Of a stretch of 64,000 nt of DNA, positions 1 to 64,000 are shown one piece after another (position 1 is the stretch's first letter; the number at the start of each line of letters is the position of its first letter). The notes under the pieces were generated by a model. That model was not told the DNA's origin and did not search any database. It was given only the letters and a program-made list of their open reading frames with translations. Origin of the DNA: Bacteroidota bacterium (GTDB lineage Bacteria > Bacteroidota > Bacteroidia > Bacteroidales > VadinHA17); contig DRFJ01000056.1 of NCBI GenBank assembly GCA_011050615.1, positions 1 to 64,000 of the forward strand. Direction: 5' to 3'. Made by a program: the position numbers and the translations under genes.

Positions 1-518
1 CTTGCTGCAGTTGTCTTTGTTTCCTTTTCAGCAGCCGGTTCTTTTTCTGCCGTGCTTTTCTTGGCAGCACTGTCTTTGGGTGCAGTTGTTTTGGCTGCAG
101 GTTTCTTTGCTGCTGCTTCTGCGGTTTTGTCTTCAGCCTTGGGTGCAGTTGTTTTAGCTTTATCTGCTTTAACGGCCGCGGCTTTATCCGGTTTCTTTTC
201 GAAACCATTCTCGTTAATAGAGAGTATCTCTATCTGGCTGAACTGCTGCCTGTGACCTTTCTTAACCTTGTATCCCTTCCTTCTTTTCTTCTTGAAGACA
301 ATTACCTTGTCACCCTTGGTGTGTTCAAGCACCTTACCCTCAATATAGGCTCCGGCAATATGGGGTTCTCCGATAATTATCTTACCGTCGTTATCAATAA
401 GTAATACCTTATCAAAATCAACATTATTACCTTCTTCCTCATCGAGCAGGTGAACGAAGATCTTTTTTCCTTTTTCCACCTTGAACTGCTGTCCGGCGAT
501 GTCTACAATAGCGTACAT
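1..518 (-). CDS. rplU: 50S ribosomal protein L21, with long Ala/Lys/Pro/Thr/Glu-rich C-terminal extension; 3' end truncated by window edge
   Basis: Minus-strand frame from ATG at 516-518 reads MYAIVDIAGQQFKVEKGKKIFVHLLDEEEGNNVDFDKVLLIDNDGKIIIGEPHIAGAYIEGKVLEHTKGDKVIVFKKKRRKGYKVKKGHRQQFSQIEILSI, typical L21. It then continues as a low-complexity EKK/PAA/TTAPK tail without a stop to base 1. Not in the supplied ORF track. Confidence 0.95.
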   Translation of the reverse strand, partial: MYAIVDIAGQQFKVEKGKKIFVHLLDEEEGNNVDFDKVLLIDNDGKIIIGEPHIAGAYIEGKVLEHTKGDKVIVFKKKRRKGYKVKKGHRQQFSQIEILSINENGFEKKPDKAAAVKADKAKTTAPKAEDKTAEAAAKKPAAKTTAPKDSAAKKSTAEKEPAAEKETKTTAA

Positions 519-680
519 TTTATTATCATTTATATTACTCCGTGAGGCGGGCTATGTGCCACTTTTCCCTTGCCCCGGCGGATTATTCTGAAATTCGGAC
601 TGCAAAGATAAGAAAAAAGAATAAAATACAAACAGGTGGAAAAGATAAAAGAAAGGAAATGATATTACTTAAGCTTCCAG

Positions 681-733
681 ACCCGGTTGCCCGGTACCCG
701 GTTGCCCGGTACCCGGCTAAACGCTGAACGCTG
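681..733. repeat. Short GC-rich tandem repeat: acccggttgcccggt x2 plus partial third copy, followed by aacgctg x2
   Basis: Direct reading: 681-695 and 696-710 are identical 15-mers, 711-717 begins a third copy, and aacgctg repeats at 720-726 and 727-733. Confidence 0.85.
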
Positions 734-819
734 AACCATTTTTCCCCTCCTCTCTGGCATTGCTAAATAATATATTTATATTTGTATTAAGGCTATGACA
801 CCTGGATTAAAGAGGAGAT

Positions 820-1419
820 ATGAAGAAAATTAAACTTAACGTACTGGGAATATCATACAGCCAGACTCAATCTGGTGCCTATGCCCTGGTACTGTCAGAG
901 GTAAATGGTGACCGCCGCTTGCCAATAATAATAGGAGGATTTGAGGCGCAGGCAATAGTCATTAAGCTCGAAAATCTTAATCCACCCCGCCCCCTCACCC
1001 ATGACCTTTTCAGGAATTTCAGCGAGCTGATGAAAGCTGATCTCAAGGAAGTATTTATCCATAAACTTGAAGAAGGAGTATTCTATTCGCAGCTGGTAAT
1101 AAAAAAGGACGGGAAGGAGATTCTTATGGATTCCAGGACCTCAGACGCAGTTGCACTGGCCCTGCGGTTTAATTGCCCCATATTCATAGATGAGGAAATA
1201 ATGGATAAGGCCGGTATAGTGATAAAAGAGAATGAATATGAAAATATTGAGGGTGACGAAAAAAAGCAGGCCAGGCCCCCGAAAGCCTCTCCGCCGGGAC
1301 TGGCGGAAATGACCCTCAGCGAACTGAAGCTTAAACTTGATGAGGCAATAAAGGCCGAGGATTATGAAAAGGCTGCCTTCATAAAGGATGAAATAGATAA
1401 GAGGGAAGGGAAGGGATAA
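820..1419 (+). CDS. Bifunctional nuclease family (DUF151) protein with C-terminal UvrB/UvrC-type motif
   Basis: MKKIKLNVLGISYSQTQSGAYALVLSE...LPIIIGGFEAQAI...DSRTSDAVALALR is DUF151-like. The C-terminus LSELKLKLDEAIKAEDYEKAAFIKDEI matches the UVR motif. Confidence 0.85.
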   Translation: MKKIKLNVLGISYSQTQSGAYALVLSEVNGDRRLPIIIGGFEAQAIVIKLENLNPPRPLTHDLFRNFSELMKADLKEVFIHKLEEGVFYSQLVIKKDGKEILMDSRTSDAVALALRFNCPIFIDEEIMDKAGIVIKENEYENIEGDEKKQARPPKASPPGLAEMTLSELKLKLDEAIKAEDYEKAAFIKDEIDKREGKG

Positions 1420-1532
1420 TTATTTACCATTTATACTTTGTTGAAAATTTATATGCAGTTGATCGTGTAAAATTATGCGATAAGGCTTATTATTGTTCGT
1501 AATTTTGATCACGATTTTTACTATATTGATAT

Positions 1533-3032
1533 ATGAAAAGGACCATCTTTCTTATTTGCCTTCTGCTATTATCGCTGTCGTACACCTCAGCTTTTTCACA
1601 GGTAATACCCGGGGCACAGGATACGGTAGCGGTTTCACATGAGACTGACACGGGCAAAATAATTTCCCTGCCGCAGGGTTCGGAAAGTCAGGGGATACTC
1701 CAGGAAGGAAATATCATTGATCCGTCAATGAGCGGGGGATTTAGCCTCATGACCCTTCTCAGGGGTGTAATGGGGATGCTTGTATTGATCCTCATAGCAT
1801 GGGTTTTCAGCACAAACCGCAGGGCTATATTGTGGAGGACGGTAATAATTGGTCTCGCCATCCAGCTTATACTTGCTGTAAGCATATTGTATGTCCCCTT
1901 TGTAAGGGTATCATTCGATTTTGTGGGTAAAATATTCGTAAAGATCCTTGATTTTACGAAGGAGGGAAGCACCTTCCTCTTCGGCTCCCTGATGGATGTT
2001 GAAAAGCTGGGTTCAATATTCGCCTTCCAGATCCTGCCAACCATAATCTTTTTCTCTGCCCTCACTTCCCTGCTTTTCTACCTTGGTATAATCCAGAAGA
2101 TAGTTTATGGCCTGGCCTGGCTGATGACAAAGTCCCTACAACTCAGCGGAGCCGAAAGTCTGTCTGTCGCCGGCAATATCTTCCTGGGCCAGACCGAGTC
2201 GCCCCTGATGGTCAAGGAATACCTCCCGCGTATGAACCCGTCTGAAATAATGCTTGTGATGACAGGAGGGATGGCTACCCTGGCAGGCGGTGTGCTGGCA
2301 GCATATATAGGCTTCCTGGGGGGCGGTGATGCGGTGCAGCGACTGATCTTTGCCAAGCACCTGCTGGCAGCATCGGTTATGGCTGCTCCGGGGGCGGTGG
2401 TAATATCCAAGATAATTGTACCACAAACAGATGAGGTAATTAAGGATATAGAGATTACAAAAGACAAGGTAGGGAATAATATACTTGATGCAATATCAAA
2501 TGGCACAACCCAGGGACTTAAACTGGCAGCCAATGTAGCTGCCATGTTGCTGTCCTTTATAGCTTTCATTGCCTTCTTTAATTATATCTTCCTGAAAATA
2601 GGGCAGTGGACTAATCTTAATGATCTTATATCCGAAGCTACCAGCGGCAGCTATAATGAATTATCGCTTCAATTTATGCTCGGTTATATTTTTGCCCCGG
2701 TAATGTGGCTGATTGGCGTTGGAGGGGAAGACATCACCTTACTGGGACGCCTCCTTGGGGAAAAGGTAATAATGACGGAGTTCGTGGGATATATAAGTCT
2801 TGCCGAACTTAAGACGGCAGGTGCTTTTGTTCATAACAAATCCATAATAATGGCTACTTACATGCTGGCAGGTTTTGCCAATTTTGCCTCAATAGGTATA
2901 CAGATAGGCGGCATAGGCTCCCTGGCACCCAATAAGAGGGTCCTGCTTGCAAAGTACGGAATGCGTGCCCTGCTGGCAGGAACCCTGGCATCACTTATGT
3001 CAGCAACCATAATAGGAATGATACTCGGATAA
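1533..3032 (+). CDS. Concentrative nucleoside transporter (NupC/CNT family) with N-terminal signal/extension
   Basis: Multi-TM protein with GQTESPLMVKEYLPRMNPSEIMLVMTGGMATLAGGVLAAY and FVGYISLAEL...ASIGIQIGGIGSLAPNKR, characteristic of the CNT family. Confidence 0.9.
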   Translation: MKRTIFLICLLLLSLSYTSAFSQVIPGAQDTVAVSHETDTGKIISLPQGSESQGILQEGNIIDPSMSGGFSLMTLLRGVMGMLVLILIAWVFSTNRRAILWRTVIIGLAIQLILAVSILYVPFVRVSFDFVGKIFVKILDFTKEGSTFLFGSLMDVEKLGSIFAFQILPTIIFFSALTSLLFYLGIIQKIVYGLAWLMTKSLQLSGAESLSVAGNIFLGQTESPLMVKEYLPRMNPSEIMLVMTGGMATLAGGVLAAYIGFLGGGDAVQRLIFAKHLLAASVMAAPGAVVISKIIVPQTDEVIKDIEITKDKVGNNILDAISNGTTQGLKLAANVAAMLLSFIAFIAFFNYIFLKIGQWTNLNDLISEATSGSYNELSLQFMLGYIFAPVMWLIGVGGEDITLLGRLLGEKVIMTEFVGYISLAELKTAGAFVHNKSIIMATYMLAGFANFASIGIQIGGIGSLAPNKRVLLAKYGMRALLAGTLASLMSATIIGMILG

Positions 3033-3050
3033 AAATAAAACAGAATAAAA

Positions 3051-4994
3051 ATGCGCAGCACAATTATCTTACTCATTTTTCTGCAGGCAGGCTTATATGC
3101 CTATGCCCAGGAAAATACCGTCAGGTCACCCGATGGGAATATTGAACTGAAAGTGACCTATGATACGAAAATTCAGTGGCAGATGAAAATGGGCGACAAA
3201 GACCTTATCCTTCCATCGGAGATAAGCATGGAAATGGCAACACAGCAATTCCCCGGGGGAAAAGACAGGATAACGAAAGTTGAAAAGATAAATTTTGATG
3301 AAACTGTAAGACCGGTGGTACCGCATAAAGACTCGGAAATACAGGAGGTGTACAACCAGATGACTATAAAATTCAGATCCGGCTTTACACTGGTTTTCAG
3401 GGTATACAATGATGGTGTGGCTTACAGGTTTATTACTGATACCAGGGGTAATGTAATTGTATTGCATGAAAAGGCGGAAATTAACTTCCCGCAGGGAACA
3501 ACTGCCTGGTATCCTCTGGAGGACTCATTTATGTCTCATAACGAAAGGACATATGTTCAGACAGCTCTTGACACTATCGCTGAAGATCACCTGGCAAGCC
3601 TGCCTGCTCTTTTTAAGGCAGGTGGTATAAATATCCTGGTTACGGAATCAGACCTGGAAGATTACCCCGGCATGTGGCTAAGGGGGAATGGCAGTAATTC
3701 ACTCAGAGGCGTCTTCCCCTACTATCCCGATGAAGAAAGACTGTCCGGCGACCGTAACCTGAGGGTTATATCCAGGAGGGATTTTATGGCAGAAACAAAG
3801 GGTGAAAGGGCCTTCCCCTGGAGAGCCTTCGTAATCTCTGACAGCGACGCCGGCCTGGTTGAGAGCAACCTGACCTACCTGCTGGCCGGTGAATGCAGGA
3901 TGGAAGATACTGGCTGGATCAAACCCGGCAAGGTGGCATGGGATTGGTGGAATAACCTTAATATATACGGGGTCGATTTCAGGGCAGGCATAAATACTGA
4001 AACATATAAATATTATATTGATTTCGCAGCTGAATACGGACTTGAATATATCATTCTTGATGAAGGATGGTACCGGCTGGGCGATGTGCTGGATGTGGTA
4101 CCGGCAATTGATATTGAACACCTGTGTGATTATGCCGGAAGCAAGGGTGTGGGTATCATACTGTGGGTGGTATGGAATACACTTGATGATAAACTGTATG
4201 CAGCCCTTCCCCAATATGAAGCGTGGGGAGTGAAGGGTATCAAGGTCGATTTCATGCAGCGCGACGACCAGAAAGTGGTCAACTATTACTGGCGTATTGC
4301 CGAAAAAGCTGCCGGGCATAAGCTGCTGGTCGATTTCCATGGTTCCTATAAACCTTCAGGATTAAGACGTACATGGCCTAATGTGCTGACAAGGGAGGGA
4401 GTTAAGGGACTTGAAAATACCAAGTGGAGCTATGATATAAATCCTGATCATGACCTGACCATTCCTTTTATCAGGATGGTAGCCGGACCAATGGATTATA
4501 CCCCGGGGGCCATGGTCAATTATGACAGTATCAATTTCAAACCCATGTATAGCCGTCCTGCAAGCATGGGCACAAGAGTTCACCAGATGGCCATGTATGT
4601 GGCCTATGAAAGTCCTCTTCAGATGCTCGCGGATAACCCTTCAAACTACAGGAAGGAGCATGAATGTACTGAATTTATTGCCGGGGTTCCTGTTATATGG
4701 GATGAGACAAGGGTGCTGGAAGCTGCAATCGGAGATTACCTGGTAATTGCAAGGCGCAGCGGGGACAACTGGTTCATCGGGGCTATGACCGACTGGGAAA
4801 GACGGGAATTTGAAATTGATCTTTCATTTCTTGGAGAGGGAGAATATATGACGGTAATTTTCAGTGATGGTATAAATGCTGACAGGTACGCACAGGACTA
4901 TAAAAAGACTGAGACTGTACTGTCAAAAGATGATAGCCTCAGCATAAAAATGGCTCCTGGAGGAGGCTATGTGGCAAGGCTAACAAAAAACTGA
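3051..4994 (+). CDS. Glycoside hydrolase family 97 (SusB-like) protein
   Basis: Signal peptide, then [12 protein letters not shown] and the GH97 catalytic region [17 protein letters not shown]...YIILDEGWY...[15 protein letters not shown]...[31 protein letters not shown]. Confidence 0.93.
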
Positions 4995-4998
4995 TATC

Positions 4999-5793
4999 AT
5001 GAAACAATATCTCGATCTGCTCGATCATGTACTGGCGAAGGGCGTAAAGAAAACTGATCGTACGGAAACAGGCACCATAAGTGTGTTTGGCTATCAGATG
5101 AGATTTAATCTTGATGAGGGGTTTCCGGCACTGACAACAAAAAAGCTCCATCTTAAATCCATCATCCATGAACTCCTGTGGTTCCTTAAAGGTGATACAA
5201 ATGTAAAATACCTGCAGGAGAAAGGTGTAAGGATATGGAATGCCTGGGCTGATGAAAGCGGTGACCTGGGACCCATATACGGCTATCAGTGGCGATCATG
5301 GCCTGCTGCGGACGGACGTCATATCGACCAGGTAAGCCGGCTTATTGAATCACTAAGATCAAACCCTGATTCCCGCCGACACCTGGTAAGCGCCTGGAAT
5401 GTGGGGGATATTGAGAAAATGGCACTGCCGCCCTGCCATATATTGTTCCAGTTCTACGTGGCAAACGGGAGGCTGTCGTGCCAGCTCTACCAGCGTAGCG
5501 CCGATATATTCCTGGGTGTACCCTTTAATATTGCATCCTACTCCCTGCTGCTGATGATGGTGGCACAGGTGACCGGACTGCAGCCGGGTGAATTTGTTCA
5601 TACCTTTGGTGATGCACATATTTACCTTAACCATATCGAACAGGTTAAGGAACAACTTACAAGAGAACCTTATGAACTTCCACAGATGAAGATCAACAAA
5701 GACAGGAAGAGTATCTTTGATTTTGAGTATGAGGATTTTGAACTCCTGAATTATATCGCTCATCCCCATATAAAGGGCGATATTGCCGTTTAA
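4999..5793 (+). CDS. thyA: Thymidylate synthase
   Basis: [38 protein letters not shown]...[39 protein letters not shown]; full-length ThyA. Confidence 0.98.
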
Positions 5794-5809
5794 CAATAAG
5801 ACACCCGCT

Positions 5810-6301
5810 ATGATATCCATTATAGTAGCAGTTGCATCGAATAATGCCATAGGGATGAATAATCAGCTCCTGTGGCATATCCCGGATGACCTTAAACGAT
5901 TTAAGAAACTGACCCTTGGCCATTGCCTTATCATGGGAAAGAATACCTGGTTTTCACTTCCGCGCAGACCCCTGCCGGGCCGTACTAATATTGTTATGAC
6001 AGATGATCCCTGTGAATGTATAGGGGGAGGCTGCATAACAGCCTATTCAGTGGAAGACGCCCTCTCTAAATGTGAAGAAGGGAAGGAAGTATTTATTATA
6101 GGAGGAGGATCGGTCTACAGGCAGTTTCTCGATATGGCTGACCGGCTCTACCTTACCCGTGTTTATAAGGATTTTGAAGCCGATACCTTCTTCCCGGAAA
6201 TAGACCCCGAAGTGTGGCAGGTGATCGACAGGGAAGATCATATGAAGGCTGATGATCGTGAATTTTCCTGGTCATACCTTACTTACAAGAAGAAAAAGTA
6301 A
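5810..6301 (+). CDS. folA: Dihydrofolate reductase
   Basis: MISIIVAVASNNAIGMNNQLLWHIPDDLKRFKKLTLGHCLIMGKNTWFSLPRRPLPGRTNIV. Start taken at 5810 rather than 5783 because the DHFR N-terminus begins there. Confidence 0.96.
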   Translation: MISIIVAVASNNAIGMNNQLLWHIPDDLKRFKKLTLGHCLIMGKNTWFSLPRRPLPGRTNIVMTDDPCECIGGGCITAYSVEDALSKCEEGKEVFIIGGGSVYRQFLDMADRLYLTRVYKDFEADTFFPEIDPEVWQVIDREDHMKADDREFSWSYLTYKKKK

Positions 6302-6397
6302 ACATTTCCGTAATTTTTTTTGTGTCCGGATTAAACCCCGGTGATTATTTATAGTCTATAAGGGTGTAAATCGATTATAAACGAAAAAACAATAATC

Positions 6398-7258
6398 ATG
6401 AAAATCCTTAATTTTTTCTTTTCAATAGCTTTAATCAGTATTATAATGGTGGCATGTGAGAAAAATTCCAATCCACTGAATACTGATGATATTGATCTTG
6501 CCGATGACGATGCGGTAACAGAGGCCATATTTGACGATATCTTCAGCACAGCTGATAATGCGACACAGATTGTTGAAACCTTTATGATGAAAAATGCCGA
6601 TGCAAAAGGCAATGTTGTCATTGTGGCCGACTCATGCCCTACTGTAACAGTTGAGTTCATTGATGAAGATCACCGGATTCTTACAATTGATTTCGGTGAT
6701 GGCTGTACAGGTTTATGGGATCAGACAAGAGCAGGTAAGATAATAATTACAGTGGATGGCTTCCGCAGGGTGGCAGGCTCAACACGTACCATTACTTTCG
6801 ATGAATATTATTTCAACGGTATTAAAGTTGAGGGTACAAAAGTTACTGAGAACATGGGAGAGAATGATTTCGGTAACGTGATATTCAGCTCAACACTGAA
6901 CGGCGGGATTCTTACCTTCCCCGATGAGGTTGTTGTTACACGCGAATTTTACCGTGAGCGGGAATGGGTGGCAGGATATGATACCAGGAATATCTGGGAT
7001 GATGAATGTTTTGTAACTGGCTATGCCTCCGGTACTACCTATAAGGGTGTGGCATATGAAGATAACATCAAGAGTGCACTGCACTGGAAAAGGGTATGCC
7101 GCTTCTTTGTCAGTGGGATAATCGAGATAAACCGCGAAGGTGCAGAACCCTTCGAGCTTGATTACGGCGATGGTGAATGTGATGCTCTCGCAACCCTGCG
7201 GCGCGGTGATGAAGAAAAGGAAATCACCCTCAGGTTCAGCCACCGTAAGATACGATAG
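6398..7258 (+). CDS. Hypothetical lipoprotein
   Basis: N-terminus MKILNFFFSIALISIIMVAC|EKN contains a lipobox. No recognised domain by reading. Confidence 0.75.
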   Translation: MKILNFFFSIALISIIMVACEKNSNPLNTDDIDLADDDAVTEAIFDDIFSTADNATQIVETFMMKNADAKGNVVIVADSCPTVTVEFIDEDHRILTIDFGDGCTGLWDQTRAGKIIITVDGFRRVAGSTRTITFDEYYFNGIKVEGTKVTENMGENDFGNVIFSSTLNGGILTFPDEVVVTREFYREREWVAGYDTRNIWDDECFVTGYASGTTYKGVAYEDNIKSALHWKRVCRFFVSGIIEINREGAEPFELDYGDGECDALATLRRGDEEKEITLRFSHRKIR

Positions 7259-7313
7259 AATACAGGGGCTGTCTTAAAAGTGTTACGGTATAAACCGAAC
7301 ATGAAAATTTAAT

Positions 7314-7341
7314 GCAGATACGTTGCATGCAACGTATCTGC
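7314..7341. terminator. Perfect 28-bp palindrome GCAGATACGTTGCATGCAACGTATCTGC, candidate bidirectional terminator
   Basis: Exactly self-complementary. It sits between convergent ORFs ending at 7258 (+) and 7341 (-), with T-rich flanks on both strands. Confidence 0.6.
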
Positions 7342-7703
7342 TAATTTTCCGGCTTCACAACAAAAGGTATAAACAGGGTCCATAAGACCAGCAGTACCGA
7401 CCCTATAACTGCTTCATGCATGCCGTAATATACAAAGGGACCGCCCATTGAATATACCCACACAAGGAAAGACAGTGAAGTAAAGATAATCTGTAAGGGT
7501 CCCTTAACAGACATTAAACTGATAAGATAAAAGGGTATCATGATAAGCAGAATTGCAGTTACTGCCGTCAGCAGTATCTTGCTGTGTTCGTAACCGGCAG
7601 GTATAAAGCCGATAATAACCAGGTAGGCAGCGACTATCTCGCTTGGGATGAGTTTCAGGAGACGCGACTGGTAATTATTCTCCTGTTTGATTTGTCTTGC
7701 CAT
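7341..7703 (-). CDS. Small hypothetical integral membrane protein
   Basis: 120-aa ORF with about four hydrophobic segments; bounded by the palindrome at its stop codon. Confidence 0.6.
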   Translation of the reverse strand: MARQIKQENNYQSRLLKLIPSEIVAAYLVIIGFIPAGYEHSKILLTAVTAILLIMIPFYLISLMSVKGPLQIIFTSLSFLVWVYSMGGPFVYYGMHEAVIGSVLLVLWTLFIPFVVKPEN

Positions 7704-7801
7704 AGCAATTGATTATTAGGTTCTTAAAATTTTTCAGAACAGTTACCTGCAATTTAGGAAAACAATGGAATTTATGCAAATAAGTATAAAAAGGCTAAGG
7801 T

Positions 7802-8518
7802 TTAGAATATCCCGTACAAACTATGATCTGAGGTATTACAGTAGAGGATGGAATAAATATAGAAATTCAGCCTGCTGGTGTCGATGCGCCTCTGCAGGTG
7901 AAGCACGGGTGTGTCATGTTTTATATCCAGTATACGGCATATTTCAGGATCGGGAGCATTTATGGCCTTGATATATTGCTCGCCTCCCTTAACCTCAATC
8001 CTGTATGCAGCTCTCAGAATATTGAAGAGGGATTTATTATTGAGGTTCCTTGCAGAAAACCTGGGTAAATTTATATTTGGTATGTAGGAGATGTCATAAA
8101 TAACGGGCTTGCCGTTTACCAGCCTGAGCCTGGTGAAATGCATGCACCCCGCTTCCCTTTCATTATCGCTCAGGCTGAAAGGAAAATCATCAGGCCAGGG
8201 TGACAGTCCGGGCCTGATGATGGTCCTTGTCTCAAGGTTCTCTTTTCCAATAGCTGTTGTGGTTCCCGAAATCGACAATATGCCAATACCCTTTGGCAGT
8301 TTATGAACCACACTGCCCAGGCCCTGGTGCCGCTTGATAAAACCCTCATGTGCCAGCAGGTCAAGTGACTTCCTTACAGTTGGCCTGGTAAGACCGTGCA
8401 GCTTGCATAACTCGTTCTCCGAAGGCAGCAGGTCACCTTCCCTGTATAATCCGTCAACTATATGCCTCCGCAAAGTTTCATATAACTGCCTGTACTGTGG
8501 TATATTCCCAGGGCTCAT
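7802..8518 (-). CDS. GntR family (HutC/UTRA-type) transcriptional regulator
   Basis: N-terminal wHTH: YRQLYETLRRHIVDGLYREGDLLPSENELCKLHGLTRPTVRKSLDLLAHEGFIKRHQGLGSVV. C-terminal UTRA-like: RLRLVNGKPVIYDISYIPNINLPRF. Confidence 0.9.
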   Translation of the reverse strand: MSPGNIPQYRQLYETLRRHIVDGLYREGDLLPSENELCKLHGLTRPTVRKSLDLLAHEGFIKRHQGLGSVVHKLPKGIGILSISGTTTAIGKENLETRTIIRPGLSPWPDDFPFSLSDNEREAGCMHFTRLRLVNGKPVIYDISYIPNINLPRFSARNLNNKSLFNILRAAYRIEVKGGEQYIKAINAPDPEICRILDIKHDTPVLHLQRRIDTSRLNFYIYSILYCNTSDHSLYGIF

Positions 8519-8724
8519 TTCGGTAGAAATTTAATGCAAACATAAAAACAAAAACTTTCAGCTCAAAGAAAATCAGGAGAAAATAAGAAATAACATGTAA
8601 ATATTAGTTGTGCCTTGAAGGAAGCGGGGAAATATCTGTTTATTTAAATAAATAACAGAATAACAGATAAATATATAGAATGAATATATTTTAGATAAGA
8701 CTGGCTATATTGATAAAACATATT

Positions 8725-8749
8725 TATATTTGTACTTGTATTTACAAGT
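8725..8749 (+). promoter_or_regulatory. Candidate -7 element TATATTTG (8725-8732) followed by inverted repeat ACTTGTA-TT-TACAAGT (8734-8749)
   Basis: TATATTTG matches the Bacteroidota TAnnTTTG consensus. The perfect 7-2-7 inverted repeat lies just upstream of the E2 ATG at 8757 and is divergent from the GntR gene. Confidence 0.6.
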
Positions 8750-8756
8750 CAGAGTT

Positions 8757-9974
8757 ATGGCCACACAAATTAAAATGCCCAGGCAGGGCCAGTCGGTGGA
8801 GTCCTGTATAATAAGCAAGCTTTATGTAGAAGAAGGTAGTGAAGTAAGGGAGGGTGACCTTCTCTTCTCTTATGAGACCGATAAGGCCTCCTTTGAATAT
8901 GAGTCGGAAAAGGATGGCATACTGCTGAAATGGTTGTTCAGTGAGGGTGATGAGGTACCGGTGCTGGAGACGGTTTGTATTATAGGTAGCGAAGGAGAAA
9001 AGGCTGATGGTCGGGGTGAAAAGCCAAACCAGATGAACGTGCAAAAAAATGAGGATGATGTGAGTTCTGCGGAGCATTCTGGCACGGGTCTGGAGACCCG
9101 CACCGGCAAAGATGCCAGGAGGGGATCGGGGATATCACCGAGAGCAAGGAAAATGGCAGAGGCGAAGGGTATTGACATAAGTAAAATAAAGGGTTCAGGA
9201 CCGGTCGGAAGGATTATTGTCCGTGACCTGGAAGGGGCGGAAGCAGCTGATCCTGCCACCGGCCGGGCCACAGGGATGGAAGACTGCCGTGATGAACCAC
9301 TGACCAATATCAGGAAGATCATTGCCAGATCAATGCATCAATCCCTTCAGAATTCAGCCCAGCTGACCCATCACATGGGGGCAGATGCCAGGAAACTGCT
9401 GGCAACAAGGGAGATGATCAAGGAAGGGAAAGGGGAAGAGCGCTATGTGGATATCACAATTAATGACCTGGTCTGTTTTGCCCTTATGAAAGCACTGGCT
9501 GCACACCCGCGTGTCAACTCCCAGTTACATGGCGAAACTATCAGGTTGTTTAAACATGTTAACCTGGGAATAGCTGTTGATACGGAGCGTGGATTGATGG
9601 TCCCTGTTATAGAGAAGGCTGATACCTTAAGCATTGAAGAATTTTCGAAAAGGGCGGCAGATCTGGCCGGTCAGTGCCGCAGGGGGGCAGTCGATCCAGA
9701 CATACTGAAGCCTGATAAAGGATCATTCACAGTATCAAACCTGGGTAATTACGGTGTGGAAATGTTTACCCCAGTGATCAACCTGCCACAGACGGCCATA
9801 CTGGGTGTTAATACTATAGTGCCACGCCCGGCCGGCCTGGGTGGTGGCGTTTATGGCTTTGTCCCATATATAGGACTGAGCCTTACCTATGACCACCGGG
9901 CTCTCGACGGGGGTGAAGCAACACGTTTCCTTAAGCGGCTTGCTGAAGAAATTGAAAATATTGATATAAAATAA
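8757..9974 (+). CDS. 2-oxo acid dehydrogenase complex E2 (dihydrolipoamide acyltransferase)
   Basis: Lipoyl domain with ETDKASFEYES, peripheral-subunit-binding domain SPRARKMAEAKGIDISKIKGSGPVGRIIVRDLE, catalytic YDHRALDGGEATRFLKRL. Confidence 0.94.
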   Translation: MATQIKMPRQGQSVESCIISKLYVEEGSEVREGDLLFSYETDKASFEYESEKDGILLKWLFSEGDEVPVLETVCIIGSEGEKADGRGEKPNQMNVQKNEDDVSSAEHSGTGLETRTGKDARRGSGISPRARKMAEAKGIDISKIKGSGPVGRIIVRDLEGAEAADPATGRATGMEDCRDEPLTNIRKIIARSMHQSLQNSAQLTHHMGADARKLLATREMIKEGKGEERYVDITINDLVCFALMKALAAHPRVNSQLHGETIRLFKHVNLGIAVDTERGLMVPVIEKADTLSIEEFSKRAADLAGQCRRGAVDPDILKPDKGSFTVSNLGNYGVEMFTPVINLPQTAILGVNTIVPRPAGLGGGVYGFVPYIGLSLTYDHRALDGGEATRFLKRLAEEIENIDIK

Positions 9975-9980
9975 TCCTAT

Positions 9981-12449
9981 ATGCCAAAGAACCAGTTCAT
10001 TGATCCGGAAAAGATCAGGAAAAAGGGAGAGATTACTTTTTTGCCAATACCGGTAAACAGTTATGACAGGTCATTTAAGGATGAGCGTGAAAACTTCAGG
10101 AATGATGACCTCCTGCGTATCTACCATGATATGCTGCTGGTAAGGGAATTTGAGACTATGCTGAACCTTATAAAGACAACAGGTGAATACCGTGGCCTAA
10201 CCTATAACCATCCCGGTCCGGCCCACCTCTCAATTGGACAGGAAGCCGCAGCCGTGGGAATGGCCTATCACCTCGATGCCGACGATTTTATCTTCGGATC
10301 ACACAGGAGCCATGGTGAAATACTGGCCAAGGGCTTATCAGCCATCCACAAAAGCGAGGATGAATGGCTTGAGTCAGTAATGAAGTCATATTTTGACGGG
10401 CTGATCTATGATATCGTGGCCAAAGACCATCAAAAAACCGTAAAGGAAGCCGCAAAGCGCTTCCTGGTATATGGCACTCTTGCAGAGATCTTTGCCAGGA
10501 TTACAGGTTTCAATAAGGGATTGGGAGGCAGCATGCATGCCTTTTTTACTCCTTTTGGGATCTATCCCAATAATGCAATAGTGGGAGGCAGCGGGGATAT
10601 AGCAGTGGGAGCCGCCCTGTTCAAAAAGGTTAACCGCAGGAAAGGAACAGTTATTGCCAATATCGGTGATGCTTCAATGGCATGCGGACCGGTATGGGAG
10701 GGCATATCCTTTGCAACAATGGACCAGTTCACACAGTTGTGGGAAGGAGATATGAAAGGAGGTTTGCCATTGATAATAAACATAATGAATAACCATTATG
10801 GAATGGGTGGACAAACGTCGGGCGAGACCATGGGCTACGGTATGGCTGCACGCATTGGTGCAGGGGTTAATAAAGACCAGATGCATGCCGAGAGGATTGA
10901 CGGGATGGATCCGCTTGCCGTTATCGACGCTTTCAAAAGGAAAATGAAGGTGCTCGAAGAAAAAAAAGGTCCCGTTCTGCTCGATACAGTAACTTACCGC
11001 TTCAGCGGCCATTCGCCTTCGGATGCTTCTTCTTACCGCTCGAGAGAAGAGATGGAAGCATGGCAGCAACATGATTGTATTTTTAATTATCGCAGCAAAC
11101 TTATTGAGAATAATATCATTGGTGAAGATGCCCTGAAGGCTATTGATGACGAGGTGAATGAGCTTGTTTTTGAGATGTTCGGGATGGCAATTGATGATGA
11201 AATGTCGCCACGAATGAATCTGGATAAGGATCCTGAACTTATCGGTGAAGTGATGTTCTCCGGGCAGAGGCTTGATGCCATGGCTGAGGGTGAACCTGAA
11301 ACCCTGATCCCCCTGGAAGATAATCCCAGGCGAAAGCAGATAGCCGGGAAAGAAAGGTATGCTTTTGATGCTGAGGGCAAAGCGTATTCAAAAATGAAGC
11401 AATACCAGCTCAGGGATGGCATTTTTGAAGCACTTATCGATAGGTTTTATAAGGATCCGACACTCATAGCCTTTGGTGAAGAGAACCGCGACTGGGGCGG
11501 TGCCTTTGCGGTTTACCGCGGGCTCACTGAAGCCCTGCCCTATAACAGACTCTTCAACTCACCCATTTCCGAGGGAGCAATTGTTGGGGCTGCCACAGGT
11601 TATGCCATGTGCGGGGGAAGGGTTATACCTGAAATAATGTACTGTGATTTTCTTGGGAGGGCGGGTGATGAGGTCTTTAATCAGTTGCCCAAGTGGCAGG
11701 CCATGAGCGGTAACATAATAAAGATGCCGGTGGTGCTGAGGGTATCGGTAGGATCCAAATATGGTGCCCAGCATTCACAGGACTGGACATCACTGGTAGC
11801 TCATATACCGGGACTCAAAGTTGTATTTCCGGCAACACCCTATGATGCAAAGGGACTGATGAATGCAGCACTGCAGGGAACAGACCCGGTGGTTTTCTTC
11901 GAGAGCCAGAGGATATATGACATTGGAGAACAGTTTCATAAGGAAGGGGTTCCGGAGGGCTATTATGAAATACCCCTGGGTGAGCCGGATATAAAAAGGG
12001 AGGGATCAGATATCACAATCCTGACCGTAGGGGCTACCCTGTACAGGGCAGTGGAAGCAGCAGATATCCTGCAGGATAAATACGGTATCAGTGCTGAAAT
12101 AATTGATGCACGCTCACTGGTACCTTTTAATTATGAACCTGTAGTGGAGTCAGTGAAAAAATCGGGAAGGATAGTGCTTGCCGGGGATGCATCGGAAAGA
12201 GGCTCTTTCCTGAATGACATGGCCAGGAATATCACTGAACTGGCCTTCGATTACCTCGATGCACCTGCCATGGTTGTTGGCTCAAGGAACTGGATAACTC
12301 CTGCCTATGAGCTGGAAGATTATTTCTTCCCCCAGGCAGGATGGATAATTGATGCAATACATACCGGTATTTTGCCCCTGGAAGGGCATATCGTTAAGAA
12401 TGACTTTTCAGGCAGGGCAAGGATCGAGAGAGCAAAAAGGGGCATATGA
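9981..12449 (+). CDS. 2-oxo acid dehydrogenase E1, alpha and beta subunits fused in one polypeptide
   Basis: 822 aa. The N-terminal half carries an E1-alpha TPP region ([10 protein letters not shown]...[19 protein letters not shown]). The C-terminal half is E1-beta ([48 protein letters not shown]). Confidence 0.93.
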
Positions 12450-13693
12450 ATATCTGGAAGGAAATAGGATACAAACTCCAAAGTGCAAGCAGTCACAGGG
12501 ACGATAAGGCCGGCTACCCGAGGGTCAATAACCATATTCATACACCCTGGTCATTCAGTTCATTTTCTTCGATCGACGATATTATTGAGGCTGCTAAAAA
12601 GGAAAATATCTCAGTGCTGGGAATAAATGATTTTAATACGCTTGATGGTTTTAACGAATGGGCTGAAAAGTGCTATAATGCAGGTATATTTCCCCTGTTT
12701 AACATCGAAATGATAGGGCTTAACCACAATGATCTGGAAGCAGGCCGCCGGGTGAATGATCCGAATAATCCTGGCCGTACATATATAAGCGGTAAAGCAC
12801 TGGCTTATCCCCGCATACTTTCAAAAGATAAGGCCGCCAGGCTAAAACACATCAGAGACCGTTCAAATGAGCATGTACGCCTTATGACCATGAAAGTGAA
12901 TGAGCTACTTGGGGAGCTTGACGGGAATCTCAGGATCGACTTCGATGAAATGCTTGCTGATTATACCAGGGGGATGGCCAGGGAACGTCACCTGGCCGGG
13001 ATGATAAGGAAGAAGACAGAGGAGAAATATCCGGATGGCAAAAAAGCATCCGGGATCTTTTACAGGCTGCTCGGTGATGACTTCAGCAAAATCCGGCAAG
13101 GGGATACGGCAGGACTTGATAATCTTATCCGCTCAAAGCTGCTGAAAGCCGGAGGGACAGCCTTCGTTGAAGAGGACCCTGAAATATTCATTGAGCCCGC
13201 ACAGATACGTGATCTTATTCTTGATGCAGGGGGTATACCGACCTATCCCTTCCTGGCCGATTTTAATGACGGGATGTACACTGATTTTGAGAGTGACCGG
13301 GAGGAGGCAGCCTCATCACTTACGGAGAAGGGATTCTACAGCGTGGAATTCATTCCTGCCCGGAACGACTATAAGAGGTTCAGGGACTATGTTATGTTTT
13401 TATATGACAGGGGCTTCATTATTACTTTTGGAACAGAGCATAATTCACCCGGGATAAAGCCACTTGAAGTAAGGGCAGGGGGTGAGCGGGCTCTTGATGA
13501 GGACCTCCTGGGAATCAATTACGAAGGGGCGTGCATAATGGCCGCTCACCAGTATCTTTCTGCCACAGAAGGATCGGGCTACCTGGATGGGAATGGCTTG
13601 CCACGTTTATCTGAAAAAAGAAAGTTCATTGAGTCAGGAAACAAAATAATAAACATAGTTGGGAGTACCCCGGGTACCCGGGGGAGGTGGTGA
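12446..13693 (+). CDS. PHP-domain putative metal-dependent hydrolase/phosphoesterase
   Basis: [42 protein letters not shown] is a PHP-like metal-binding motif. Overlaps the E1 stop by 4 nt (ATGA). Confidence 0.75.
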
Positions 13694-13731
13694 AATTATG
13701 AGACAGTTCCGTAAATCTTAATACACTATAT

Positions 13732-14571
13732 ATGAGTAATACCAGTGAAATCGTAAAAGACAAAACAATAATTATCACCGGAGGGGCGCAGGGCTTCGGC
13801 GCAGGAATTGCACGTGAATTATTCGGGCAGGGTGCAAGTATTGTCCTTGCTGACATAAAGGAGGAAGAGGGAAAGGCACTGGCGGCCGGGCTGAATGAAA
13901 GAAAGTCTTGCAACAGGGTACTGTTCGCGGCCTGTGACGTATCTGATTATGATTCCGTAGCTGCAATGGCCGCAACCGTTGCCGGTGAGTTCGGATGGAT
14001 AGATACACTGATAAGCAATGCAGGTATACTGTATGCGGGCAGCCTTGACGAGATGGATACGGAGACATTCGAACTTGTCACTAAAGTGAATTACACCGGT
14101 TATTTCAACTGTGTCAGGGCGGTAAGTCCTTACATGAAGAAACAACATGCTGAAGTCCCGCAAAGGTTCATGGATATTATCCAGATCAATTCAAAATCGG
14201 GATTAAAGGGAAGCTTCAGGAATTTTGCCTATGCAGGCAGTAAATTCGGGGGCATAGGGCTCACACAGTCCTTTGCCCTGGAGCTGATTCCATACAATAT
14301 CAAGGTTAACGCCATCTGCCCTGGAAACTATTTCGAGGGCCCCCTGTGGGCTGATCCGGAAACGGGGCTTTTCAGGCAGTACCTGGATGCCGGCAAAGTG
14401 CCGGGGGCAAAGACAATTGATGATGTGAAGAGGCATTATGAGAAACAGGTCCCGGCCAGACGTGGTTGCCGCGTGTCGGATGTGGTAAAAGCCATTAATT
14501 ATATTATTGCCCAGGAATATGAAACGGGACAGGCCATCCCTGTCACCGGGGGCCAGCTTATGTTAAAATGA
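13732..14571 (+). CDS. Short-chain dehydrogenase/reductase, sorbitol-6-phosphate dehydrogenase (SrlD/SorD)-like
   Basis: Rossmann motif TGGAQGFGAGIA. IIQINSKSGLKGSFRNFAYAGSKFGGIGLTQSFALEL...TGQAIPVTGGQLMLK resembles the SrlD signature. Confidence 0.85.
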   Translation: MSNTSEIVKDKTIIITGGAQGFGAGIARELFGQGASIVLADIKEEEGKALAAGLNERKSCNRVLFAACDVSDYDSVAAMAATVAGEFGWIDTLISNAGILYAGSLDEMDTETFELVTKVNYTGYFNCVRAVSPYMKKQHAEVPQRFMDIIQINSKSGLKGSFRNFAYAGSKFGGIGLTQSFALELIPYNIKVNAICPGNYFEGPLWADPETGLFRQYLDAGKVPGAKTIDDVKRHYEKQVPARRGCRVSDVVKAINYIIAQEYETGQAIPVTGGQLMLK

Positions 14572-15842
14572 GACAGATGAGAACAAGGGCAGTAAGATTA
14601 TATGGGAAAAGAGACCTCCGTTTGGAAGAGTTTGATCTTCCCCCGTTGAAGGATGATGAAATACTGGCCAGGGTGATAACTGACAGTATCTGCATGTCGT
14701 CACACAAGGCAGTTCTCCAGGGGGCAGATCACAAACGGGTACCGGATGATGTAGCGGAAAATCCTGTTATTATAGGGCATGAATTTGCAGGCGAACTGGT
14801 GGAAGTGGGTGCCAGATGGAAGAATGAGTTCAGCCCCGGGGATAAATTTTCAATACAGCCCGCGATCAACTATGAAAAAGGGCCAACGGGTATTCTCAGT
14901 GCCCCCGGGTACTCGTACAGATACATTGGTGGTGATGCAACCTATGTCATTATTCCGGCCGGGGTTATGGAACAGGATTGCCTGTTGAAATACAATGGAT
15001 CCGGTTATTACCCCGCATCACTTGCTGAACCGCTCTCCTGTGTAATAGGTGCAATGCATGCCAATTATCACACCAGGCCCGGTTCATATAATCACCAGAT
15101 GGAGATCGTTGACGGTGGAAAAATGGCCATACTGGCTGGGGCGGGGCCGATGGGCCTGGCAGCAATTAATTACGTACTTGAACGGGAAGAACGCAGGCCT
15201 TCATTATTGGTGGTGACTGACATTGACCAGGGGAGGCTCGACAGGGCAGAGGGTCTTTATACGCCCGGATATGCACTCACAAGGGGTATTGAACTGCGCT
15301 ATATAAATACGGCAGGAATCGAAGATCCAGTTGAGTATCTTAAGAAAATATCACAGGGTACGGGCTTTGATGATGTATTTGTATTTGCCCCCCTTCCCCC
15401 GGTCATCGAACTGGGCGATGCCATACTAGGCTTTGATGGCTGCCTTAACTTCTTTGCAGGTCCGTCTGATCCGGATTTCAAGGCCCCCTTTAATTTTTAT
15501 AATGTTCATTATAACTATACTCACCTGGCAGGCACCAGCGGAGGGAATAATGATGATATGGCAGAAGCTCTGGAAATAATGGAGGCAGGCCTTGATCCGG
15601 CCGGTCTGGTTACGCATGTCGGGGGACTGAATGCGGTTATTGACACCACACTGCGCCTGCCTGAAATACCGGGAGGGAAAAAGCTGATCTACGCTCATAT
15701 AGAGATGCCCCTTACGGCAACTGAAGATTTTAAGGAACTGGGTAAGAAAAGCAGCTTCTTTGCTGACCTCGCCGGGATCACAGACAGGCATAAGGGCCTC
15801 TGGTCATTGGAGGCGGAGGAATACCTTTTAAGAAGAGTTTAA
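14568..15842 (+). CDS. Zinc-binding dehydrogenase, L-sorbose-1-phosphate reductase (SorE)-like
   Basis: MDR fold with SICMSSHKAVLQG, VIIGHEFAGELVEVG and AGAGPMGLAAINYVL. Lacks the four-Cys structural-zinc lobe. ATGA overlap with the SDR. Confidence 0.75.
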   Translation: MRQMRTRAVRLYGKRDLRLEEFDLPPLKDDEILARVITDSICMSSHKAVLQGADHKRVPDDVAENPVIIGHEFAGELVEVGARWKNEFSPGDKFSIQPAINYEKGPTGILSAPGYSYRYIGGDATYVIIPAGVMEQDCLLKYNGSGYYPASLAEPLSCVIGAMHANYHTRPGSYNHQMEIVDGGKMAILAGAGPMGLAAINYVLEREERRPSLLVVTDIDQGRLDRAEGLYTPGYALTRGIELRYINTAGIEDPVEYLKKISQGTGFDDVFVFAPLPPVIELGDAILGFDGCLNFFAGPSDPDFKAPFNFYNVHYNYTHLAGTSGGNNDDMAEALEIMEAGLDPAGLVTHVGGLNAVIDTTLRLPEIPGGKKLIYAHIEMPLTATEDFKELGKKSSFFADLAGITDRHKGLWSLEAEEYLLRRV

Positions 15843-15855
15843 CGGGCTTCGCCCT

Positions 15856-15893
15856 GTTGAGTAGTGTAATGAACTCAACCCTACTCAACTTTT
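15856..15893 (+). terminator. Candidate intrinsic terminator GTTGAGTAG-N16-CTACTCAAC-TTTT
   Basis: 9-bp perfect stem followed by a T run, in the gap between 15842 and 15928. Confidence 0.5.
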
Positions 15894-15927
15894 ATTACCT
15901 TTACCCTACAATATTTTAAGACAATCT

Positions 15928-16980
15928 ATGAAATCATACAGGCTAACCGCCATCAAACAAATGGAGATGCAGGAGGTTCCTGATCCGGGACCTCCGGGGA
16001 AAGGTGAGTTGCTTCTCAGGATTGAAGCAGCCGGTGTTTGCGGATCTGATATACATTACTATACAACGGGCAGGATAGGAGAACAGGTTGTTGACTATCC
16101 TTTTACCTTAGGTCATGAATGTGCTGCCACGGTGCTCGAAGCGGGTGAGGGCGGCGGAGGCTTCGTCCCGGGCGACCGGGTGGCTGTTGACCCCGCCATG
16201 CCCTGTTATGAATGTGACCAGTGTCTTGCAGGGAGAGAGCATACATGCAGGAACCTGAAATTCCTTGGTTGCCCGGGCCAGGCCGGGGGATGCCTGTCTG
16301 AAATGATAATTATGCCTGCCAAAAGTTGTTTTAAGATTCCTGATAATATGTCTTTTGCAGAAGCAGCCTTTGCAGAGCCGCTTTCTACAGGATATTACGC
16401 AGTACAATTATCCCGGATACGAATGGGGGATAAAATTGCCATTCTTGGAGCCGGTCCCATTGGTGACAGTGTACTGATATCATCAAGGGAAGCAGGTGCA
16501 GGGGCCATTTATGTTACGGATAAGATAGACAGGCGCCTTGATATAGCTTCACGTCTCGGTGCTGAGGCAGCTTATAATGTAGATAGATCAGATGCTGTAA
16601 AAGGTATAAGGACCAGAGAACCGGCATTGCTTGACATCGTTTATGAATGCTGCGGTAAGCAGGAAGCCTTTGACCAGGCTCTTGAGCTGCTAAAGCCGGG
16701 AGGGAAACTTATGATCGTGGGAATACCCGAATTCGATCGCTGGTCATTCAGGGCCGACAAAGCGCGGCGGAAGGAGGTTTCAATTATCCATGTCAGGCGG
16801 CAGAACGGATGTATGCAGCCGGCTCTTGACATGATAAGAGAAGGACGGGTTGGCACGGATATGCTTATTACTCACAGCTTCCCTTTTACAAAAACTAAAG
16901 AAGCCTTTGATCTTGTTGCTGCCTACAGAGACGGAGTCTTGAAAGCCCTCGTTGATTTTAGATATTGGATTAACGATTGA
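15928..16980 (+). CDS. Zinc-dependent alcohol/polyol dehydrogenase (sorbitol/xylitol dehydrogenase family)
   Basis: GVCGSDIHYYTTGRIG, TLGHECAATV, four-Cys lobe CYECDQCLAGREHTC, cofactor fold ILGAGPIGDSVL. Confidence 0.9.
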   Translation: MKSYRLTAIKQMEMQEVPDPGPPGKGELLLRIEAAGVCGSDIHYYTTGRIGEQVVDYPFTLGHECAATVLEAGEGGGGFVPGDRVAVDPAMPCYECDQCLAGREHTCRNLKFLGCPGQAGGCLSEMIIMPAKSCFKIPDNMSFAEAAFAEPLSTGYYAVQLSRIRMGDKIAILGAGPIGDSVLISSREAGAGAIYVTDKIDRRLDIASRLGAEAAYNVDRSDAVKGIRTREPALLDIVYECCGKQEAFDQALELLKPGGKLMIVGIPEFDRWSFRADKARRKEVSIIHVRRQNGCMQPALDMIREGRVGTDMLITHSFPFTKTKEAFDLVAAYRDGVLKALVDFRYWIND

Positions 16981-17008
16981 GACGATTTAAGAAGCTTCAG
17001 CCTTTCTC

Positions 17009-18223
17009 TCAGCTTGCTTTAAGTATTTTCAGATTAACTTTCTCCAGTTTACGTGAGGCGTAATCGGCTGTTACCTTCAGTTTTTTCTGGTTCTTACCCG
17101 GCAGCTCGAACATGTCATCCATCATGATGGCTTCGCAGATGGAGCGCAGTCCTCTCGCCCCAAGCTTGAATTCAATAGCCTTGTCAACCATGTAATCGAG
17201 AGCTTCATCTGCAAATTCAAGCTCTACACCATCCATTTTGAACAACTTAATGTATTGTTTCGTGATGGCATTTTTTGGTTCGATAAGTATACGGCGAAGC
17301 ACATCACTGTCGAGCGGATTGAGATAGGTCAGCACAGGCAGCCTGCCAATTATCTCCGGTATGAGTCCGTATGACTTGAGGTCCTGTGGTGCGATATATT
17401 GCAGCAGGTTATCCTTATCGATCTTCTCCCTGTCGCGTGTAGCACCGTAGCCCACTATCTGGGTATTCAGCCTGTTGGCAATTTTCTTCTCGATGCCGTC
17501 AAAGGCACCACCGCAGATAAAAAGGATATTCTTTGTATCGACGGGTATCATCTTTTGCTCGGGGTGTTTGCGTCCGCCCTGGGGGGGTACGTTTACTATT
17601 GATCCTTCGAGCAGCTTGAGCAGGCCCTGTTGCACGCCCTCGCCTGACACATCACGTGTGATTGAGGGGTTATCGCTCTTACGGGCTATCTTGTCAATCT
17701 CGTCAATGAATACAATGCCTTTTTCTGCTGCAGCCACATCATAATCTGCATTTTGCAAAAGACGTGTAAGGAGGCTTTCGATATCTTCACCAACATATCC
17801 TGCCTCGGTCAGGACTGTGGCGTCTACTATGGTAAAGGGTACATGCAGCATGCGTGCGATTGTACGTGCCAGGAGTGTTTTGCCCGTGCCTGTCTCGCCA
17901 ACAAGGATAATGTTTGATTTTTCAATTTCAATATCATCCTTATCTTTTGTCTGCATCAGTCTTTTATAGTGGTTATAGACCGCAACAGAGAGGTATTTTT
18001 TTGCATCATTCTGGCCAATGACATAGCTGTCGAGGAATTTCTTTATCTCTTCCGGCTTCAGCAGATTTACATCTTCCAGTTTGAAATCGGATTTGCTTCC
18101 CAGTTCTTCCAGGACTATGCCGTGAGCCTGTTCGATACAGTAATCACAAATATGACCGTCAAGTCCTGCTATAAGTATATTTGTCTCTTTCTTGGTGCGG
18201 CCGCAGAATGAGCATTTATCCAT
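17009..18223 (-). CDS. clpX: ATP-dependent Clp protease ATP-binding subunit ClpX
   Basis: Zinc finger [57 protein letters not shown]. Confidence 0.98.
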
Positions 18224-18229
18224 AACAAA

Positions 18230-18907
18230 TTATTTTTTATTTCTTGAAAGAACTTCGTCTATCATACCGTAAGTCTTTGCTTCGTCGGCTGTCATCCAGT
18301 AGTCCCTGTCAGAATCCTTTTCCACTTTTTTATAGGTATTACCGGTATGTTCAGCAATTATTTCGTAGAGTTCTTTTTTCAGTTTAATTATTTCACGCGC
18401 GGTTATTTCAATGTCGGCTGCGGGTCCCTGCACACCACCCATGGGCTGGTGTATCATTATCCTGGAATGTTTGAGGGCGGAGCGTTTGCCCTTTGTTCCC
18501 GCTGTTAAAAGGATAGCACCCATTGAGGCAGCCATGCCTGTGCAGGTAGTGGCTATGTCAGCACTGATGTACTGCATGGTGTCATAAATGCCCAGCCCGG
18601 CATGCACCGATCCGCCCGGGGTATTGAAATATATCTGTATATCCTTTTCACTGTCGGTTGAATCAAGGTAAAGTAGCTGGGCCTCTATAATATTGGCAAC
18701 ATAATCGTCAATTGGTAAGCCAAGGAAGATTATCCTGTCCATCATCAGACGCGAGAAAACATCCATTGATGCAACATTGAGCTGACGTTCCTCAATGATG
18801 GTTGGGGATATGTAACTGTTAAGAGTGGATGTATATTTATGATAAGCCAGGCTGCTTATACCCTTATGGCCTGTTGCAAATTTTTGAAAGTCATCTTTTT
18901 CTGCCAT
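18230..18907 (-). CDS. clpP: ATP-dependent Clp protease proteolytic subunit ClpP
   Basis: IFLGLPIDDYVANIIEAQLLYLDSTDSEKDIQIYFNTPGGSVHAGLGIYDTMQY...CTGMAASMGAILLTAGTKGKRSALKHSRIMIHQPMGG. Confidence 0.98.
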   Translation of the reverse strand: MAEKDDFQKFATGHKGISSLAYHKYTSTLNSYISPTIIEERQLNVASMDVFSRLMMDRIIFLGLPIDDYVANIIEAQLLYLDSTDSEKDIQIYFNTPGGSVHAGLGIYDTMQYISADIATTCTGMAASMGAILLTAGTKGKRSALKHSRIMIHQPMGGVQGPAADIEITAREIIKLKKELYEIIAEHTGNTYKKVEKDSDRDYWMTADEAKTYGMIDEVLSRNKK

Positions 18908-18976
18908 TTTATTATAATTTAGATTGTTTGACCAAAGATAACAAAATAATAAGTAAAGAGTAAGATAAAGAGATAC

Positions 18977-20326
18977 TTACTTATTAAAAAGCTTGTTAAA
19001 TTCTTCAGTGCTTACCTCTTTCGTATCTATTTTTATTTCTTCTTTGATCTTTTTAATTACCTTATCATCAATTATTTTATCGGCAATGCGCCGGTAGTCA
19101 TCTTCTTTCTTGAGTATTTCCCGGGCATAAGATTCAAGCTGGCTGTCTCCGGCATTAAAAATTCCATATTGCTGAAACTGGAGGCGTGTGAACTCCTTGG
19201 CTTCATTAATCATGTCCTCCTCCTCAACTTTTATATCTTTCTCCCCGGCAATTTTATTTCTTATAAGCTGCCACCTGAGATCTCTCAGGAAATTTGCAAA
19301 GTCTTTTTCAAGCTGTTCTTCTGTAAGCTCTTTATTTGTTCTGAGCAGCCACCTTCTGAGGAATTCTTCGGGAAGGTCAAAGCCTGTTTTATCTATCACC
19401 ATGTTTCGTGCATCGAGGTTCAGCCTATACTCACTTTCCCGGGCTAGGTTGTTTCTGATCTCTTCATCGAGTAACTTCATGAATTCTTCTTCTGAAGTGA
19501 CCTTCCCTTCCCCGTAAACCCTGTCAAAAAGTTCCTGGTTTACATCAGCCATTTTAAACCTGTTGATTTCATTGATTGTGAACCTGTATTTACCGTCCAC
19601 ACCATCCAGCTTATCATGTTCGGTCTGCAGGAGGCCTGCTATTTCATGTTCATTCGGGAAAGACTTACGGATGTCGAACTCTACATAATCGCCCGGTTTG
19701 CTGCCTATTAATTCTTTTTTTACCTCTTCATCCTTAATGACCTTTACCGACATTGTTGAATCCTGCTTCAGTGTTTCATCAAGGGCTACACCCTCCTCGG
19801 ATAACTTAACTATATCACCCTTCAGGAGGTCGTCTTCGCTTACTTCACCGGCCTGTTCATACTGGCCATACCTTCTCCGGTAATTATCAAGGAAGTCATT
19901 GCGCAGTTTCCCGTCTATTTTTATTTCGTAATAGGGCACTTTATTCCTGCCTGAAAGCTTTACTTCAAATTCAGGGGCAAGTCCTATTTCAAATGAAAAA
20001 ACAAAATCATCCTGTGTTTCCAGGCCTATATTTTCATTATCATCTGTTTTCGGCAGTGGATCTCCGAGTATTTCCAGCTTCTCCTCCGTAATATAATCAT
20101 GCAAACGGTCAGAGACTACTTTATTTATTTCTTCAAGTTTCACATTGCTGCCGTACATTTTCCTTATGAGGCCGAAAGGGACCTTCCCCGGTCTGAAGCC
20201 TTTTATATTGGCTTTTTTCTTATAATCTTTAAGCACATCATTAACCTTTTCTTCATAATCACTTTTTTCTACCTGCACGGTAATCAAAGCATTCAGGTCA
20301 TCAATACTTTCCCTTGTAATATTCAT
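18977..20326 (-). CDS. tig: Trigger factor
   Basis: MNITRESIDDLNALITVQVEKSDYEEKVNDVLKDYKKKANIKGFRPGKVPFGLIRKMYG; genomic position next to clpP-clpX. Confidence 0.95.
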   Translation of the reverse strand: MNITRESIDDLNALITVQVEKSDYEEKVNDVLKDYKKKANIKGFRPGKVPFGLIRKMYGSNVKLEEINKVVSDRLHDYITEEKLEILGDPLPKTDDNENIGLETQDDFVFSFEIGLAPEFEVKLSGRNKVPYYEIKIDGKLRNDFLDNYRRRYGQYEQAGEVSEDDLLKGDIVKLSEEGVALDETLKQDSTMSVKVIKDEEVKKELIGSKPGDYVEFDIRKSFPNEHEIAGLLQTEHDKLDGVDGKYRFTINEINRFKMADVNQELFDRVYGEGKVTSEEEFMKLLDEEIRNNLARESEYRLNLDARNMVIDKTGFDLPEEFLRRWLLRTNKELTEEQLEKDFANFLRDLRWQLIRNKIAGEKDIKVEEEDMINEAKEFTRLQFQQYGIFNAGDSQLESYAREILKKEDDYRRIADKIIDDKVIKKIKEEIKIDTKEVSTEEFNKLFNK

Positions 20327-20405
20327 ATCAGTATTTGTTTTTAACAGATAAAAACCGCCCAACAACCGGTACTACCATTTGTTTAAGCGGTTATTCACTC
20401 TCAGT

Positions 20406-20486
20406 GCGGATGAAGGGACTCGAACCCCCACGCCCGAAGGCACTAGATCCTAAGTCTAGCGCGGCTACCAATTACGCCACATCCGC
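20406..20486 (-). tRNA. tRNA-Leu (anticodon UAG)
   Basis: Minus strand: GCGGATGTGGCGTAATTGGTAGCCGCGCTAGACTTAGGATCTAGTGCCTTCGGGCGTGGGGGTTCGAGTCCCTTCATCCGC. Acceptor GCGGATG/CATCCGC, anticodon loop CTTAGGA, long variable arm, T arm GGGGTTCGAGTCCC. Confidence 0.95.
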
Positions 20487-20557
20487 GTGAAATTCAGCGC
20501 AAAAGTAGTAATAATAAAATAATCTGGCAATATATTGCTTAAACTGAAGGCATGAGA

Positions 20558-21283
20558 CTATCGTCTCAGTTCGAAGTTTTTGCCCAGGTAAAGGTTTCTT
20601 ACCTGTTCATCTTCGGCCAGTTGTTCGGAGGTACCTGATTTCAGTATTTTACCCTCGAACAGGAGATAGGCCCTGTTGGTGATCGAAAGAGTCTCATGAA
20701 CATTATGATCGGTAATGAGGATGCCTATATTCCTGTCTTTCAGATGGGATACAATTCCCTGTATATCTTCCACCGCTATGGGGTCAACACCTGCAAATGG
20801 TTCGTCGAGCAGTATGAATTTGGGTTTCAGTGCCAGTGCTCTTGCTATCTCGGTTCTTCTCCTCTCTCCTCCGGAAAGCTGTATCCCCAGGCTTTTTCGT
20901 ATTTTCTGCAGTCCAAACTCGCCGAGGAGTGACTCTCTTCTTTCTGCCTGTTCCTCTTTCGGGAAGCCTGACATTTCAAGGACAGCATTCAGGTTGTCTT
21001 CAACAGTCAGCTTCCTGAAAACTGAAGCTTCCTGCGCCAGATAACCGATACCCAGCCTTGCCCGTTTATATACCGGCATACCCGTGATGTCCTTCCCGTC
21101 AAGGAATATTTTGCCCTCATCAACCTTTATCAGCCCTACGATCATGTAAAACGATGTCGTTTTTCCTGCTCCGTTGGGCCCGAGAAGGCCAACAATCTCA
21201 CCCTGCTGTACTTCAATGGAGACTTTATCTACAACTGCCCTGTTTCGGTATCTCTTAAGCAGATTTTCAGTATGCAATTTCAT
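20558..21283 (-). CDS. lptB: LPS export ABC transporter ATP-binding protein LptB
   Basis: [45 protein letters not shown]...[20 protein letters not shown]...[16 protein letters not shown]. Confidence 0.95.
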
Positions 21284-21293
21284 GTCAGGCGAT

Positions 21294-22163
21294 TTAAGGT
21301 TTGCTTTCGGAATTATTCTGATCTTCGTTCCAGTCAGCTTCCAGTCTTTCCCTGTCCTTCCTTATAACCCTTCTCGATATAACTATACCCAGCTCATAGA
21401 GGAAGATCAATGGGAAACAAACCATTACCTGGCTGAAAATATCCGGTGGTGTAATGATCGCCGACAGGGCGAGTATCACAATTATTGAGTGCTTCCTGTA
21501 TTTTTTCAGGAAATGGGGATCAACAAGGCCTATCTTGGTAAGAAAGAAGGACAGTATAGGCAACTGGAAAATAATACCGCTTGCCAGGGTTATGGATGCC
21601 ACTGTGCCGATATATGATCTCAGGTTTATCTGGTTTGTAACCTCGGCACTCACATTATAAGAGCCCAGGAAATGAACCGAAAGGGGGACTATTAAATAAT
21701 AACCAAAGAGCACACCGCTGACAAAAAGCAGGGAAGAAAAAAACACGGCACCCCGGGTATATTTTTTTTCGCTGGAATAGAGGGCTGGCCTGAAAAACCT
21801 CCAGAACTCCCAGAAAATATAAGGGAAAGCAAGTATTATGCCGGCTATCAGTGATACGGCTATATGGGTGGTAAACTGCCCGGCCATCCTTATGTTGATT
21901 ATCTCAAAAGGGTGGGTGTTGATGCACAGGGCGTTTATGTTAACAAGCTGACCAAGCCTGCACAATAACCTGTTCGTGAGGAAATCAGGGTTCTTCGGGG
22001 CTATAATGATAGTATCAAAAATAATGTCATTATATATAAAGGCAACTATTGCAACAATAAATATTGCAGCTACTGACCTTACAATATGCCACCTCAGTTC
22101 TTCAAGGTGTTCAAGAAATGACATCTCATTCCCGTCTTTCGCCTTCTTACTTCTTTTCTTCAT
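21294..22163 (-). CDS. tatC: Sec-independent (Tat) protein translocase TatC
   Basis: [82 protein letters not shown]. Confidence 0.96.
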
Positions 22164-22484
22164 GTGCAAACAAAACCTAAGACCCGTAAATTTCAGGCTG
22201 TAAAGATGATAAAACAAATTAATCAAAGCAAGTGTAAAATATTTATTATTACGAGCCTTAAATGACGGACTGCTTTCTCTTTTTGTGTTAAATATTGTTA
22301 TTTATAAAAAAAAATGATGAAAAACAAAGTGATTATCGTAAATTGTAATGATTGAGATAATAGGTGATGATAATAATCATCTAAGCTTTTTGGCAGCTTA
22401 TCAAAAATGATTTAAAAAAATTGATAACTTTATAATACTTGATATAAAATTTTGTTATTGGGAAAGAAAGAAGTGTAAAGACGG

Positions 22485-24665
22485 ATGGAAGACAAGAGAA
22501 TAATTCATGATTATCTGAAAAAATATTTTGGTTTTAATACATTTAAGGGTAACCAGGAAGAAATAATACAGAACGTGCTGTCAGGAAGGGACAGCTTTGT
22601 CCTCATGCCAACAGGCGGGGGCAAATCATTATGCTACCAGTTACCGGCAGTTATAAAAGAGGGAACCGCAATAGTAATTTCGCCGCTTATAGCATTGATG
22701 AAGAACCAGGTTGATGCCATGAGGAATTTTTCAACCAGTGATAACATGGCTCATTTTTTGAATTCTTCATTAACAAAATCGGCAATAAACAAGGTTAAGC
22801 AGGACGTGCTGAAAGGCCAGACAAAATTGTTATATGTGGCGCCGGAATCACTGACAAAGGGGGATAATATTGATTTTCTAAGCAAGGTAGAAATATCTTT
22901 TTATGCAATAGATGAGGCTCACTGTATTTCAGAATGGGGTCATGACTTCAGGCCTGAATACCGCAAAATAAGGCCCATAATAGATACCATAGGGCGCTCA
23001 CCGATTATTGCCCTTACTGCAACAGCCACGCCCAAAGTACAGCATGACATACAGAAAAACCTTGGAATACTCGATGCCAGCGTATTTAAATCATCCTTCA
23101 ACAGGCCCAACCTGTATTATGAAGTCAGACCCAAGGTTAATACCGCAAAGGAAATACTCAAATTCATAAACAACAACCAGGGTAAGTCAGGGATAATATA
23201 TTGCCTCAGCAGGAAAAAGGTGGAGGAAATTGCTGAAGTACTGAAGGTAAATGGGATTAAAGCTCTTCCCTACCACGCAGGAATGGATTCGGCCACCAGG
23301 ACGGCCAACCAGGATAAGTTCCTTATGGAAGAGATTGATGTTATCGTGGCAACTATCGCTTTTGGTATGGGCATAGATAAGCCTGATGTCCGTTTTGTTA
23401 TTCATTATGACATACCCAAGAGCCTTGAGGGCTATTACCAGGAAACCGGTCGGGCTGGCAGGGATGGAAGTGAAGGAAGGTGTATAGCATATTATTCCTA
23501 TGATGACCTTCAGAAACTGGAAAAATTCATGCAGGGCAAACCAATTAATGAACAGGAGATTGGCAAACAACTGCTGCTGGAAACTGCATCTTACGCCGAA
23601 TCATCAATATGCAGGAGAAAATTGCTGCTTCATTATTTTGGAGAGGAATACGAACCTGACAACTGTGAATCATGCGATAACTGCCTGCATCCCAAAAAAG
23701 AGTTTGAGGGTAAGCATTATGTGGTTAAAGTCCTGAAAACCGTGGAGACAGTAAAGGAGAAATTCAAGGCCGATCATATTTCCAAAGTGCTGACAGGAGT
23801 GAGTAATTCCTCCATAAAGTCATATAAGCACCACAAACTTGAAATTTTCGGCAATGGTGATGAAAAGGATGAGAAATTCTGGAATATGGTAATTCGCAGG
23901 TGCCTGATAGCTAAATTTCTTGTAAAGGAGATTGAGAATTATGGCATACTGAAACTTACCGACAAGGGCAGGGAGTTTATGGGAAGACCTGAATCATTCA
24001 TGCTGGCCGAGGATCATGATTACGGTGAAGTTATTGAAGAAGATATCGCCTACAGGGGAGGTGCCGGAGCAGTAGATGATGAATTGTTCAGTATATTAAA
24101 AGACCTCAGGAAAAAAATATCAAAACAGAAAAACGTACCTCCTTTCGTTATATTCCAGGATCCCTCACTTGAGGATATGGCCATACAATATCCCGTTACA
24201 ATAGAAGAACTTCAGAATATATCAGGTGTGGGAGTGGGTAAGGCACAGAGATATGGGAAGGAATTTGTTGAAGTTATAGAAAGGTATGTGGATGAGAAAG
24301 AGATTGTCCGGCCACAGGACCTTATTGTTAAATCGGTAGTAAATAAATCAGGGCTGAAAGTATATATTATTAAAAGCATAGACAATAAACGTTTGCTCGA
24401 TGATATTGCTGATGCCAAAGGCCTGGAGATGGATGATCTTATCAGTGAGATCGAATCAATAGTAAATTCCGGAACCCGCCTGAACCTTTCATATTATATC
24501 GACCAGGTAATAGATGATGACCGCCAGGCTGATATTACAGCTTATTTCAAGGAAGAAGCAGAATCAGATTCACTTGAAGCAGCCCTTGAGGAACTGGGTG
24601 ACGAATACGAAGAGGAAGAAATACGACTGATGCGTATCAAGTTCCTTTCCGAATTCGGCAACTAA
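22485..24665 (+). CDS. recQ: ATP-dependent DNA helicase RecQ
   Basis: MPTGGGKSLCYQLPA, DEAHCISEWGHDFRPEYR, IAFGMGIDKPDVRFVIHYDIPKSLEGYYQETGRAGRDG, RQC/HRDC-like C-terminal region. Confidence 0.96.
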   Translation: MEDKRIIHDYLKKYFGFNTFKGNQEEIIQNVLSGRDSFVLMPTGGGKSLCYQLPAVIKEGTAIVISPLIALMKNQVDAMRNFSTSDNMAHFLNSSLTKSAINKVKQDVLKGQTKLLYVAPESLTKGDNIDFLSKVEISFYAIDEAHCISEWGHDFRPEYRKIRPIIDTIGRSPIIALTATATPKVQHDIQKNLGILDASVFKSSFNRPNLYYEVRPKVNTAKEILKFINNNQGKSGIIYCLSRKKVEEIAEVLKVNGIKALPYHAGMDSATRTANQDKFLMEEIDVIVATIAFGMGIDKPDVRFVIHYDIPKSLEGYYQETGRAGRDGSEGRCIAYYSYDDLQKLEKFMQGKPINEQEIGKQLLLETASYAESSICRRKLLLHYFGEEYEPDNCESCDNCLHPKKEFEGKHYVVKVLKTVETVKEKFKADHISKVLTGVSNSSIKSYKHHKLEIFGNGDEKDEKFWNMVIRRCLIAKFLVKEIENYGILKLTDKGREFMGRPESFMLAEDHDYGEVIEEDIAYRGGAGAVDDELFSILKDLRKKISKQKNVPPFVIFQDPSLEDMAIQYPVTIEELQNISGVGVGKAQRYGKEFVEVIERYVDEKEIVRPQDLIVKSVVNKSGLKVYIIKSIDNKRLLDDIADAKGLEMDDLISEIESIVNSGTRLNLSYYIDQVIDDDRQADITAYFKEEAESDSLEAALEELGDEYEEEEIRLMRIKFLSEFGN

Positions 24666-24762
24666 ACAGGAAAGCGTCAATCCAAATATTTTCCACTTAG
24701 TTTTCTTTTATCTGCCACATTGATTATTTTCACACGTCTTTACAGTAAATCCTCAATTAACA

Positions 24763-25644
24763 ATGATCCTTGAAACAAATAATTTAAGTAAAAGTTACGG
24801 TCCTGTCAGGGCAGCGGAAGATATTTCCCTTTCGGTTGACAGTGGTACCGCTTTTGGCCTGCTGGGGCCAAACGGAAGCGGAAAGACAACCACGCTGGGG
24901 ATAGTGATGTCTGTACTTAAAGCCGACAAGGGCTCCTACAGGTGGTTCGGGCAGGAAGCTGAGCCTGCCACTTACAGGAGAATAGGCTCACTCATAGAAA
25001 TCCCGAATTTTTTCAGCTACCTCTCACTTAAAAGGAACCTTGAAATAATAGCCCGAATACGGAGAACCGGTACTTCGGATATCGGCAGGGTACTTGATCT
25101 GACGGACCTGCGTAAACGATCATCATCAAGATTTGACACCCTGTCCCTGGGAATGAAGCAGCGGCTGGCACTGGCGGCAGCCCTGCTGGGAAACCCTGAA
25201 GTGCTGGTACTCGATGAACCGGCCAACGGACTCGATCCCGAAGGTATTGCGGAAGTGCGTAAAATAATTATTGAGCAGAAAAACCGGGGTAAAACAATTA
25301 TTATGGCCAGTCATATACTGGATGAGGTTGAAAAGGTATGTGATCATGTTGCTATACTTAAAAAGGGAAAGACCCTTGCAGCAGGTAAGGTAAATGAATT
25401 ACTCGTTACAGATAATATAATAGTAATAGATTCCGATAACAATGACAGCCTTAAAGAAGGCCTCGTAGAACAGGCACTGGTCAAAAGTGCCGAACTGAAG
25501 GATAATGTTCTTGAAATAGTCCCTGCCAGCGGTGTCAGCTCAGGCCATATTAACCGGTATGCCGCCGGCAAAGGGATTATAATAAACCAGTTATACATAA
25601 GAAAAAGCAGCCTGGAGGAACAATTCCTTAAGCTGGTAAAATAA
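24763..25644 (+). CDS. ABC transporter ATP-binding protein (BcrA-type exporter)
   Basis: GLLGPNGSGKTTTLGIVMSVLKADKG, LSLGMKQRLALAAALLGNPEVLVLDEPANGLDPEGI. Confidence 0.92.
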   Translation: MILETNNLSKSYGPVRAAEDISLSVDSGTAFGLLGPNGSGKTTTLGIVMSVLKADKGSYRWFGQEAEPATYRRIGSLIEIPNFFSYLSLKRNLEIIARIRRTGTSDIGRVLDLTDLRKRSSSRFDTLSLGMKQRLALAAALLGNPEVLVLDEPANGLDPEGIAEVRKIIIEQKNRGKTIIMASHILDEVEKVCDHVAILKKGKTLAAGKVNELLVTDNIIVIDSDNNDSLKEGLVEQALVKSAELKDNVLEIVPASGVSSGHINRYAAGKGIIINQLYIRKSSLEEQFLKLVK

Positions 25645-25657
25645 AAAGCCGAGACAG

Positions 25658-26473
25658 ATGAAGCGACTGATTAAATTGGAATGGGCCAAGATCTCAACAT
25701 ACGGATTTTTCAGGCTTGTGCTTATACTGACAGCAAGCCTTTTTTTATTAACGGTATTTGTTTTTTCGCGTATTGATATCTCCATCCCTGGTTTCACATG
25801 GAGAAATCTTTTCAGGTTCCCTGATGTATGGCCCTCATTCGCATGGGTGGCAAGCTGGTTTAACCTGCTGCTTGCCATACTTGTAATAACCATTGCAGGT
25901 AATGAGTTTTCCGGTAAAACACTCAGGCAACAGGTAATGACAGGCCTCAGCAGGGAGGAGTGGCTGGCAGGGAAGGGAATTCTGATCTTCGGTCTTGCCC
26001 TTTTCGGTGTCCTGATGGTTTTCCTTACAGGGCTTGTCTTTGGTTTCATTTTTACAAACGATCTCAACCCGGGCATCATATTTCAAAAAATGGATTTACT
26101 CTTAGTCTACCTTCTGCAGGCAATTGCTTATATGGTGCTGGGCCTGCTTTTCGTCTCGGTGTTGAGATCAAATGCCCTGTCAATAATACTCTATCTTCTT
26201 TATTTTATGATGATAGAGCCTGTTATACGAGGTTTGTGTCCTGTGGAAATACGGCCATGGTTCCCTGTCAAAATAATAAGCCATCTTACTCCCTTCCCCG
26301 AATTTCTGCAGATAACTTCAGGTGATGCCCTGGAGAATAATGCTATGACCTTTGAAAGTATTGGCATTATGCCCAGGCAGCTGGACGGACCCACAACACT
26401 GATAATGGCACTGGTTTATATTTCTGTTTTCGGGACTCTTACCTACCTTGTGGTGAAGAAAAGAGACCTTTAA
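25658..26473 (+). CDS. ABC transporter permease (ABC-2 type)
   Basis: Six hydrophobic segments; 13 bp downstream of the ATPase; NEFSGKTLRQQVMTGLSREEWLAGK motif. Confidence 0.85.
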   Translation: MKRLIKLEWAKISTYGFFRLVLILTASLFLLTVFVFSRIDISIPGFTWRNLFRFPDVWPSFAWVASWFNLLLAILVITIAGNEFSGKTLRQQVMTGLSREEWLAGKGILIFGLALFGVLMVFLTGLVFGFIFTNDLNPGIIFQKMDLLLVYLLQAIAYMVLGLLFVSVLRSNALSIILYLLYFMMIEPVIRGLCPVEIRPWFPVKIISHLTPFPEFLQITSGDALENNAMTFESIGIMPRQLDGPTTLIMALVYISVFGTLTYLVVKKRDL

Positions 26474-27548
26474 GAAAACCGGCTGTACCGGTAAGTACAA
26501 CATAAAAAGGATAGAGCAGCTGGACAGGAAGAAATAAGAGCAGCAGTTTTTTCTTTCCTCTTTTTGCGGCTGTTGATGAAAGAAGCATAAAATCGGGAAT
26601 TGATTTCATTATCAAAAGGGAAAAAAAGATTATCCATAAACCGGGTAAGAAAAATGACGCAATAAAACATGCAGCTATAAACATATTGCTGGCAAAAACA
26701 AGAGCGGCTATTGCAAGTAACAGGTAATCAGAATAAAAAGGGCTCTTCGACGTCCACCTCAGCCTCTGCTTTAAGAACGATTTTAATGAGTCCGGCCCGT
26801 GGGTATGAACAATGGCCCCGGGTGAATCAATCCATGTTATAATCTTGCCCTGCTGCCTGAAACTTTCCATAAGAAAAATATCATCACCGGAGGAGATATT
26901 CATTTTTACCATAGCTTCATATTCAGCAGCTCCGGGCTTTCTGAAGCACAGGTTGGCTCCATTGCACAGAAGAGGTTTACCCTGCCTGGCAAAAATTTCT
27001 GTAACAGCCTGCATGGCAAGAAATTCAAGTTGAATTATCCGGTTCAAAAGACCGCCACTGTCTATTATGTCGACAGGCCCTATTATCATATCGGCATTGC
27101 CTGTTGAAGCCCTTCCGTAAATTTCCTTCAGCCAGTTCTTGCCGGCGCGACAGTCTCCATCGGTAGTGACAATGTAATCGCCCCTGGCATGTTCAATTCC
27201 CAGGGCAATAGCTCTTTTTTTGCCGGTACCGCCGGTACTCAGTATGATCGATTGATGCAGAAGGTCTGATGAGGATCTTAATATTTCGGCAGTTGCATCA
27301 CTGGAGGCATCATCAACGAAGATCACTTCGAAAAGCCCGGGCTCAAGGTTTTGGGCAGCGAGGTCGTTTACCAGTTTTTTAATATTGGCTGCTTCATTCC
27401 TGAGCGGGATAACCAGGGACAGAATTTTCAGCCCTTTTCTGTTATTCCTTGCGCTCTTTTCAGGTCTCTTATTCCTTTGCAGCCGCCAGCTCCGGAGAAA
27501 GAGGAAGATGAGCATATAAGGTACCAGGGCGGTCAACAGCCAGTACAT
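26439..27548 (-). CDS. Family 2 glycosyltransferase (membrane-associated)
   Basis: LSLVIPLRNEAANIKKLVNDLAAQNLEPGLFEVIFVDDASSDAT, TTDGDCRAGKNWL, QRLRWTSKSPFYSD; N- and C-terminal TM segments. Confidence 0.9.
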   Translation of the reverse strand: MYWLLTALVPYMLIFLFLRSWRLQRNKRPEKSARNNRKGLKILSLVIPLRNEAANIKKLVNDLAAQNLEPGLFEVIFVDDASSDATAEILRSSSDLLHQSIILSTGGTGKKRAIALGIEHARGDYIVTTDGDCRAGKNWLKEIYGRASTGNADMIIGPVDIIDSGGLLNRIIQLEFLAMQAVTEIFARQGKPLLCNGANLCFRKPGAAEYEAMVKMNISSGDDIFLMESFRQQGKIITWIDSPGAIVHTHGPDSLKSFLKQRLRWTSKSPFYSDYLLLAIAALVFASNMFIAACFIASFFLPGLWIIFFSLLIMKSIPDFMLLSSTAAKRGKKKLLLLFLPVQLLYPFYVVLTGTAGFLKGLFSSPQGR

Positions 27549-27555
27549 AGATATG

Positions 27556-28008
27556 TTATTTAAGCCATTCGTACATCCTGTAATGGGCACTGGTCATTCC
27601 CATGGCCTCATATGTTTTCCGGGCATTAATATTTTCACGTTCCACGTACAGGCGCAGGCCGGCCACACCGTTTTGCAGGGCTGTTTCCTTCACATGCATG
27701 TACATTTCCTTGAAGAAGCCTTTACGCCTGTGGGCAGGCTGGATATAAACCGACTGTATCCACCAGACGAAGCTGTTCCGCCAGTCGCTCCACTCATAGG
27801 TAATGAGCAGTGAACCAATGACTTCATCGTCATATTCGGCAACGTAGTACCTGCCCTTATGCGGATCGGCAAAGACGGCATGCACTCCCTGGTAAATGGT
27901 ATCATGGCCGAGTTTCATATTTTCAGTTTCCAATGCCATTTCCTTTTGAAAACCGATAATTTTTTCAGCATCGATTATTCTGGCTTCCCTGACAAAAAGT
28001 TTTCCCAT
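27556..28008 (-). CDS. GNAT family N-acetyltransferase
   Basis: FVREARIIDAEKIIGFQKEMA...IGSLLITYEWSDWRNSFVWWIQSVYIQPAHRRKGFFKEMYMHV...GLRLYVERENINARKTYEAMGM. Confidence 0.9.
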   Translation of the reverse strand: MGKLFVREARIIDAEKIIGFQKEMALETENMKLGHDTIYQGVHAVFADPHKGRYYVAEYDDEVIGSLLITYEWSDWRNSFVWWIQSVYIQPAHRRKGFFKEMYMHVKETALQNGVAGLRLYVERENINARKTYEAMGMTSAHYRMYEWLK

Positions 28009-28019
28009 TTTTTAATTTT

Positions 28020-31000
28020 TTATTTTTCACTGTATTCATCCCAGCTGTATATACCCAGGTCTTGAGTCCTGATCCTGCAAAAAGCGAGGATAAAAGCGCT
28101 TGCCAGCCTTGAATTGGTAAGTAGGGGAATATTGAAATCAACAGCATTTCTCCTGATGCTGTAATCATTATTCAGCTCATCCTTTGAAAGGTCCTTGGGT
28201 ATATTTACCACCAGGTCAACTTCCCTTGAGCGTATAAGTTCAATGGTATTGGGTGATTTATCCTCATCGGGCCAGTAGGCCGTTTCGGCTTCTATCCCTG
28301 CATTTTCAAGGAATTGCTTTGTTCCTCTTGTAGCATACAGCTTATATCCTTTTTCTTTCAATGCCCTGGCACTGTTCAGCAGTTCCACCTTTGACCGGGC
28401 AGGTCCGGTTGACAGGAGGATGGCTTTTTCAGGGATGGTATAACCCACCGATAGCATAGATTTCAGTATGGCTTCATAAAAACCGTCGCCTATACATCCC
28501 ACCTCACCTGTTGATGACATGTCGACTCCCAGTACCGGATCGGCTTTGGCCAGCCTGGAGAATGAAAACTGGGGTGCTTTAACACCAACATAATCAAGGT
28601 CAAAAACCGATTTATGTGGTTTGCTCACTTCGGCGCCCAGCATTACCCTGGTTGCCAGCTCAATAAGGTTGGTTTTCAGCACCTTGGAAACAAAGGGCAT
28701 ACTGCGGCTGGCCCTGAGATTGCACTCAATCACCTTTATATCATTATCCCTGGCCAGAAACTGGATGTTAAAAGGACCGCTGATCTTCAGTTCACCGGCT
28801 ATTTGCCTGCTGATACGCTTTATTCGCCTGACCGTTTCAAAATATATTTTCTGGGGAGGGAAGACTATGGTGGCATCACCCGAATGTACCCCGGCAAATT
28901 CCACATGCTCACTTATGGCATAGGCGATAATCTCTCCCTCCCGGGCAACGGCATCTATTTCTATCTCTTTTGCATTTTCAAGAAATTCTGAAACCACAAC
29001 GGGATATTGTTTGGATACGCTTAGTGCAAGGTCAAGGAAATGGCTCAGTTCATCACTGTTCGAAACCACATTCATTGCCGCCCCTGAAAGAACATATGAG
29101 GGTCTTACCAGTAAAGGGAAGCCAAGCCTCTCAGCAAATTCATTGATGCCTTTTACGCTTGTCAGTTCCTTCCATTCAGGCTGGTCTACCTTCAGTATGT
29201 CAAGCATGCTTGAGAACTTATGCCTGTTTTCGGCACGGTCGATTGATTCGGGGGGAGTTCCGAGTATATTTACCCCCTGTCCGTGCAGCCTCAGGGCAAG
29301 GTTATTTGGTATCTGACCTCCCACCGATACAATTACACCCCTTGGTGTTTCAAGATCAATTATGTCCAATACCCTTTCAAAGGACAATTCATCAAAATAT
29401 AACCTGTCGCACGTATCATAATCGGTGCTTACCGTTTCGGGGTTATAGTTAATCATTACCGAGCGGAATCCCTCGCTTCTTATTGTATCGATAGCATTAA
29501 CCGAACACCAGTCAAATTCAACACTTGATCCTATCCTGTAAGCTCCTGATCCCAGGACAATAACCGATCTTTTGTCATTTTCATACCAGATATCATGTTC
29601 GGCACCGCTGTATGTCAGGTAGAGGTAATTGGTGACTGCAGGGTATTCGGCTGCAAGGGTATCTATCTGCTTTACCCATGGTATTATTCCTTTTGATTTA
29701 CGGTATAACCTTACCTGGTGCATTTCTTTCTCTATACGTGAAGGAGGGGGATCACAGGTATACCTGGCTATCTGGAAATCAGAAAAACCAAAGATCTTAG
29801 CCTGCAATAGCAGCTCATCCGGAACCTGCCGGATTTCGCTGTATTCCATCAGGTCGTTGCGTGTATCAATGATATTTTTCAGCTTATACAGGAACCACTT
29901 ATCTATTCTGGTCAGGTCGTATATTTTTTCTATCGGGAATCCCTGTTCCAGTGCTTCTGCAATAACGAATATCCTCATATCCGTGGGCTCGGATAATTCC
30001 TTTTCAAGATTACTGAAGCTCAGGTTCCTGTTCCCGACAAAGCCGTGCATGCCCTGTCCTATCATCCTGAGTCCCTTTTGTATTACCTCCTCGAATGTTC
30101 TTCCTATGGCCATTACTTCACCCACGCTTTTCATGCTGCTGCCTATATGGTGGGACACCCCCTGGAATTTATTAAGATCCCAGCGTGGTATTTTGCAGAC
30201 AATATAGTCAAGGGCCGGCTCAAAGCAGGCAGTAGTGGTTTTTGTGACGGAGTTTTTCAACTGGTGGAGGCCATAGCCAAGCGCCAGTTTTGCAGCCACA
30301 AAAGCCAGGGGATAGCCTGTTGCCTTTGAGGCCAGGGCGCTCGATCTTGACAGGCGGGCATTAACCTCGATAACACGGTAATCTTCTGAGGCAGGGTCGA
30401 GGGCATACTGAACATTACATTCACCTACGATGCCAATATGCTTGATAATCTTTATTGAAAGCTCTCTAAGCTTGTGGTATTCCCTGTTGGTCAGGGTCTG
30501 GGAGGGTGCCACCACTATGCTTTCACCAGTATGTATACCCAGCGGATCGAAATTTTCCATGTTACACACGGTGATACAATTGTCAAAGCGGTCTCTTACA
30601 ACCTCATATTCAACTTCCTTCCATCCTTTGAGCGATTCTTCAACCAGTATCTGGCCGGTGTAGGGAAATGCCCTGCCCGCAAGCTGTACCAGTTCATTCC
30701 TGCATGTACAGAAGCCTGATCCCTGTCCGCCAAGAGTATAAGCGGCCCTGATAATGATGGGATATCCCAGTTTGCCTGCTGCGGCCAGGGCTTCATCAAC
30801 AGACTTAACGGCTATGCTCTCAGGAGTCCTGACATTGATCTGTTTAAGTTTGTTAACAAATAACTCCCTGTCTTCGGTATCAATTATGGCCTGCACGGGT
30901 GTTCCGAGTACACTGACCTGATATTTCTCAAGTGTTTTTTCCCTGTACATCCTTGTCCCGCAGTTAAGCGCTGTTTGTCCCCCGAATGACAGCAACATGC

Positions 31001-31292
31001 CATCAGGTTTCTCCCTGGCTATAACCTGTTCCACGAACCACGGCGTAACAGGAAGGAAATATATTTTATCGGCAAGCTTTTCAGATGTTTGCACCGTGGC
31101 AATATTCGGATTGATAAGCACTGTTTCAATCCCTTCTTCACGAAGAGCCTTAAGGGCCTGTGAGCCGCTGTAATCAAATTCACCGGCTTCTCCTATCTTA
31201 AGAGCCCCCGAACCGAGTATGATTACTTTTTTTATCTCTTTCTGCTTCACGGTGCTTTTATGTGTCTTTTCTTTCAGCCTTCCTTCCGCCAC
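28020..31292 (-). CDS. carB: Carbamoyl-phosphate synthase large subunit
   Basis: IILGSGALKIGEAGEFDYSGSQALKALREEGIETVLINPNIATVQTS; duplicated ATP-grasp halves; C-terminal MGS-like domain. Confidence 0.97.
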   Translation of the reverse strand: MAEGRLKEKTHKSTVKQKEIKKVIILGSGALKIGEAGEFDYSGSQALKALREEGIETVLINPNIATVQTSEKLADKIYFLPVTPWFVEQVIAREKPDGMLLSFGGQTALNCGTRMYREKTLEKYQVSVLGTPVQAIIDTEDRELFVNKLKQINVRTPESIAVKSVDEALAAAGKLGYPIIIRAAYTLGGQGSGFCTCRNELVQLAGRAFPYTGQILVEESLKGWKEVEYEVVRDRFDNCITVCNMENFDPLGIHTGESIVVAPSQTLTNREYHKLRELSIKIIKHIGIVGECNVQYALDPASEDYRVIEVNARLSRSSALASKATGYPLAFVAAKLALGYGLHQLKNSVTKTTTACFEPALDYIVCKIPRWDLNKFQGVSHHIGSSMKSVGEVMAIGRTFEEVIQKGLRMIGQGMHGFVGNRNLSFSNLEKELSEPTDMRIFVIAEALEQGFPIEKIYDLTRIDKWFLYKLKNIIDTRNDLMEYSEIRQVPDELLLQAKIFGFSDFQIARYTCDPPPSRIEKEMHQVRLYRKSKGIIPWVKQIDTLAAEYPAVTNYLYLTYSGAEHDIWYENDKRSVIVLGSGAYRIGSSVEFDWCSVNAIDTIRSEGFRSVMINYNPETVSTDYDTCDRLYFDELSFERVLDIIDLETPRGVIVSVGGQIPNNLALRLHGQGVNILGTPPESIDRAENRHKFSSMLDILKVDQPEWKELTSVKGINEFAERLGFPLLVRPSYVLSGAAMNVVSNSDELSHFLDLALSVSKQYPVVVSEFLENAKEIEIDAVAREGEIIAYAISEHVEFAGVHSGDATIVFPPQKIYFETVRRIKRISRQIAGELKISGPFNIQFLARDNDIKVIECNLRASRSMPFVSKVLKTNLIELATRVMLGAEVSKPHKSVFDLDYVGVKAPQFSFSRLAKADPVLGVDMSSTGEVGCIGDGFYEAILKSMLSVGYTIPEKAILLSTGPARSKVELLNSARALKEKGYKLYATRGTKQFLENAGIEAETAYWPDEDKSPNTIELIRSREVDLVVNIPKDLSKDELNNDYSIRRNAVDFNIPLLTNSRLASAFILAFCRIRTQDLGIYSWDEYSEK

Positions 31293-32362
31293 TTTCTTAT
31301 ATTGTCTATAAAGATATCAAATAAAAAATCAGTATCAGTTGGTCCGCCTGATGCTTCAGGGTGGAACTGGGTGGAGAAAAAAGGTTTTTCCCTGTGCCTC
31401 ATTCCCTCATTAGTTCCATCGTTTATATTAATAAAAAGAGGTTCCCAGTCTTTTCCAAGGCTAATATTATCAACAGCGAAGCCATGATTCTGTGAGGTGA
31501 TATATGCCTTGTCGGTTCCTGCCTGCAACACCGGCTGGTTATGGCTCCTGTGACCGTACTTCAGCTTATATGTGTCGGCACCCTGGGCCAGACCCATGAG
31601 CTGGTTACCAAGACAGATCCCGAATACCGGAATATCCTTTTCCAGGGACCGGGCAATATTTGCTATGGTCTCACCACACATTTTTGGGTCGCCCGGGCCA
31701 TTCGATATAAACAGGCCATCGTATTCGAGCGTATGGAAATCGTAGTCCCAGGGCACCCTTATAACCGTAGTGTCACGCTTTAGCAGGTTTCGGATAATAT
31801 TGTATTTAACACCGCAATCGACAAGAACTATCCTGTATTTTCCCTTACCGTAGCTAAGGGGTTTCCTAATGCTTACTTCCCTGACAAGATTATCCATGTT
31901 CGGGTCATAAAAAGAGGTTTCTGCTCCTGAAGGTTCAATCTTGCCGAGCATAGAGCCCTTTTCCCTGAGTCTCTTGGTGAGTGCCCTGGTGTCAATCCCA
32001 TAGATCCCGGGGATATTATTTGTTTCAAGCCATTGATGGAGGCTTTCAGCCGCACTCCAGTGGCTGTATTCAAAGGAATAGTCAGAAACTATAAGTCCTT
32101 TAATATGTATTGATGATGATTCATGAAAAATATGAAGTTCATCATCAGGGTCTTTTCGGGGAGCACCGTAGTTACCTACCAGCGGGTATGTAAGGCAAAG
32201 TATCTGCCCCCTGTAAGAAGGGTCGGTCAGGCTCTCCGGATATCCGGTCATGGCAGTATTAAAAACTACCTCTCCGGCCGAAGTTATTAGTTTACCGAAT
32301 GATTTGCCCCTGTAAACGGTACCGTCTTCGAGGCTAAGTTTTACCGGTATGGATTTCTTCAT
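31274..32362 (-). CDS. carA: Carbamoyl-phosphate synthase small subunit
   Basis: GKLITSAGEVVFNTAMTGYPESLTDPSYRGQILCLTYPLVGNYG; glutaminase FGICLGNQLMGLAQGADTYKLKYGHRSHNQPV. Confidence 0.97.
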   Translation of the reverse strand: MKKSIPVKLSLEDGTVYRGKSFGKLITSAGEVVFNTAMTGYPESLTDPSYRGQILCLTYPLVGNYGAPRKDPDDELHIFHESSSIHIKGLIVSDYSFEYSHWSAAESLHQWLETNNIPGIYGIDTRALTKRLREKGSMLGKIEPSGAETSFYDPNMDNLVREVSIRKPLSYGKGKYRIVLVDCGVKYNIIRNLLKRDTTVIRVPWDYDFHTLEYDGLFISNGPGDPKMCGETIANIARSLEKDIPVFGICLGNQLMGLAQGADTYKLKYGHRSHNQPVLQAGTDKAYITSQNHGFAVDNISLGKDWEPLFININDGTNEGMRHREKPFFSTQFHPEASGGPTDTDFLFDIFIDNIRKWRKEG

Positions 32363-33573
32363 TTATTTTCCAGTTTTAACAGGGCTGTTTCCATATTCTC
32401 AACAGCTTCTTTTACTGTATCAAGTCTGCAGGCTACGTTCATCCTCATAAAGCCTTCACCCCCGGGACCGAATACTGATCCTTCACTCATTCCTACAGCA
32501 GCTTCATCAACAAAGAATTTATTCAGTTCATCAGGTTTCATACCCATAGCCCTGCAATCGAGCCAGATCATATAGGTGGCTTCGGGAGGCACGGGCCTGA
32601 TCAATTTATTATTCCTGAATTTCTCAAGGACGTATTCAATATTACGGTTTACATATGACAGCATTTCATCAAGCCACTCATCGCCATGGGAATAAGCCGC
32701 AATTGATGCCTCATTGCCGAATATATTACCTCCCGTGATACGGAGGCTTTGCATGCATGTATCGAATTTCTTTTTCAGGTCAGGATTGCTTATAATGACT
32801 GAGGAAGTTGAAAGTCCGGCAATATTAAAGGTCTTGCTGGGAGCCATGCATGTAATGGTTGAGGCGGCTGCCCTCTCCGAAAGATCTGCAAGAGGAATAT
32901 GTCTGTATGCCGGCAGTACCAGGTCCGAGTGTATTTCATCGCTCAGTATCAGGATATCATGCCTGAGGCATATGTCGGCCAGCTGTTCAAGTTCAGCGGC
33001 GGTCCAGGCCCTGCCCACGGGATTATGAGGGTTACAGAGAATCAGCATCTTTACTCCTCCTGCAGCTTTATGTTCAAGATCATCAAAATCTATTTTCCAG
33101 GTCCCTTTTTCTTCAATGAGCCTGTTGTATACGGGCACGCGCTTATGATCGGTAATAGCATTGAAGAAGGGGAAATAGACAGGTGGTTGTATAATGATTT
33201 TATCGCCCTGACCGGTAAAGGCGAGTGTGCATATGTTCAAGGCAGGCACTATGCCTGGGCTGAAGGATATCCAGTCATTTTCTATGTCCCATGAATGTCT
33301 TCTCCTTATCCAGTCGCTGAGTGATGTGAAGTATTCCCTACGTCTTATGGTATATCCCAGGATTTCGTGATCGAGTCTTTTTCGCAGCGCTTCGACTATA
33401 AACGGAGGGCAAAGGAAGTCCATATCAGCAAGCCACATCGGGATCACATTATCGGTGCCAAAAACTTCTTTTCTGGAGTCGTATTTTACGGAGCTTGTAC
33501 CCTGCCGGCTAACAGGTAAATCAAAATTATATGCCATATCCCAGGTTGAATTCCGGGGCTCAAAGGTAAGCAT
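32359..33573 (-). CDS. PatB/MalY-type PLP-dependent aminotransferase (cystathionine beta-lyase-like)
   Basis: IPMWLADMDFLCPPFIVEALRKRLDHEILGYT; LILCNPHNPVGRAWTAAELEQLADIC; APSKTFNIAGLSTS. Confidence 0.92.
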   Translation of the reverse strand: MLTFEPRNSTWDMAYNFDLPVSRQGTSSVKYDSRKEVFGTDNVIPMWLADMDFLCPPFIVEALRKRLDHEILGYTIRRREYFTSLSDWIRRRHSWDIENDWISFSPGIVPALNICTLAFTGQGDKIIIQPPVYFPFFNAITDHKRVPVYNRLIEEKGTWKIDFDDLEHKAAGGVKMLILCNPHNPVGRAWTAAELEQLADICLRHDILILSDEIHSDLVLPAYRHIPLADLSERAAASTITCMAPSKTFNIAGLSTSSVIISNPDLKKKFDTCMQSLRITGGNIFGNEASIAAYSHGDEWLDEMLSYVNRNIEYVLEKFRNNKLIRPVPPEATYMIWLDCRAMGMKPDELNKFFVDEAAVGMSEGSVFGPGGEGFMRMNVACRLDTVKEAVENMETALLKLENK

Positions 33574-33575
33574 AA

Positions 33576-34676
33576 TTATTGCGAATCCAACGCCAGTAAT
33601 GCAAAACTGGCCAGCCAGTGTCCTCCCTCATAATGACCGTCGGTTATATTTGGCAGTGAGTACCTTATATGTTCATCGGCTATTTTTGCCAGGTGGCCGT
33701 AACCGGGTAGTGAAGAAGCTATTCCATATAAGCACCAGGCACGGCTGAAATTCAGGCCGTCGAGATGTGCAAGCTGCCCGTCGGCCCTGTCGCCTACAAT
33801 GCCGGGCTCCAGTGTATAGGACGGGTCAGCTAATTCAGGAAGAAAGTTTTTGAGCCACTCTCCATATTCTTTTTGATCGAGGATCTTTCTCATGATATCA
33901 GCCTCCTCAAGGCAGGGTGAAAGAAAATCATTACCTCCGGGTTCCCATGACATGGGACATTGTGTATCGTAAAGATAAAAATCCCCCGCTCTTTTCTTAA
34001 TGCTGAGCATAAGGCTGTCATTCCCGGTGGCGATGGCATAATCCCAGGCAAAGCTCAATCCGAAAGCAGTGTTGTTATGTGTGCCAACTCGTATAGGATA
34101 GCTTAGCTTTGGAAGGAAGTCTATGTACATGTCTGATATGAGTTCAGCAAGGGGATATAGCTTAGCGTACAGATCCCTGGCAAAATCTGTATCCCAGGTG
34201 TATAATTCCTGGGCCAGTTTTAAAAGCCAGGCCCAGCCATAGGTCCTTTCAAAAGTTTTGTTTTGTTCCTTCCTGAAATATTCCACTTCCCCGGCAATAT
34301 TTTCTGCTGTCAGTCTGTCTGAAAGAAACTTTTTCATCTCTTCCGGCTTATCGAGGCCGGGAAAGTTTTTGAGAAGCATAACCAGTGACCAGTGACCATG
34401 AACTGATGAGTGCCAGTCGAAGCAACCATAAAATGATGGATGCAGATTGCGGGGAGGAAGCAGGTCTTCATCGCTGCTGAGTGTTTGATTCAGCTTGTTC
34501 GGATATTCCTTTTCAATGCATGCTATCGGTAATTCGGCAAGCCTGTTAGCCTCATCCAGGTCAAGTAAAGGACGTTCTGCAGGCTCCGGGGTACTGCTGT
34601 CAACCTGATTGTCCTGCCTCTTGTCCTGGCAGGCGAATAAAAGTGATGCTGCAAATAATAGAATAATATATCTCAT
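33576..34676 (-). CDS. DUF2891-like lipoprotein
   Basis: Lipobox LLFAC|QDK; HPSFYGCFDWHSSVHGHWSLVMLLKNFP and GTHNNTAFGLSFAWDYA are DUF2891-like. Confidence 0.85.
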   Translation of the reverse strand: MRYIILLFAASLLFACQDKRQDNQVDSSTPEPAERPLLDLDEANRLAELPIACIEKEYPNKLNQTLSSDEDLLPPRNLHPSFYGCFDWHSSVHGHWSLVMLLKNFPGLDKPEEMKKFLSDRLTAENIAGEVEYFRKEQNKTFERTYGWAWLLKLAQELYTWDTDFARDLYAKLYPLAELISDMYIDFLPKLSYPIRVGTHNNTAFGLSFAWDYAIATGNDSLMLSIKKRAGDFYLYDTQCPMSWEPGGNDFLSPCLEEADIMRKILDQKEYGEWLKNFLPELADPSYTLEPGIVGDRADGQLAHLDGLNFSRAWCLYGIASSLPGYGHLAKIADEHIRYSLPNITDGHYEGGHWLASFALLALDSQ

Positions 34677-34865
34677 AATGGTACAATTTTATAATTTTTT
34701 TATTACCAAATCTACAATAAACTGAAAATTAATACTTATGATTTTTCTTAATATTGGCCGCTTTATAAATATATTTTATAATTTTACGCCTATTAATAAG
34801 GTACTAAATGAGATAAGTTTTTTGAAAATGAATAATCAGATTAATTAATAAACAATTAATTACCC

Positions 34866-35687
34866 ATGAAGAAAATCTTTTTACTTGTAATTACCCTGGT
34901 TCTGGCATTTTCGACTTTATTCACTTCCTGTAAGAACAGGAGAGGGGATAGGGAACAGAAAAAAATAAAAATTGAAGATGCCCGTGCCCTCACAGATGAA
35001 ATTGAAAAGCACGTCTATCCTTTACCTACATCTGTGGAGGTTATTAAAATGCTGACCGAGCTCGAGGTTGGGTATATCATAGGAGTCTCCAACCCGGTGG
35101 ATAATGCAACAAACTACATAACAAGCAAGAGTCAGGCCATTAACCTCGGTATTTATGGAGCAGACCTCAGCTATGCCACCCTCTATAATATGAACCAGGA
35201 TGTAATAAACTATCTGGATGTAATTCGTGAGCTTACCAATAGCCTGAAAATGTCAAAGATATATTCAAGAGAATTGTATGACGACATTAAGAACAGTTTT
35301 GATAACAGGGACAGGCTCGTGGAAATACTGACGAATGCCTTTAACCGGACCTACGCCTACCTCGCCGATAACGATCAGGGTTCACTTGCCCTCCTCGTGG
35401 TTGCAGGAGCCTGGGTTGAAGGCATGTATATAACAACCCATATATCGGAGTCAGTTTATCACGTTGAAGGTATAGTGAAAGTATTACTTGAACAGAAAGA
35501 GTCGTTTGAACTTTATCTTGAACTCGCTGAACCTTTATCTGATGACCCGGTTGTTGGTGAGATGCTTGAAATTCTGGGCCCCATAAAAAAAGTATATGAA
35601 GAAGTTGAAGATGGCAGTCTGACTCTCAGTAATGTTGAGGACATTACTGCCGCTATTGAATTGGTAAGGGGGAAACTGGTATCATAA
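34866..35687 (+). CDS. Hypothetical lipoprotein
   Basis: MKKIFLLVITLVLAFSTLFTSC|KNRRG lipobox; predominantly helical-looking protein without recognised domain. Confidence 0.75.
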   Translation: MKKIFLLVITLVLAFSTLFTSCKNRRGDREQKKIKIEDARALTDEIEKHVYPLPTSVEVIKMLTELEVGYIIGVSNPVDNATNYITSKSQAINLGIYGADLSYATLYNMNQDVINYLDVIRELTNSLKMSKIYSRELYDDIKNSFDNRDRLVEILTNAFNRTYAYLADNDQGSLALLVVAGAWVEGMYITTHISESVYHVEGIVKVLLEQKESFELYLELAEPLSDDPVVGEMLEILGPIKKVYEEVEDGSLTLSNVEDITAAIELVRGKLVS

Positions 35688-35705
35688 AAATTACCTGATA
35701 TTTTT

Positions 35706-35747
35706 ACCGTGAAAGCAGGTACCAGTCTATTTGCTTCACGGTTTTTT
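35706..35747 (+). terminator. Intrinsic terminator
   Basis: ACCGTGAAAGCA...TGCTTCACGGTTTTTT, an imperfect 10-bp stem plus T6, 18 nt after the stop at 35687. Confidence 0.8.
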
Positions 35748-35761
35748 ATTAAATAAAGTAT

Positions 35762-38700
35762 ATGAGAGAACCCGTATTATTTGCATTAATACACATATTC
35801 GCAATACTCTCACAGGTAACCCCCGGTGGTATTACAACCCGGGGAAGGAAAATTTTACGCGGATATCTCGCAAGATATCTTAACCAGGAGCTTGAAGAGG
35901 AATATTATAAAATTTTTGAAACAACCCATGAATTTTATTCAGAGGAGCTTTCAGGACTTGATGATAAGGAGTTAAAAGACGAAACATCACTTATCAATTT
36001 CCAGATAAAAAATATATGCAGGCAAATACGTAAGGGACTCTTTCTGGAAGAAAGAATGATTGTGTTTCTTCAGCTGCTTGAATTCGTTTATGAAGACCGC
36101 GAGGTAACATCCCAGGAAAGGAAGATAATAGAAATAGTAGCGCGAACCTTCAACATCAATGAAAAGGAATATAACAATTCCTGTTCCTTTATGATAGGGA
36201 ATGCCATGGATAAGGTGAGCCCCGATTCAATAATATTAATTGAAGGACCGGGGGATGAGGAAAAATTTTCTGACACTTTCGGGAACAAGAAGAAATGGAA
36301 TAAAATACCTATACAAGGCCTCCAGGGCAGTATTTTTGTTCTTCATATTGAAAGCATCCATATCCTTCTTTTTACCTACCATGGCAATCAGTCATTATAC
36401 TTCAGGGGCAAGCCGGTAATAAAAGGAAGGCCTTACCTGCTGGATCCGGGTGTGAGCATAAAAGGCAAGGATATTGAACCAATTTATTATGCGGGAATAT
36501 TGAGAGAGTTTCTCAGACTCTCATATGTCGATAAAATAATTTTCGAAGGTCATAACCTTGAGTATCGGTTTAAAAAGTCAGATCAGGGTTTGAAACCAAT
36601 GAGTTTCAGGGCTGATTCGGGTAATCTGATAGGTATAATGGGTGGCAGCGGTGTTGGCAAATCAACAATGCTGAACATACTGAACGGGAAGATGAACCCT
36701 GACAGGGGCAACCTTTATCTGAACGGATATGATCTTTTTAATGAGAGTGATGAACTCAAGGGTTTGATTGGATATATCCCCCAGGATGACCTGTTGATCG
36801 AAGAACTTACAGTATTCCAGAATCTTTATTATAACGCCAGGCTATGTTTTGGAAATTATTCCAGGAAGAGGATCAGGACTATGGTGAAAAAGATACTGAA
36901 GGGCCTGGAACTTTATGAAATAAAGGATTTACAGGTTGGTGACCCCTTAAACAAGAAAATAAGCGGAGGTCAGCGAAAAAGATTGAATATCAGCCTTGAA
37001 TTGATAAGAGAGCCGGCTATACTGTTTGTGGATGAGCCCACATCCGGACTGTCATCATCTGATTCACACAAGGTAATGGAGCTCCTGAAAGAGCAGGCTA
37101 ACAAAGGGAAACTGATAATCTCAATCATACACCAGCCCTCCTCCGGCGTACTGAAACTTTTTGACAGGTTATGGATACTTGACAAGGGCGGGTATATGGT
37201 TTATGACGGCGACCCTGTCGATTCACTCGTATATTTTAAAACTGAAACTTCCCAGGCAAATGCGGCTGAATCAGAGTGCCCTAACTGTGGTAATGTCGAC
37301 ACTGATGATATCCTTGACCTTATAGAATCAAAGCAGGTTACCGAAGAGGGGTATAAGAGTGAAAAAAGGGTGGTGGAACCCAAAGAGTGGTATGAGAGGT
37401 ATAAGAGGACGATGAAACCCAATTTTAAATCCAGGCCACAGAAGTTCAAACTACCGCAAACTAATTTTTCTGTTCCTTCCAAAATATCACAGCTCAAGAC
37501 ATTTTTTAAAAGGAATATACTTAGAAAGCTTTCAGACAGGCAGTACCTGACCATTAACCTGTTCGAAGCCCCGATGCTTGCCGTCATTCTTGCCTTTCTT
37601 TCGAAATATATTACAGACGGGGTTTACCTCATGTCCGAAAACAAGAACCTTCCAATCTTCCTCTTCATGGCAGTAGTGGTTGCCCTCTTCCTCGGTCTTA
37701 CGGTGAGTGCCGAAGAAATATTCAAGGACCGGAAGATACTCGAAAGGCAGAAATTCCTGGATATCAGCCGTTCAAGTTACCTGGTATCAAAAATTTCTTT
37801 TCTCTTCATGCTCTCAGCCTTACAGTCATTCCTATTTATTTTTATATCGGATATTATACTTGAAATAAACGGGCTGCTTTTCAGGCAGTGGCTGGTTTTA
37901 TTCTCCATTTCCTGTTTCGGGAATATAGTGGGACTTAATATCTCGGCAGGTATGAGATCGGTTGTAAGTATATACATTCTGATACCCCTTATTCTCGTAC
38001 CACAACTCCTGCTTGGTGGTGCCATGATAAAGTTTGATGACCTGCATAAGAGCTTTACCAATAAGATATATGTTCCTATCATCGGCGACGTTATGGCTAC
38101 AAGGTGGGCCTATGAGGCTATTTCCGTAGACCAGTTTAAAAATAACCGATACGAGAGACTGATATTTGATAATGAAATGAATTTAAGCCAGAACGACTGG
38201 TACGATTCCTTCCTGATTCCCGAATTAAAAAAGAAAGTTAAGGAATGCGAGTTTGCAAAGGGAAGAGCAGAATATGCCAGTCACTTTAACAATAACCTAA
38301 ATAAACTTAACAGGTATATCGGCTTGCTTTCATCACTCTCGGGAATTGAGTCTGATTCACTTCTGTCTGAATTAAATGTCGGAAAGTTTGATTCAGCAAC
38401 CGTTAAAAGGGCCAATGCAAGGCTTGACAGCCTCAGGTCATTTTTCAGGGCAAAAAGAATAGATGCCACCAGCCGGAGGGATTCAATACTAAATGAACTG
38501 GAAAAGAAAATAGGCCGTGAAAAAATACTTGAGCTGAAACGGAATAATTATAATAATTACCTGGCCGATATCGTGCTTAACGTATCAAGTATCGATAAGA
38601 TATATGAGACTGAAGACCAGATGATACAAAAATCTGACCCGGTTTACATGGCACCTACCTCAAGGATTGGGAGGGCACATTTTTTTGCACCTTTTAAATA

Positions 38701-38863
38701 TTTTGGAAATCTTAAAATAGATACCCTCTGGTTTAATATAATGGCCATATGGTTAATGTCTGCCGCATTTATGCTGAGTCTTTACTTTAATGTTCTCAAG
38801 AAGATCATCGATCTGCTTGAATCAATCAGTTTTTCCTGGCGCAAAAGAGAACCAAGGGTATAA
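35762..38863 (+). CDS. ABCG-type ABC transporter fusion: N-terminal TerB-like region + ATPase + ABC-2 permease with large extracytoplasmic insertion
   Basis: TerB-like LLEFVYEDREVTSQERKIIEIVARTFNI; Walker A GGSGVGKSTMLNILNG; KISGGQRKRLNISLELIREPAILFVDEPTSGLSSSDS; C-terminal TM segments flanking about 200 aa of charged residues. Confidence 0.9.
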   Translation: MREPVLFALIHIFAILSQVTPGGITTRGRKILRGYLARYLNQELEEEYYKIFETTHEFYSEELSGLDDKELKDETSLINFQIKNICRQIRKGLFLEERMIVFLQLLEFVYEDREVTSQERKIIEIVARTFNINEKEYNNSCSFMIGNAMDKVSPDSIILIEGPGDEEKFSDTFGNKKKWNKIPIQGLQGSIFVLHIESIHILLFTYHGNQSLYFRGKPVIKGRPYLLDPGVSIKGKDIEPIYYAGILREFLRLSYVDKIIFEGHNLEYRFKKSDQGLKPMSFRADSGNLIGIMGGSGVGKSTMLNILNGKMNPDRGNLYLNGYDLFNESDELKGLIGYIPQDDLLIEELTVFQNLYYNARLCFGNYSRKRIRTMVKKILKGLELYEIKDLQVGDPLNKKISGGQRKRLNISLELIREPAILFVDEPTSGLSSSDSHKVMELLKEQANKGKLIISIIHQPSSGVLKLFDRLWILDKGGYMVYDGDPVDSLVYFKTETSQANAAESECPNCGNVDTDDILDLIESKQVTEEGYKSEKRVVEPKEWYERYKRTMKPNFKSRPQKFKLPQTNFSVPSKISQLKTFFKRNILRKLSDRQYLTINLFEAPMLAVILAFLSKYITDGVYLMSENKNLPIFLFMAVVVALFLGLTVSAEEIFKDRKILERQKFLDISRSSYLVSKISFLFMLSALQSFLFIFISDIILEINGLLFRQWLVLFSISCFGNIVGLNISAGMRSVVSIYILIPLILVPQLLLGGAMIKFDDLHKSFTNKIYVPIIGDVMATRWAYEAISVDQFKNNRYERLIFDNEMNLSQNDWYDSFLIPELKKKVKECEFAKGRAEYASHFNNNLNKLNRYIGLLSSLSGIESDSLLSELNVGKFDSATVKRANARLDSLRSFFRAKRIDATSRRDSILNELEKKIGREKILELKRNNYNNYLADIVLNVSSIDKIYETEDQMIQKSDPVYMAPTSRIGRAHFFAPFKYFGNLKIDTLWFNIMAIWLMSAAFMLSLYFNVLKKIIDLLESISFSWRKREPRV

Positions 38864-38918
38864 ATAATTTATCACCAGGTTGTTTTTATCGCTCTGAAAA
38901 GCTTATTTTGCCTTCGCT

Positions 38919-39719
38919 ATGAGTGAAGTAAGGGCAAAAAAGCATCTTGGTCAGCATTTCCTGACCGACAGGAATATAGCCGGGAAAATATCCCTGGCGC
39001 TTGAAATGAAAGATTGTTCAAATGTCCTGGAAATAGGACCCGGGATGGGGATGCTAACTGATTTTCTCATTGAAAGGGGCTTTGAAAATTTTAAGGTCGT
39101 TGAAATAGATCGTGAGGCAGCAGATTATTTAAGAAGAAAATATAATAAACTTAAATTAATTGAAGCGGATTTTCTGAGCCTGGACCTCGATAGTCATTTT
39201 AAGGGGGATATGGGGATAATTGGTAATTTCCCCTATAATATATCAAGCCAGATTTTCTTCAGGGTGCTTCAATACAGGGATAAAGTCTGTGAACTAACCG
39301 GTATGCTTCAGAAAGAAGTTGCAGACAGGATAGTTTCAGGGCCCGGATCGAAAGTCTATGGTATACTGAGTGTACTTTTACAGGCATATTACAGGGTTGA
39401 ATACCTGTTTGCAGTTCCGTCAGGTGTTTTCAATCCCCCTCCAAAAGTCAAATCAGCTGTAATAAGACTTACGCGAAAAGAGGGGGGAGCTGTCAACTAT
39501 AATGAAAATTTGTTTTTCAGGGTGGTTAAGCTAACGTTTAACCAGAGAAGAAAAACCATAAAGAATTCGTTAAAACCACTGGTGGATGCTTCAGGTATTG
39601 ATAATTTATTGCTCAGGAAAAGACCTGAGGAACTGGGAGTGGATGATTTTATCAGACTAACCGAACTTGTTGAAGCTTTAATGAACAAAAATACGAATAG
39701 CCATGTCCAGGACAATTGA
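38919..39719 (+). CDS. rsmA: 16S rRNA (adenine1518/1519-N6)-dimethyltransferase
   Basis: KKHLGQHFLTDRNIAGKI; VLEIGPGMGMLTDFL; IGNFPYNISSQIFF; KLTFNQRRKTIKNSLK. Confidence 0.97.
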   Translation: MSEVRAKKHLGQHFLTDRNIAGKISLALEMKDCSNVLEIGPGMGMLTDFLIERGFENFKVVEIDREAADYLRRKYNKLKLIEADFLSLDLDSHFKGDMGIIGNFPYNISSQIFFRVLQYRDKVCELTGMLQKEVADRIVSGPGSKVYGILSVLLQAYYRVEYLFAVPSGVFNPPPKVKSAVIRLTRKEGGAVNYNENLFFRVVKLTFNQRRKTIKNSLKPLVDASGIDNLLLRKRPEELGVDDFIRLTELVEALMNKNTNSHVQDN

Positions 39720-41070
39720 AATCAGCAGGGAATTTATTGATGAACTGAGGGAAGCCATTAAGGAAAATGATGAAAAGAAAGCACTTGAGCTTATAACTGA
39801 TTTCCATGCAGCTGACATAGCCGATCTGTATGACGATATCAGTATTGAAGAAGCTCGTTACCTTTATCTTCTTCTTGACGGGGAACGTGCATCCGATGTC
39901 CTGGCAGAGCTTGACGAGGATGACAGGGAAAGATTCCTTGAGGTCTTGCCGGGTGAAGTGATTGCACAGAAGTTTATTGACCATATGGACTCCGATGACG
40001 CTGCCGACGTAATCGGAGATCTTTCAGAGGAGAAGAAACAGGAAATACTCCTGCATCTTGATGACCTGGAACAGGCGGGTGATATCGTAGACCTTCTGGG
40101 CTATGATGAGGACAGTGCAGGGGGACTGATGGCCAAGGAGATGATAAAAGTCAACGAGAACTGGACAATACTAACCTGCCTTAAGGAAATGGCGAATCAG
40201 GCTGATGAGGTTGATGAGGTATATTATGTTTACGTTGTAGATGACAATAATAAACTCAGGGGCATAGTGTCACTCAAGAAGATGCTGCTCAGCAATAATG
40301 CCACAAAGGTTAAAACTATTATTGAGGATGATATTATCTCGGTTAACACATCAACACCGGGGGAGGAAGTTGCACAGATTATGGTAAAGTACGACCTTGT
40401 GGCAATTCCGGTAGTAGATTCACTCGGACGCCTTGTGGGACGTATTACCATTGATGACATCGTTGATTTTATCAGGGAAGAAGCCGAGAGAGATTACCAG
40501 ATGGCATCGGGTCTGACAGATGAGGTTGAGGCCGGAGATAAAGTACTGTATATTACCAGGGTCAGATTGCCCTGGCTTTTTATAGGATTGCTGGGAGGTA
40601 TACTGGGAGCGCTGGTCCTCGGCAGATTTGAGGGAAGCCTGAAAATGTACCCCGAGATGGCTTTCTTTATACCTCTTATTGCTGCTATGGGTGGTAATGT
40701 GGGGATACAATCATCAGCCATTATAGTACAGGGCCTGGCAAATAATACCCTTAAGGGGGAAAGTACCATCAAAAGGCTCTTGAAGGAATTCCTGGTTGCC
40801 CTGGTAAATGGCCTGATCCTGGCAGCAATAATTTTTGTCTATAATTTTTTTGTAAACGATTCCTTTGCCCTTACACTTACAGTGAGTGCTTCGTTGTTAG
40901 CTGTTATTCTTTTTGCAGCCCTTTTCGGAACCTTTATTCCGCTTATACTGGACAGTTTCAAGATTGACCCGGCACTGGCCACAGGACCCTTTATAACAAC
41001 AATGAACGATATTATAGGTCTTTTTATGTATATGATTATTGGGAGGCTGCTTTACGGGGTATTTGTATGA
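39703..41070 (+). CDS. mgtE: Magnesium transporter MgtE
   Basis: MgtE N-terminal domain, CBS pair, and TM domain with IPLIAAMGGNVGIQSSAIIVQGLA. Overlaps the rsmA 3' end by 17 nt. Confidence 0.95.
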   Translation: MSRTIEISREFIDELREAIKENDEKKALELITDFHAADIADLYDDISIEEARYLYLLLDGERASDVLAELDEDDRERFLEVLPGEVIAQKFIDHMDSDDAADVIGDLSEEKKQEILLHLDDLEQAGDIVDLLGYDEDSAGGLMAKEMIKVNENWTILTCLKEMANQADEVDEVYYVYVVDDNNKLRGIVSLKKMLLSNNATKVKTIIEDDIISVNTSTPGEEVAQIMVKYDLVAIPVVDSLGRLVGRITIDDIVDFIREEAERDYQMASGLTDEVEAGDKVLYITRVRLPWLFIGLLGGILGALVLGRFEGSLKMYPEMAFFIPLIAAMGGNVGIQSSAIIVQGLANNTLKGESTIKRLLKEFLVALVNGLILAAIIFVYNFFVNDSFALTLTVSASLLAVILFAALFGTFIPLILDSFKIDPALATGPFITTMNDIIGLFMYMIIGRLLYGVFV

Positions 41071-41083
41071 AAAGGGCCCCGGT

Positions 41084-42334
41084 TCAGAAAGAGAAGCCTA
41101 TGGCATCAACAGGATTCATACGGGATGCTGCATGGGCAGGTGCATAGCCTGCAACAATACCTATTACAGCCGAAATAATTATCCCGAGAAAAATATTTCC
41201 AAAGGTCAGATGCATATTCAACTCCCATAAATAATTTACTATGCCGGTGCCCATTAAAATAAATATCAGTCCGATAATACCACCTGTTATTGAAAGCAGC
41301 ATCGACTCATACAGGAATTGCCATAGTATAAACATTCTTTTGGCTCCCAGTGCCATCTGTATTCCAATTATGCTTGTGCGTTCCCTGACCGATACAAACA
41401 TGATATTGGCTATACCAAAGCCTCCGACAAGAATGGAGAAGCCACCAATTATCCATCCCCCCACATTTATACCTGCAAATACGCTCTCAAAACCCTGTGT
41501 AAGTAGGCTTGCGCGGTTAATTGAAAAATTATTCGTTTCATCGGGTTTGAGCCTGCGCGCTGCTCTGAGTATCATTGCGGCTTCATCGCCCAGTTCCTGA
41601 ACAGCAACACCCTCGCGGGTTTTTAACATTATATTCGAATTGATAAACCTGTTACGCATATTTACTAACTTTTTTGCATAGTTTACAGGTATCACGGTCA
41701 TCTCATCCATGCCACTGTCGCTTATCCCTCCCTGTCCTTCAGCCTTGAATACACCTATTACCCTTGTCTTATACCCTGATATAATCAGGTCTTTGCCAAC
41801 AGGATCAAGGTCTTCGAAGATAGTTTCTGCTGTTACCGCACCAATTACAGCAACTCTTTTTCCTGTCAGAAGCTCATTAGGAGAAAAATATCGTCCCCTG
41901 GCTATCTCAAATGAACGTATTTCATCAAAACCTTCGGAAACACCCCATAAATAGGCATCATTTACAGCATTATCCCGGTACTTGAAATTGCGTGTGAAGA
42001 TCACTGAAAAGGAAGCTGAGGCAGATTTAGTGGAATTCCTTAAAATAGCCTCGTAATCGTCAAGGCTTACTGCAGGCCAGGATATCAGATCCCACCAGGG
42101 CAGGTTAGGATCGAAGGACCATGGCATCTTTTGTACATATACCACATCATCGCCAAGAGTGGCTATACTGTCCCGGACAGAACTTTCCATCCAGTCGAGA
42201 ACAGTGAATACAGAAATAATGGCAAATATCCCTATGGTAATCCCAAACAAAGACAGAAAAGTCCTTAGCTTATTTACGATAATTGAATTGATCGCAAAGA
42301 GGAATCCTTCCTTTATCAATCTGAAAAAAATCAT
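41084..42334 (-). CDS. ABC transporter permease (MacB/FtsX type)
   Basis: N-terminal TM and MacB periplasmic core; GGFGIANIMFVSVRERTSIIGIQMALGAKRMFILWQFLYESMLLSITGGIIGL. Confidence 0.92.
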   Translation of the reverse strand: MIFFRLIKEGFLFAINSIIVNKLRTFLSLFGITIGIFAIISVFTVLDWMESSVRDSIATLGDDVVYVQKMPWSFDPNLPWWDLISWPAVSLDDYEAILRNSTKSASASFSVIFTRNFKYRDNAVNDAYLWGVSEGFDEIRSFEIARGRYFSPNELLTGKRVAVIGAVTAETIFEDLDPVGKDLIISGYKTRVIGVFKAEGQGGISDSGMDEMTVIPVNYAKKLVNMRNRFINSNIMLKTREGVAVQELGDEAAMILRAARRLKPDETNNFSINRASLLTQGFESVFAGINVGGWIIGGFSILVGGFGIANIMFVSVRERTSIIGIQMALGAKRMFILWQFLYESMLLSITGGIIGLIFILMGTGIVNYLWELNMHLTFGNIFLGIIISAVIGIVAGYAPAHAASRMNPVDAIGFSF

Positions 42335-42475
42335 GACTCAAATATACTTAATTTATGGATTGATTGAAACGAGCAGTTCCCAAATTACCTGAAAAGTACG
42401 GAATACATTGTACGACAATAAAAAAATATATATTTTTAAGCCTGTTAAATCATCCCGGGTATTAGGTCTAATTTA

Positions 42476-44005
42476 TTGAATATGAGGGAAAAGAAGATAA
42501 AATCCGCTTTATTGTCTGTATATCACAAAGATGGACTTGCAGATATAGTCAAAAAGCTTGATGAGCTGGGAGTAAAAATTATTTCCACAGGTGGGACTCA
42601 CAGCTTCATATCCGGACTCGGTATTGAAGCTGAAAAGGTTGAAGACCTTACATCATATCCTTCAATACTTGGTGGCAGGGTAAAGACCCTTCATCCGAAA
42701 ATTTTCGGGGGTATACTGGCACGAAGGGATAATGAAACAGATATCGCGCATCTGGCCGAATATGATATACCTGAGATTGACCTGATAGTGGTCGACCTCT
42801 ATCCCTTCAGTGAGACGGTGGCTTCGGGTGCCGGGGAAGAGGATATAATCGAGAAAATTGATATCGGGGGTATATCACTGATAAGAGCAGCAGCAAAAAA
42901 CTACAGGGATACAGTTATTATATCACACAGGGGTCAGTACAAGCGCTTATATGAATTGCTTGATTCACAAGGGGGTATGATTAGCCTGGAAGAAAGAAGA
43001 CGGTTTGCAGCAGAGGCCTTCAGTGTAAGTTCCGAATATGACACCCATATATTCAATTACTTTAACCGGAAAGAGGGTCTGGATTTGTTCAGGGAAAGCT
43101 TAAGCGAAGCGAAATTGCTGAGATATGGCGAGAATCCGCATCAGAGGGGTATATTCTATGGTAAGCCGGGGGAAATATTCGAACAATTACATGGCAAGGA
43201 AATATCCTACAATAATCTTCTTGATATTGATTCGGCAATTGCTCTTATTGAAGAGTTTGACGAAACAACATTTGCAATAATAAAGCATAATAATGCCTGC
43301 GGTCTGGCTTCACGATCAGGGCTGCTTAATGCATGGAAAGACGCGCTTGCAGGTGATCCTGTTTCAGCTTTTGGAGGAGTTTTGATTACGAACAGGGAAA
43401 TTGATGCGGAGACAGCTGCAGAGATTGATAAACTTTTTTTTGAGGTAATAATAGCACCTTCATACAGTGAAGCTGCCCTTGAGGTGCTGAAGCATAAAAA
43501 GAACCGTATAATTCTTAAGCAGAAGGGCAGTAACGAACAGACTTACAGCTACAGGACGGTTTTAAATGGCATCTTACTACAGGATAGGGATTTGAAAACA
43601 GAGAAGGCGGAAGATATGAAAACAGTGACCAGGGTCAGCCCTGATAAGGTCCAGCTTACCGACCTTGAGTTTGCCAACAAGATAGTTAAGCACAGCAAAT
43701 CCAATACCATAGTGCTTGCAGGCAACAAACAGCTTTATGCCAGTGGGGTGGGAATGACCTCCCGGGTTGATGCCCTGAGCTTTGCTGTTGAGAAAGCCAA
43801 AAATTTTGGCTTTGATCTCAGCACTGCCGTGATGGCTTCAGATGCATTCTTCCCCTTTGCCGACAGTGTTGAAATAGCACACAGGGAAGGGATTAAGGCA
43901 GTGATTCAGCCGGGAGGATCAATAAGGGATAATCAATCAATTGATTTTTGTAATGATAAGGGGATGTCAATGGTATTTACGGGAACCAGGCATTTCAAAC
44001 ACTAA
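42476..44005 (+). CDS. purH: Bifunctional AICAR formyltransferase/IMP cyclohydrolase
   Basis: KSALLSVYHKDGLADIVKKLDELGVKIISTGGT; GGRVKTLHPKIFGGIL; ATFAIIKHNNACGLA. Confidence 0.97.
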   Translation: MNMREKKIKSALLSVYHKDGLADIVKKLDELGVKIISTGGTHSFISGLGIEAEKVEDLTSYPSILGGRVKTLHPKIFGGILARRDNETDIAHLAEYDIPEIDLIVVDLYPFSETVASGAGEEDIIEKIDIGGISLIRAAAKNYRDTVIISHRGQYKRLYELLDSQGGMISLEERRRFAAEAFSVSSEYDTHIFNYFNRKEGLDLFRESLSEAKLLRYGENPHQRGIFYGKPGEIFEQLHGKEISYNNLLDIDSAIALIEEFDETTFAIIKHNNACGLASRSGLLNAWKDALAGDPVSAFGGVLITNREIDAETAAEIDKLFFEVIIAPSYSEAALEVLKHKKNRIILKQKGSNEQTYSYRTVLNGILLQDRDLKTEKAEDMKTVTRVSPDKVQLTDLEFANKIVKHSKSNTIVLAGNKQLYASGVGMTSRVDALSFAVEKAKNFGFDLSTAVMASDAFFPFADSVEIAHREGIKAVIQPGGSIRDNQSIDFCNDKGMSMVFTGTRHFKH

Positions 44006-44029
44006 TACTTACCAATAATAAATATTCAG

Positions 44030-45052
44030 ATGGGGATATTTTCTTTCTTGACACAGGAGATAGCTATTGATCTTGGAACAGCCAATACAATAATCATCCA
44101 TAATGATAAAATCGTAGTAGATGAGCCTTCAATCGTTGCTGTGGATAAAAACACCGGTAAACTGATTGCTATCGGGGAAAAGGCAAGGCAGATGCATGGA
44201 AAAACCCATGAGAATATCAGGACGGTACGACCCTTGAGAGATGGTGTAATTGCAGACTTCAATGCTGCTGAACAGATGATCAGGGGCATGATAAAAATGA
44301 TAAACAAAAAACCCGCCCTTTTCTCTCCTACACTGAAAATGGTTGTCTGCATTCCTTCAGGAAGCACGGAAGTGGAAATACGCGCGGTGCGCGACTCTTC
44401 CGAGCATGCAGGAGGAAGGGATGTCTACCTCATTTATGAACCCATGGCAGCGGCAATAGGCATTGGACTGGATGTAGAGGCGCCAGAGGGTTTTATGGTG
44501 GTTGACATTGGCGGTGGAACAACAGAGATAGCCGTAATAGCCCTGGGAGGTATAGTCTGCAACAAATCCATCAGAACGGCCGGTGACGGGTTTACAAATG
44601 ATATCCAATCATATATGAGGCACCAGCACAATATTAAGATTGGTGAACGTACAGCAGAGGATATTAAGATAAATGTGGGTGCTGCCCTGCCTTCAATTGA
44701 AGACCCTCCTGCTGATCTTATTGTCAGGGGCCCGAACCTTATGACGGCAATGCCTGTGGAAATACCTGTCTCTTACCAGGAAATAGCACATTGCCTTGAC
44801 AAGTCCATCTCAAAGGTGGAAACAGCAATTTTAAGTGTGCTGGAACAAACACCACCTGAACTGTATGCAGATATAGTAGCCAGGGGTATATTTCTGGCAG
44901 GCGGAGGAGCATTGCTCCGCGGGCTTTCAAAAAGATTAACAGATAAAATAAGTATACCGTTTCACATAGCTGAAGATCCGATTCATGCTGTGGCAAGAGG
45001 AACGGGAGTAGCTTTAAAGAATTCAGATAAATTTTCGTTCCTCATGAGATAA
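44030..45052 (+). CDS. mreB: Rod shape-determining protein MreB
   Basis: EIAIDLGTANTIIIHNDKIVVDEPSIVAVDKNTGKLIAIGEKARQMHGKTHENIRTVRPLRDGVIADF. Confidence 0.98.
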   Translation: MGIFSFLTQEIAIDLGTANTIIIHNDKIVVDEPSIVAVDKNTGKLIAIGEKARQMHGKTHENIRTVRPLRDGVIADFNAAEQMIRGMIKMINKKPALFSPTLKMVVCIPSGSTEVEIRAVRDSSEHAGGRDVYLIYEPMAAAIGIGLDVEAPEGFMVVDIGGGTTEIAVIALGGIVCNKSIRTAGDGFTNDIQSYMRHQHNIKIGERTAEDIKINVGAALPSIEDPPADLIVRGPNLMTAMPVEIPVSYQEIAHCLDKSISKVETAILSVLEQTPPELYADIVARGIFLAGGGALLRGLSKRLTDKISIPFHIAEDPIHAVARGTGVALKNSDKFSFLMR

Positions 45053-45067
45053 TACCGGGGGTAGTAA

Positions 45068-45898
45068 ATGAGAAGTCTTTTAAACTTCCTGAAAAAATTC
45101 GGTAACGTCCTGCTCTTTATCCTTCTGGAGCTGATAGCCTTCTATCTGCTGGCAGCAAGGCCTAATTATCATAATATTAAACTGACAAAAGCAATTAATG
45201 CCACAAAAGCTGCAATGAGAAAAAAAATTAACAATGCTGTTGATTATTTCTCATTAAGTGATATTAATAAGCAGCTCGTAAGGGAAAATGAAGAGTTGAA
45301 AAACACACTTCAGAGAATATATAAAAGTGAGGAGTTGACTACCTTCAATGTTACCGACAGCATTTACAGGCAGCAGTATGTTTATATATCTGCAGCAGTA
45401 GTAAACAACAGTGTAAATAAACAGAAAAATTATATTACTCTTGACCGGGGAAGGCTCAGCGGGGTGAAAGAAGATATGGCAGTGATATGTCCGGAAGGAA
45501 TAGTTGGAATAATTGTTGAAGTTGGAAGGAATTATTCCATTGCCATGTCGGTCCTTAACCTTGAATTCAGGTTGTCTGCCAGGCTGAGCAAAAACGGGTA
45601 TTTCGGCTCTCTGACCTGGGATGGGGGGAATGTGAACAGTTTAATACTAAAGGAGATACCCAATCATGTAAATGTTTCAGTTGGCGATACTGTTGAAACA
45701 ACCGGGTATTCGGCTGTCTTTCCTGAAGGTATAATGATTGGAACCATCAGCGATTTTGACGAGAGGGGAGGTGATTTCCTGGATATTAAAATACAACCTT
45801 CAACGGATTTCAGGAAACTCAGCAATGCCTATATTATAGCTAACCTTAAAAAGGATGAGCAATTAAAAATTGAATCGGGAATACAGGGAACAAGATAA
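45068..45898 (+). CDS. mreC: Rod shape-determining protein MreC
   Basis: N-terminal TM and coiled coil; YITLDRGRLSGVKEDMAVICPEGIVGIIVEVG; position after mreB. Confidence 0.93.
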   Translation: MRSLLNFLKKFGNVLLFILLELIAFYLLAARPNYHNIKLTKAINATKAAMRKKINNAVDYFSLSDINKQLVRENEELKNTLQRIYKSEELTTFNVTDSIYRQQYVYISAAVVNNSVNKQKNYITLDRGRLSGVKEDMAVICPEGIVGIIVEVGRNYSIAMSVLNLEFRLSARLSKNGYFGSLTWDGGNVNSLILKEIPNHVNVSVGDTVETTGYSAVFPEGIMIGTISDFDERGGDFLDIKIQPSTDFRKLSNAYIIANLKKDEQLKIESGIQGTR

Positions 45899-45903
45899 GT
45901 ATC

Positions 45904-46410
45904 ATGCTAAACACAATTCTGAAATATACAGGTCTTTTCATTCTCCTGCTTGCAATCCAGCTGCTGCTCTTAAACAATATACAGTTCAGCGGCTTTGTTA
46001 ATCCCTATATCTATATTTTATTTATTCTGCTTCTTCCTTTTGAAACACCTTCATGGCTGCTATTGATACTTTCCTTTGCCACAGGGATGGTAATGGATAT
46101 AAGCTCGGTTACCCATGGCCTTCATACCTCTGCCACGGTTTTTGCCGGCTTCCTGAGGCCCTATGTACTCAACTTTGTAGCACCGCATGAGGGTTATGAA
46201 CAGGGCGACCTGCCCGGTATCAAGGCCTATGGTTTCAGATGGTTCATTACCTATGTGATTATTATTGTTGCACTTCATCACTTCTTTCTTTTCTATATAG
46301 AAGTATTCAAATTCGAATACTTCTTCAGAACCTTGCTCAGGGTACTCCTCAGTACAGGATTTACCCTTATGTTTATTGTTATTGTACAGTCGGTAATTAT
46401 CAGGAGGTAG
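45904..46410 (+). CDS. mreD: Rod shape-determining protein MreD
   Basis: Small multi-TM protein between mreC and mrdA. Confidence 0.85.
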   Translation: MLNTILKYTGLFILLLAIQLLLLNNIQFSGFVNPYIYILFILLLPFETPSWLLLILSFATGMVMDISSVTHGLHTSATVFAGFLRPYVLNFVAPHEGYEQGDLPGIKAYGFRWFITYVIIIVALHHFFLFYIEVFKFEYFFRTLLRVLLSTGFTLMFIVIVQSVIIRR

Positions 46411-46412
46411 CT

Positions 46413-48308
46413 TTGAACAGCTTGAAAGATATATATAGCAGCAGAAAGATCTTTTTCTATGCGATTGTAATTATTGCTGCTCTTATTCTTTTATCCAGGC
46501 TTTTTGCCCTCCAGGTGCTTAATAAATCATACCGTGTATCTGCCCAGAATAATGTTTTACGTTATGTAACCCAGTATCCGGCCAGGGGTCTTATCTATGA
46601 CAGGAATGGTAAGTTACTGGTTTATAACCAGGCTGCCTATGACCTGATGGTTATCCCCGGTCAGACACGGGAAATCGATACCCTGGAATTATGTACTATC
46701 CTGGGTGTGGACCAGGAGTTTTTTGCCAGGAGGATGCGGGCAGCAGTTCAATATTCAGAATATGCACCCTCGGTTTTTCTCAAGATGGTTTCTTCGGAAA
46801 CCTATGCCCGGCTGCAGGAAGTTCTGTATAAGTACCCGGGCTTTTACGTTCAGGTGCGTACACTCAGAAAATATACTTACCCTTCTGCTGCCCATGTGCT
46901 GGGTTATGTAGGCGAGGTGAATAATGAGGAAATTAAGTCTGATCCATATTACAGGGCGGGTGATTACATAGGTAAAAACGGCATAGAAAAATCCTATGAA
47001 TTACAACTTAGGGGACAAAAGGGACTGAAGATTTTTCTGGTTGATGTCCATAACAGGGTGAAAGGTTCATACCAGGGTGGCAGGCATGATACCATCCCCG
47101 TCACCGGGAGCAATCTTGTTACAACACTAGATATTGACCTGCAGCGTTACGGGGAGAAGCTAATGGGCGATAAAAATGGAAGTATAGTGGCACTGGAACC
47201 GTCTACAGGGGAGGTACTGGCACTTATCTCCACACCTGATTATGATCCTTCACTGCTTGTAGGAAGAATCCGTTCAGAGAATTATACAAGACTGCAGAAT
47301 GATACGCTGGAGCCTCTTTTTAACCGGGCCCTTATGGCTTCTTATCCTCCCGGTTCAACTTTTAAGCCCGTGAACGGCCTGATAGCACTGCAGGAAGGAA
47401 TCATAACAAGGAATTACGAATATTTCTGTGACAATGGCTATTATGCCCCGGGGATACATGTCGCCTGTCACCATTTTGCTTCATTCAATATGCCTGAAGC
47501 AATAACAGCTTCTTGTAATGCTTATTTTTGCAATGCCTTCAGGCTCTTAATTGATAATCCCAAATACGGATCAACAGCAGAAGGACTTAACAGGTGGCGC
47601 TCCTACCTGTCTGAATTCGGTTTCGGATCAAAGCTGGGCATCGATTTTACCAATGAGCTTGCGGGATTTGTACCCAGGCCATCATTTTATGATAATATCT
47701 ACGGTGAAAACCGCTGGAGGGCTCTCACCATAATATCTATGGGCATAGGACAGGGTGAACTGGGCACCACACCCCTGCAAATGGCCAATATGACTGCCAT
47801 AATAGCCAACAGGGGCTACTACATGACACCACATATCATAAAGGCAATAGATGATGATACTCTTGCTGTTGATCAGTCTTTCAGACAAAGACACGAGGTA
47901 GGTGTTGACTCATCCCATTTCGAGGTAATCGTCGAAGGAATGAAGGGTGTTGTAAACGGTGGTGAGGATGCAACGGCCAGATGGGTGGCCATAAAAGACA
48001 TAGTGATGTGTGGAAAAACAGGTACGGCGGAAAATCCGCACGGCCCTGATCATTCTATTTTTGTTGCCTTTGCCCCAGAGAAAAATCCCAAAATTGCACT
48101 GGCAGTCTATGTTGAAAATACAGGCTTCGGTTCAACTTATGCTGCTCCGGTAGCCAGCCTTATGATTGAAAAGTACCTCAAAGGTAAGATTGAAAATACA
48201 TGGCTGGAGAATTATATTCTTAATCCTCCCCGGCCTCAGGTCAGGGAGGAGGTTGAAGAAGAAAAGGAAGAGGAAATAAAGGAAGAAGAAATTGACGAGA
48301 AGAATTAA
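46413..48308 (+). CDS. mrdA: Penicillin-binding protein 2 (TTG start proposed)
   Basis: PBP2 dimerisation domain, transpeptidase PPGSTFKPVNGLIALQEG, SCNAYFCNAF, CGKTGTAENPHGPDHSIFVAFAP. TTG at 46413 with AGGAGG at 46402-46407; the ORF-track start at 46239 lies inside mreD. Confidence 0.93.
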   Translation: MNSLKDIYSSRKIFFYAIVIIAALILLSRLFALQVLNKSYRVSAQNNVLRYVTQYPARGLIYDRNGKLLVYNQAAYDLMVIPGQTREIDTLELCTILGVDQEFFARRMRAAVQYSEYAPSVFLKMVSSETYARLQEVLYKYPGFYVQVRTLRKYTYPSAAHVLGYVGEVNNEEIKSDPYYRAGDYIGKNGIEKSYELQLRGQKGLKIFLVDVHNRVKGSYQGGRHDTIPVTGSNLVTTLDIDLQRYGEKLMGDKNGSIVALEPSTGEVLALISTPDYDPSLLVGRIRSENYTRLQNDTLEPLFNRALMASYPPGSTFKPVNGLIALQEGIITRNYEYFCDNGYYAPGIHVACHHFASFNMPEAITASCNAYFCNAFRLLIDNPKYGSTAEGLNRWRSYLSEFGFGSKLGIDFTNELAGFVPRPSFYDNIYGENRWRALTIISMGIGQGELGTTPLQMANMTAIIANRGYYMTPHIIKAIDDDTLAVDQSFRQRHEVGVDSSHFEVIVEGMKGVVNGGEDATARWVAIKDIVMCGKTGTAENPHGPDHSIFVAFAPEKNPKIALAVYVENTGFGSTYAAPVASLMIEKYLKGKIENTWLENYILNPPRPQVREEVEEEKEEEIKEEEIDEKN

Positions 48309-49716
48309 TATATGGGCCGGTATAGACTGGGCAGTGGTGGTAATCTACCTGCTGTTCGTATTATTTGGTTGGATTAATATTTATGCAGCCGTATATAACG
48401 AGGAGCATTCATCCATATTTGATCTCAGCCAGAGATACGGGAAGCAACTCATCTGGATTATTGCAGCCCTCTTGATTGCTGTTACGATAATATTGATTGA
48501 CAGCCGTTTCTATATTTTCTTTTCTTATATCTTATATATTGCTGTACTCTTATCTCTCATAGCCGTTCTGCTGTTCGGGAAAGAAGTTAATGGCGCCAGG
48601 TCATGGTTTGAAATTGGCAGCCTGAGCCTGCAGCCTGCTGAGTTTACCAAATTTGTTACGGTACTGGCGCTGGCACGCTATTTTTCCGGGGAGGGAAGGA
48701 CACCGGCTTCATTCAAAAATCTTGTTTTTCCCCTGGTGATTATTTTTTTACCTGCCCTGCTAATTGCCTTACAGCCCGATCATGGCTCAGCATTAATATT
48801 ATTTTCGCTTGTCCTTGTCCTCTTCAGGGAAGGGCTTTCACCCTATTTATTTGTTACAGGAATACTGGCAGCCATACTTTTTATAGCTACACTGCTTGTC
48901 GACAGTGTTATAATATATGCCACTATCATTATTGCAGGCTTTATTATACATCTTTTAACAGGAAGGGGGGCCAGGATAAGTTTTGGCGGCCTGGGTATCT
49001 ATCTGCTTACAGGCGGAGGAGCATTTGCCCTCATATATTTTATTACCGGGAATGCCATGCTTGAAATGGTTTTCATTATTGCGCTGGTAGTATCAGGATT
49101 TATTTATGCTTATTATATCTACCGTTATAAGGCCACGAATGTTCTGATTCTGCTTGCTTTCCTCTTTGGCAGCATGATATTTACATATTCCGTTGACTAT
49201 GCCTTCAACAATATTCTTCTGCCGCATCAACAAACCAGGATAAATGTTGTCCTTGGAATTGAATCGGATCCTTCGGGGGCAGGATATAACCTGAATCAGT
49301 CAAAAATATCAATTGGTTCGGGCGGATTTTCGGGTAAAGGTTTTCTGCAGGGCACACAAACTAAATTCAAGTTTGTCCCTGAACAAAGCACCGATTTTAT
49401 TTTCTGTACCGTTGGAGAGGAATGGGGATTTATGGGCACCTCACTGGTTGTTATTTTATATTCCATACTGCTGTTCAGGATCATAAGCCTGGCCGAGCGG
49501 CAGCGTTCGGCTTTTTCAAGGATATACGGTTACGGGCTTTTTTCCATTCTGCTTTTTCATTTCCTGATAAACGTGGGGATGACAATCGGGCTGGTCCCGG
49601 TAATCGGTATCCCCTTACCCTTCTTCAGTTACGGGGGTTCATCACTGTGGGGATTTACAATTTTGCTGTTCATATTTTTGCGGCTGGATGCGAGCAGGAG
49701 CGAACACCTGGTGTAA
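48292..49716 (+). CDS. rodA: Rod shape-determining protein RodA (TTG start)
   Basis: SEDS family: LFGKEVNGARSWFEIGSLSLQPAEFTKFVTVLALA; GVIGIPLPFFSYGGSSLWGF-like C-terminus. First codon is TTG. Confidence 0.95.
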   Translation: MTRRINIWAGIDWAVVVIYLLFVLFGWINIYAAVYNEEHSSIFDLSQRYGKQLIWIIAALLIAVTIILIDSRFYIFFSYILYIAVLLSLIAVLLFGKEVNGARSWFEIGSLSLQPAEFTKFVTVLALARYFSGEGRTPASFKNLVFPLVIIFLPALLIALQPDHGSALILFSLVLVLFREGLSPYLFVTGILAAILFIATLLVDSVIIYATIIIAGFIIHLLTGRGARISFGGLGIYLLTGGGAFALIYFITGNAMLEMVFIIALVVSGFIYAYYIYRYKATNVLILLAFLFGSMIFTYSVDYAFNNILLPHQQTRINVVLGIESDPSGAGYNLNQSKISIGSGGFSGKGFLQGTQTKFKFVPEQSTDFIFCTVGEEWGFMGTSLVVILYSILLFRIISLAERQRSAFSRIYGYGLFSILLFHFLINVGMTIGLVPVIGIPLPFFSYGGSSLWGFTILLFIFLRLDASRSEHLV

Positions 49717-50328
49717 TCAGAATGGTAATGTGATTTGCTGCGACAGCGGGATGCCGAAGTCGGTTTCAACATATTCAATAAGCTGTGGAAAGAACTCCAT
49801 GAAATCCTCTCCCAGGATGTAATAATTTTTTTTAAAAGTCTTGATGGCATATTTTGACTCGGAAGGCAGGCTGGTCCTTTTACTAAGGGTTGACAGTACG
49901 TTTTTTAAACCCTTGCTTGTTTTATAAGATTCGATCCAGTTATTGATAATAAAAAAGGGGAACCTGTCCTGTACTTTCGGTGGTAATATATCATAGTTAT
50001 TTACCATAGCCCTGTAAAACTGGTAGGTAACGCTTTCAATAGGCCGGCGCGAGAAAGTGTCCCATTCCTTCGTAAGGTAATGGTCATAAATTATGTCAAT
50101 AACAACACCGGCATATTTATGATATTTGCGTGTGAAGAGGATCTTACTGCGCTGAACAACAGGGTGTTTGTCCGTGAAATCATCTATGTGCCTGTGCAGT
50201 ATTATCCCTTTCTTTATAAGCTCCGGGTATTTAAGATAATCTCGGCCTTTGACATAATCGCCTATGTAGTTGCCAATAATTATCTCATCAGAATCACCTG
50301 ACAGATATATATGGGCAAGTACATTCAT
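49717..50328 (-). CDS. Acyl carrier protein phosphodiesterase-like (AcpH/DUF479)
   Basis: MNVLAHIYLSGDSDEIIIGNYIGDYVKGRDYLKYPELIKKGIILHRHIDDFTDKHPVVQRSK. Confidence 0.9.
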   Translation of the reverse strand: MNVLAHIYLSGDSDEIIIGNYIGDYVKGRDYLKYPELIKKGIILHRHIDDFTDKHPVVQRSKILFTRKYHKYAGVVIDIIYDHYLTKEWDTFSRRPIESVTYQFYRAMVNNYDILPPKVQDRFPFFIINNWIESYKTSKGLKNVLSTLSKRTSLPSESKYAIKTFKKNYYILGEDFMEFFPQLIEYVETDFGIPLSQQITLPF

Positions 50329-50587
50329 CTTTTAAATCAGTTTACTTTTATTCAGTATTTGAAAATAATTATTTAAGCCCGGGGATAAAAACATTTTCTT
50401 TAACATATCGGGAGGATAGTGCAATAAACATACTAAAGTTCAGCATACCAGCCAATTGACCTGGCTTGCTCCCTCCTGTAAAAATTTACTCAAATATAAG
50501 GAAATTAACCAGTTAAATTATAAATTTGGGGATTCAATTTCAGGATTAAGTCTCATTACTGAAATCATTAAAAATCAAAATAATATT

Positions 50588-51922
50588 ATGAAAAAAAATG
50601 TTATCATAATTGGTGCTGCGGGCAGAGATTTTCATAATTTCAATACTTATTACCGCGACAATGAAGATTATAATGTAGTTGCTTTCACGGCAGCCCAGAT
50701 CCCTGATATAGAGGGAAGGAAATATCCGACGGAGCTGGCCGGCAGTCTGTATCCCGATGGAATACCGATATATGCTGAGGAAGAACTTCCATCACTTATA
50801 AAAAAGCTCGATGTTGATGACTGTGCCTTTTGTTACAGCGATATCACCTATAACAAGGTGATGTCAGTAAGTGCCATTGTTAATGCTGCAGGTGCAAATT
50901 TTGTTCTCCTGGGGCCCAATAACACCATGGTAAAAAGTACAAAACCGCTAATTGCCGTTGGCGCAATACGTACAGGGTGCGGCAAGAGCCAGACCTCAAG
51001 GAGGGTTATTGAACTGCTCATGGAGAAGGGACTTAAGGTGGTGGCCGTACGGCACCCCATGCCCTATGGTGATCTGAATGCCCAGAAAGTGCAACGGTTT
51101 GCAGAAATCAGTGACCTGGAGAAGCATAAATGCACAATTGAGGAAATGGAAGAATATGAACCTCACGTGGTTCGGGGGAATGTGATTTACGCTGGTGTTG
51201 ACTATGAGGCTATTCTGAGGGAGGCCGAAAAGGATCCCAAAGGTTGTGATGTAATACTTTGGGACGGTGGCAATAACGATTTCCCCTTCTATAAGCCCGA
51301 TCTTACAATTACTGTGACCGATCCACACAGGGCAGGTCATGAACTGAGGTATTACCCCGGAGAAGTAACGCTGAGGCTGGCCGATGTGGTTGTTATCAAC
51401 AAGATGGACAGTTCTGCCCCCGGGGATATTAACACGGTCAGGGAAAGCATCCAGAAAGTAGCTCCGAAAGCTATTGTTATCGATGGAGCTTCTCCGATAA
51501 AAGTTGATAATCCGTTGCTTATTAAAGGAAAGAAAGTGCTGGTTATTGAAGACGGACCAACACTTACCCATGGTGAGATGAAAATTGGCGCCGGAGTGGT
51601 AGCAGCACAGAAATTCGGTGCAGCAGCCCTGGTCGATCCAAGGCCATATACGGTGGGTAAACTGACAGAGACCTTTGAAATATATCCCAATATAGGTACA
51701 TTGCTGCCTGCTATGGGTTATGGAGAACAACAACTCAAAGACCTGGAAGCAACAATCAATAATACCGAATGTGACTCAGTGGTTATCGGAACTCCTATCG
51801 ACCTTAACAGGATAATTAATATCGAGAAGCCCAACACAAGGGTTTACTATGACCTGCAGGAAATAGGATATCCAAACCTTACGGAAGTAATTGATGATTT
51901 TGTGAAGAAACACGGATTATAA
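50588..51922 (+). CDS. Cyclic 2,3-diphosphoglycerate synthetase-like P-loop protein
   Basis: MKKNVIIIGAAGRDFHNFNTYYRDNEDYNVVAFTAAQIPDIEGRKYPTELAG...GAIRTGCGKSQTSRRVIELL...DVILWDGGNNDFPFYKPDLTITVTDPHRAGHELRYYPGEVTLRLADVVVINKMD. Confidence 0.85.
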   Translation: MKKNVIIIGAAGRDFHNFNTYYRDNEDYNVVAFTAAQIPDIEGRKYPTELAGSLYPDGIPIYAEEELPSLIKKLDVDDCAFCYSDITYNKVMSVSAIVNAAGANFVLLGPNNTMVKSTKPLIAVGAIRTGCGKSQTSRRVIELLMEKGLKVVAVRHPMPYGDLNAQKVQRFAEISDLEKHKCTIEEMEEYEPHVVRGNVIYAGVDYEAILREAEKDPKGCDVILWDGGNNDFPFYKPDLTITVTDPHRAGHELRYYPGEVTLRLADVVVINKMDSSAPGDINTVRESIQKVAPKAIVIDGASPIKVDNPLLIKGKKVLVIEDGPTLTHGEMKIGAGVVAAQKFGAAALVDPRPYTVGKLTETFEIYPNIGTLLPAMGYGEQQLKDLEATINNTECDSVVIGTPIDLNRIINIEKPNTRVYYDLQEIGYPNLTEVIDDFVKKHGL

Positions 51923-51932
51923 GAGACTGGTT

Positions 51933-53228
51933 TTACGGTTTTCCCAGTAAGCCGGACATATTCTTCTTATAGGCTTCCACCCCGGGCTGGTCAAAAGGAT
52001 TTACACCGAGGATATAAGCGCTGAGGGCACAGGATATTTCAAAAAAGTACAGAAGCTGGCCCAGGTACCGTTCATTTATCCGGGGTATCTTGATTTTTAT
52101 CACGGGAACACCTCCGGAAACGTGGGCCATTATGGTACCTTCTTCTGCCCTGGCATTAACCTCTGATAACCGTTTGCCTGCTATATAATTGAAGTTATCG
52201 AGGTTATCTTCATCATGGGGTATAAGCAGCTCTGAATTTATTGATGACACCGACAAAACGGTTTCAAACAATATCCTTTTGCCGTCCTGGATATACTGGC
52301 CCAGTGAGTGCAGGTCGGTTGTCAGGTTTGCTGATGCGGGGAAGATCCCTTTGCCGTCTTTTCCTTCACTTTCACCAAAAAGCTGCTTCCACCACTCGCC
52401 TATATAATGAAGCCCGGGCTCATAGTTAACCAACAGCTCAATAAATTTCCCCCTATCGTAAAGAAGATTTCGTACAGAGGCATAAATAAGGGCGGGATTG
52501 GTTTCCGGAGAATTATTATCCCTTGTTTCCTTTGCCATTTCTGCAGCCCCCCTGATCATTTCCTCTATGTCATAGCCTGCAACAGCTATGGGTAAGAGCC
52601 CTGCAGGCGTCAGCACAGAATATCTGCCACCCACATCATCAGGTATAATGAATGATTCATAATCTTCACGGTCGGCGAGCTTCCTTAGAGCCCCCTTGTC
52701 TGAGTCAGTAACGGCAACGATGTGTTTATTGATCCTGCGGCCTTGCATGTTTTCTTCAAGCTGCTTTTTAAGTAACCTGAAGGCTATGGCAGGCTCGGTG
52801 GTCGTACCTGATTTTGAGATTACTATAATATTAAAAACTTTCCCTTCCAGGTAAGTCATCAGCTTGTAGTGATAATCCTCACTTATGTTCTGTCCGGCAA
52901 ACAGTACTTCATGTTTCCTGTCCTTATTATCCTGTTGAATAAAGTCATCAAGAGAGTCAATCACTGATTTAGACCCGAGATAAGATCCTCCTATGCCTGT
53001 TACAACAGTTATATCAGCCTGTTCCCTTAGCCTGCCAGCTACCTTGTTTATTTTTTCCGCCTTCTTCACTGACTCTTCGGGGAGATTAAGCCAGCCGGTA
53101 AAAGTATTCCCTGCACCCGTCCTGTTTATAAGTTCTTCATAATGGATAACTGATGTCCCGGCTTTTTGTGCAATCTCCCCGGCGGTGATAAAACTCAGGC
53201 AACTGGTGTAATCAATGCTAATGTTCAT
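51933..53228 (-). CDS. pgi: Glucose-6-phosphate isomerase
   Basis: VVTGIGGSYLGSKSVIDSL; VISKSGTTTEPAIAFRLLKKQLEE; GGRYSVLTPAGLLPIAVAGYD; NPFDQPGVEAYKKNM. Confidence 0.97.
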   Translation of the reverse strand: MNISIDYTSCLSFITAGEIAQKAGTSVIHYEELINRTGAGNTFTGWLNLPEESVKKAEKINKVAGRLREQADITVVTGIGGSYLGSKSVIDSLDDFIQQDNKDRKHEVLFAGQNISEDYHYKLMTYLEGKVFNIIVISKSGTTTEPAIAFRLLKKQLEENMQGRRINKHIVAVTDSDKGALRKLADREDYESFIIPDDVGGRYSVLTPAGLLPIAVAGYDIEEMIRGAAEMAKETRDNNSPETNPALIYASVRNLLYDRGKFIELLVNYEPGLHYIGEWWKQLFGESEGKDGKGIFPASANLTTDLHSLGQYIQDGKRILFETVLSVSSINSELLIPHDEDNLDNFNYIAGKRLSEVNARAEEGTIMAHVSGGVPVIKIKIPRINERYLGQLLYFFEISCALSAYILGVNPFDQPGVEAYKKNMSGLLGKP

Positions 53229-53233
53229 AATTT

Positions 53234-54232
53234 CTACTTTAATATTTCTATAAGTTTTCTGAATTCATCTGCCGGATCCGCTTTTTGATATAATATCCTG
53301 TAAACAGAATCAGCGATAGGAATATCCACTTTTAATTTCCTGCTAATTTTATTTATACAATCGGAGGCATAATAACCTTCTGCCACCATTTCCATCTCCA
53401 TCAGTGTGAATTTTACCGAATAGCCTCTTCCTATCATATTCCCGAACATCCTGTTACGGCTGAATTTCGAATAGGCCGTAACAAGAAGGTCCCCGAGATA
53501 AGGGGAGCTGTTAAAATCGCGTTCGTTCCGGTAAACAGCCTTTATAAACCTGCACATTTCATTGGCTGCATTCGACAGCAGCACGGCAAGGAAATTATCA
53601 CCATAGCCCAGACCATCTGCCATACCGGCAGCCATGGCATAAATATTTTTTATCACTGCCGCATATTCTGTTCCCTGTATGTCATCTGAGATGATTGTCT
53701 TAAGGTAGTGATTACTGAGCAGGCGTGAGACTTTTTCAGCTGCTGATTTTCCCCGGGAGGCAATGGTAAGATAGGTTAACTTCTCCATGGCGATTTCTTC
53801 AGAATGAGTAGGGCCGGTAAGCACAACCATTTTTTTTACAGGTATATGAAGCCTTTTCTGGAAGTAATCGCCAACGATATAATTATCTTCAGGTACTATT
53901 CCCTTTATTGCAGTGCAGATAATTTTTCCTGATATATCCAGTCTTAATCCGGCAAGACTTTTTTTCAGGTAGGCAGAGGGGATAACGAAAACAAGAATAT
54001 CAGCCATGCCGGCAGCTTCATTAATATCCGTGGTCATAAAAAGTTTGCTGCTGTTGAGATTGACAGTACTGAGGTATCTTGGGTTGTGCCTGTATTGCCT
54101 TATATGTTCTATGATTTCCCTTTCCCGGATATACCAGGCTATACCATCAGCATTGGAGCTGAACATTTTTACCAGTGCTGTTGCCCAACTGCCTGATCCC
54201 AGCACCGCAACTTCCGCTTGTGTTTTACCCAT
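53234..54232 (-). CDS. gpsA: Glycerol-3-phosphate dehydrogenase (NAD(P)+)
   Basis: AVLGSGSWATALVKMFSSN; VVLTGPTHSEEIAM; AAVIKNIYAMAAGMADGLGYGDN. Confidence 0.95.
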   Translation of the reverse strand: MGKTQAEVAVLGSGSWATALVKMFSSNADGIAWYIREREIIEHIRQYRHNPRYLSTVNLNSSKLFMTTDINEAAGMADILVFVIPSAYLKKSLAGLRLDISGKIICTAIKGIVPEDNYIVGDYFQKRLHIPVKKMVVLTGPTHSEEIAMEKLTYLTIASRGKSAAEKVSRLLSNHYLKTIISDDIQGTEYAAVIKNIYAMAAGMADGLGYGDNFLAVLLSNAANEMCRFIKAVYRNERDFNSSPYLGDLLVTAYSKFSRNRMFGNMIGRGYSVKFTLMEMEMVAEGYYASDCINKISRKLKVDIPIADSVYRILYQKADPADEFRKLIEILK

Positions 54233-54278
54233 GCCTGAAGATTTGCATAAAGGTAATCATTGCTTATAAAAACAAATA

Positions 54279-54306
54279 GCAGGAGCACTTAAATTTGTGC
54301 TCCTGC
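54279..54306 (-). terminator. Intrinsic terminator downstream of the DUF2807 gene
   Basis: GCAGGAGCAC-TTAAATTT-GTGCTCCTGC, 10-bp perfect stem, with a TATTTGTTTTTA tract following on the minus strand. Confidence 0.8.
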
Positions 54307-54365
54307 CTGAATAATTTAAATGTATTAAAATATATAGTGAAGCCGGTGAAACGGTATAAGGAATG

Positions 54366-55088
54366 CTATTTTTTCACTACATCACCCCCACTGGAAGATC
54401 TGGCGTCAACATATTTAGGATTGCCATAATAATATATATCACCGGCACTGCTTGCCCTTGCTTTAAGACGTTCGCTTACGGTAATTTTTATATCCCCTGC
54501 GCTTGAAGAAGAAAGTTCTGCTTCCTTCACTTCAAGATTATAAGCATTGATATCACCGGCACTGCTTGCTGAGGCTTCAACAAAATCAGCTTTCCCTTTC
54601 AGGATAATATCCCCTGCGCTGCTTGTTCTCAGCGATAATTTTTTTGCATAAACCTCCAGCTTGACGTCACCTGAACTGGTGGCTGAAATTTTCAGGCTCT
54701 CAGTTGTGACGGGTGTCTCTCCAATTATATCGCCGGCACTTGATGTGGATAAATAGTCAACATCTTTCATGGTGACATAAACCTTCATCATTTTAGCCCT
54801 GCGTATGTTTACATCATCGGGATAAATATGCAAAATGCCATCTTTAATTTCTGTAACAATATATTCAAGAAGGTTTTCATCGGCCTCAACCACTATCCTG
54901 TGGCTGGAGCCTTGATTCAGATAAACATCAATGGCCGAGCTGGTTGTAACACCGGTAAATACAGTTGCCTTTCTCTCCTCTTTCTTCACATTCCCGTTAC
55001 CTGTGACCCTGTTTCCCCATTGGGCATCGGCACATGCTACCGTCATAACGCATAAGGATGCGATCATTAATAATTTCAGGTTTTTCAT
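54366..55088 (-). CDS. DUF2807 (head GIN domain) exported protein
   Basis: Signal peptide; repeated SSAGD/SSGD motifs within a predicted beta-helix-like fold, typical of DUF2807. Confidence 0.88.
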   Translation of the reverse strand: MKNLKLLMIASLCVMTVACADAQWGNRVTGNGNVKKEERKATVFTGVTTSSAIDVYLNQGSSHRIVVEADENLLEYIVTEIKDGILHIYPDDVNIRRAKMMKVYVTMKDVDYLSTSSAGDIIGETPVTTESLKISATSSGDVKLEVYAKKLSLRTSSAGDIILKGKADFVEASASSAGDINAYNLEVKEAELSSSSAGDIKITVSERLKARASSAGDIYYYGNPKYVDARSSSGGDVVKK

Positions 55089-55206
55089 TTCTGATACTTT
55101 TTGTTTGACTTGTTTATTCTAAAGACTCTGAAATTTGTATGATGATGCATATGAGGATTGTTAATCCGGATACTGAATAAGGATCCGTCTAAGTCTTCAA
55201 AAAAAG

Positions 55207-55229
55207 GCCGTCTCGGTTTTTGAGACGGC
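55207..55229 (-). terminator. Intrinsic terminator downstream of the superoxide dismutase gene
   Basis: GCCGTCTC-GGTTTTT-GAGACGGC, 8-bp perfect stem, followed on the minus strand by CTTTTTTTG. Confidence 0.85.
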
Positions 55230-55262
55230 TCCTTCGGAATAATTATTTTTTAAGACCCTGGT

Positions 55263-55991
55263 CTACAGGCTCAGTGCTTTTTCAAAACGTTTGTTTACCT
55301 CGTCCCAGTTAATCACATTCCGGAATGCTGATATATAATCAGGTCTTTTGTTCTGGTATTTAAGGTAATAGGCATGTTCCCAGACATCAAGGGTCAGCAG
55401 TGGGGTGCCTCTTAATTCAGACACATCCATAAGTGGATTATCCTGGTTTGCCGTGCTGCCAGCAAAAAGTTTTTTATTGGCATCCATAACAAGCCATGTC
55501 CAGCCACTGCCAAAGCGTGTTGCAGCAGCATTATTGAATTCATCACGGAATTTCTCCCATGAACCGAAATTTTCATCTATGGCTTTCTTCAGCTTTGATG
55601 ATGGCTCAGATTTATCCGGGCTCATATTATTCCAGAAAAGGGTGTGGTTATAATAGCATCCTCCGTTATTCCTTATAGCTGCTGAAAGCTTTGATACCTT
55701 TGAGAATACCTGTGATAAGGGAGTTGATTCGTGATCGCTGCCTTTTATTGCAGCAAGATACCTGGTATAACATCCGCTGTGATGCCTGTCATAATGTATC
55801 TCCATTGTCATCTTATCAATATAGGGTTCGGGGGCATCATATGCATATGGCAGTTCAGGGAATTCATGGCCTTTGAATTCACCGTTTTTATCTATAGAAA
55901 AATCAAATACCGGAGTAGCAAGAAGTTCGGCGGGAATAGCCATTATTACTGCTCCCAGTCCTACTGTGCTTAAAAATTTTCTTCTTTCCAT
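55263..55991 (-). CDS. Fe/Mn superoxide dismutase with N-terminal Tat-like signal peptide
   Basis: MERRKFLSTVGLGAVIMAIPAELLATP (RRKFL twin-arginine motif), then ELPYAYDAPEPYIDKMTMEIHYDRHHSGCYTRY...FGSGWTWLV...LLTLDVWEHAYYLKYQNKRPDYI. Confidence 0.94.
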   Translation of the reverse strand: MERRKFLSTVGLGAVIMAIPAELLATPVFDFSIDKNGEFKGHEFPELPYAYDAPEPYIDKMTMEIHYDRHHSGCYTRYLAAIKGSDHESTPLSQVFSKVSKLSAAIRNNGGCYYNHTLFWNNMSPDKSEPSSKLKKAIDENFGSWEKFRDEFNNAAATRFGSGWTWLVMDANKKLFAGSTANQDNPLMDVSELRGTPLLTLDVWEHAYYLKYQNKRPDYISAFRNVINWDEVNKRFEKALSL

Positions 55992-56095
55992 AGTTTATAG
56001 TTTTTATTTTACTAACAAACTACTGGGAAGAATGTATATATATGGAATATTGGAACCGAACCTTTATTTCCCGGGGCTCGGTTCCAGTTTTCATT

Positions 56096-59000
56096 TTATT
56101 TCTTTATTTCAAAATAAGCAGGTCTTTTCCAACGTACTGGTGCTTCCGGTTCCTTTTTGAGTTCAATCCCTTCTGTTTCGACAAGCCTGAGGGCTTCTTC
56201 AATAGCTTTCAGCAGCTGGGGATCATTACCCTTTGCCTCTTCGGCAGGGTCCTGCAATACATGAATATCGGGCGCTATTCCAACAGCTTCAACAGCCCAT
56301 TCGCCATTGGTATCGAAGAATCCGCCCCTGGGAGCTACCATACGGCCGCCATCAATAAAGGGTGGTGTATCCCATGTCCCTACCAGGCCACCCCAGGTAC
56401 GTGTGCCAATAAGCGGGCCAATACCTTTCTTTTTGAACATGTACGGCATGAGATCACCACCCGATCCGGCCCTTTCATTTATTATCATAACCTTTGGGCC
56501 CCACAGACCTGCCATAGGTGTTGTGAAAGGCCTCCTGTCAGGGGTCTTTGAATTGAAATAGCCCAGGAGGTCACGGGAGAGAATATCGATTATATAATCG
56601 GCTGCCGAGCCTCCGCCATTATTCCTTTCGTCGATTATCGCTCCTTTTTTGTCCTGCTGGGCAAAGAAATAACGGTTAAAATACTCATATCCGCCTCTTC
56701 CGGTGTTGGGAAGCCAGACATATGCCAGCTTTCCTCCTGATAATGAATCAACCAGCTTCCTGTTACTCTCTACCCAGTCGGCTGTCCTGAGACCGGATTC
56801 ACGGGGCACCGGTATCACCGTTATTTGCCGGGAGTTATTGCCGGAAGGATTATCGGCTACAGTAAGTATTGTATGTATTCCGGCTGTGCCTTCAAAGTAC
56901 ATGTAAATATTATCTGTAGCCCTGACCTCCTTACCGTTTACCTTTATAATATAGTCTCCTTCATTTACCTTCATCCCTGGTTGGGCCAGTGGCCCCCTCA
57001 GATTTGGATTCCAGTCCTCCCCGGTATAAATTTTCTTAATATAAAACCTCTTATCCCGTATTCCGTAATCTGCTCCAAGCAGGCCAACAGGTACCCTTTC
57101 AATATCCGGGAAGTCACCACCGCGTGTGTAGGAATGTCCCACCGCAACTTCTCCACCAAGTATATCAATGATATAGTTCAGTTCGGAACGGTGTCTTACA
57201 TGATCGACCCACGGTTCATACCATTCATAAACCTTATCCCACGGTGCACCATGCACATTGTCGACATAGAGGAAATCCCTCTGGTAACGCCATCCTTCCC
57301 TGAAAATTTGTTTCCATTCTTTTACCGGGTCAATTCTTAGACTTATCCCTGCCAGCTTAAGATTTTCCTCTCCCTGGCCTTTCACCGGGCTTTTCGTTGA
57401 TGCAATGGCCCAGTTGTTACCCGATCGGTAAAGAATACTTGATTTATCTGCCGATATGCTTGCATAGGAGATATTCTTAATGAATTCCACAGCTTTCTTT
57501 TCACCTAAGTCATATTTGTGAAGAGTGATACTTCTTTCCCCCTGAGGGATTTCTGAAATGAAAACAGTATTCTCCGGACCGGGCAGGAGGGATGGGTAAT
57601 TCCTGTCGGGCATATCAATGGCAATAATCCTTTCAGCTATATTTTCAGGATCTATCTTTACTATTATTTCTTCTTTTACCTTATCTGTTTCATCCTGTTT
57701 ACCTCCTTTTTTAGGCTTGACTGCCTCTTTGTCACCCACCTGCTTTTCTTCTGCTTTTTCTTCATCACTTTCAGGAAGGAAGGGGTTTTCGGCTTCTTCC
57801 GAAAGGAGGATCATATACACTGACCTTGTGGTGACAATATCATATCCGCTCATATCCAGCCATCCTGTTGCCAGACCGTAATTTGTGCTGGCAAGGAAGT
57901 ACAGGTATTTTCCTGACTCATCCCATACGGGACTGATGGCATCGGCCATTCCGTCTGTTAACATATGCCTGCTGCCGGTTTCAATATTATATACAAATAT
58001 TGCCTTGTACTGGTTACCAAGCAGTTTGGCATAGGCTATCCATTTACTGTCGGGCGACCATACGGGGTTCATTGTCCTGTCAGGGTGAGCATAGGTATCT
58101 GAATCAGCAATTTTCACCCTGCCTGTTTCCAGATTTATGTAGTGAAGTTTATAATGTGTATCAGTAAAAGCTATATATTTTGCATCAGGCGACCATGCCG
58201 GTCTGAAGAAGAAAGAAGGATCAGGGATAGTGTATATTTTCTTTCCTGACATGCCATCCTGGTCAGATACAACAAGCTGATACTCCCCGCTTTCGTCGCT
58301 GAACCATGCCACCTTATCTCCTTTCGGGGACCATACGGGGTACCTGTCAGCTGCTCCGGGAGTATTTGTAATGTTTCTCCAGCTTCCTTTTTCCCTTGGA
58401 ACGCTTATTATCTCACCTCGATATTCAAATATTGCTCTTTTCCCTGTTGATGACAATTCTGCATTGCTCAGGTCCCTTGGCTGTACATCTTCCCACCGTA
58501 TCCTGGACCAGTGGAAATCTCCTTTAACATTTATTTCCAGTGTTTCGGTTTCATCCGTCTCAGGCTTGAGTATATGAAGCAGGCCACCCTGTTCATAGAT
58601 TATTTTATCTTCACCGGCATCAAGACTTTTCACGTCAAAGTTGTCATGATAAGTATGCTGCTTGAGGTCTTTTGTATTAATATCATAGGACCAGATATTT
58701 GAAGCGAAGTCTCTTTCCGAGAGGAAGAAAACCCTGGTGCCAAACCACACAGGGTTCATATGTCTTTCATTATCAACCCGTGGTGTTTGTTCGAGGCTCA
58801 GGGTTTCCATATCCACAATCCATATGGGTTGTGCCTGTCCACCCCTGTAATTGCGCCATTCGGGATCCCAGAAGGTAATGGGAGTGTAGGCCAGGTAACG
58901 GCCGTCGGGCGATACTTCCCCGTAGGCAGATCGTACCACCGGCAGGGGTTCGGGCATCCCCCCTTCAATTGAAACAGTATACAGCCTGTTTGACTTTGTT

Positions 59001-59386
59001 GGCATGCCTTCCCTCCCCGAACTGAATATTATGTTCTTGCCATCCGGCATCCACCCCTGTACCTTGTCAGCACCCGGGTGAAAGGTAAGACGTTCGGGCT
59101 CTCCCCCTTCAGCGGGTATGAGGAAGACGTCGGTATTCCCGTCGTAATCACCCGTGAAGGCTATCATCTTACCATCCGGGGAAAAGTGAGGTTCTGTTTC
59201 TGCTCCAACTGATGACGTTAACCTGTGGGCATCACCACCTTCAGCATTGCACAGCCACAGGTCGTTAGCATAGACGAACACTATGTTGTTTCCACTTATT
59301 GTCGGTTGCCTGAGAAGCATCGTTCCCTGTGCATTTACAATCAGTCCTGTTAGCAGGATAACGAGGATAATAGAGAGTCGTTTCAT
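56096..59386 (-). CDS. Tricorn protease-like / S41 family peptidase with beta-propeller and PDZ domains
   Basis: Signal peptide; repeated SPDGKMIAFTGDYDG / WSPDSKWIAYAK propeller blades; PDZ region PGMKVNEGDYIIKVNGKEV; S41 core GAIIDERNNGGGSAADYIIDIL...INERAGSGGDLMPYMFKKKGIGPLIGTRTWGG. Confidence 0.95.
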   Translation of the reverse strand: MKRLSIILVILLTGLIVNAQGTMLLRQPTISGNNIVFVYANDLWLCNAEGGDAHRLTSSVGAETEPHFSPDGKMIAFTGDYDGNTDVFLIPAEGGEPERLTFHPGADKVQGWMPDGKNIIFSSGREGMPTKSNRLYTVSIEGGMPEPLPVVRSAYGEVSPDGRYLAYTPITFWDPEWRNYRGGQAQPIWIVDMETLSLEQTPRVDNERHMNPVWFGTRVFFLSERDFASNIWSYDINTKDLKQHTYHDNFDVKSLDAGEDKIIYEQGGLLHILKPETDETETLEINVKGDFHWSRIRWEDVQPRDLSNAELSSTGKRAIFEYRGEIISVPREKGSWRNITNTPGAADRYPVWSPKGDKVAWFSDESGEYQLVVSDQDGMSGKKIYTIPDPSFFFRPAWSPDAKYIAFTDTHYKLHYINLETGRVKIADSDTYAHPDRTMNPVWSPDSKWIAYAKLLGNQYKAIFVYNIETGSRHMLTDGMADAISPVWDESGKYLYFLASTNYGLATGWLDMSGYDIVTTRSVYMILLSEEAENPFLPESDEEKAEEKQVGDKEAVKPKKGGKQDETDKVKEEIIVKIDPENIAERIIAIDMPDRNYPSLLPGPENTVFISEIPQGERSITLHKYDLGEKKAVEFIKNISYASISADKSSILYRSGNNWAIASTKSPVKGQGEENLKLAGISLRIDPVKEWKQIFREGWRYQRDFLYVDNVHGAPWDKVYEWYEPWVDHVRHRSELNYIIDILGGEVAVGHSYTRGGDFPDIERVPVGLLGADYGIRDKRFYIKKIYTGEDWNPNLRGPLAQPGMKVNEGDYIIKVNGKEVRATDNIYMYFEGTAGIHTILTVADNPSGNNSRQITVIPVPRESGLRTADWVESNRKLVDSLSGGKLAYVWLPNTGRGGYEYFNRYFFAQQDKKGAIIDERNNGGGSAADYIIDILSRDLLGYFNSKTPDRRPFTTPMAGLWGPKVMIINERAGSGGDLMPYMFKKKGIGPLIGTRTWGGLVGTWDTPPFIDGGRMVAPRGGFFDTNGEWAVEAVGIAPDIHVLQDPAEEAKGNDPQLLKAIEEALRLVETEGIELKKEPEAPVRWKRPAYFEIKK

Positions 59387-59528
59387 GAGTAATGGATTTT
59401 AAATAAAATTTATATTATGCTGTTCTGTGTTTTCCCCCGGAGTTATTTAAAAGAATATAAATATAAATAATATGGCTAATTTATTTAACTTGACCGGGGA
59501 ATATAAGTGTTAATAAAATGAAACGAGC

Positions 59529-60524
59529 ATGAATAAATCAGATTTGATATTAGACTGCCTGAAGGAGATACCCGTGCTTGAAATGTCAATCCTGCCTACT
59601 CCACTGCACAGGCTTAATAATATGAGTGCCAGACTGTCAATCGATCTCTACTGCAAGCGGGATGATCTTACCGCTTTTGCTTTTGGTGGTAACAAGACAA
59701 GAAAACTGGATTACCTGGTAATGGATGCTATCAGCACCGGTTATGACTCCCTTATAAGCTTCGGCGCCGTTCAATCAAACTGGTGCAGGATGACAGCAAC
59801 GGCAGGCAGTGTTAACGGTCTGGATGTTTTTCTTGTACTGTCAGGTGAAAAACCCGGAAAAGAGACGTCAAATCTTCTGCTGGACAGGCTTGCAGGTGCG
59901 AATATTACATTTATTGAAAGCACGGAGAGGGATGATATAATAAAGGAGGTTAACAAAAAGATCCTGGAATTGAAAAATAAGGGAAGGAAACCGTATTATA
60001 TGCCTGTCGGGGGTTCTGTGGCAAGGGGATCACTGGGATATATCAGGGCTATGGCTGAAATAATGGAATATTCAGAGACCAGTGGTGTTGATTTCCGGGA
60101 AATTATTTTGGCTTCAGGCTCGGCCGGTACCCAGGCAGGCCTTTTGGCAGGCCAGGTAATCTGTGGATGGCAGGGGCACATAAGAGGGATGGCAGTGTCA
60201 AGACCCAGGGATGAACAGGAGCAGATAGTGCTTGAAATAGCAAGGGACAGCCTCGATTTTATTGGCTATGAATATGAAGAACAAAGCTTGACTTCCGGGA
60301 TTCATGTGGATGACAGCTACCTTGGCGATGGTTACCGTCTCATTACTCCCGGATGCCGTCAGGCCATACAGGACTTTGTCCGCTATGAGGGCATCTTCCT
60401 GGACGAAGTATATACGGGCAAGGCTGCTGCCGGGCTTATCGATTATGCAAAAAAGGGAAAATTTTCATCCCAGGAACCTGTCCTCTTCATACACACAGGA
60501 GGCAGTGTACAGCTCTTCGAGTAA
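59529..60524 (+). CDS. ACC deaminase/D-cysteine desulfhydrase family PLP-dependent enzyme
   Basis: PTPLHRLNNMSARLSIDLYCKRDDLTAFAFGGNKTRKLDYLVMDA; FGAVQSNWCRMTATAGSVNGLD; ILASGSAGTQAGLLAG. Confidence 0.9.
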   Translation: MNKSDLILDCLKEIPVLEMSILPTPLHRLNNMSARLSIDLYCKRDDLTAFAFGGNKTRKLDYLVMDAISTGYDSLISFGAVQSNWCRMTATAGSVNGLDVFLVLSGEKPGKETSNLLLDRLAGANITFIESTERDDIIKEVNKKILELKNKGRKPYYMPVGGSVARGSLGYIRAMAEIMEYSETSGVDFREIILASGSAGTQAGLLAGQVICGWQGHIRGMAVSRPRDEQEQIVLEIARDSLDFIGYEYEEQSLTSGIHVDDSYLGDGYRLITPGCRQAIQDFVRYEGIFLDEVYTGKAAAGLIDYAKKGKFSSQEPVLFIHTGGSVQLFE

Positions 60525-60583
60525 GCAGCCATTCATATATTCCAATATTCCGTTGCTTTTATACCGGTTTCTCAGAGGCTTTT

Positions 60584-61936
60584 TTACCGGATCATCGCAA
60601 TGCTTTCCTCAATTTCTTTATCTGTGAGTGCATGATCTTCAAGCTCTTCCGAGAAGTACTTGTCGTAAGCACTGAGATCAAGGTGGCCGTGCCCTGACAG
60701 GTTAAACAGTATTGTTTGCGGTATGCCGGCCTCATCACATTTGCGTGCCTCATCAATTGCGCCCGTTATGGCATATGTTGATTCAGGGGCAGGTAAGATG
60801 CCTTCGCTCCTGGCAAAAAGGACGCCGTTACGGAAACAGTCCTTCTGTAGTTTTGACCGGGCCTCCATAAGACCGTCTTTGAGCAGCTGGCTTACCAGTA
60901 CTCCTGCTCCATGGTATCTTAATCCACCGGCATGTATTTTTGCAGGAACGAAATTATGCCCCAATGTATACATGGCCAGCAATGGTGTTAGTCCCACTGT
61001 ATCGCCAAAGTCATACATGTACTTTCCTCTCGTAAGTTTTGGGCATGATGCCGGCTCTATGGCAATTGCACGGGTTTTATTACCATTAAGCAGATTTTCC
61101 CTTATGAAGGGGAAAGAGATACCTGAAAAATTGGAACCACCACCGAAACAACCAACTACGATATCGGGGTAGTCACCGGCCTTATTCATCTGTAATAATG
61201 CTTCTTCACCAATTATTGTCTGGTGCAGAAGGACATGATTGAGAACTGAGCCCAGTGAATATTTAACTTCAGCATCTGCGGCAGCTCTTTCAACTGCCTC
61301 GGAGATAGCTATTCCAAGACTCCCGGGGGAAGCAGGGTCTTCAGCCAGTATTTTCCTGCCGGATTCCGTCAGTTCACTGGGTGAAGGTACCACTGTTGCA
61401 TCATAGGTATTCATCATTATCTTACGGTAGGGTTTTTGCTCATAGCTTATCCTTACCATGAATACTTCCAGCTCAATCCCGAAATGCCGGCACGCAAAGC
61501 TCAGGGCAGTTCCCCACTGGCCTGCACCTGTTTCAGTAGTCATCTTCTTAACACCCTCAAGCTTATTGTAATAAGCCTGGGCAATAGCAGTGTTTGCCTT
61601 GTGTGAACCGGCATAACTGCCACCCTCGTATTTATAATAGATCCTGCAGTTTGTGCCTATGGCCTTTTCCAGCGCTGATGCCCTGAATAGGGGACTGGGC
61701 CTGTAACTCCTGTAAAGGTCGAGCACTTCCCCGGGTATGTCAATATATCTTTCTGTTGAAGCTTCCTGTTTAATAAGTCCCATCGGGAAAAGTGCTGCCA
61801 GGTCTTCAGGCTTTATGGGCTCCCTCGTTCCCGGGTGAAGAGGTGGCAGGGGCTTATTGGGCATGTCAGCAATAATGTTATACCACCTTGTTGGCATCTC
61901 CTGTTCAGTTAAAATGAATTTTTTTGTCGTTTTCAT
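60584..61936 (-). CDS. trpB: TrpB2-type tryptophan synthase beta-like PLP-dependent enzyme
   Basis: RPSPLFRASALEKAIGTNCRIYYKYEGGSYAGSHKANTAIAQAYYNKLEGVKKMTTETGAGQWGTALSFACRHFGIELEVFMVRIS; about 450 aa, typical of TrpB2 rather than canonical TrpB. Confidence 0.93.
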   Translation of the reverse strand: MKTTKKFILTEQEMPTRWYNIIADMPNKPLPPLHPGTREPIKPEDLAALFPMGLIKQEASTERYIDIPGEVLDLYRSYRPSPLFRASALEKAIGTNCRIYYKYEGGSYAGSHKANTAIAQAYYNKLEGVKKMTTETGAGQWGTALSFACRHFGIELEVFMVRISYEQKPYRKIMMNTYDATVVPSPSELTESGRKILAEDPASPGSLGIAISEAVERAAADAEVKYSLGSVLNHVLLHQTIIGEEALLQMNKAGDYPDIVVGCFGGGSNFSGISFPFIRENLLNGNKTRAIAIEPASCPKLTRGKYMYDFGDTVGLTPLLAMYTLGHNFVPAKIHAGGLRYHGAGVLVSQLLKDGLMEARSKLQKDCFRNGVLFARSEGILPAPESTYAITGAIDEARKCDEAGIPQTILFNLSGHGHLDLSAYDKYFSEELEDHALTDKEIEESIAMIR

Positions 61937-61984
61937 GATTTTGAGTATTTATGGTTTATAATTATTCCGTGTAAAAACAAAAAA

Positions 61985-62006
61985 GGCACGCTGTGACCAG
62001 CGTGCC
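61985..62006 (-). terminator. Intrinsic (attenuator) terminator upstream of trpB2
   Basis: Minus strand GGCACGCTG-GTCA-CAGCGTGCC-TTTTTT, 9-bp perfect GC-rich stem, tetraloop and T tract, 49 nt upstream of the trpB2 ATG. Confidence 0.93.
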
Positions 62007-62031
62007 TTTTTATGATAATCAGTTATATTAT

Positions 62032-62106
62032 TTACATAACAGCATGGTTCACAGTATGGTTTTTAATACTGCGCCACCACCAGCTATGTAGAATTGTTCT
62101 TTTCAT
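62032..62106 (-). CDS. Putative tryptophan leader peptide MKRTILHSWWWRSIKNHTVNHAVM
   Basis: Minus-strand ATG AAA AGA ACA ATT CTA CAT AGC TGG TGG TGG CGC AGT ATT AAA AAC CAT ACT GTG AAC CAT GCT GTT ATG TAA. Three consecutive Trp codons at 62074-62082, followed by hairpins and a terminator. Below the length cutoff of the supplied ORF track. Confidence 0.87.
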   Translation of the reverse strand: MKRTILHSWWWRSIKNHTVNHAVM

Positions 62107-62257
62107 CGTGACAAATCTAGATATTATTTTCAAAAATACAAGTCATGACAAAAGAATTTCTGTAATTTTAATTTTGTCCCAGAAGCTCAATTTTTTTATC
62201 AGACTCTGAATTACCAGGCACCCGGGACTCAGGAACGAACCACGAGCATGATTTCAT

Positions 62258-63268
62258 TTACCTTCCTGTCTGATAATCAATAAGTCCCTGTTCCTGTATC
62301 CTGCGTGTGAGAATATAGCCATAATCCCTGGATTTTCTTATTTTGCACTGCCCCCATGCAACAGTGGTCCATTCTTTAGCCTGGTGCAGGTTGCCCAGTA
62401 TCTCGTTTATCACTGCCAGGTTATGGGCGGCACGGCCCCTGACCTTTCTCTTATCCGGCTCCAGGGCTCTCTCAAGTGCTGCAATGGCTCTGTCCCAGTC
62501 GTTAAGTTGCATCATTCGCGCTCCTTCAGCAAGGTCATAATTACCCTTTCCTTTTTTAAAATAATCCCTGCCTGCATATATCCAGTCAGGTGTCAGCCGG
62601 CTGCCGTAAAGGGCACCTGCTTCCAGGCTGGCCCGTTCTATAGCTCTTTTCTTGTTAATTATGGCATCAGCTGCCGCTACCACAGAGAGGCCGCTGCCAC
62701 CCCAGTTAATCTGGTGCCTGTACATATATTCGTCAAGAATACTCCTGCTGGCAGGATGATACATCCTGAACCCGCAATTCACAGTAACCAGTCCGCGGGC
62801 TTCAAGGTTCAGCAGGTTATCAGAAACTGCAGCTCCCGTGATTATGAAATCTGAATCGTAGGCCTCCAGTGCTATCAGTGCATCAGAATTATATTTTTCA
62901 CATAAGCTTTCAACTGTTTCCCAGGATAAGGCCCCGGGGAGAAGAGTCCCGATACCTGATCCTTGTAATAATTCAGGGGTTTTTACTACCCTGAACAGGG
63001 CCGAGCCTCGCAGATTTTCATCCAGTCCCCTCAGGACAAACCGGGTGTTCAGGCTGTCCTGTTTCAGACCTTCACCTGTGAGCAAACCTTCCAGCTTGTT
63101 GGCATCAGTGTTGGAAGGTAGTGAACGGTTGACAATGGCTATTGATTTTATTTCATCAGGTACTGTCTTTACTGCCGGTACCAGTACATCAAAACTTATT
63201 CTTGATGCTCCGCATCCCGTTAAGAGGAGAAGGGGAATAATGAGGGCTGTAATTGACGGATTCTTCAT
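62258..63268 (-). CDS. DUF6340-like lipoprotein
   Basis: MKNPSITALIIPLLLLTGC|GASRISFDVLVPA lipobox; SIAIVNRSLPS; SDALIALEAYDSDF; C-terminal TPR-like helices. Confidence 0.75.
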   Translation of the reverse strand: MKNPSITALIIPLLLLTGCGASRISFDVLVPAVKTVPDEIKSIAIVNRSLPSNTDANKLEGLLTGEGLKQDSLNTRFVLRGLDENLRGSALFRVVKTPELLQGSGIGTLLPGALSWETVESLCEKYNSDALIALEAYDSDFIITGAAVSDNLLNLEARGLVTVNCGFRMYHPASRSILDEYMYRHQINWGGSGLSVVAAADAIINKKRAIERASLEAGALYGSRLTPDWIYAGRDYFKKGKGNYDLAEGARMMQLNDWDRAIAALERALEPDKRKVRGRAAHNLAVINEILGNLHQAKEWTTVAWGQCKIRKSRDYGYILTRRIQEQGLIDYQTGR

Positions 63269-63431
63269 GATTACTGCAATTTTTTGATAAATGTACAAAT
63301 AAAATGCCACAGAACTTCAAATTATGATACAGACTGGCAGAGCAGTTAAATTTTGTTAATAAATACATAATCATGGTTTATTTCTGAGAATATTTTATAT
63401 ACTTTAAAAGTAAAACACTAAAATCTTAGCT

Positions 63432-64000
63432 ATGAAAAGGAATATCGTACTCTTATTAATTCTTGCGGGTCTGTTTTTCTCAAACGGATTAATTGGCCAG
63501 CAAAGCCCACAGGATAAAGGGCTGGAAGTAATAACAATGAATGCTATCAAGGCCCAGCTTGAGTTCCTTGCGTCTGACTGGACTGAAGGGCGGGAAACAG
63601 GAACAAGGGGTATTTTTTTGGCAGGTGACTATGTGGCCAGCATGTTTAAATTCTCCGGCGTACCCGGTGGTGGTGATATGGTGAGGTCAATGGGAAGGAG
63701 ATTAATGATGCGTAGTGGAGAGATCCCGCAACCTGAAAGGTCATATTTTCAGAATTTCACCCTTCTCGAAACATTGCCCGGAGGCGAATCAACATTATCA
63801 GTTGTCAGGGACGACAGGACCTATATGTTCCAGGAGAATATTGATTTTACACTCCAGGCTTCATCAACAGCAAACATATCTGGTGAGCTTGTTTTTGTAG
63901 GATATGGAATACAGAATGATGAGTTAGGGATTAACGAGTTGTCAGGAGCTGATCTCAGAGGAAAGATTGCTGTACGCCTTTCGGGACTCCCTGGTATGGG
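63432..64000 (+). CDS. M28-family-like peptidase with PA-type domain, N-terminal part (truncated by window edge)
   Basis: MKRNIVLLLILAGLFFSNGLIGQQSPQDKGLEVITMNAIKAQLEFLASDWTEGRETGTRGIFLAGDYVASMF...ISGELVFVGYGIQNDELGINELSGADLRGKIAVRLSGLPGMG; open to the right edge. Confidence 0.7.
   Translation, partial: MKRNIVLLLILAGLFFSNGLIGQQSPQDKGLEVITMNAIKAQLEFLASDWTEGRETGTRGIFLAGDYVASMFKFSGVPGGGDMVRSMGRRLMMRSGEIPQPERSYFQNFTLLETLPGGESTLSVVRDDRTYMFQENIDFTLQASSTANISGELVFVGYGIQNDELGINELSGADLRGKIAVRLSGLPGM

Follow-up and report, generated by a model that had tools for sequence, protein, structure and literature searches.

A candidate tryptophan attenuator ahead of a lone trpB2 gene in Bacteroidales

What controls a trpB2 gene that lies outside any trp operon, and which reaction does its enzyme serve? 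Both questions are raised by a 64,000-nt stretch of the Bacteroidota contig DRFJ01000056.1 (here called the window), in which trpB2 is preceded by a short open reading frame (ORF) with clustered Trp codons and by a set of hairpins. Our sequence analysis leads us to conclude that the trpB2 leader is very probably a ribosome-mediated transcription attenuator, which would make trpB2 expression dependent on charged tRNA-Trp. Reading back the minus strand placed the leader ORF, the Trp codons, the 1:2 hairpin and the terminator at the positions given for them in the initial annotation. The features of the locus are as follows.

62141-62139, minus strand: weak -33-like TTG element (about -34 to -32), from a sequence match; UBA9300 (L063) has ACTTGTATTTT as well
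62119-62112, minus strand: -7 promoter box TAGATTTG, matching TAnnTTTG and conserved in 16 leaders
62106-62032, minus strand: leader peptide ORF MKRTILHSWWWRSIKNHTVNHAVM, 24 codons by sequence read-back, with the UAA stop at 62034-62032
62082-62074, minus strand: putative sensor, three consecutive Trp codons TGG TGG TGG (TGGTGGTGG), by sequence read-back
62073-62066, minus strand: segment 1, CGCAGTAT, pairing with 62057-62050; the pairing is in the 16-leader consensus fold and shows compensatory changes
62057-62050, minus strand: distal arm of the 1:2 hairpin, ATACTGTG, from folding and the 16-leader consensus
62055-62038, minus strand: segment 2 (antiterminator strand), ACTGTGAACCATGCTGTT, forming a duplex with 62006-61991 at -17.0 kcal/mol, with covariation
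62006-61991, minus strand: segment 3 (GGCACGCTGGTCACAG), the terminator 5′ arm, loop and CAG; partner of segment 2
62006-61985, minus strand: 3:4 intrinsic terminator hairpin GGCACGCTG-GTCA-CAGCGTGCC, -17.9 kcal/mol, with T6 at 61984-61979
60584-61936, minus strand: trpB2, the next gene after the leader, encoding a TrpB-like PLP-dependent enzyme of 450 aa, from profile scores

Folding of the 160-nt leader gave -49.8 kcal/mol, far better than the -28.6 ± 3.6 kcal/mol of shuffled sequences (z = -5.9, 0 of 200). We scanned both strands of the window for any ATG ORF of at most 40 codons that contains WW or WxW and has a strong hairpin plus T5 downstream. The trpB2 leader was the single locus found, and the combination did not occur in 60 dinucleotide-shuffled windows. 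The plus-strand ORF at 62012-62209 was set aside as antisense to the leader. For the antiterminator, the initial annotation had proposed a segment CTGTGAACC (62054-62046) pairing with GGTCACAG (61998-61991). Both lie at these positions and the pairing is supported, but its extent was drawn too small, since segment 2 extends its pairing into the lower part of the terminator 5′ arm. An additional element, CATGCTG, is present at 62046-62040 and not at 62047-62041, a slip of 1 nt that was the sole one among the coordinates.

The search for relatives covered 60 genomes, the window's own included, and yielded 37 trpB2 genes above the cut-off; trpB2, leader and trp genes were tabulated by hand. A leader ORF with clustered Trp codons precedes 32 of the 37 genes, that of the window's own genome among them, and five have no Trp-codon leader. 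The pattern that had been named as evidence against attenuation, trpB2 orthologues devoid of Trp ORFs and terminators, was not what the relatives showed. The clusters take the form of WWW, WWWW, WRW, WCW, WLW and others, and WWW or WxW is present in every leader of a group of 16 that represents the window's clade. The leader ORFs usually lie about 190-230 nt ahead of the start of the trpB2 family match, with a hairpin terminator in between in nearly all cases. In a species-level collection, other Bacteroidales with the leader are UBA9300 (87% protein identity) and MAGs labelled Rikenella, Paludibacter and Alistipes. Among the trpB2 genes examined from Cytophagales, Saprospiraceae and Clostridia no such leader with terminator was found, which provides an internal negative control. 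In Flavobacteriaceae MAGs, trpB2 carries a different Trp leader, MKKQIFNNNWWCHETSVS in L088. This separate short WW leader also precedes the flavobacterial genes L090, L095 and L122, and its 2:3 pairing amounts to -11.1 kcal/mol in the single case checked.

For 29 leaders we computed the best duplex between segment 2, taken as the sequence that follows the last Trp codon, and segment 3, taken as the 5′ arm of the terminator with its loop. In 28 leaders this 2:3 duplex begins at a distance of 11-19 nt from that codon (+18 in the window; the exception is L012 with +7), which fits a stalled ribosome covering segment 1 only. Native partners pair with a mean energy of -17.06 kcal/mol versus -12.90 kcal/mol for swapped partners; a mean as low as the native one did not arise in 5000 random re-pairings. 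As kinship inflates this partner-swap test, pairs were also counted in the 16 closest leaders. Here 93.8% of cells are paired and 10 cells have changed on both sides, a number as high in 0 of 500 shuffles, and shifting the partner register by 1-3 columns reduces the pairing to 20-53%. The exchanges bring a GUCAC or GUUAC loop opposite a GUGAC- or GUAAC-type segment 2, with G, A or U at the variable loop position and C, U or A facing it. RNAalifold recovered the 1:2 and 3:4 hairpins from the same 16 leaders, where both sides have changed in 11 pairs, and the terminator stem is kept in relatives through A-U, C-G and G-C exchanges. For single sequences tested against shuffled segment 2, the 2:3 support in the window has a p-value of 0.022, and a few relatives are non-significant alone; the duplex carries one or two bulges. 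The 1:2 / 2:3 / 3:4 logic first suggested for this leader holds in the window and is accompanied by compensatory changes in relatives. Computation and covariation agree that antiterminator and terminator are mutually exclusive, with 1:2 as an alternative hairpin. Since the 2:3 duplex of the window is about as stable as its terminator (-17.0 versus -17.9 kcal/mol), the outcome of attenuation must be kinetic.

Bacteroides promoters carry TAnnTTTG at -7 and TTTG near -33 (PMC7366714), and the TAnnTTTG box of Flavobacterium spans -12 to -5 (PMC9723704). In the 16-leader group, the end of a TAnnTTTG-type box is separated from the leader start codon by 5 nt in 14 leaders and by 6 nt in two, and the start codon is located 8 codons ahead of the first Trp codon; L033 has a variant -7 box, TACTTTCG. 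With the box at -12 to -5, the start site is predicted 1-2 nt ahead of the ATG, at about 62107 in the window. A start site downstream of 62106, also named as evidence against attenuation, is therefore unlikely. From this predicted start, the leader mRNA of the window's clade should be almost leaderless. Only 5.5% of the mRNAs assessed in F. psychrophilum are leaderless (PMC9723704), and about 3.7% of the 5′ UTRs of B. thetaiotaomicron are shorter than 10 nt (PMC7366714). In more distant relatives the spacing between box and start codon is 8-21 nt or more, which indicates that the near-leaderless start is a feature of the clade and not of the mechanism. A second sequence that fits the -7 box, TATTTTTG, 24 nt ahead of the ATG, was rejected because it is not conserved in close relatives.

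With these elements, attenuation would proceed as follows. Transcription would start about 1 nt ahead of the leader ATG, and the ribosome would load at the extreme 5′ end. With Trp in good supply, the ribosome would clear the three UGG codons and reach the UAA at 62034-62032, where it would either cover segment 2 or release so that 1:2 forms. The 3:4 hairpin with its U-tract could then form, and transcription would end at about 61984-61979, ahead of trpB2. When Trp is scarce, the ribosome would be expected to stall at the UGG run and cover segment 1. Segment 2 would be freed to pair with the terminator 5′ arm and loop, allowing a presumably Trp-dependent read-through into trpB2. The enzyme would then most likely form Trp from indole and a serine-type donor and so act in salvage where the remaining pathway is missing. 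In some relatives the leader stop codon lies only 9-12 nt past the last Trp codon; a terminating ribosome cannot fully mask segment 2 from there, and release together with 1:2 pairing must do the job. Besides this action in cis, the terminated leader might serve as a trans-acting small RNA, or the leader peptide might be a signal. The strong terminator and the near-leaderless start would free an RNA of ~125 nt under plentiful Trp, and the trpL leader of Sinorhizobium is an analogy for a trans-acting leader RNA. We nevertheless regard such an additional role as unlikely, as attenuation in cis already accounts for all conserved features.

We next consider the regulated gene. The trpB2 product scores 624.7 bits with TIGR01415 (trpB_rel), over its curated cut-off of 518.85, which places it in the TrpB2 family, and 714.3 bits with NF009057. 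The TrpB1 model TIGR00263 gives only 128.6 bits against a cut-off of 392.45. The closest PDB chains are 6hul, 4qys and 6hte with 388-422 bits (all others reach about 115 or less), and both 4qys and 6hte are named beta chain 2. The stretches SHK and ETGAGQWG, which we take to be the sites of the PLP lysine and the catalytic glutamate, are identical in two structure alignments. Lying outside any trp operon, the gene corresponds by its context to TrpB2_o (PMC1854888). Convergent with trpB2 is a plus-strand gene (59529-60524) for a PLP-dependent protein that resembles D-cysteine desulfhydrase or D-cysteate sulfo-lyase, with every specific model below its cut-off. Upstream of the leader, the minus-strand gene at 62258-63310 encodes a DUF6340 protein with a weak TPR match.

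The role of a lone trpB2 is disputed between Trp synthesis, indole salvage and serine deamination (PMC1854888). The initial annotation had reported no other trp genes in the window. This extends to the whole available assembly, in which a genome search found no trpA, trpB1, trpC or trpD; the assembly is only 85% complete, however, so that a trp operon may have been lost to a gap in it, and G003 from the same genus has the full trp set. Among the 60 genomes, 13 have an attenuated trpB2 with no trpA, trpC or trpD found, and four of these are 96-98% complete (G011, G012, G028 and G032). In 16 genomes trpA, trpC and trpD are all present in addition to an attenuated trpB2. Nine near-complete genomes are without trpA/C/D and also without trpB2, so trpB2 need not be retained when the pathway is lost. 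A tryptophanase above the curated NF053783 cut-off is encoded in the near-complete operon-less genomes G011, G012 and G032 (L145, L143 and L144, respectively), where indole may thus be both made and re-used. The model TIGR02617 (tnaA) had left all relatives below its cut-off, and the three rescanned proteins are tryptophanases by NF053783. No TnaA match was found in the window's genus, in which indole would therefore have to be external.

The attenuated trpB2 in 13 genomes with no trpA/C/D found favours indole salvage, and we consider it probable that indole is the substrate of TrpB2. The Trp-codon switch in these genomes is regulatory evidence that the cell treats TrpB2 as a source of Trp, and an attenuated lone trpB2 predicts indole cross-feeding by uncultured Bacteroidales. 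Attenuation could also be right while TrpB2 has a task unrelated to Trp supply, such as the deamination of serine. Phyletic patterns led to the proposal that TrpB2 has serine deaminase activity, and another function was suggested for P. horikoshii, where trpB2 is kept alone (PMC1854888). Such a role has a low probability in our judgement: the serine deaminase activity of TrpB2_o proteins is poor (PMC1854888), the Trp-codon control in 32/37 genomes ties trpB2 expression to Trp shortage, and the title of Hiyama et al. (2014), cited in PMC11085991, places both TrpB1 and TrpB2 of Thermococcus in Trp biosynthesis and indole salvage. For the indole salvage role, the chances seem even that a conserved near-leaderless Trp attenuator has been kept on trpB2 in Bacteroidales that lost the chorismate-to-indole branch. 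The tRNA-Trp-gated step from indole to Trp would then be their only Trp-making reaction, in some relatives facing their own tryptophanase.

We compared the leader with known RNA families and systems. Bacteroid-trp (Rfam RF01692; Weinberg et al. 2010, PMC2864571), a Trp leader-peptide RNA of Bacteroidota, aligns end to end over 62126-61999, but at 33.1 bits the window's leader falls short of the gathering score of 49, as do copies from the same genus at 36.8-39.6 bits. The window's leader also differs in preceding a lone trpB2 and in the almost leaderless mRNA predicted for it. In two relatives (G046 and G054) RF01692 matches above its gathering score just upstream of trpB1, so that RF01692 and the trpB2 leader probably form one continuum. 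The classical enterobacterial trp attenuator (RF00513, Trp_leader) shares the run of Trp codons in a short ORF, the 1:2 / 2:3 / 3:4 arrangement and the terminator ahead of the structural gene. It differs in score (22.3 bits against a gathering score of 41), in controlling the trp operon and not trpB2, and in that the start codon here follows the promoter box by 5-6 nt and the antiterminator finds its partner mainly in the terminator loop and upper stem. Both scores being below gathering, the leader is filed under neither accession. At 14 other loci with Trp leaders there was no Rfam match at the gathering score. These leaders are missed by Rfam at its own thresholds, which suggests that the Bacteroid-trp model could be widened. 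Other Rfam matches (MicC, mir-630, Atu_C9, SR1, Thr_leader and others) fell below their gathering scores and mostly covered the GC-rich hairpin.

The leader might also bind a ligand or protein directly, as a Trp riboswitch, a T-box or a TRAP-type element, with the ORF incidental. The 'trpB motif' of Firmicutes (RF04312), a hairpin and terminator proposed as a riboswitch candidate by authors who do not exclude classical attenuation (PMC11109978), matches the window's leader weakly, with 24.0 bits against a gathering score of 59. Direct binding is nonetheless very improbable: neither a T-box nor any other Rfam family reaches its gathering score, and what is conserved (Trp codons, position of the start codon, register between codons and segment 2) is readable only by a ribosome. 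Hardly credible at all is an ordinary terminator next to a chance short ORF with trpB2 unregulated; the DUF6340 gene on the same strand ends about 250 nt ahead of the hairpin and its transcript could end there, but relatives conserve Trp codons, frame, hairpins and spacing, the 2:3 pairing covaries, and a conserved promoter box directly precedes the leader ORF.

The attenuator proposed here works like classical trp attenuation. Our partial coverage of the literature found no open-access report of leader-peptide attenuation on a lone trpB2 in Bacteroidota. In the same phylum, strong clues for leader-peptide attenuation ahead of amino-acid operons come from Flavobacterium psychrophilum, although the main text mentions no tryptophan leader or trpB2 (PMC9723704). 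Corynebacterium diphtheriae has candidate attenuators before trpB1EDGC and trpB2A; the gene there is trpB2 by name, but it is in an operon with trpA and belongs to Actinobacteria (PMC1262725).

A covariance model built from our leaders (R1) matched a single copy in the window's genome, apart from a plus-strand match at 61910-62014 that mirrors the terminator and was discarded. Copies in relatives are weaker and lie mostly 3-4 kb ahead of trpC, and on inspection the loci L049, L054-L058 and L061 are WWW leaders with terminators. In L054, from the window's genus, the next gene is TrpE-like (best model TIGR00564, below its cut-off), followed by TrpG and TrpD over their cut-offs, and the gene after the L061 leader is also TrpE-like. 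A similar leader on trpE-trpG-trpD operons indicates that, where both exist, a single response to Trp starvation has the canonical operon and trpB2 as its two arms. Weak R1 or RF01692 matches with no Trp ORF (e.g. L043, L047, L050, L052, L053 and L059) resemble ordinary terminators and were rejected. Tandem Trp leaders occur in L057:1-330 and upstream of trpB2 in L035 and L026, where a second Trp-rich short ORF (e.g. MSKILNIRIISGKMSAWWWQWNGT, MKGYLVKWWRYINFRW..., MNEQLIHWWGRVIFRWRT) lies between the terminator of the first leader and the gene. Two further loci, L046:1-200 (plus strand) and the first 200 nt of L048 (minus strand), carry His attenuators built in the same way, in which a terminator comes after a leader ORF with runs of His codons (MNIYRHHHHHFMFRFAAR; MKIINRHSLHHHHHWEKP...). 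The gene after the L046 leader is hisG, over its cut-off.
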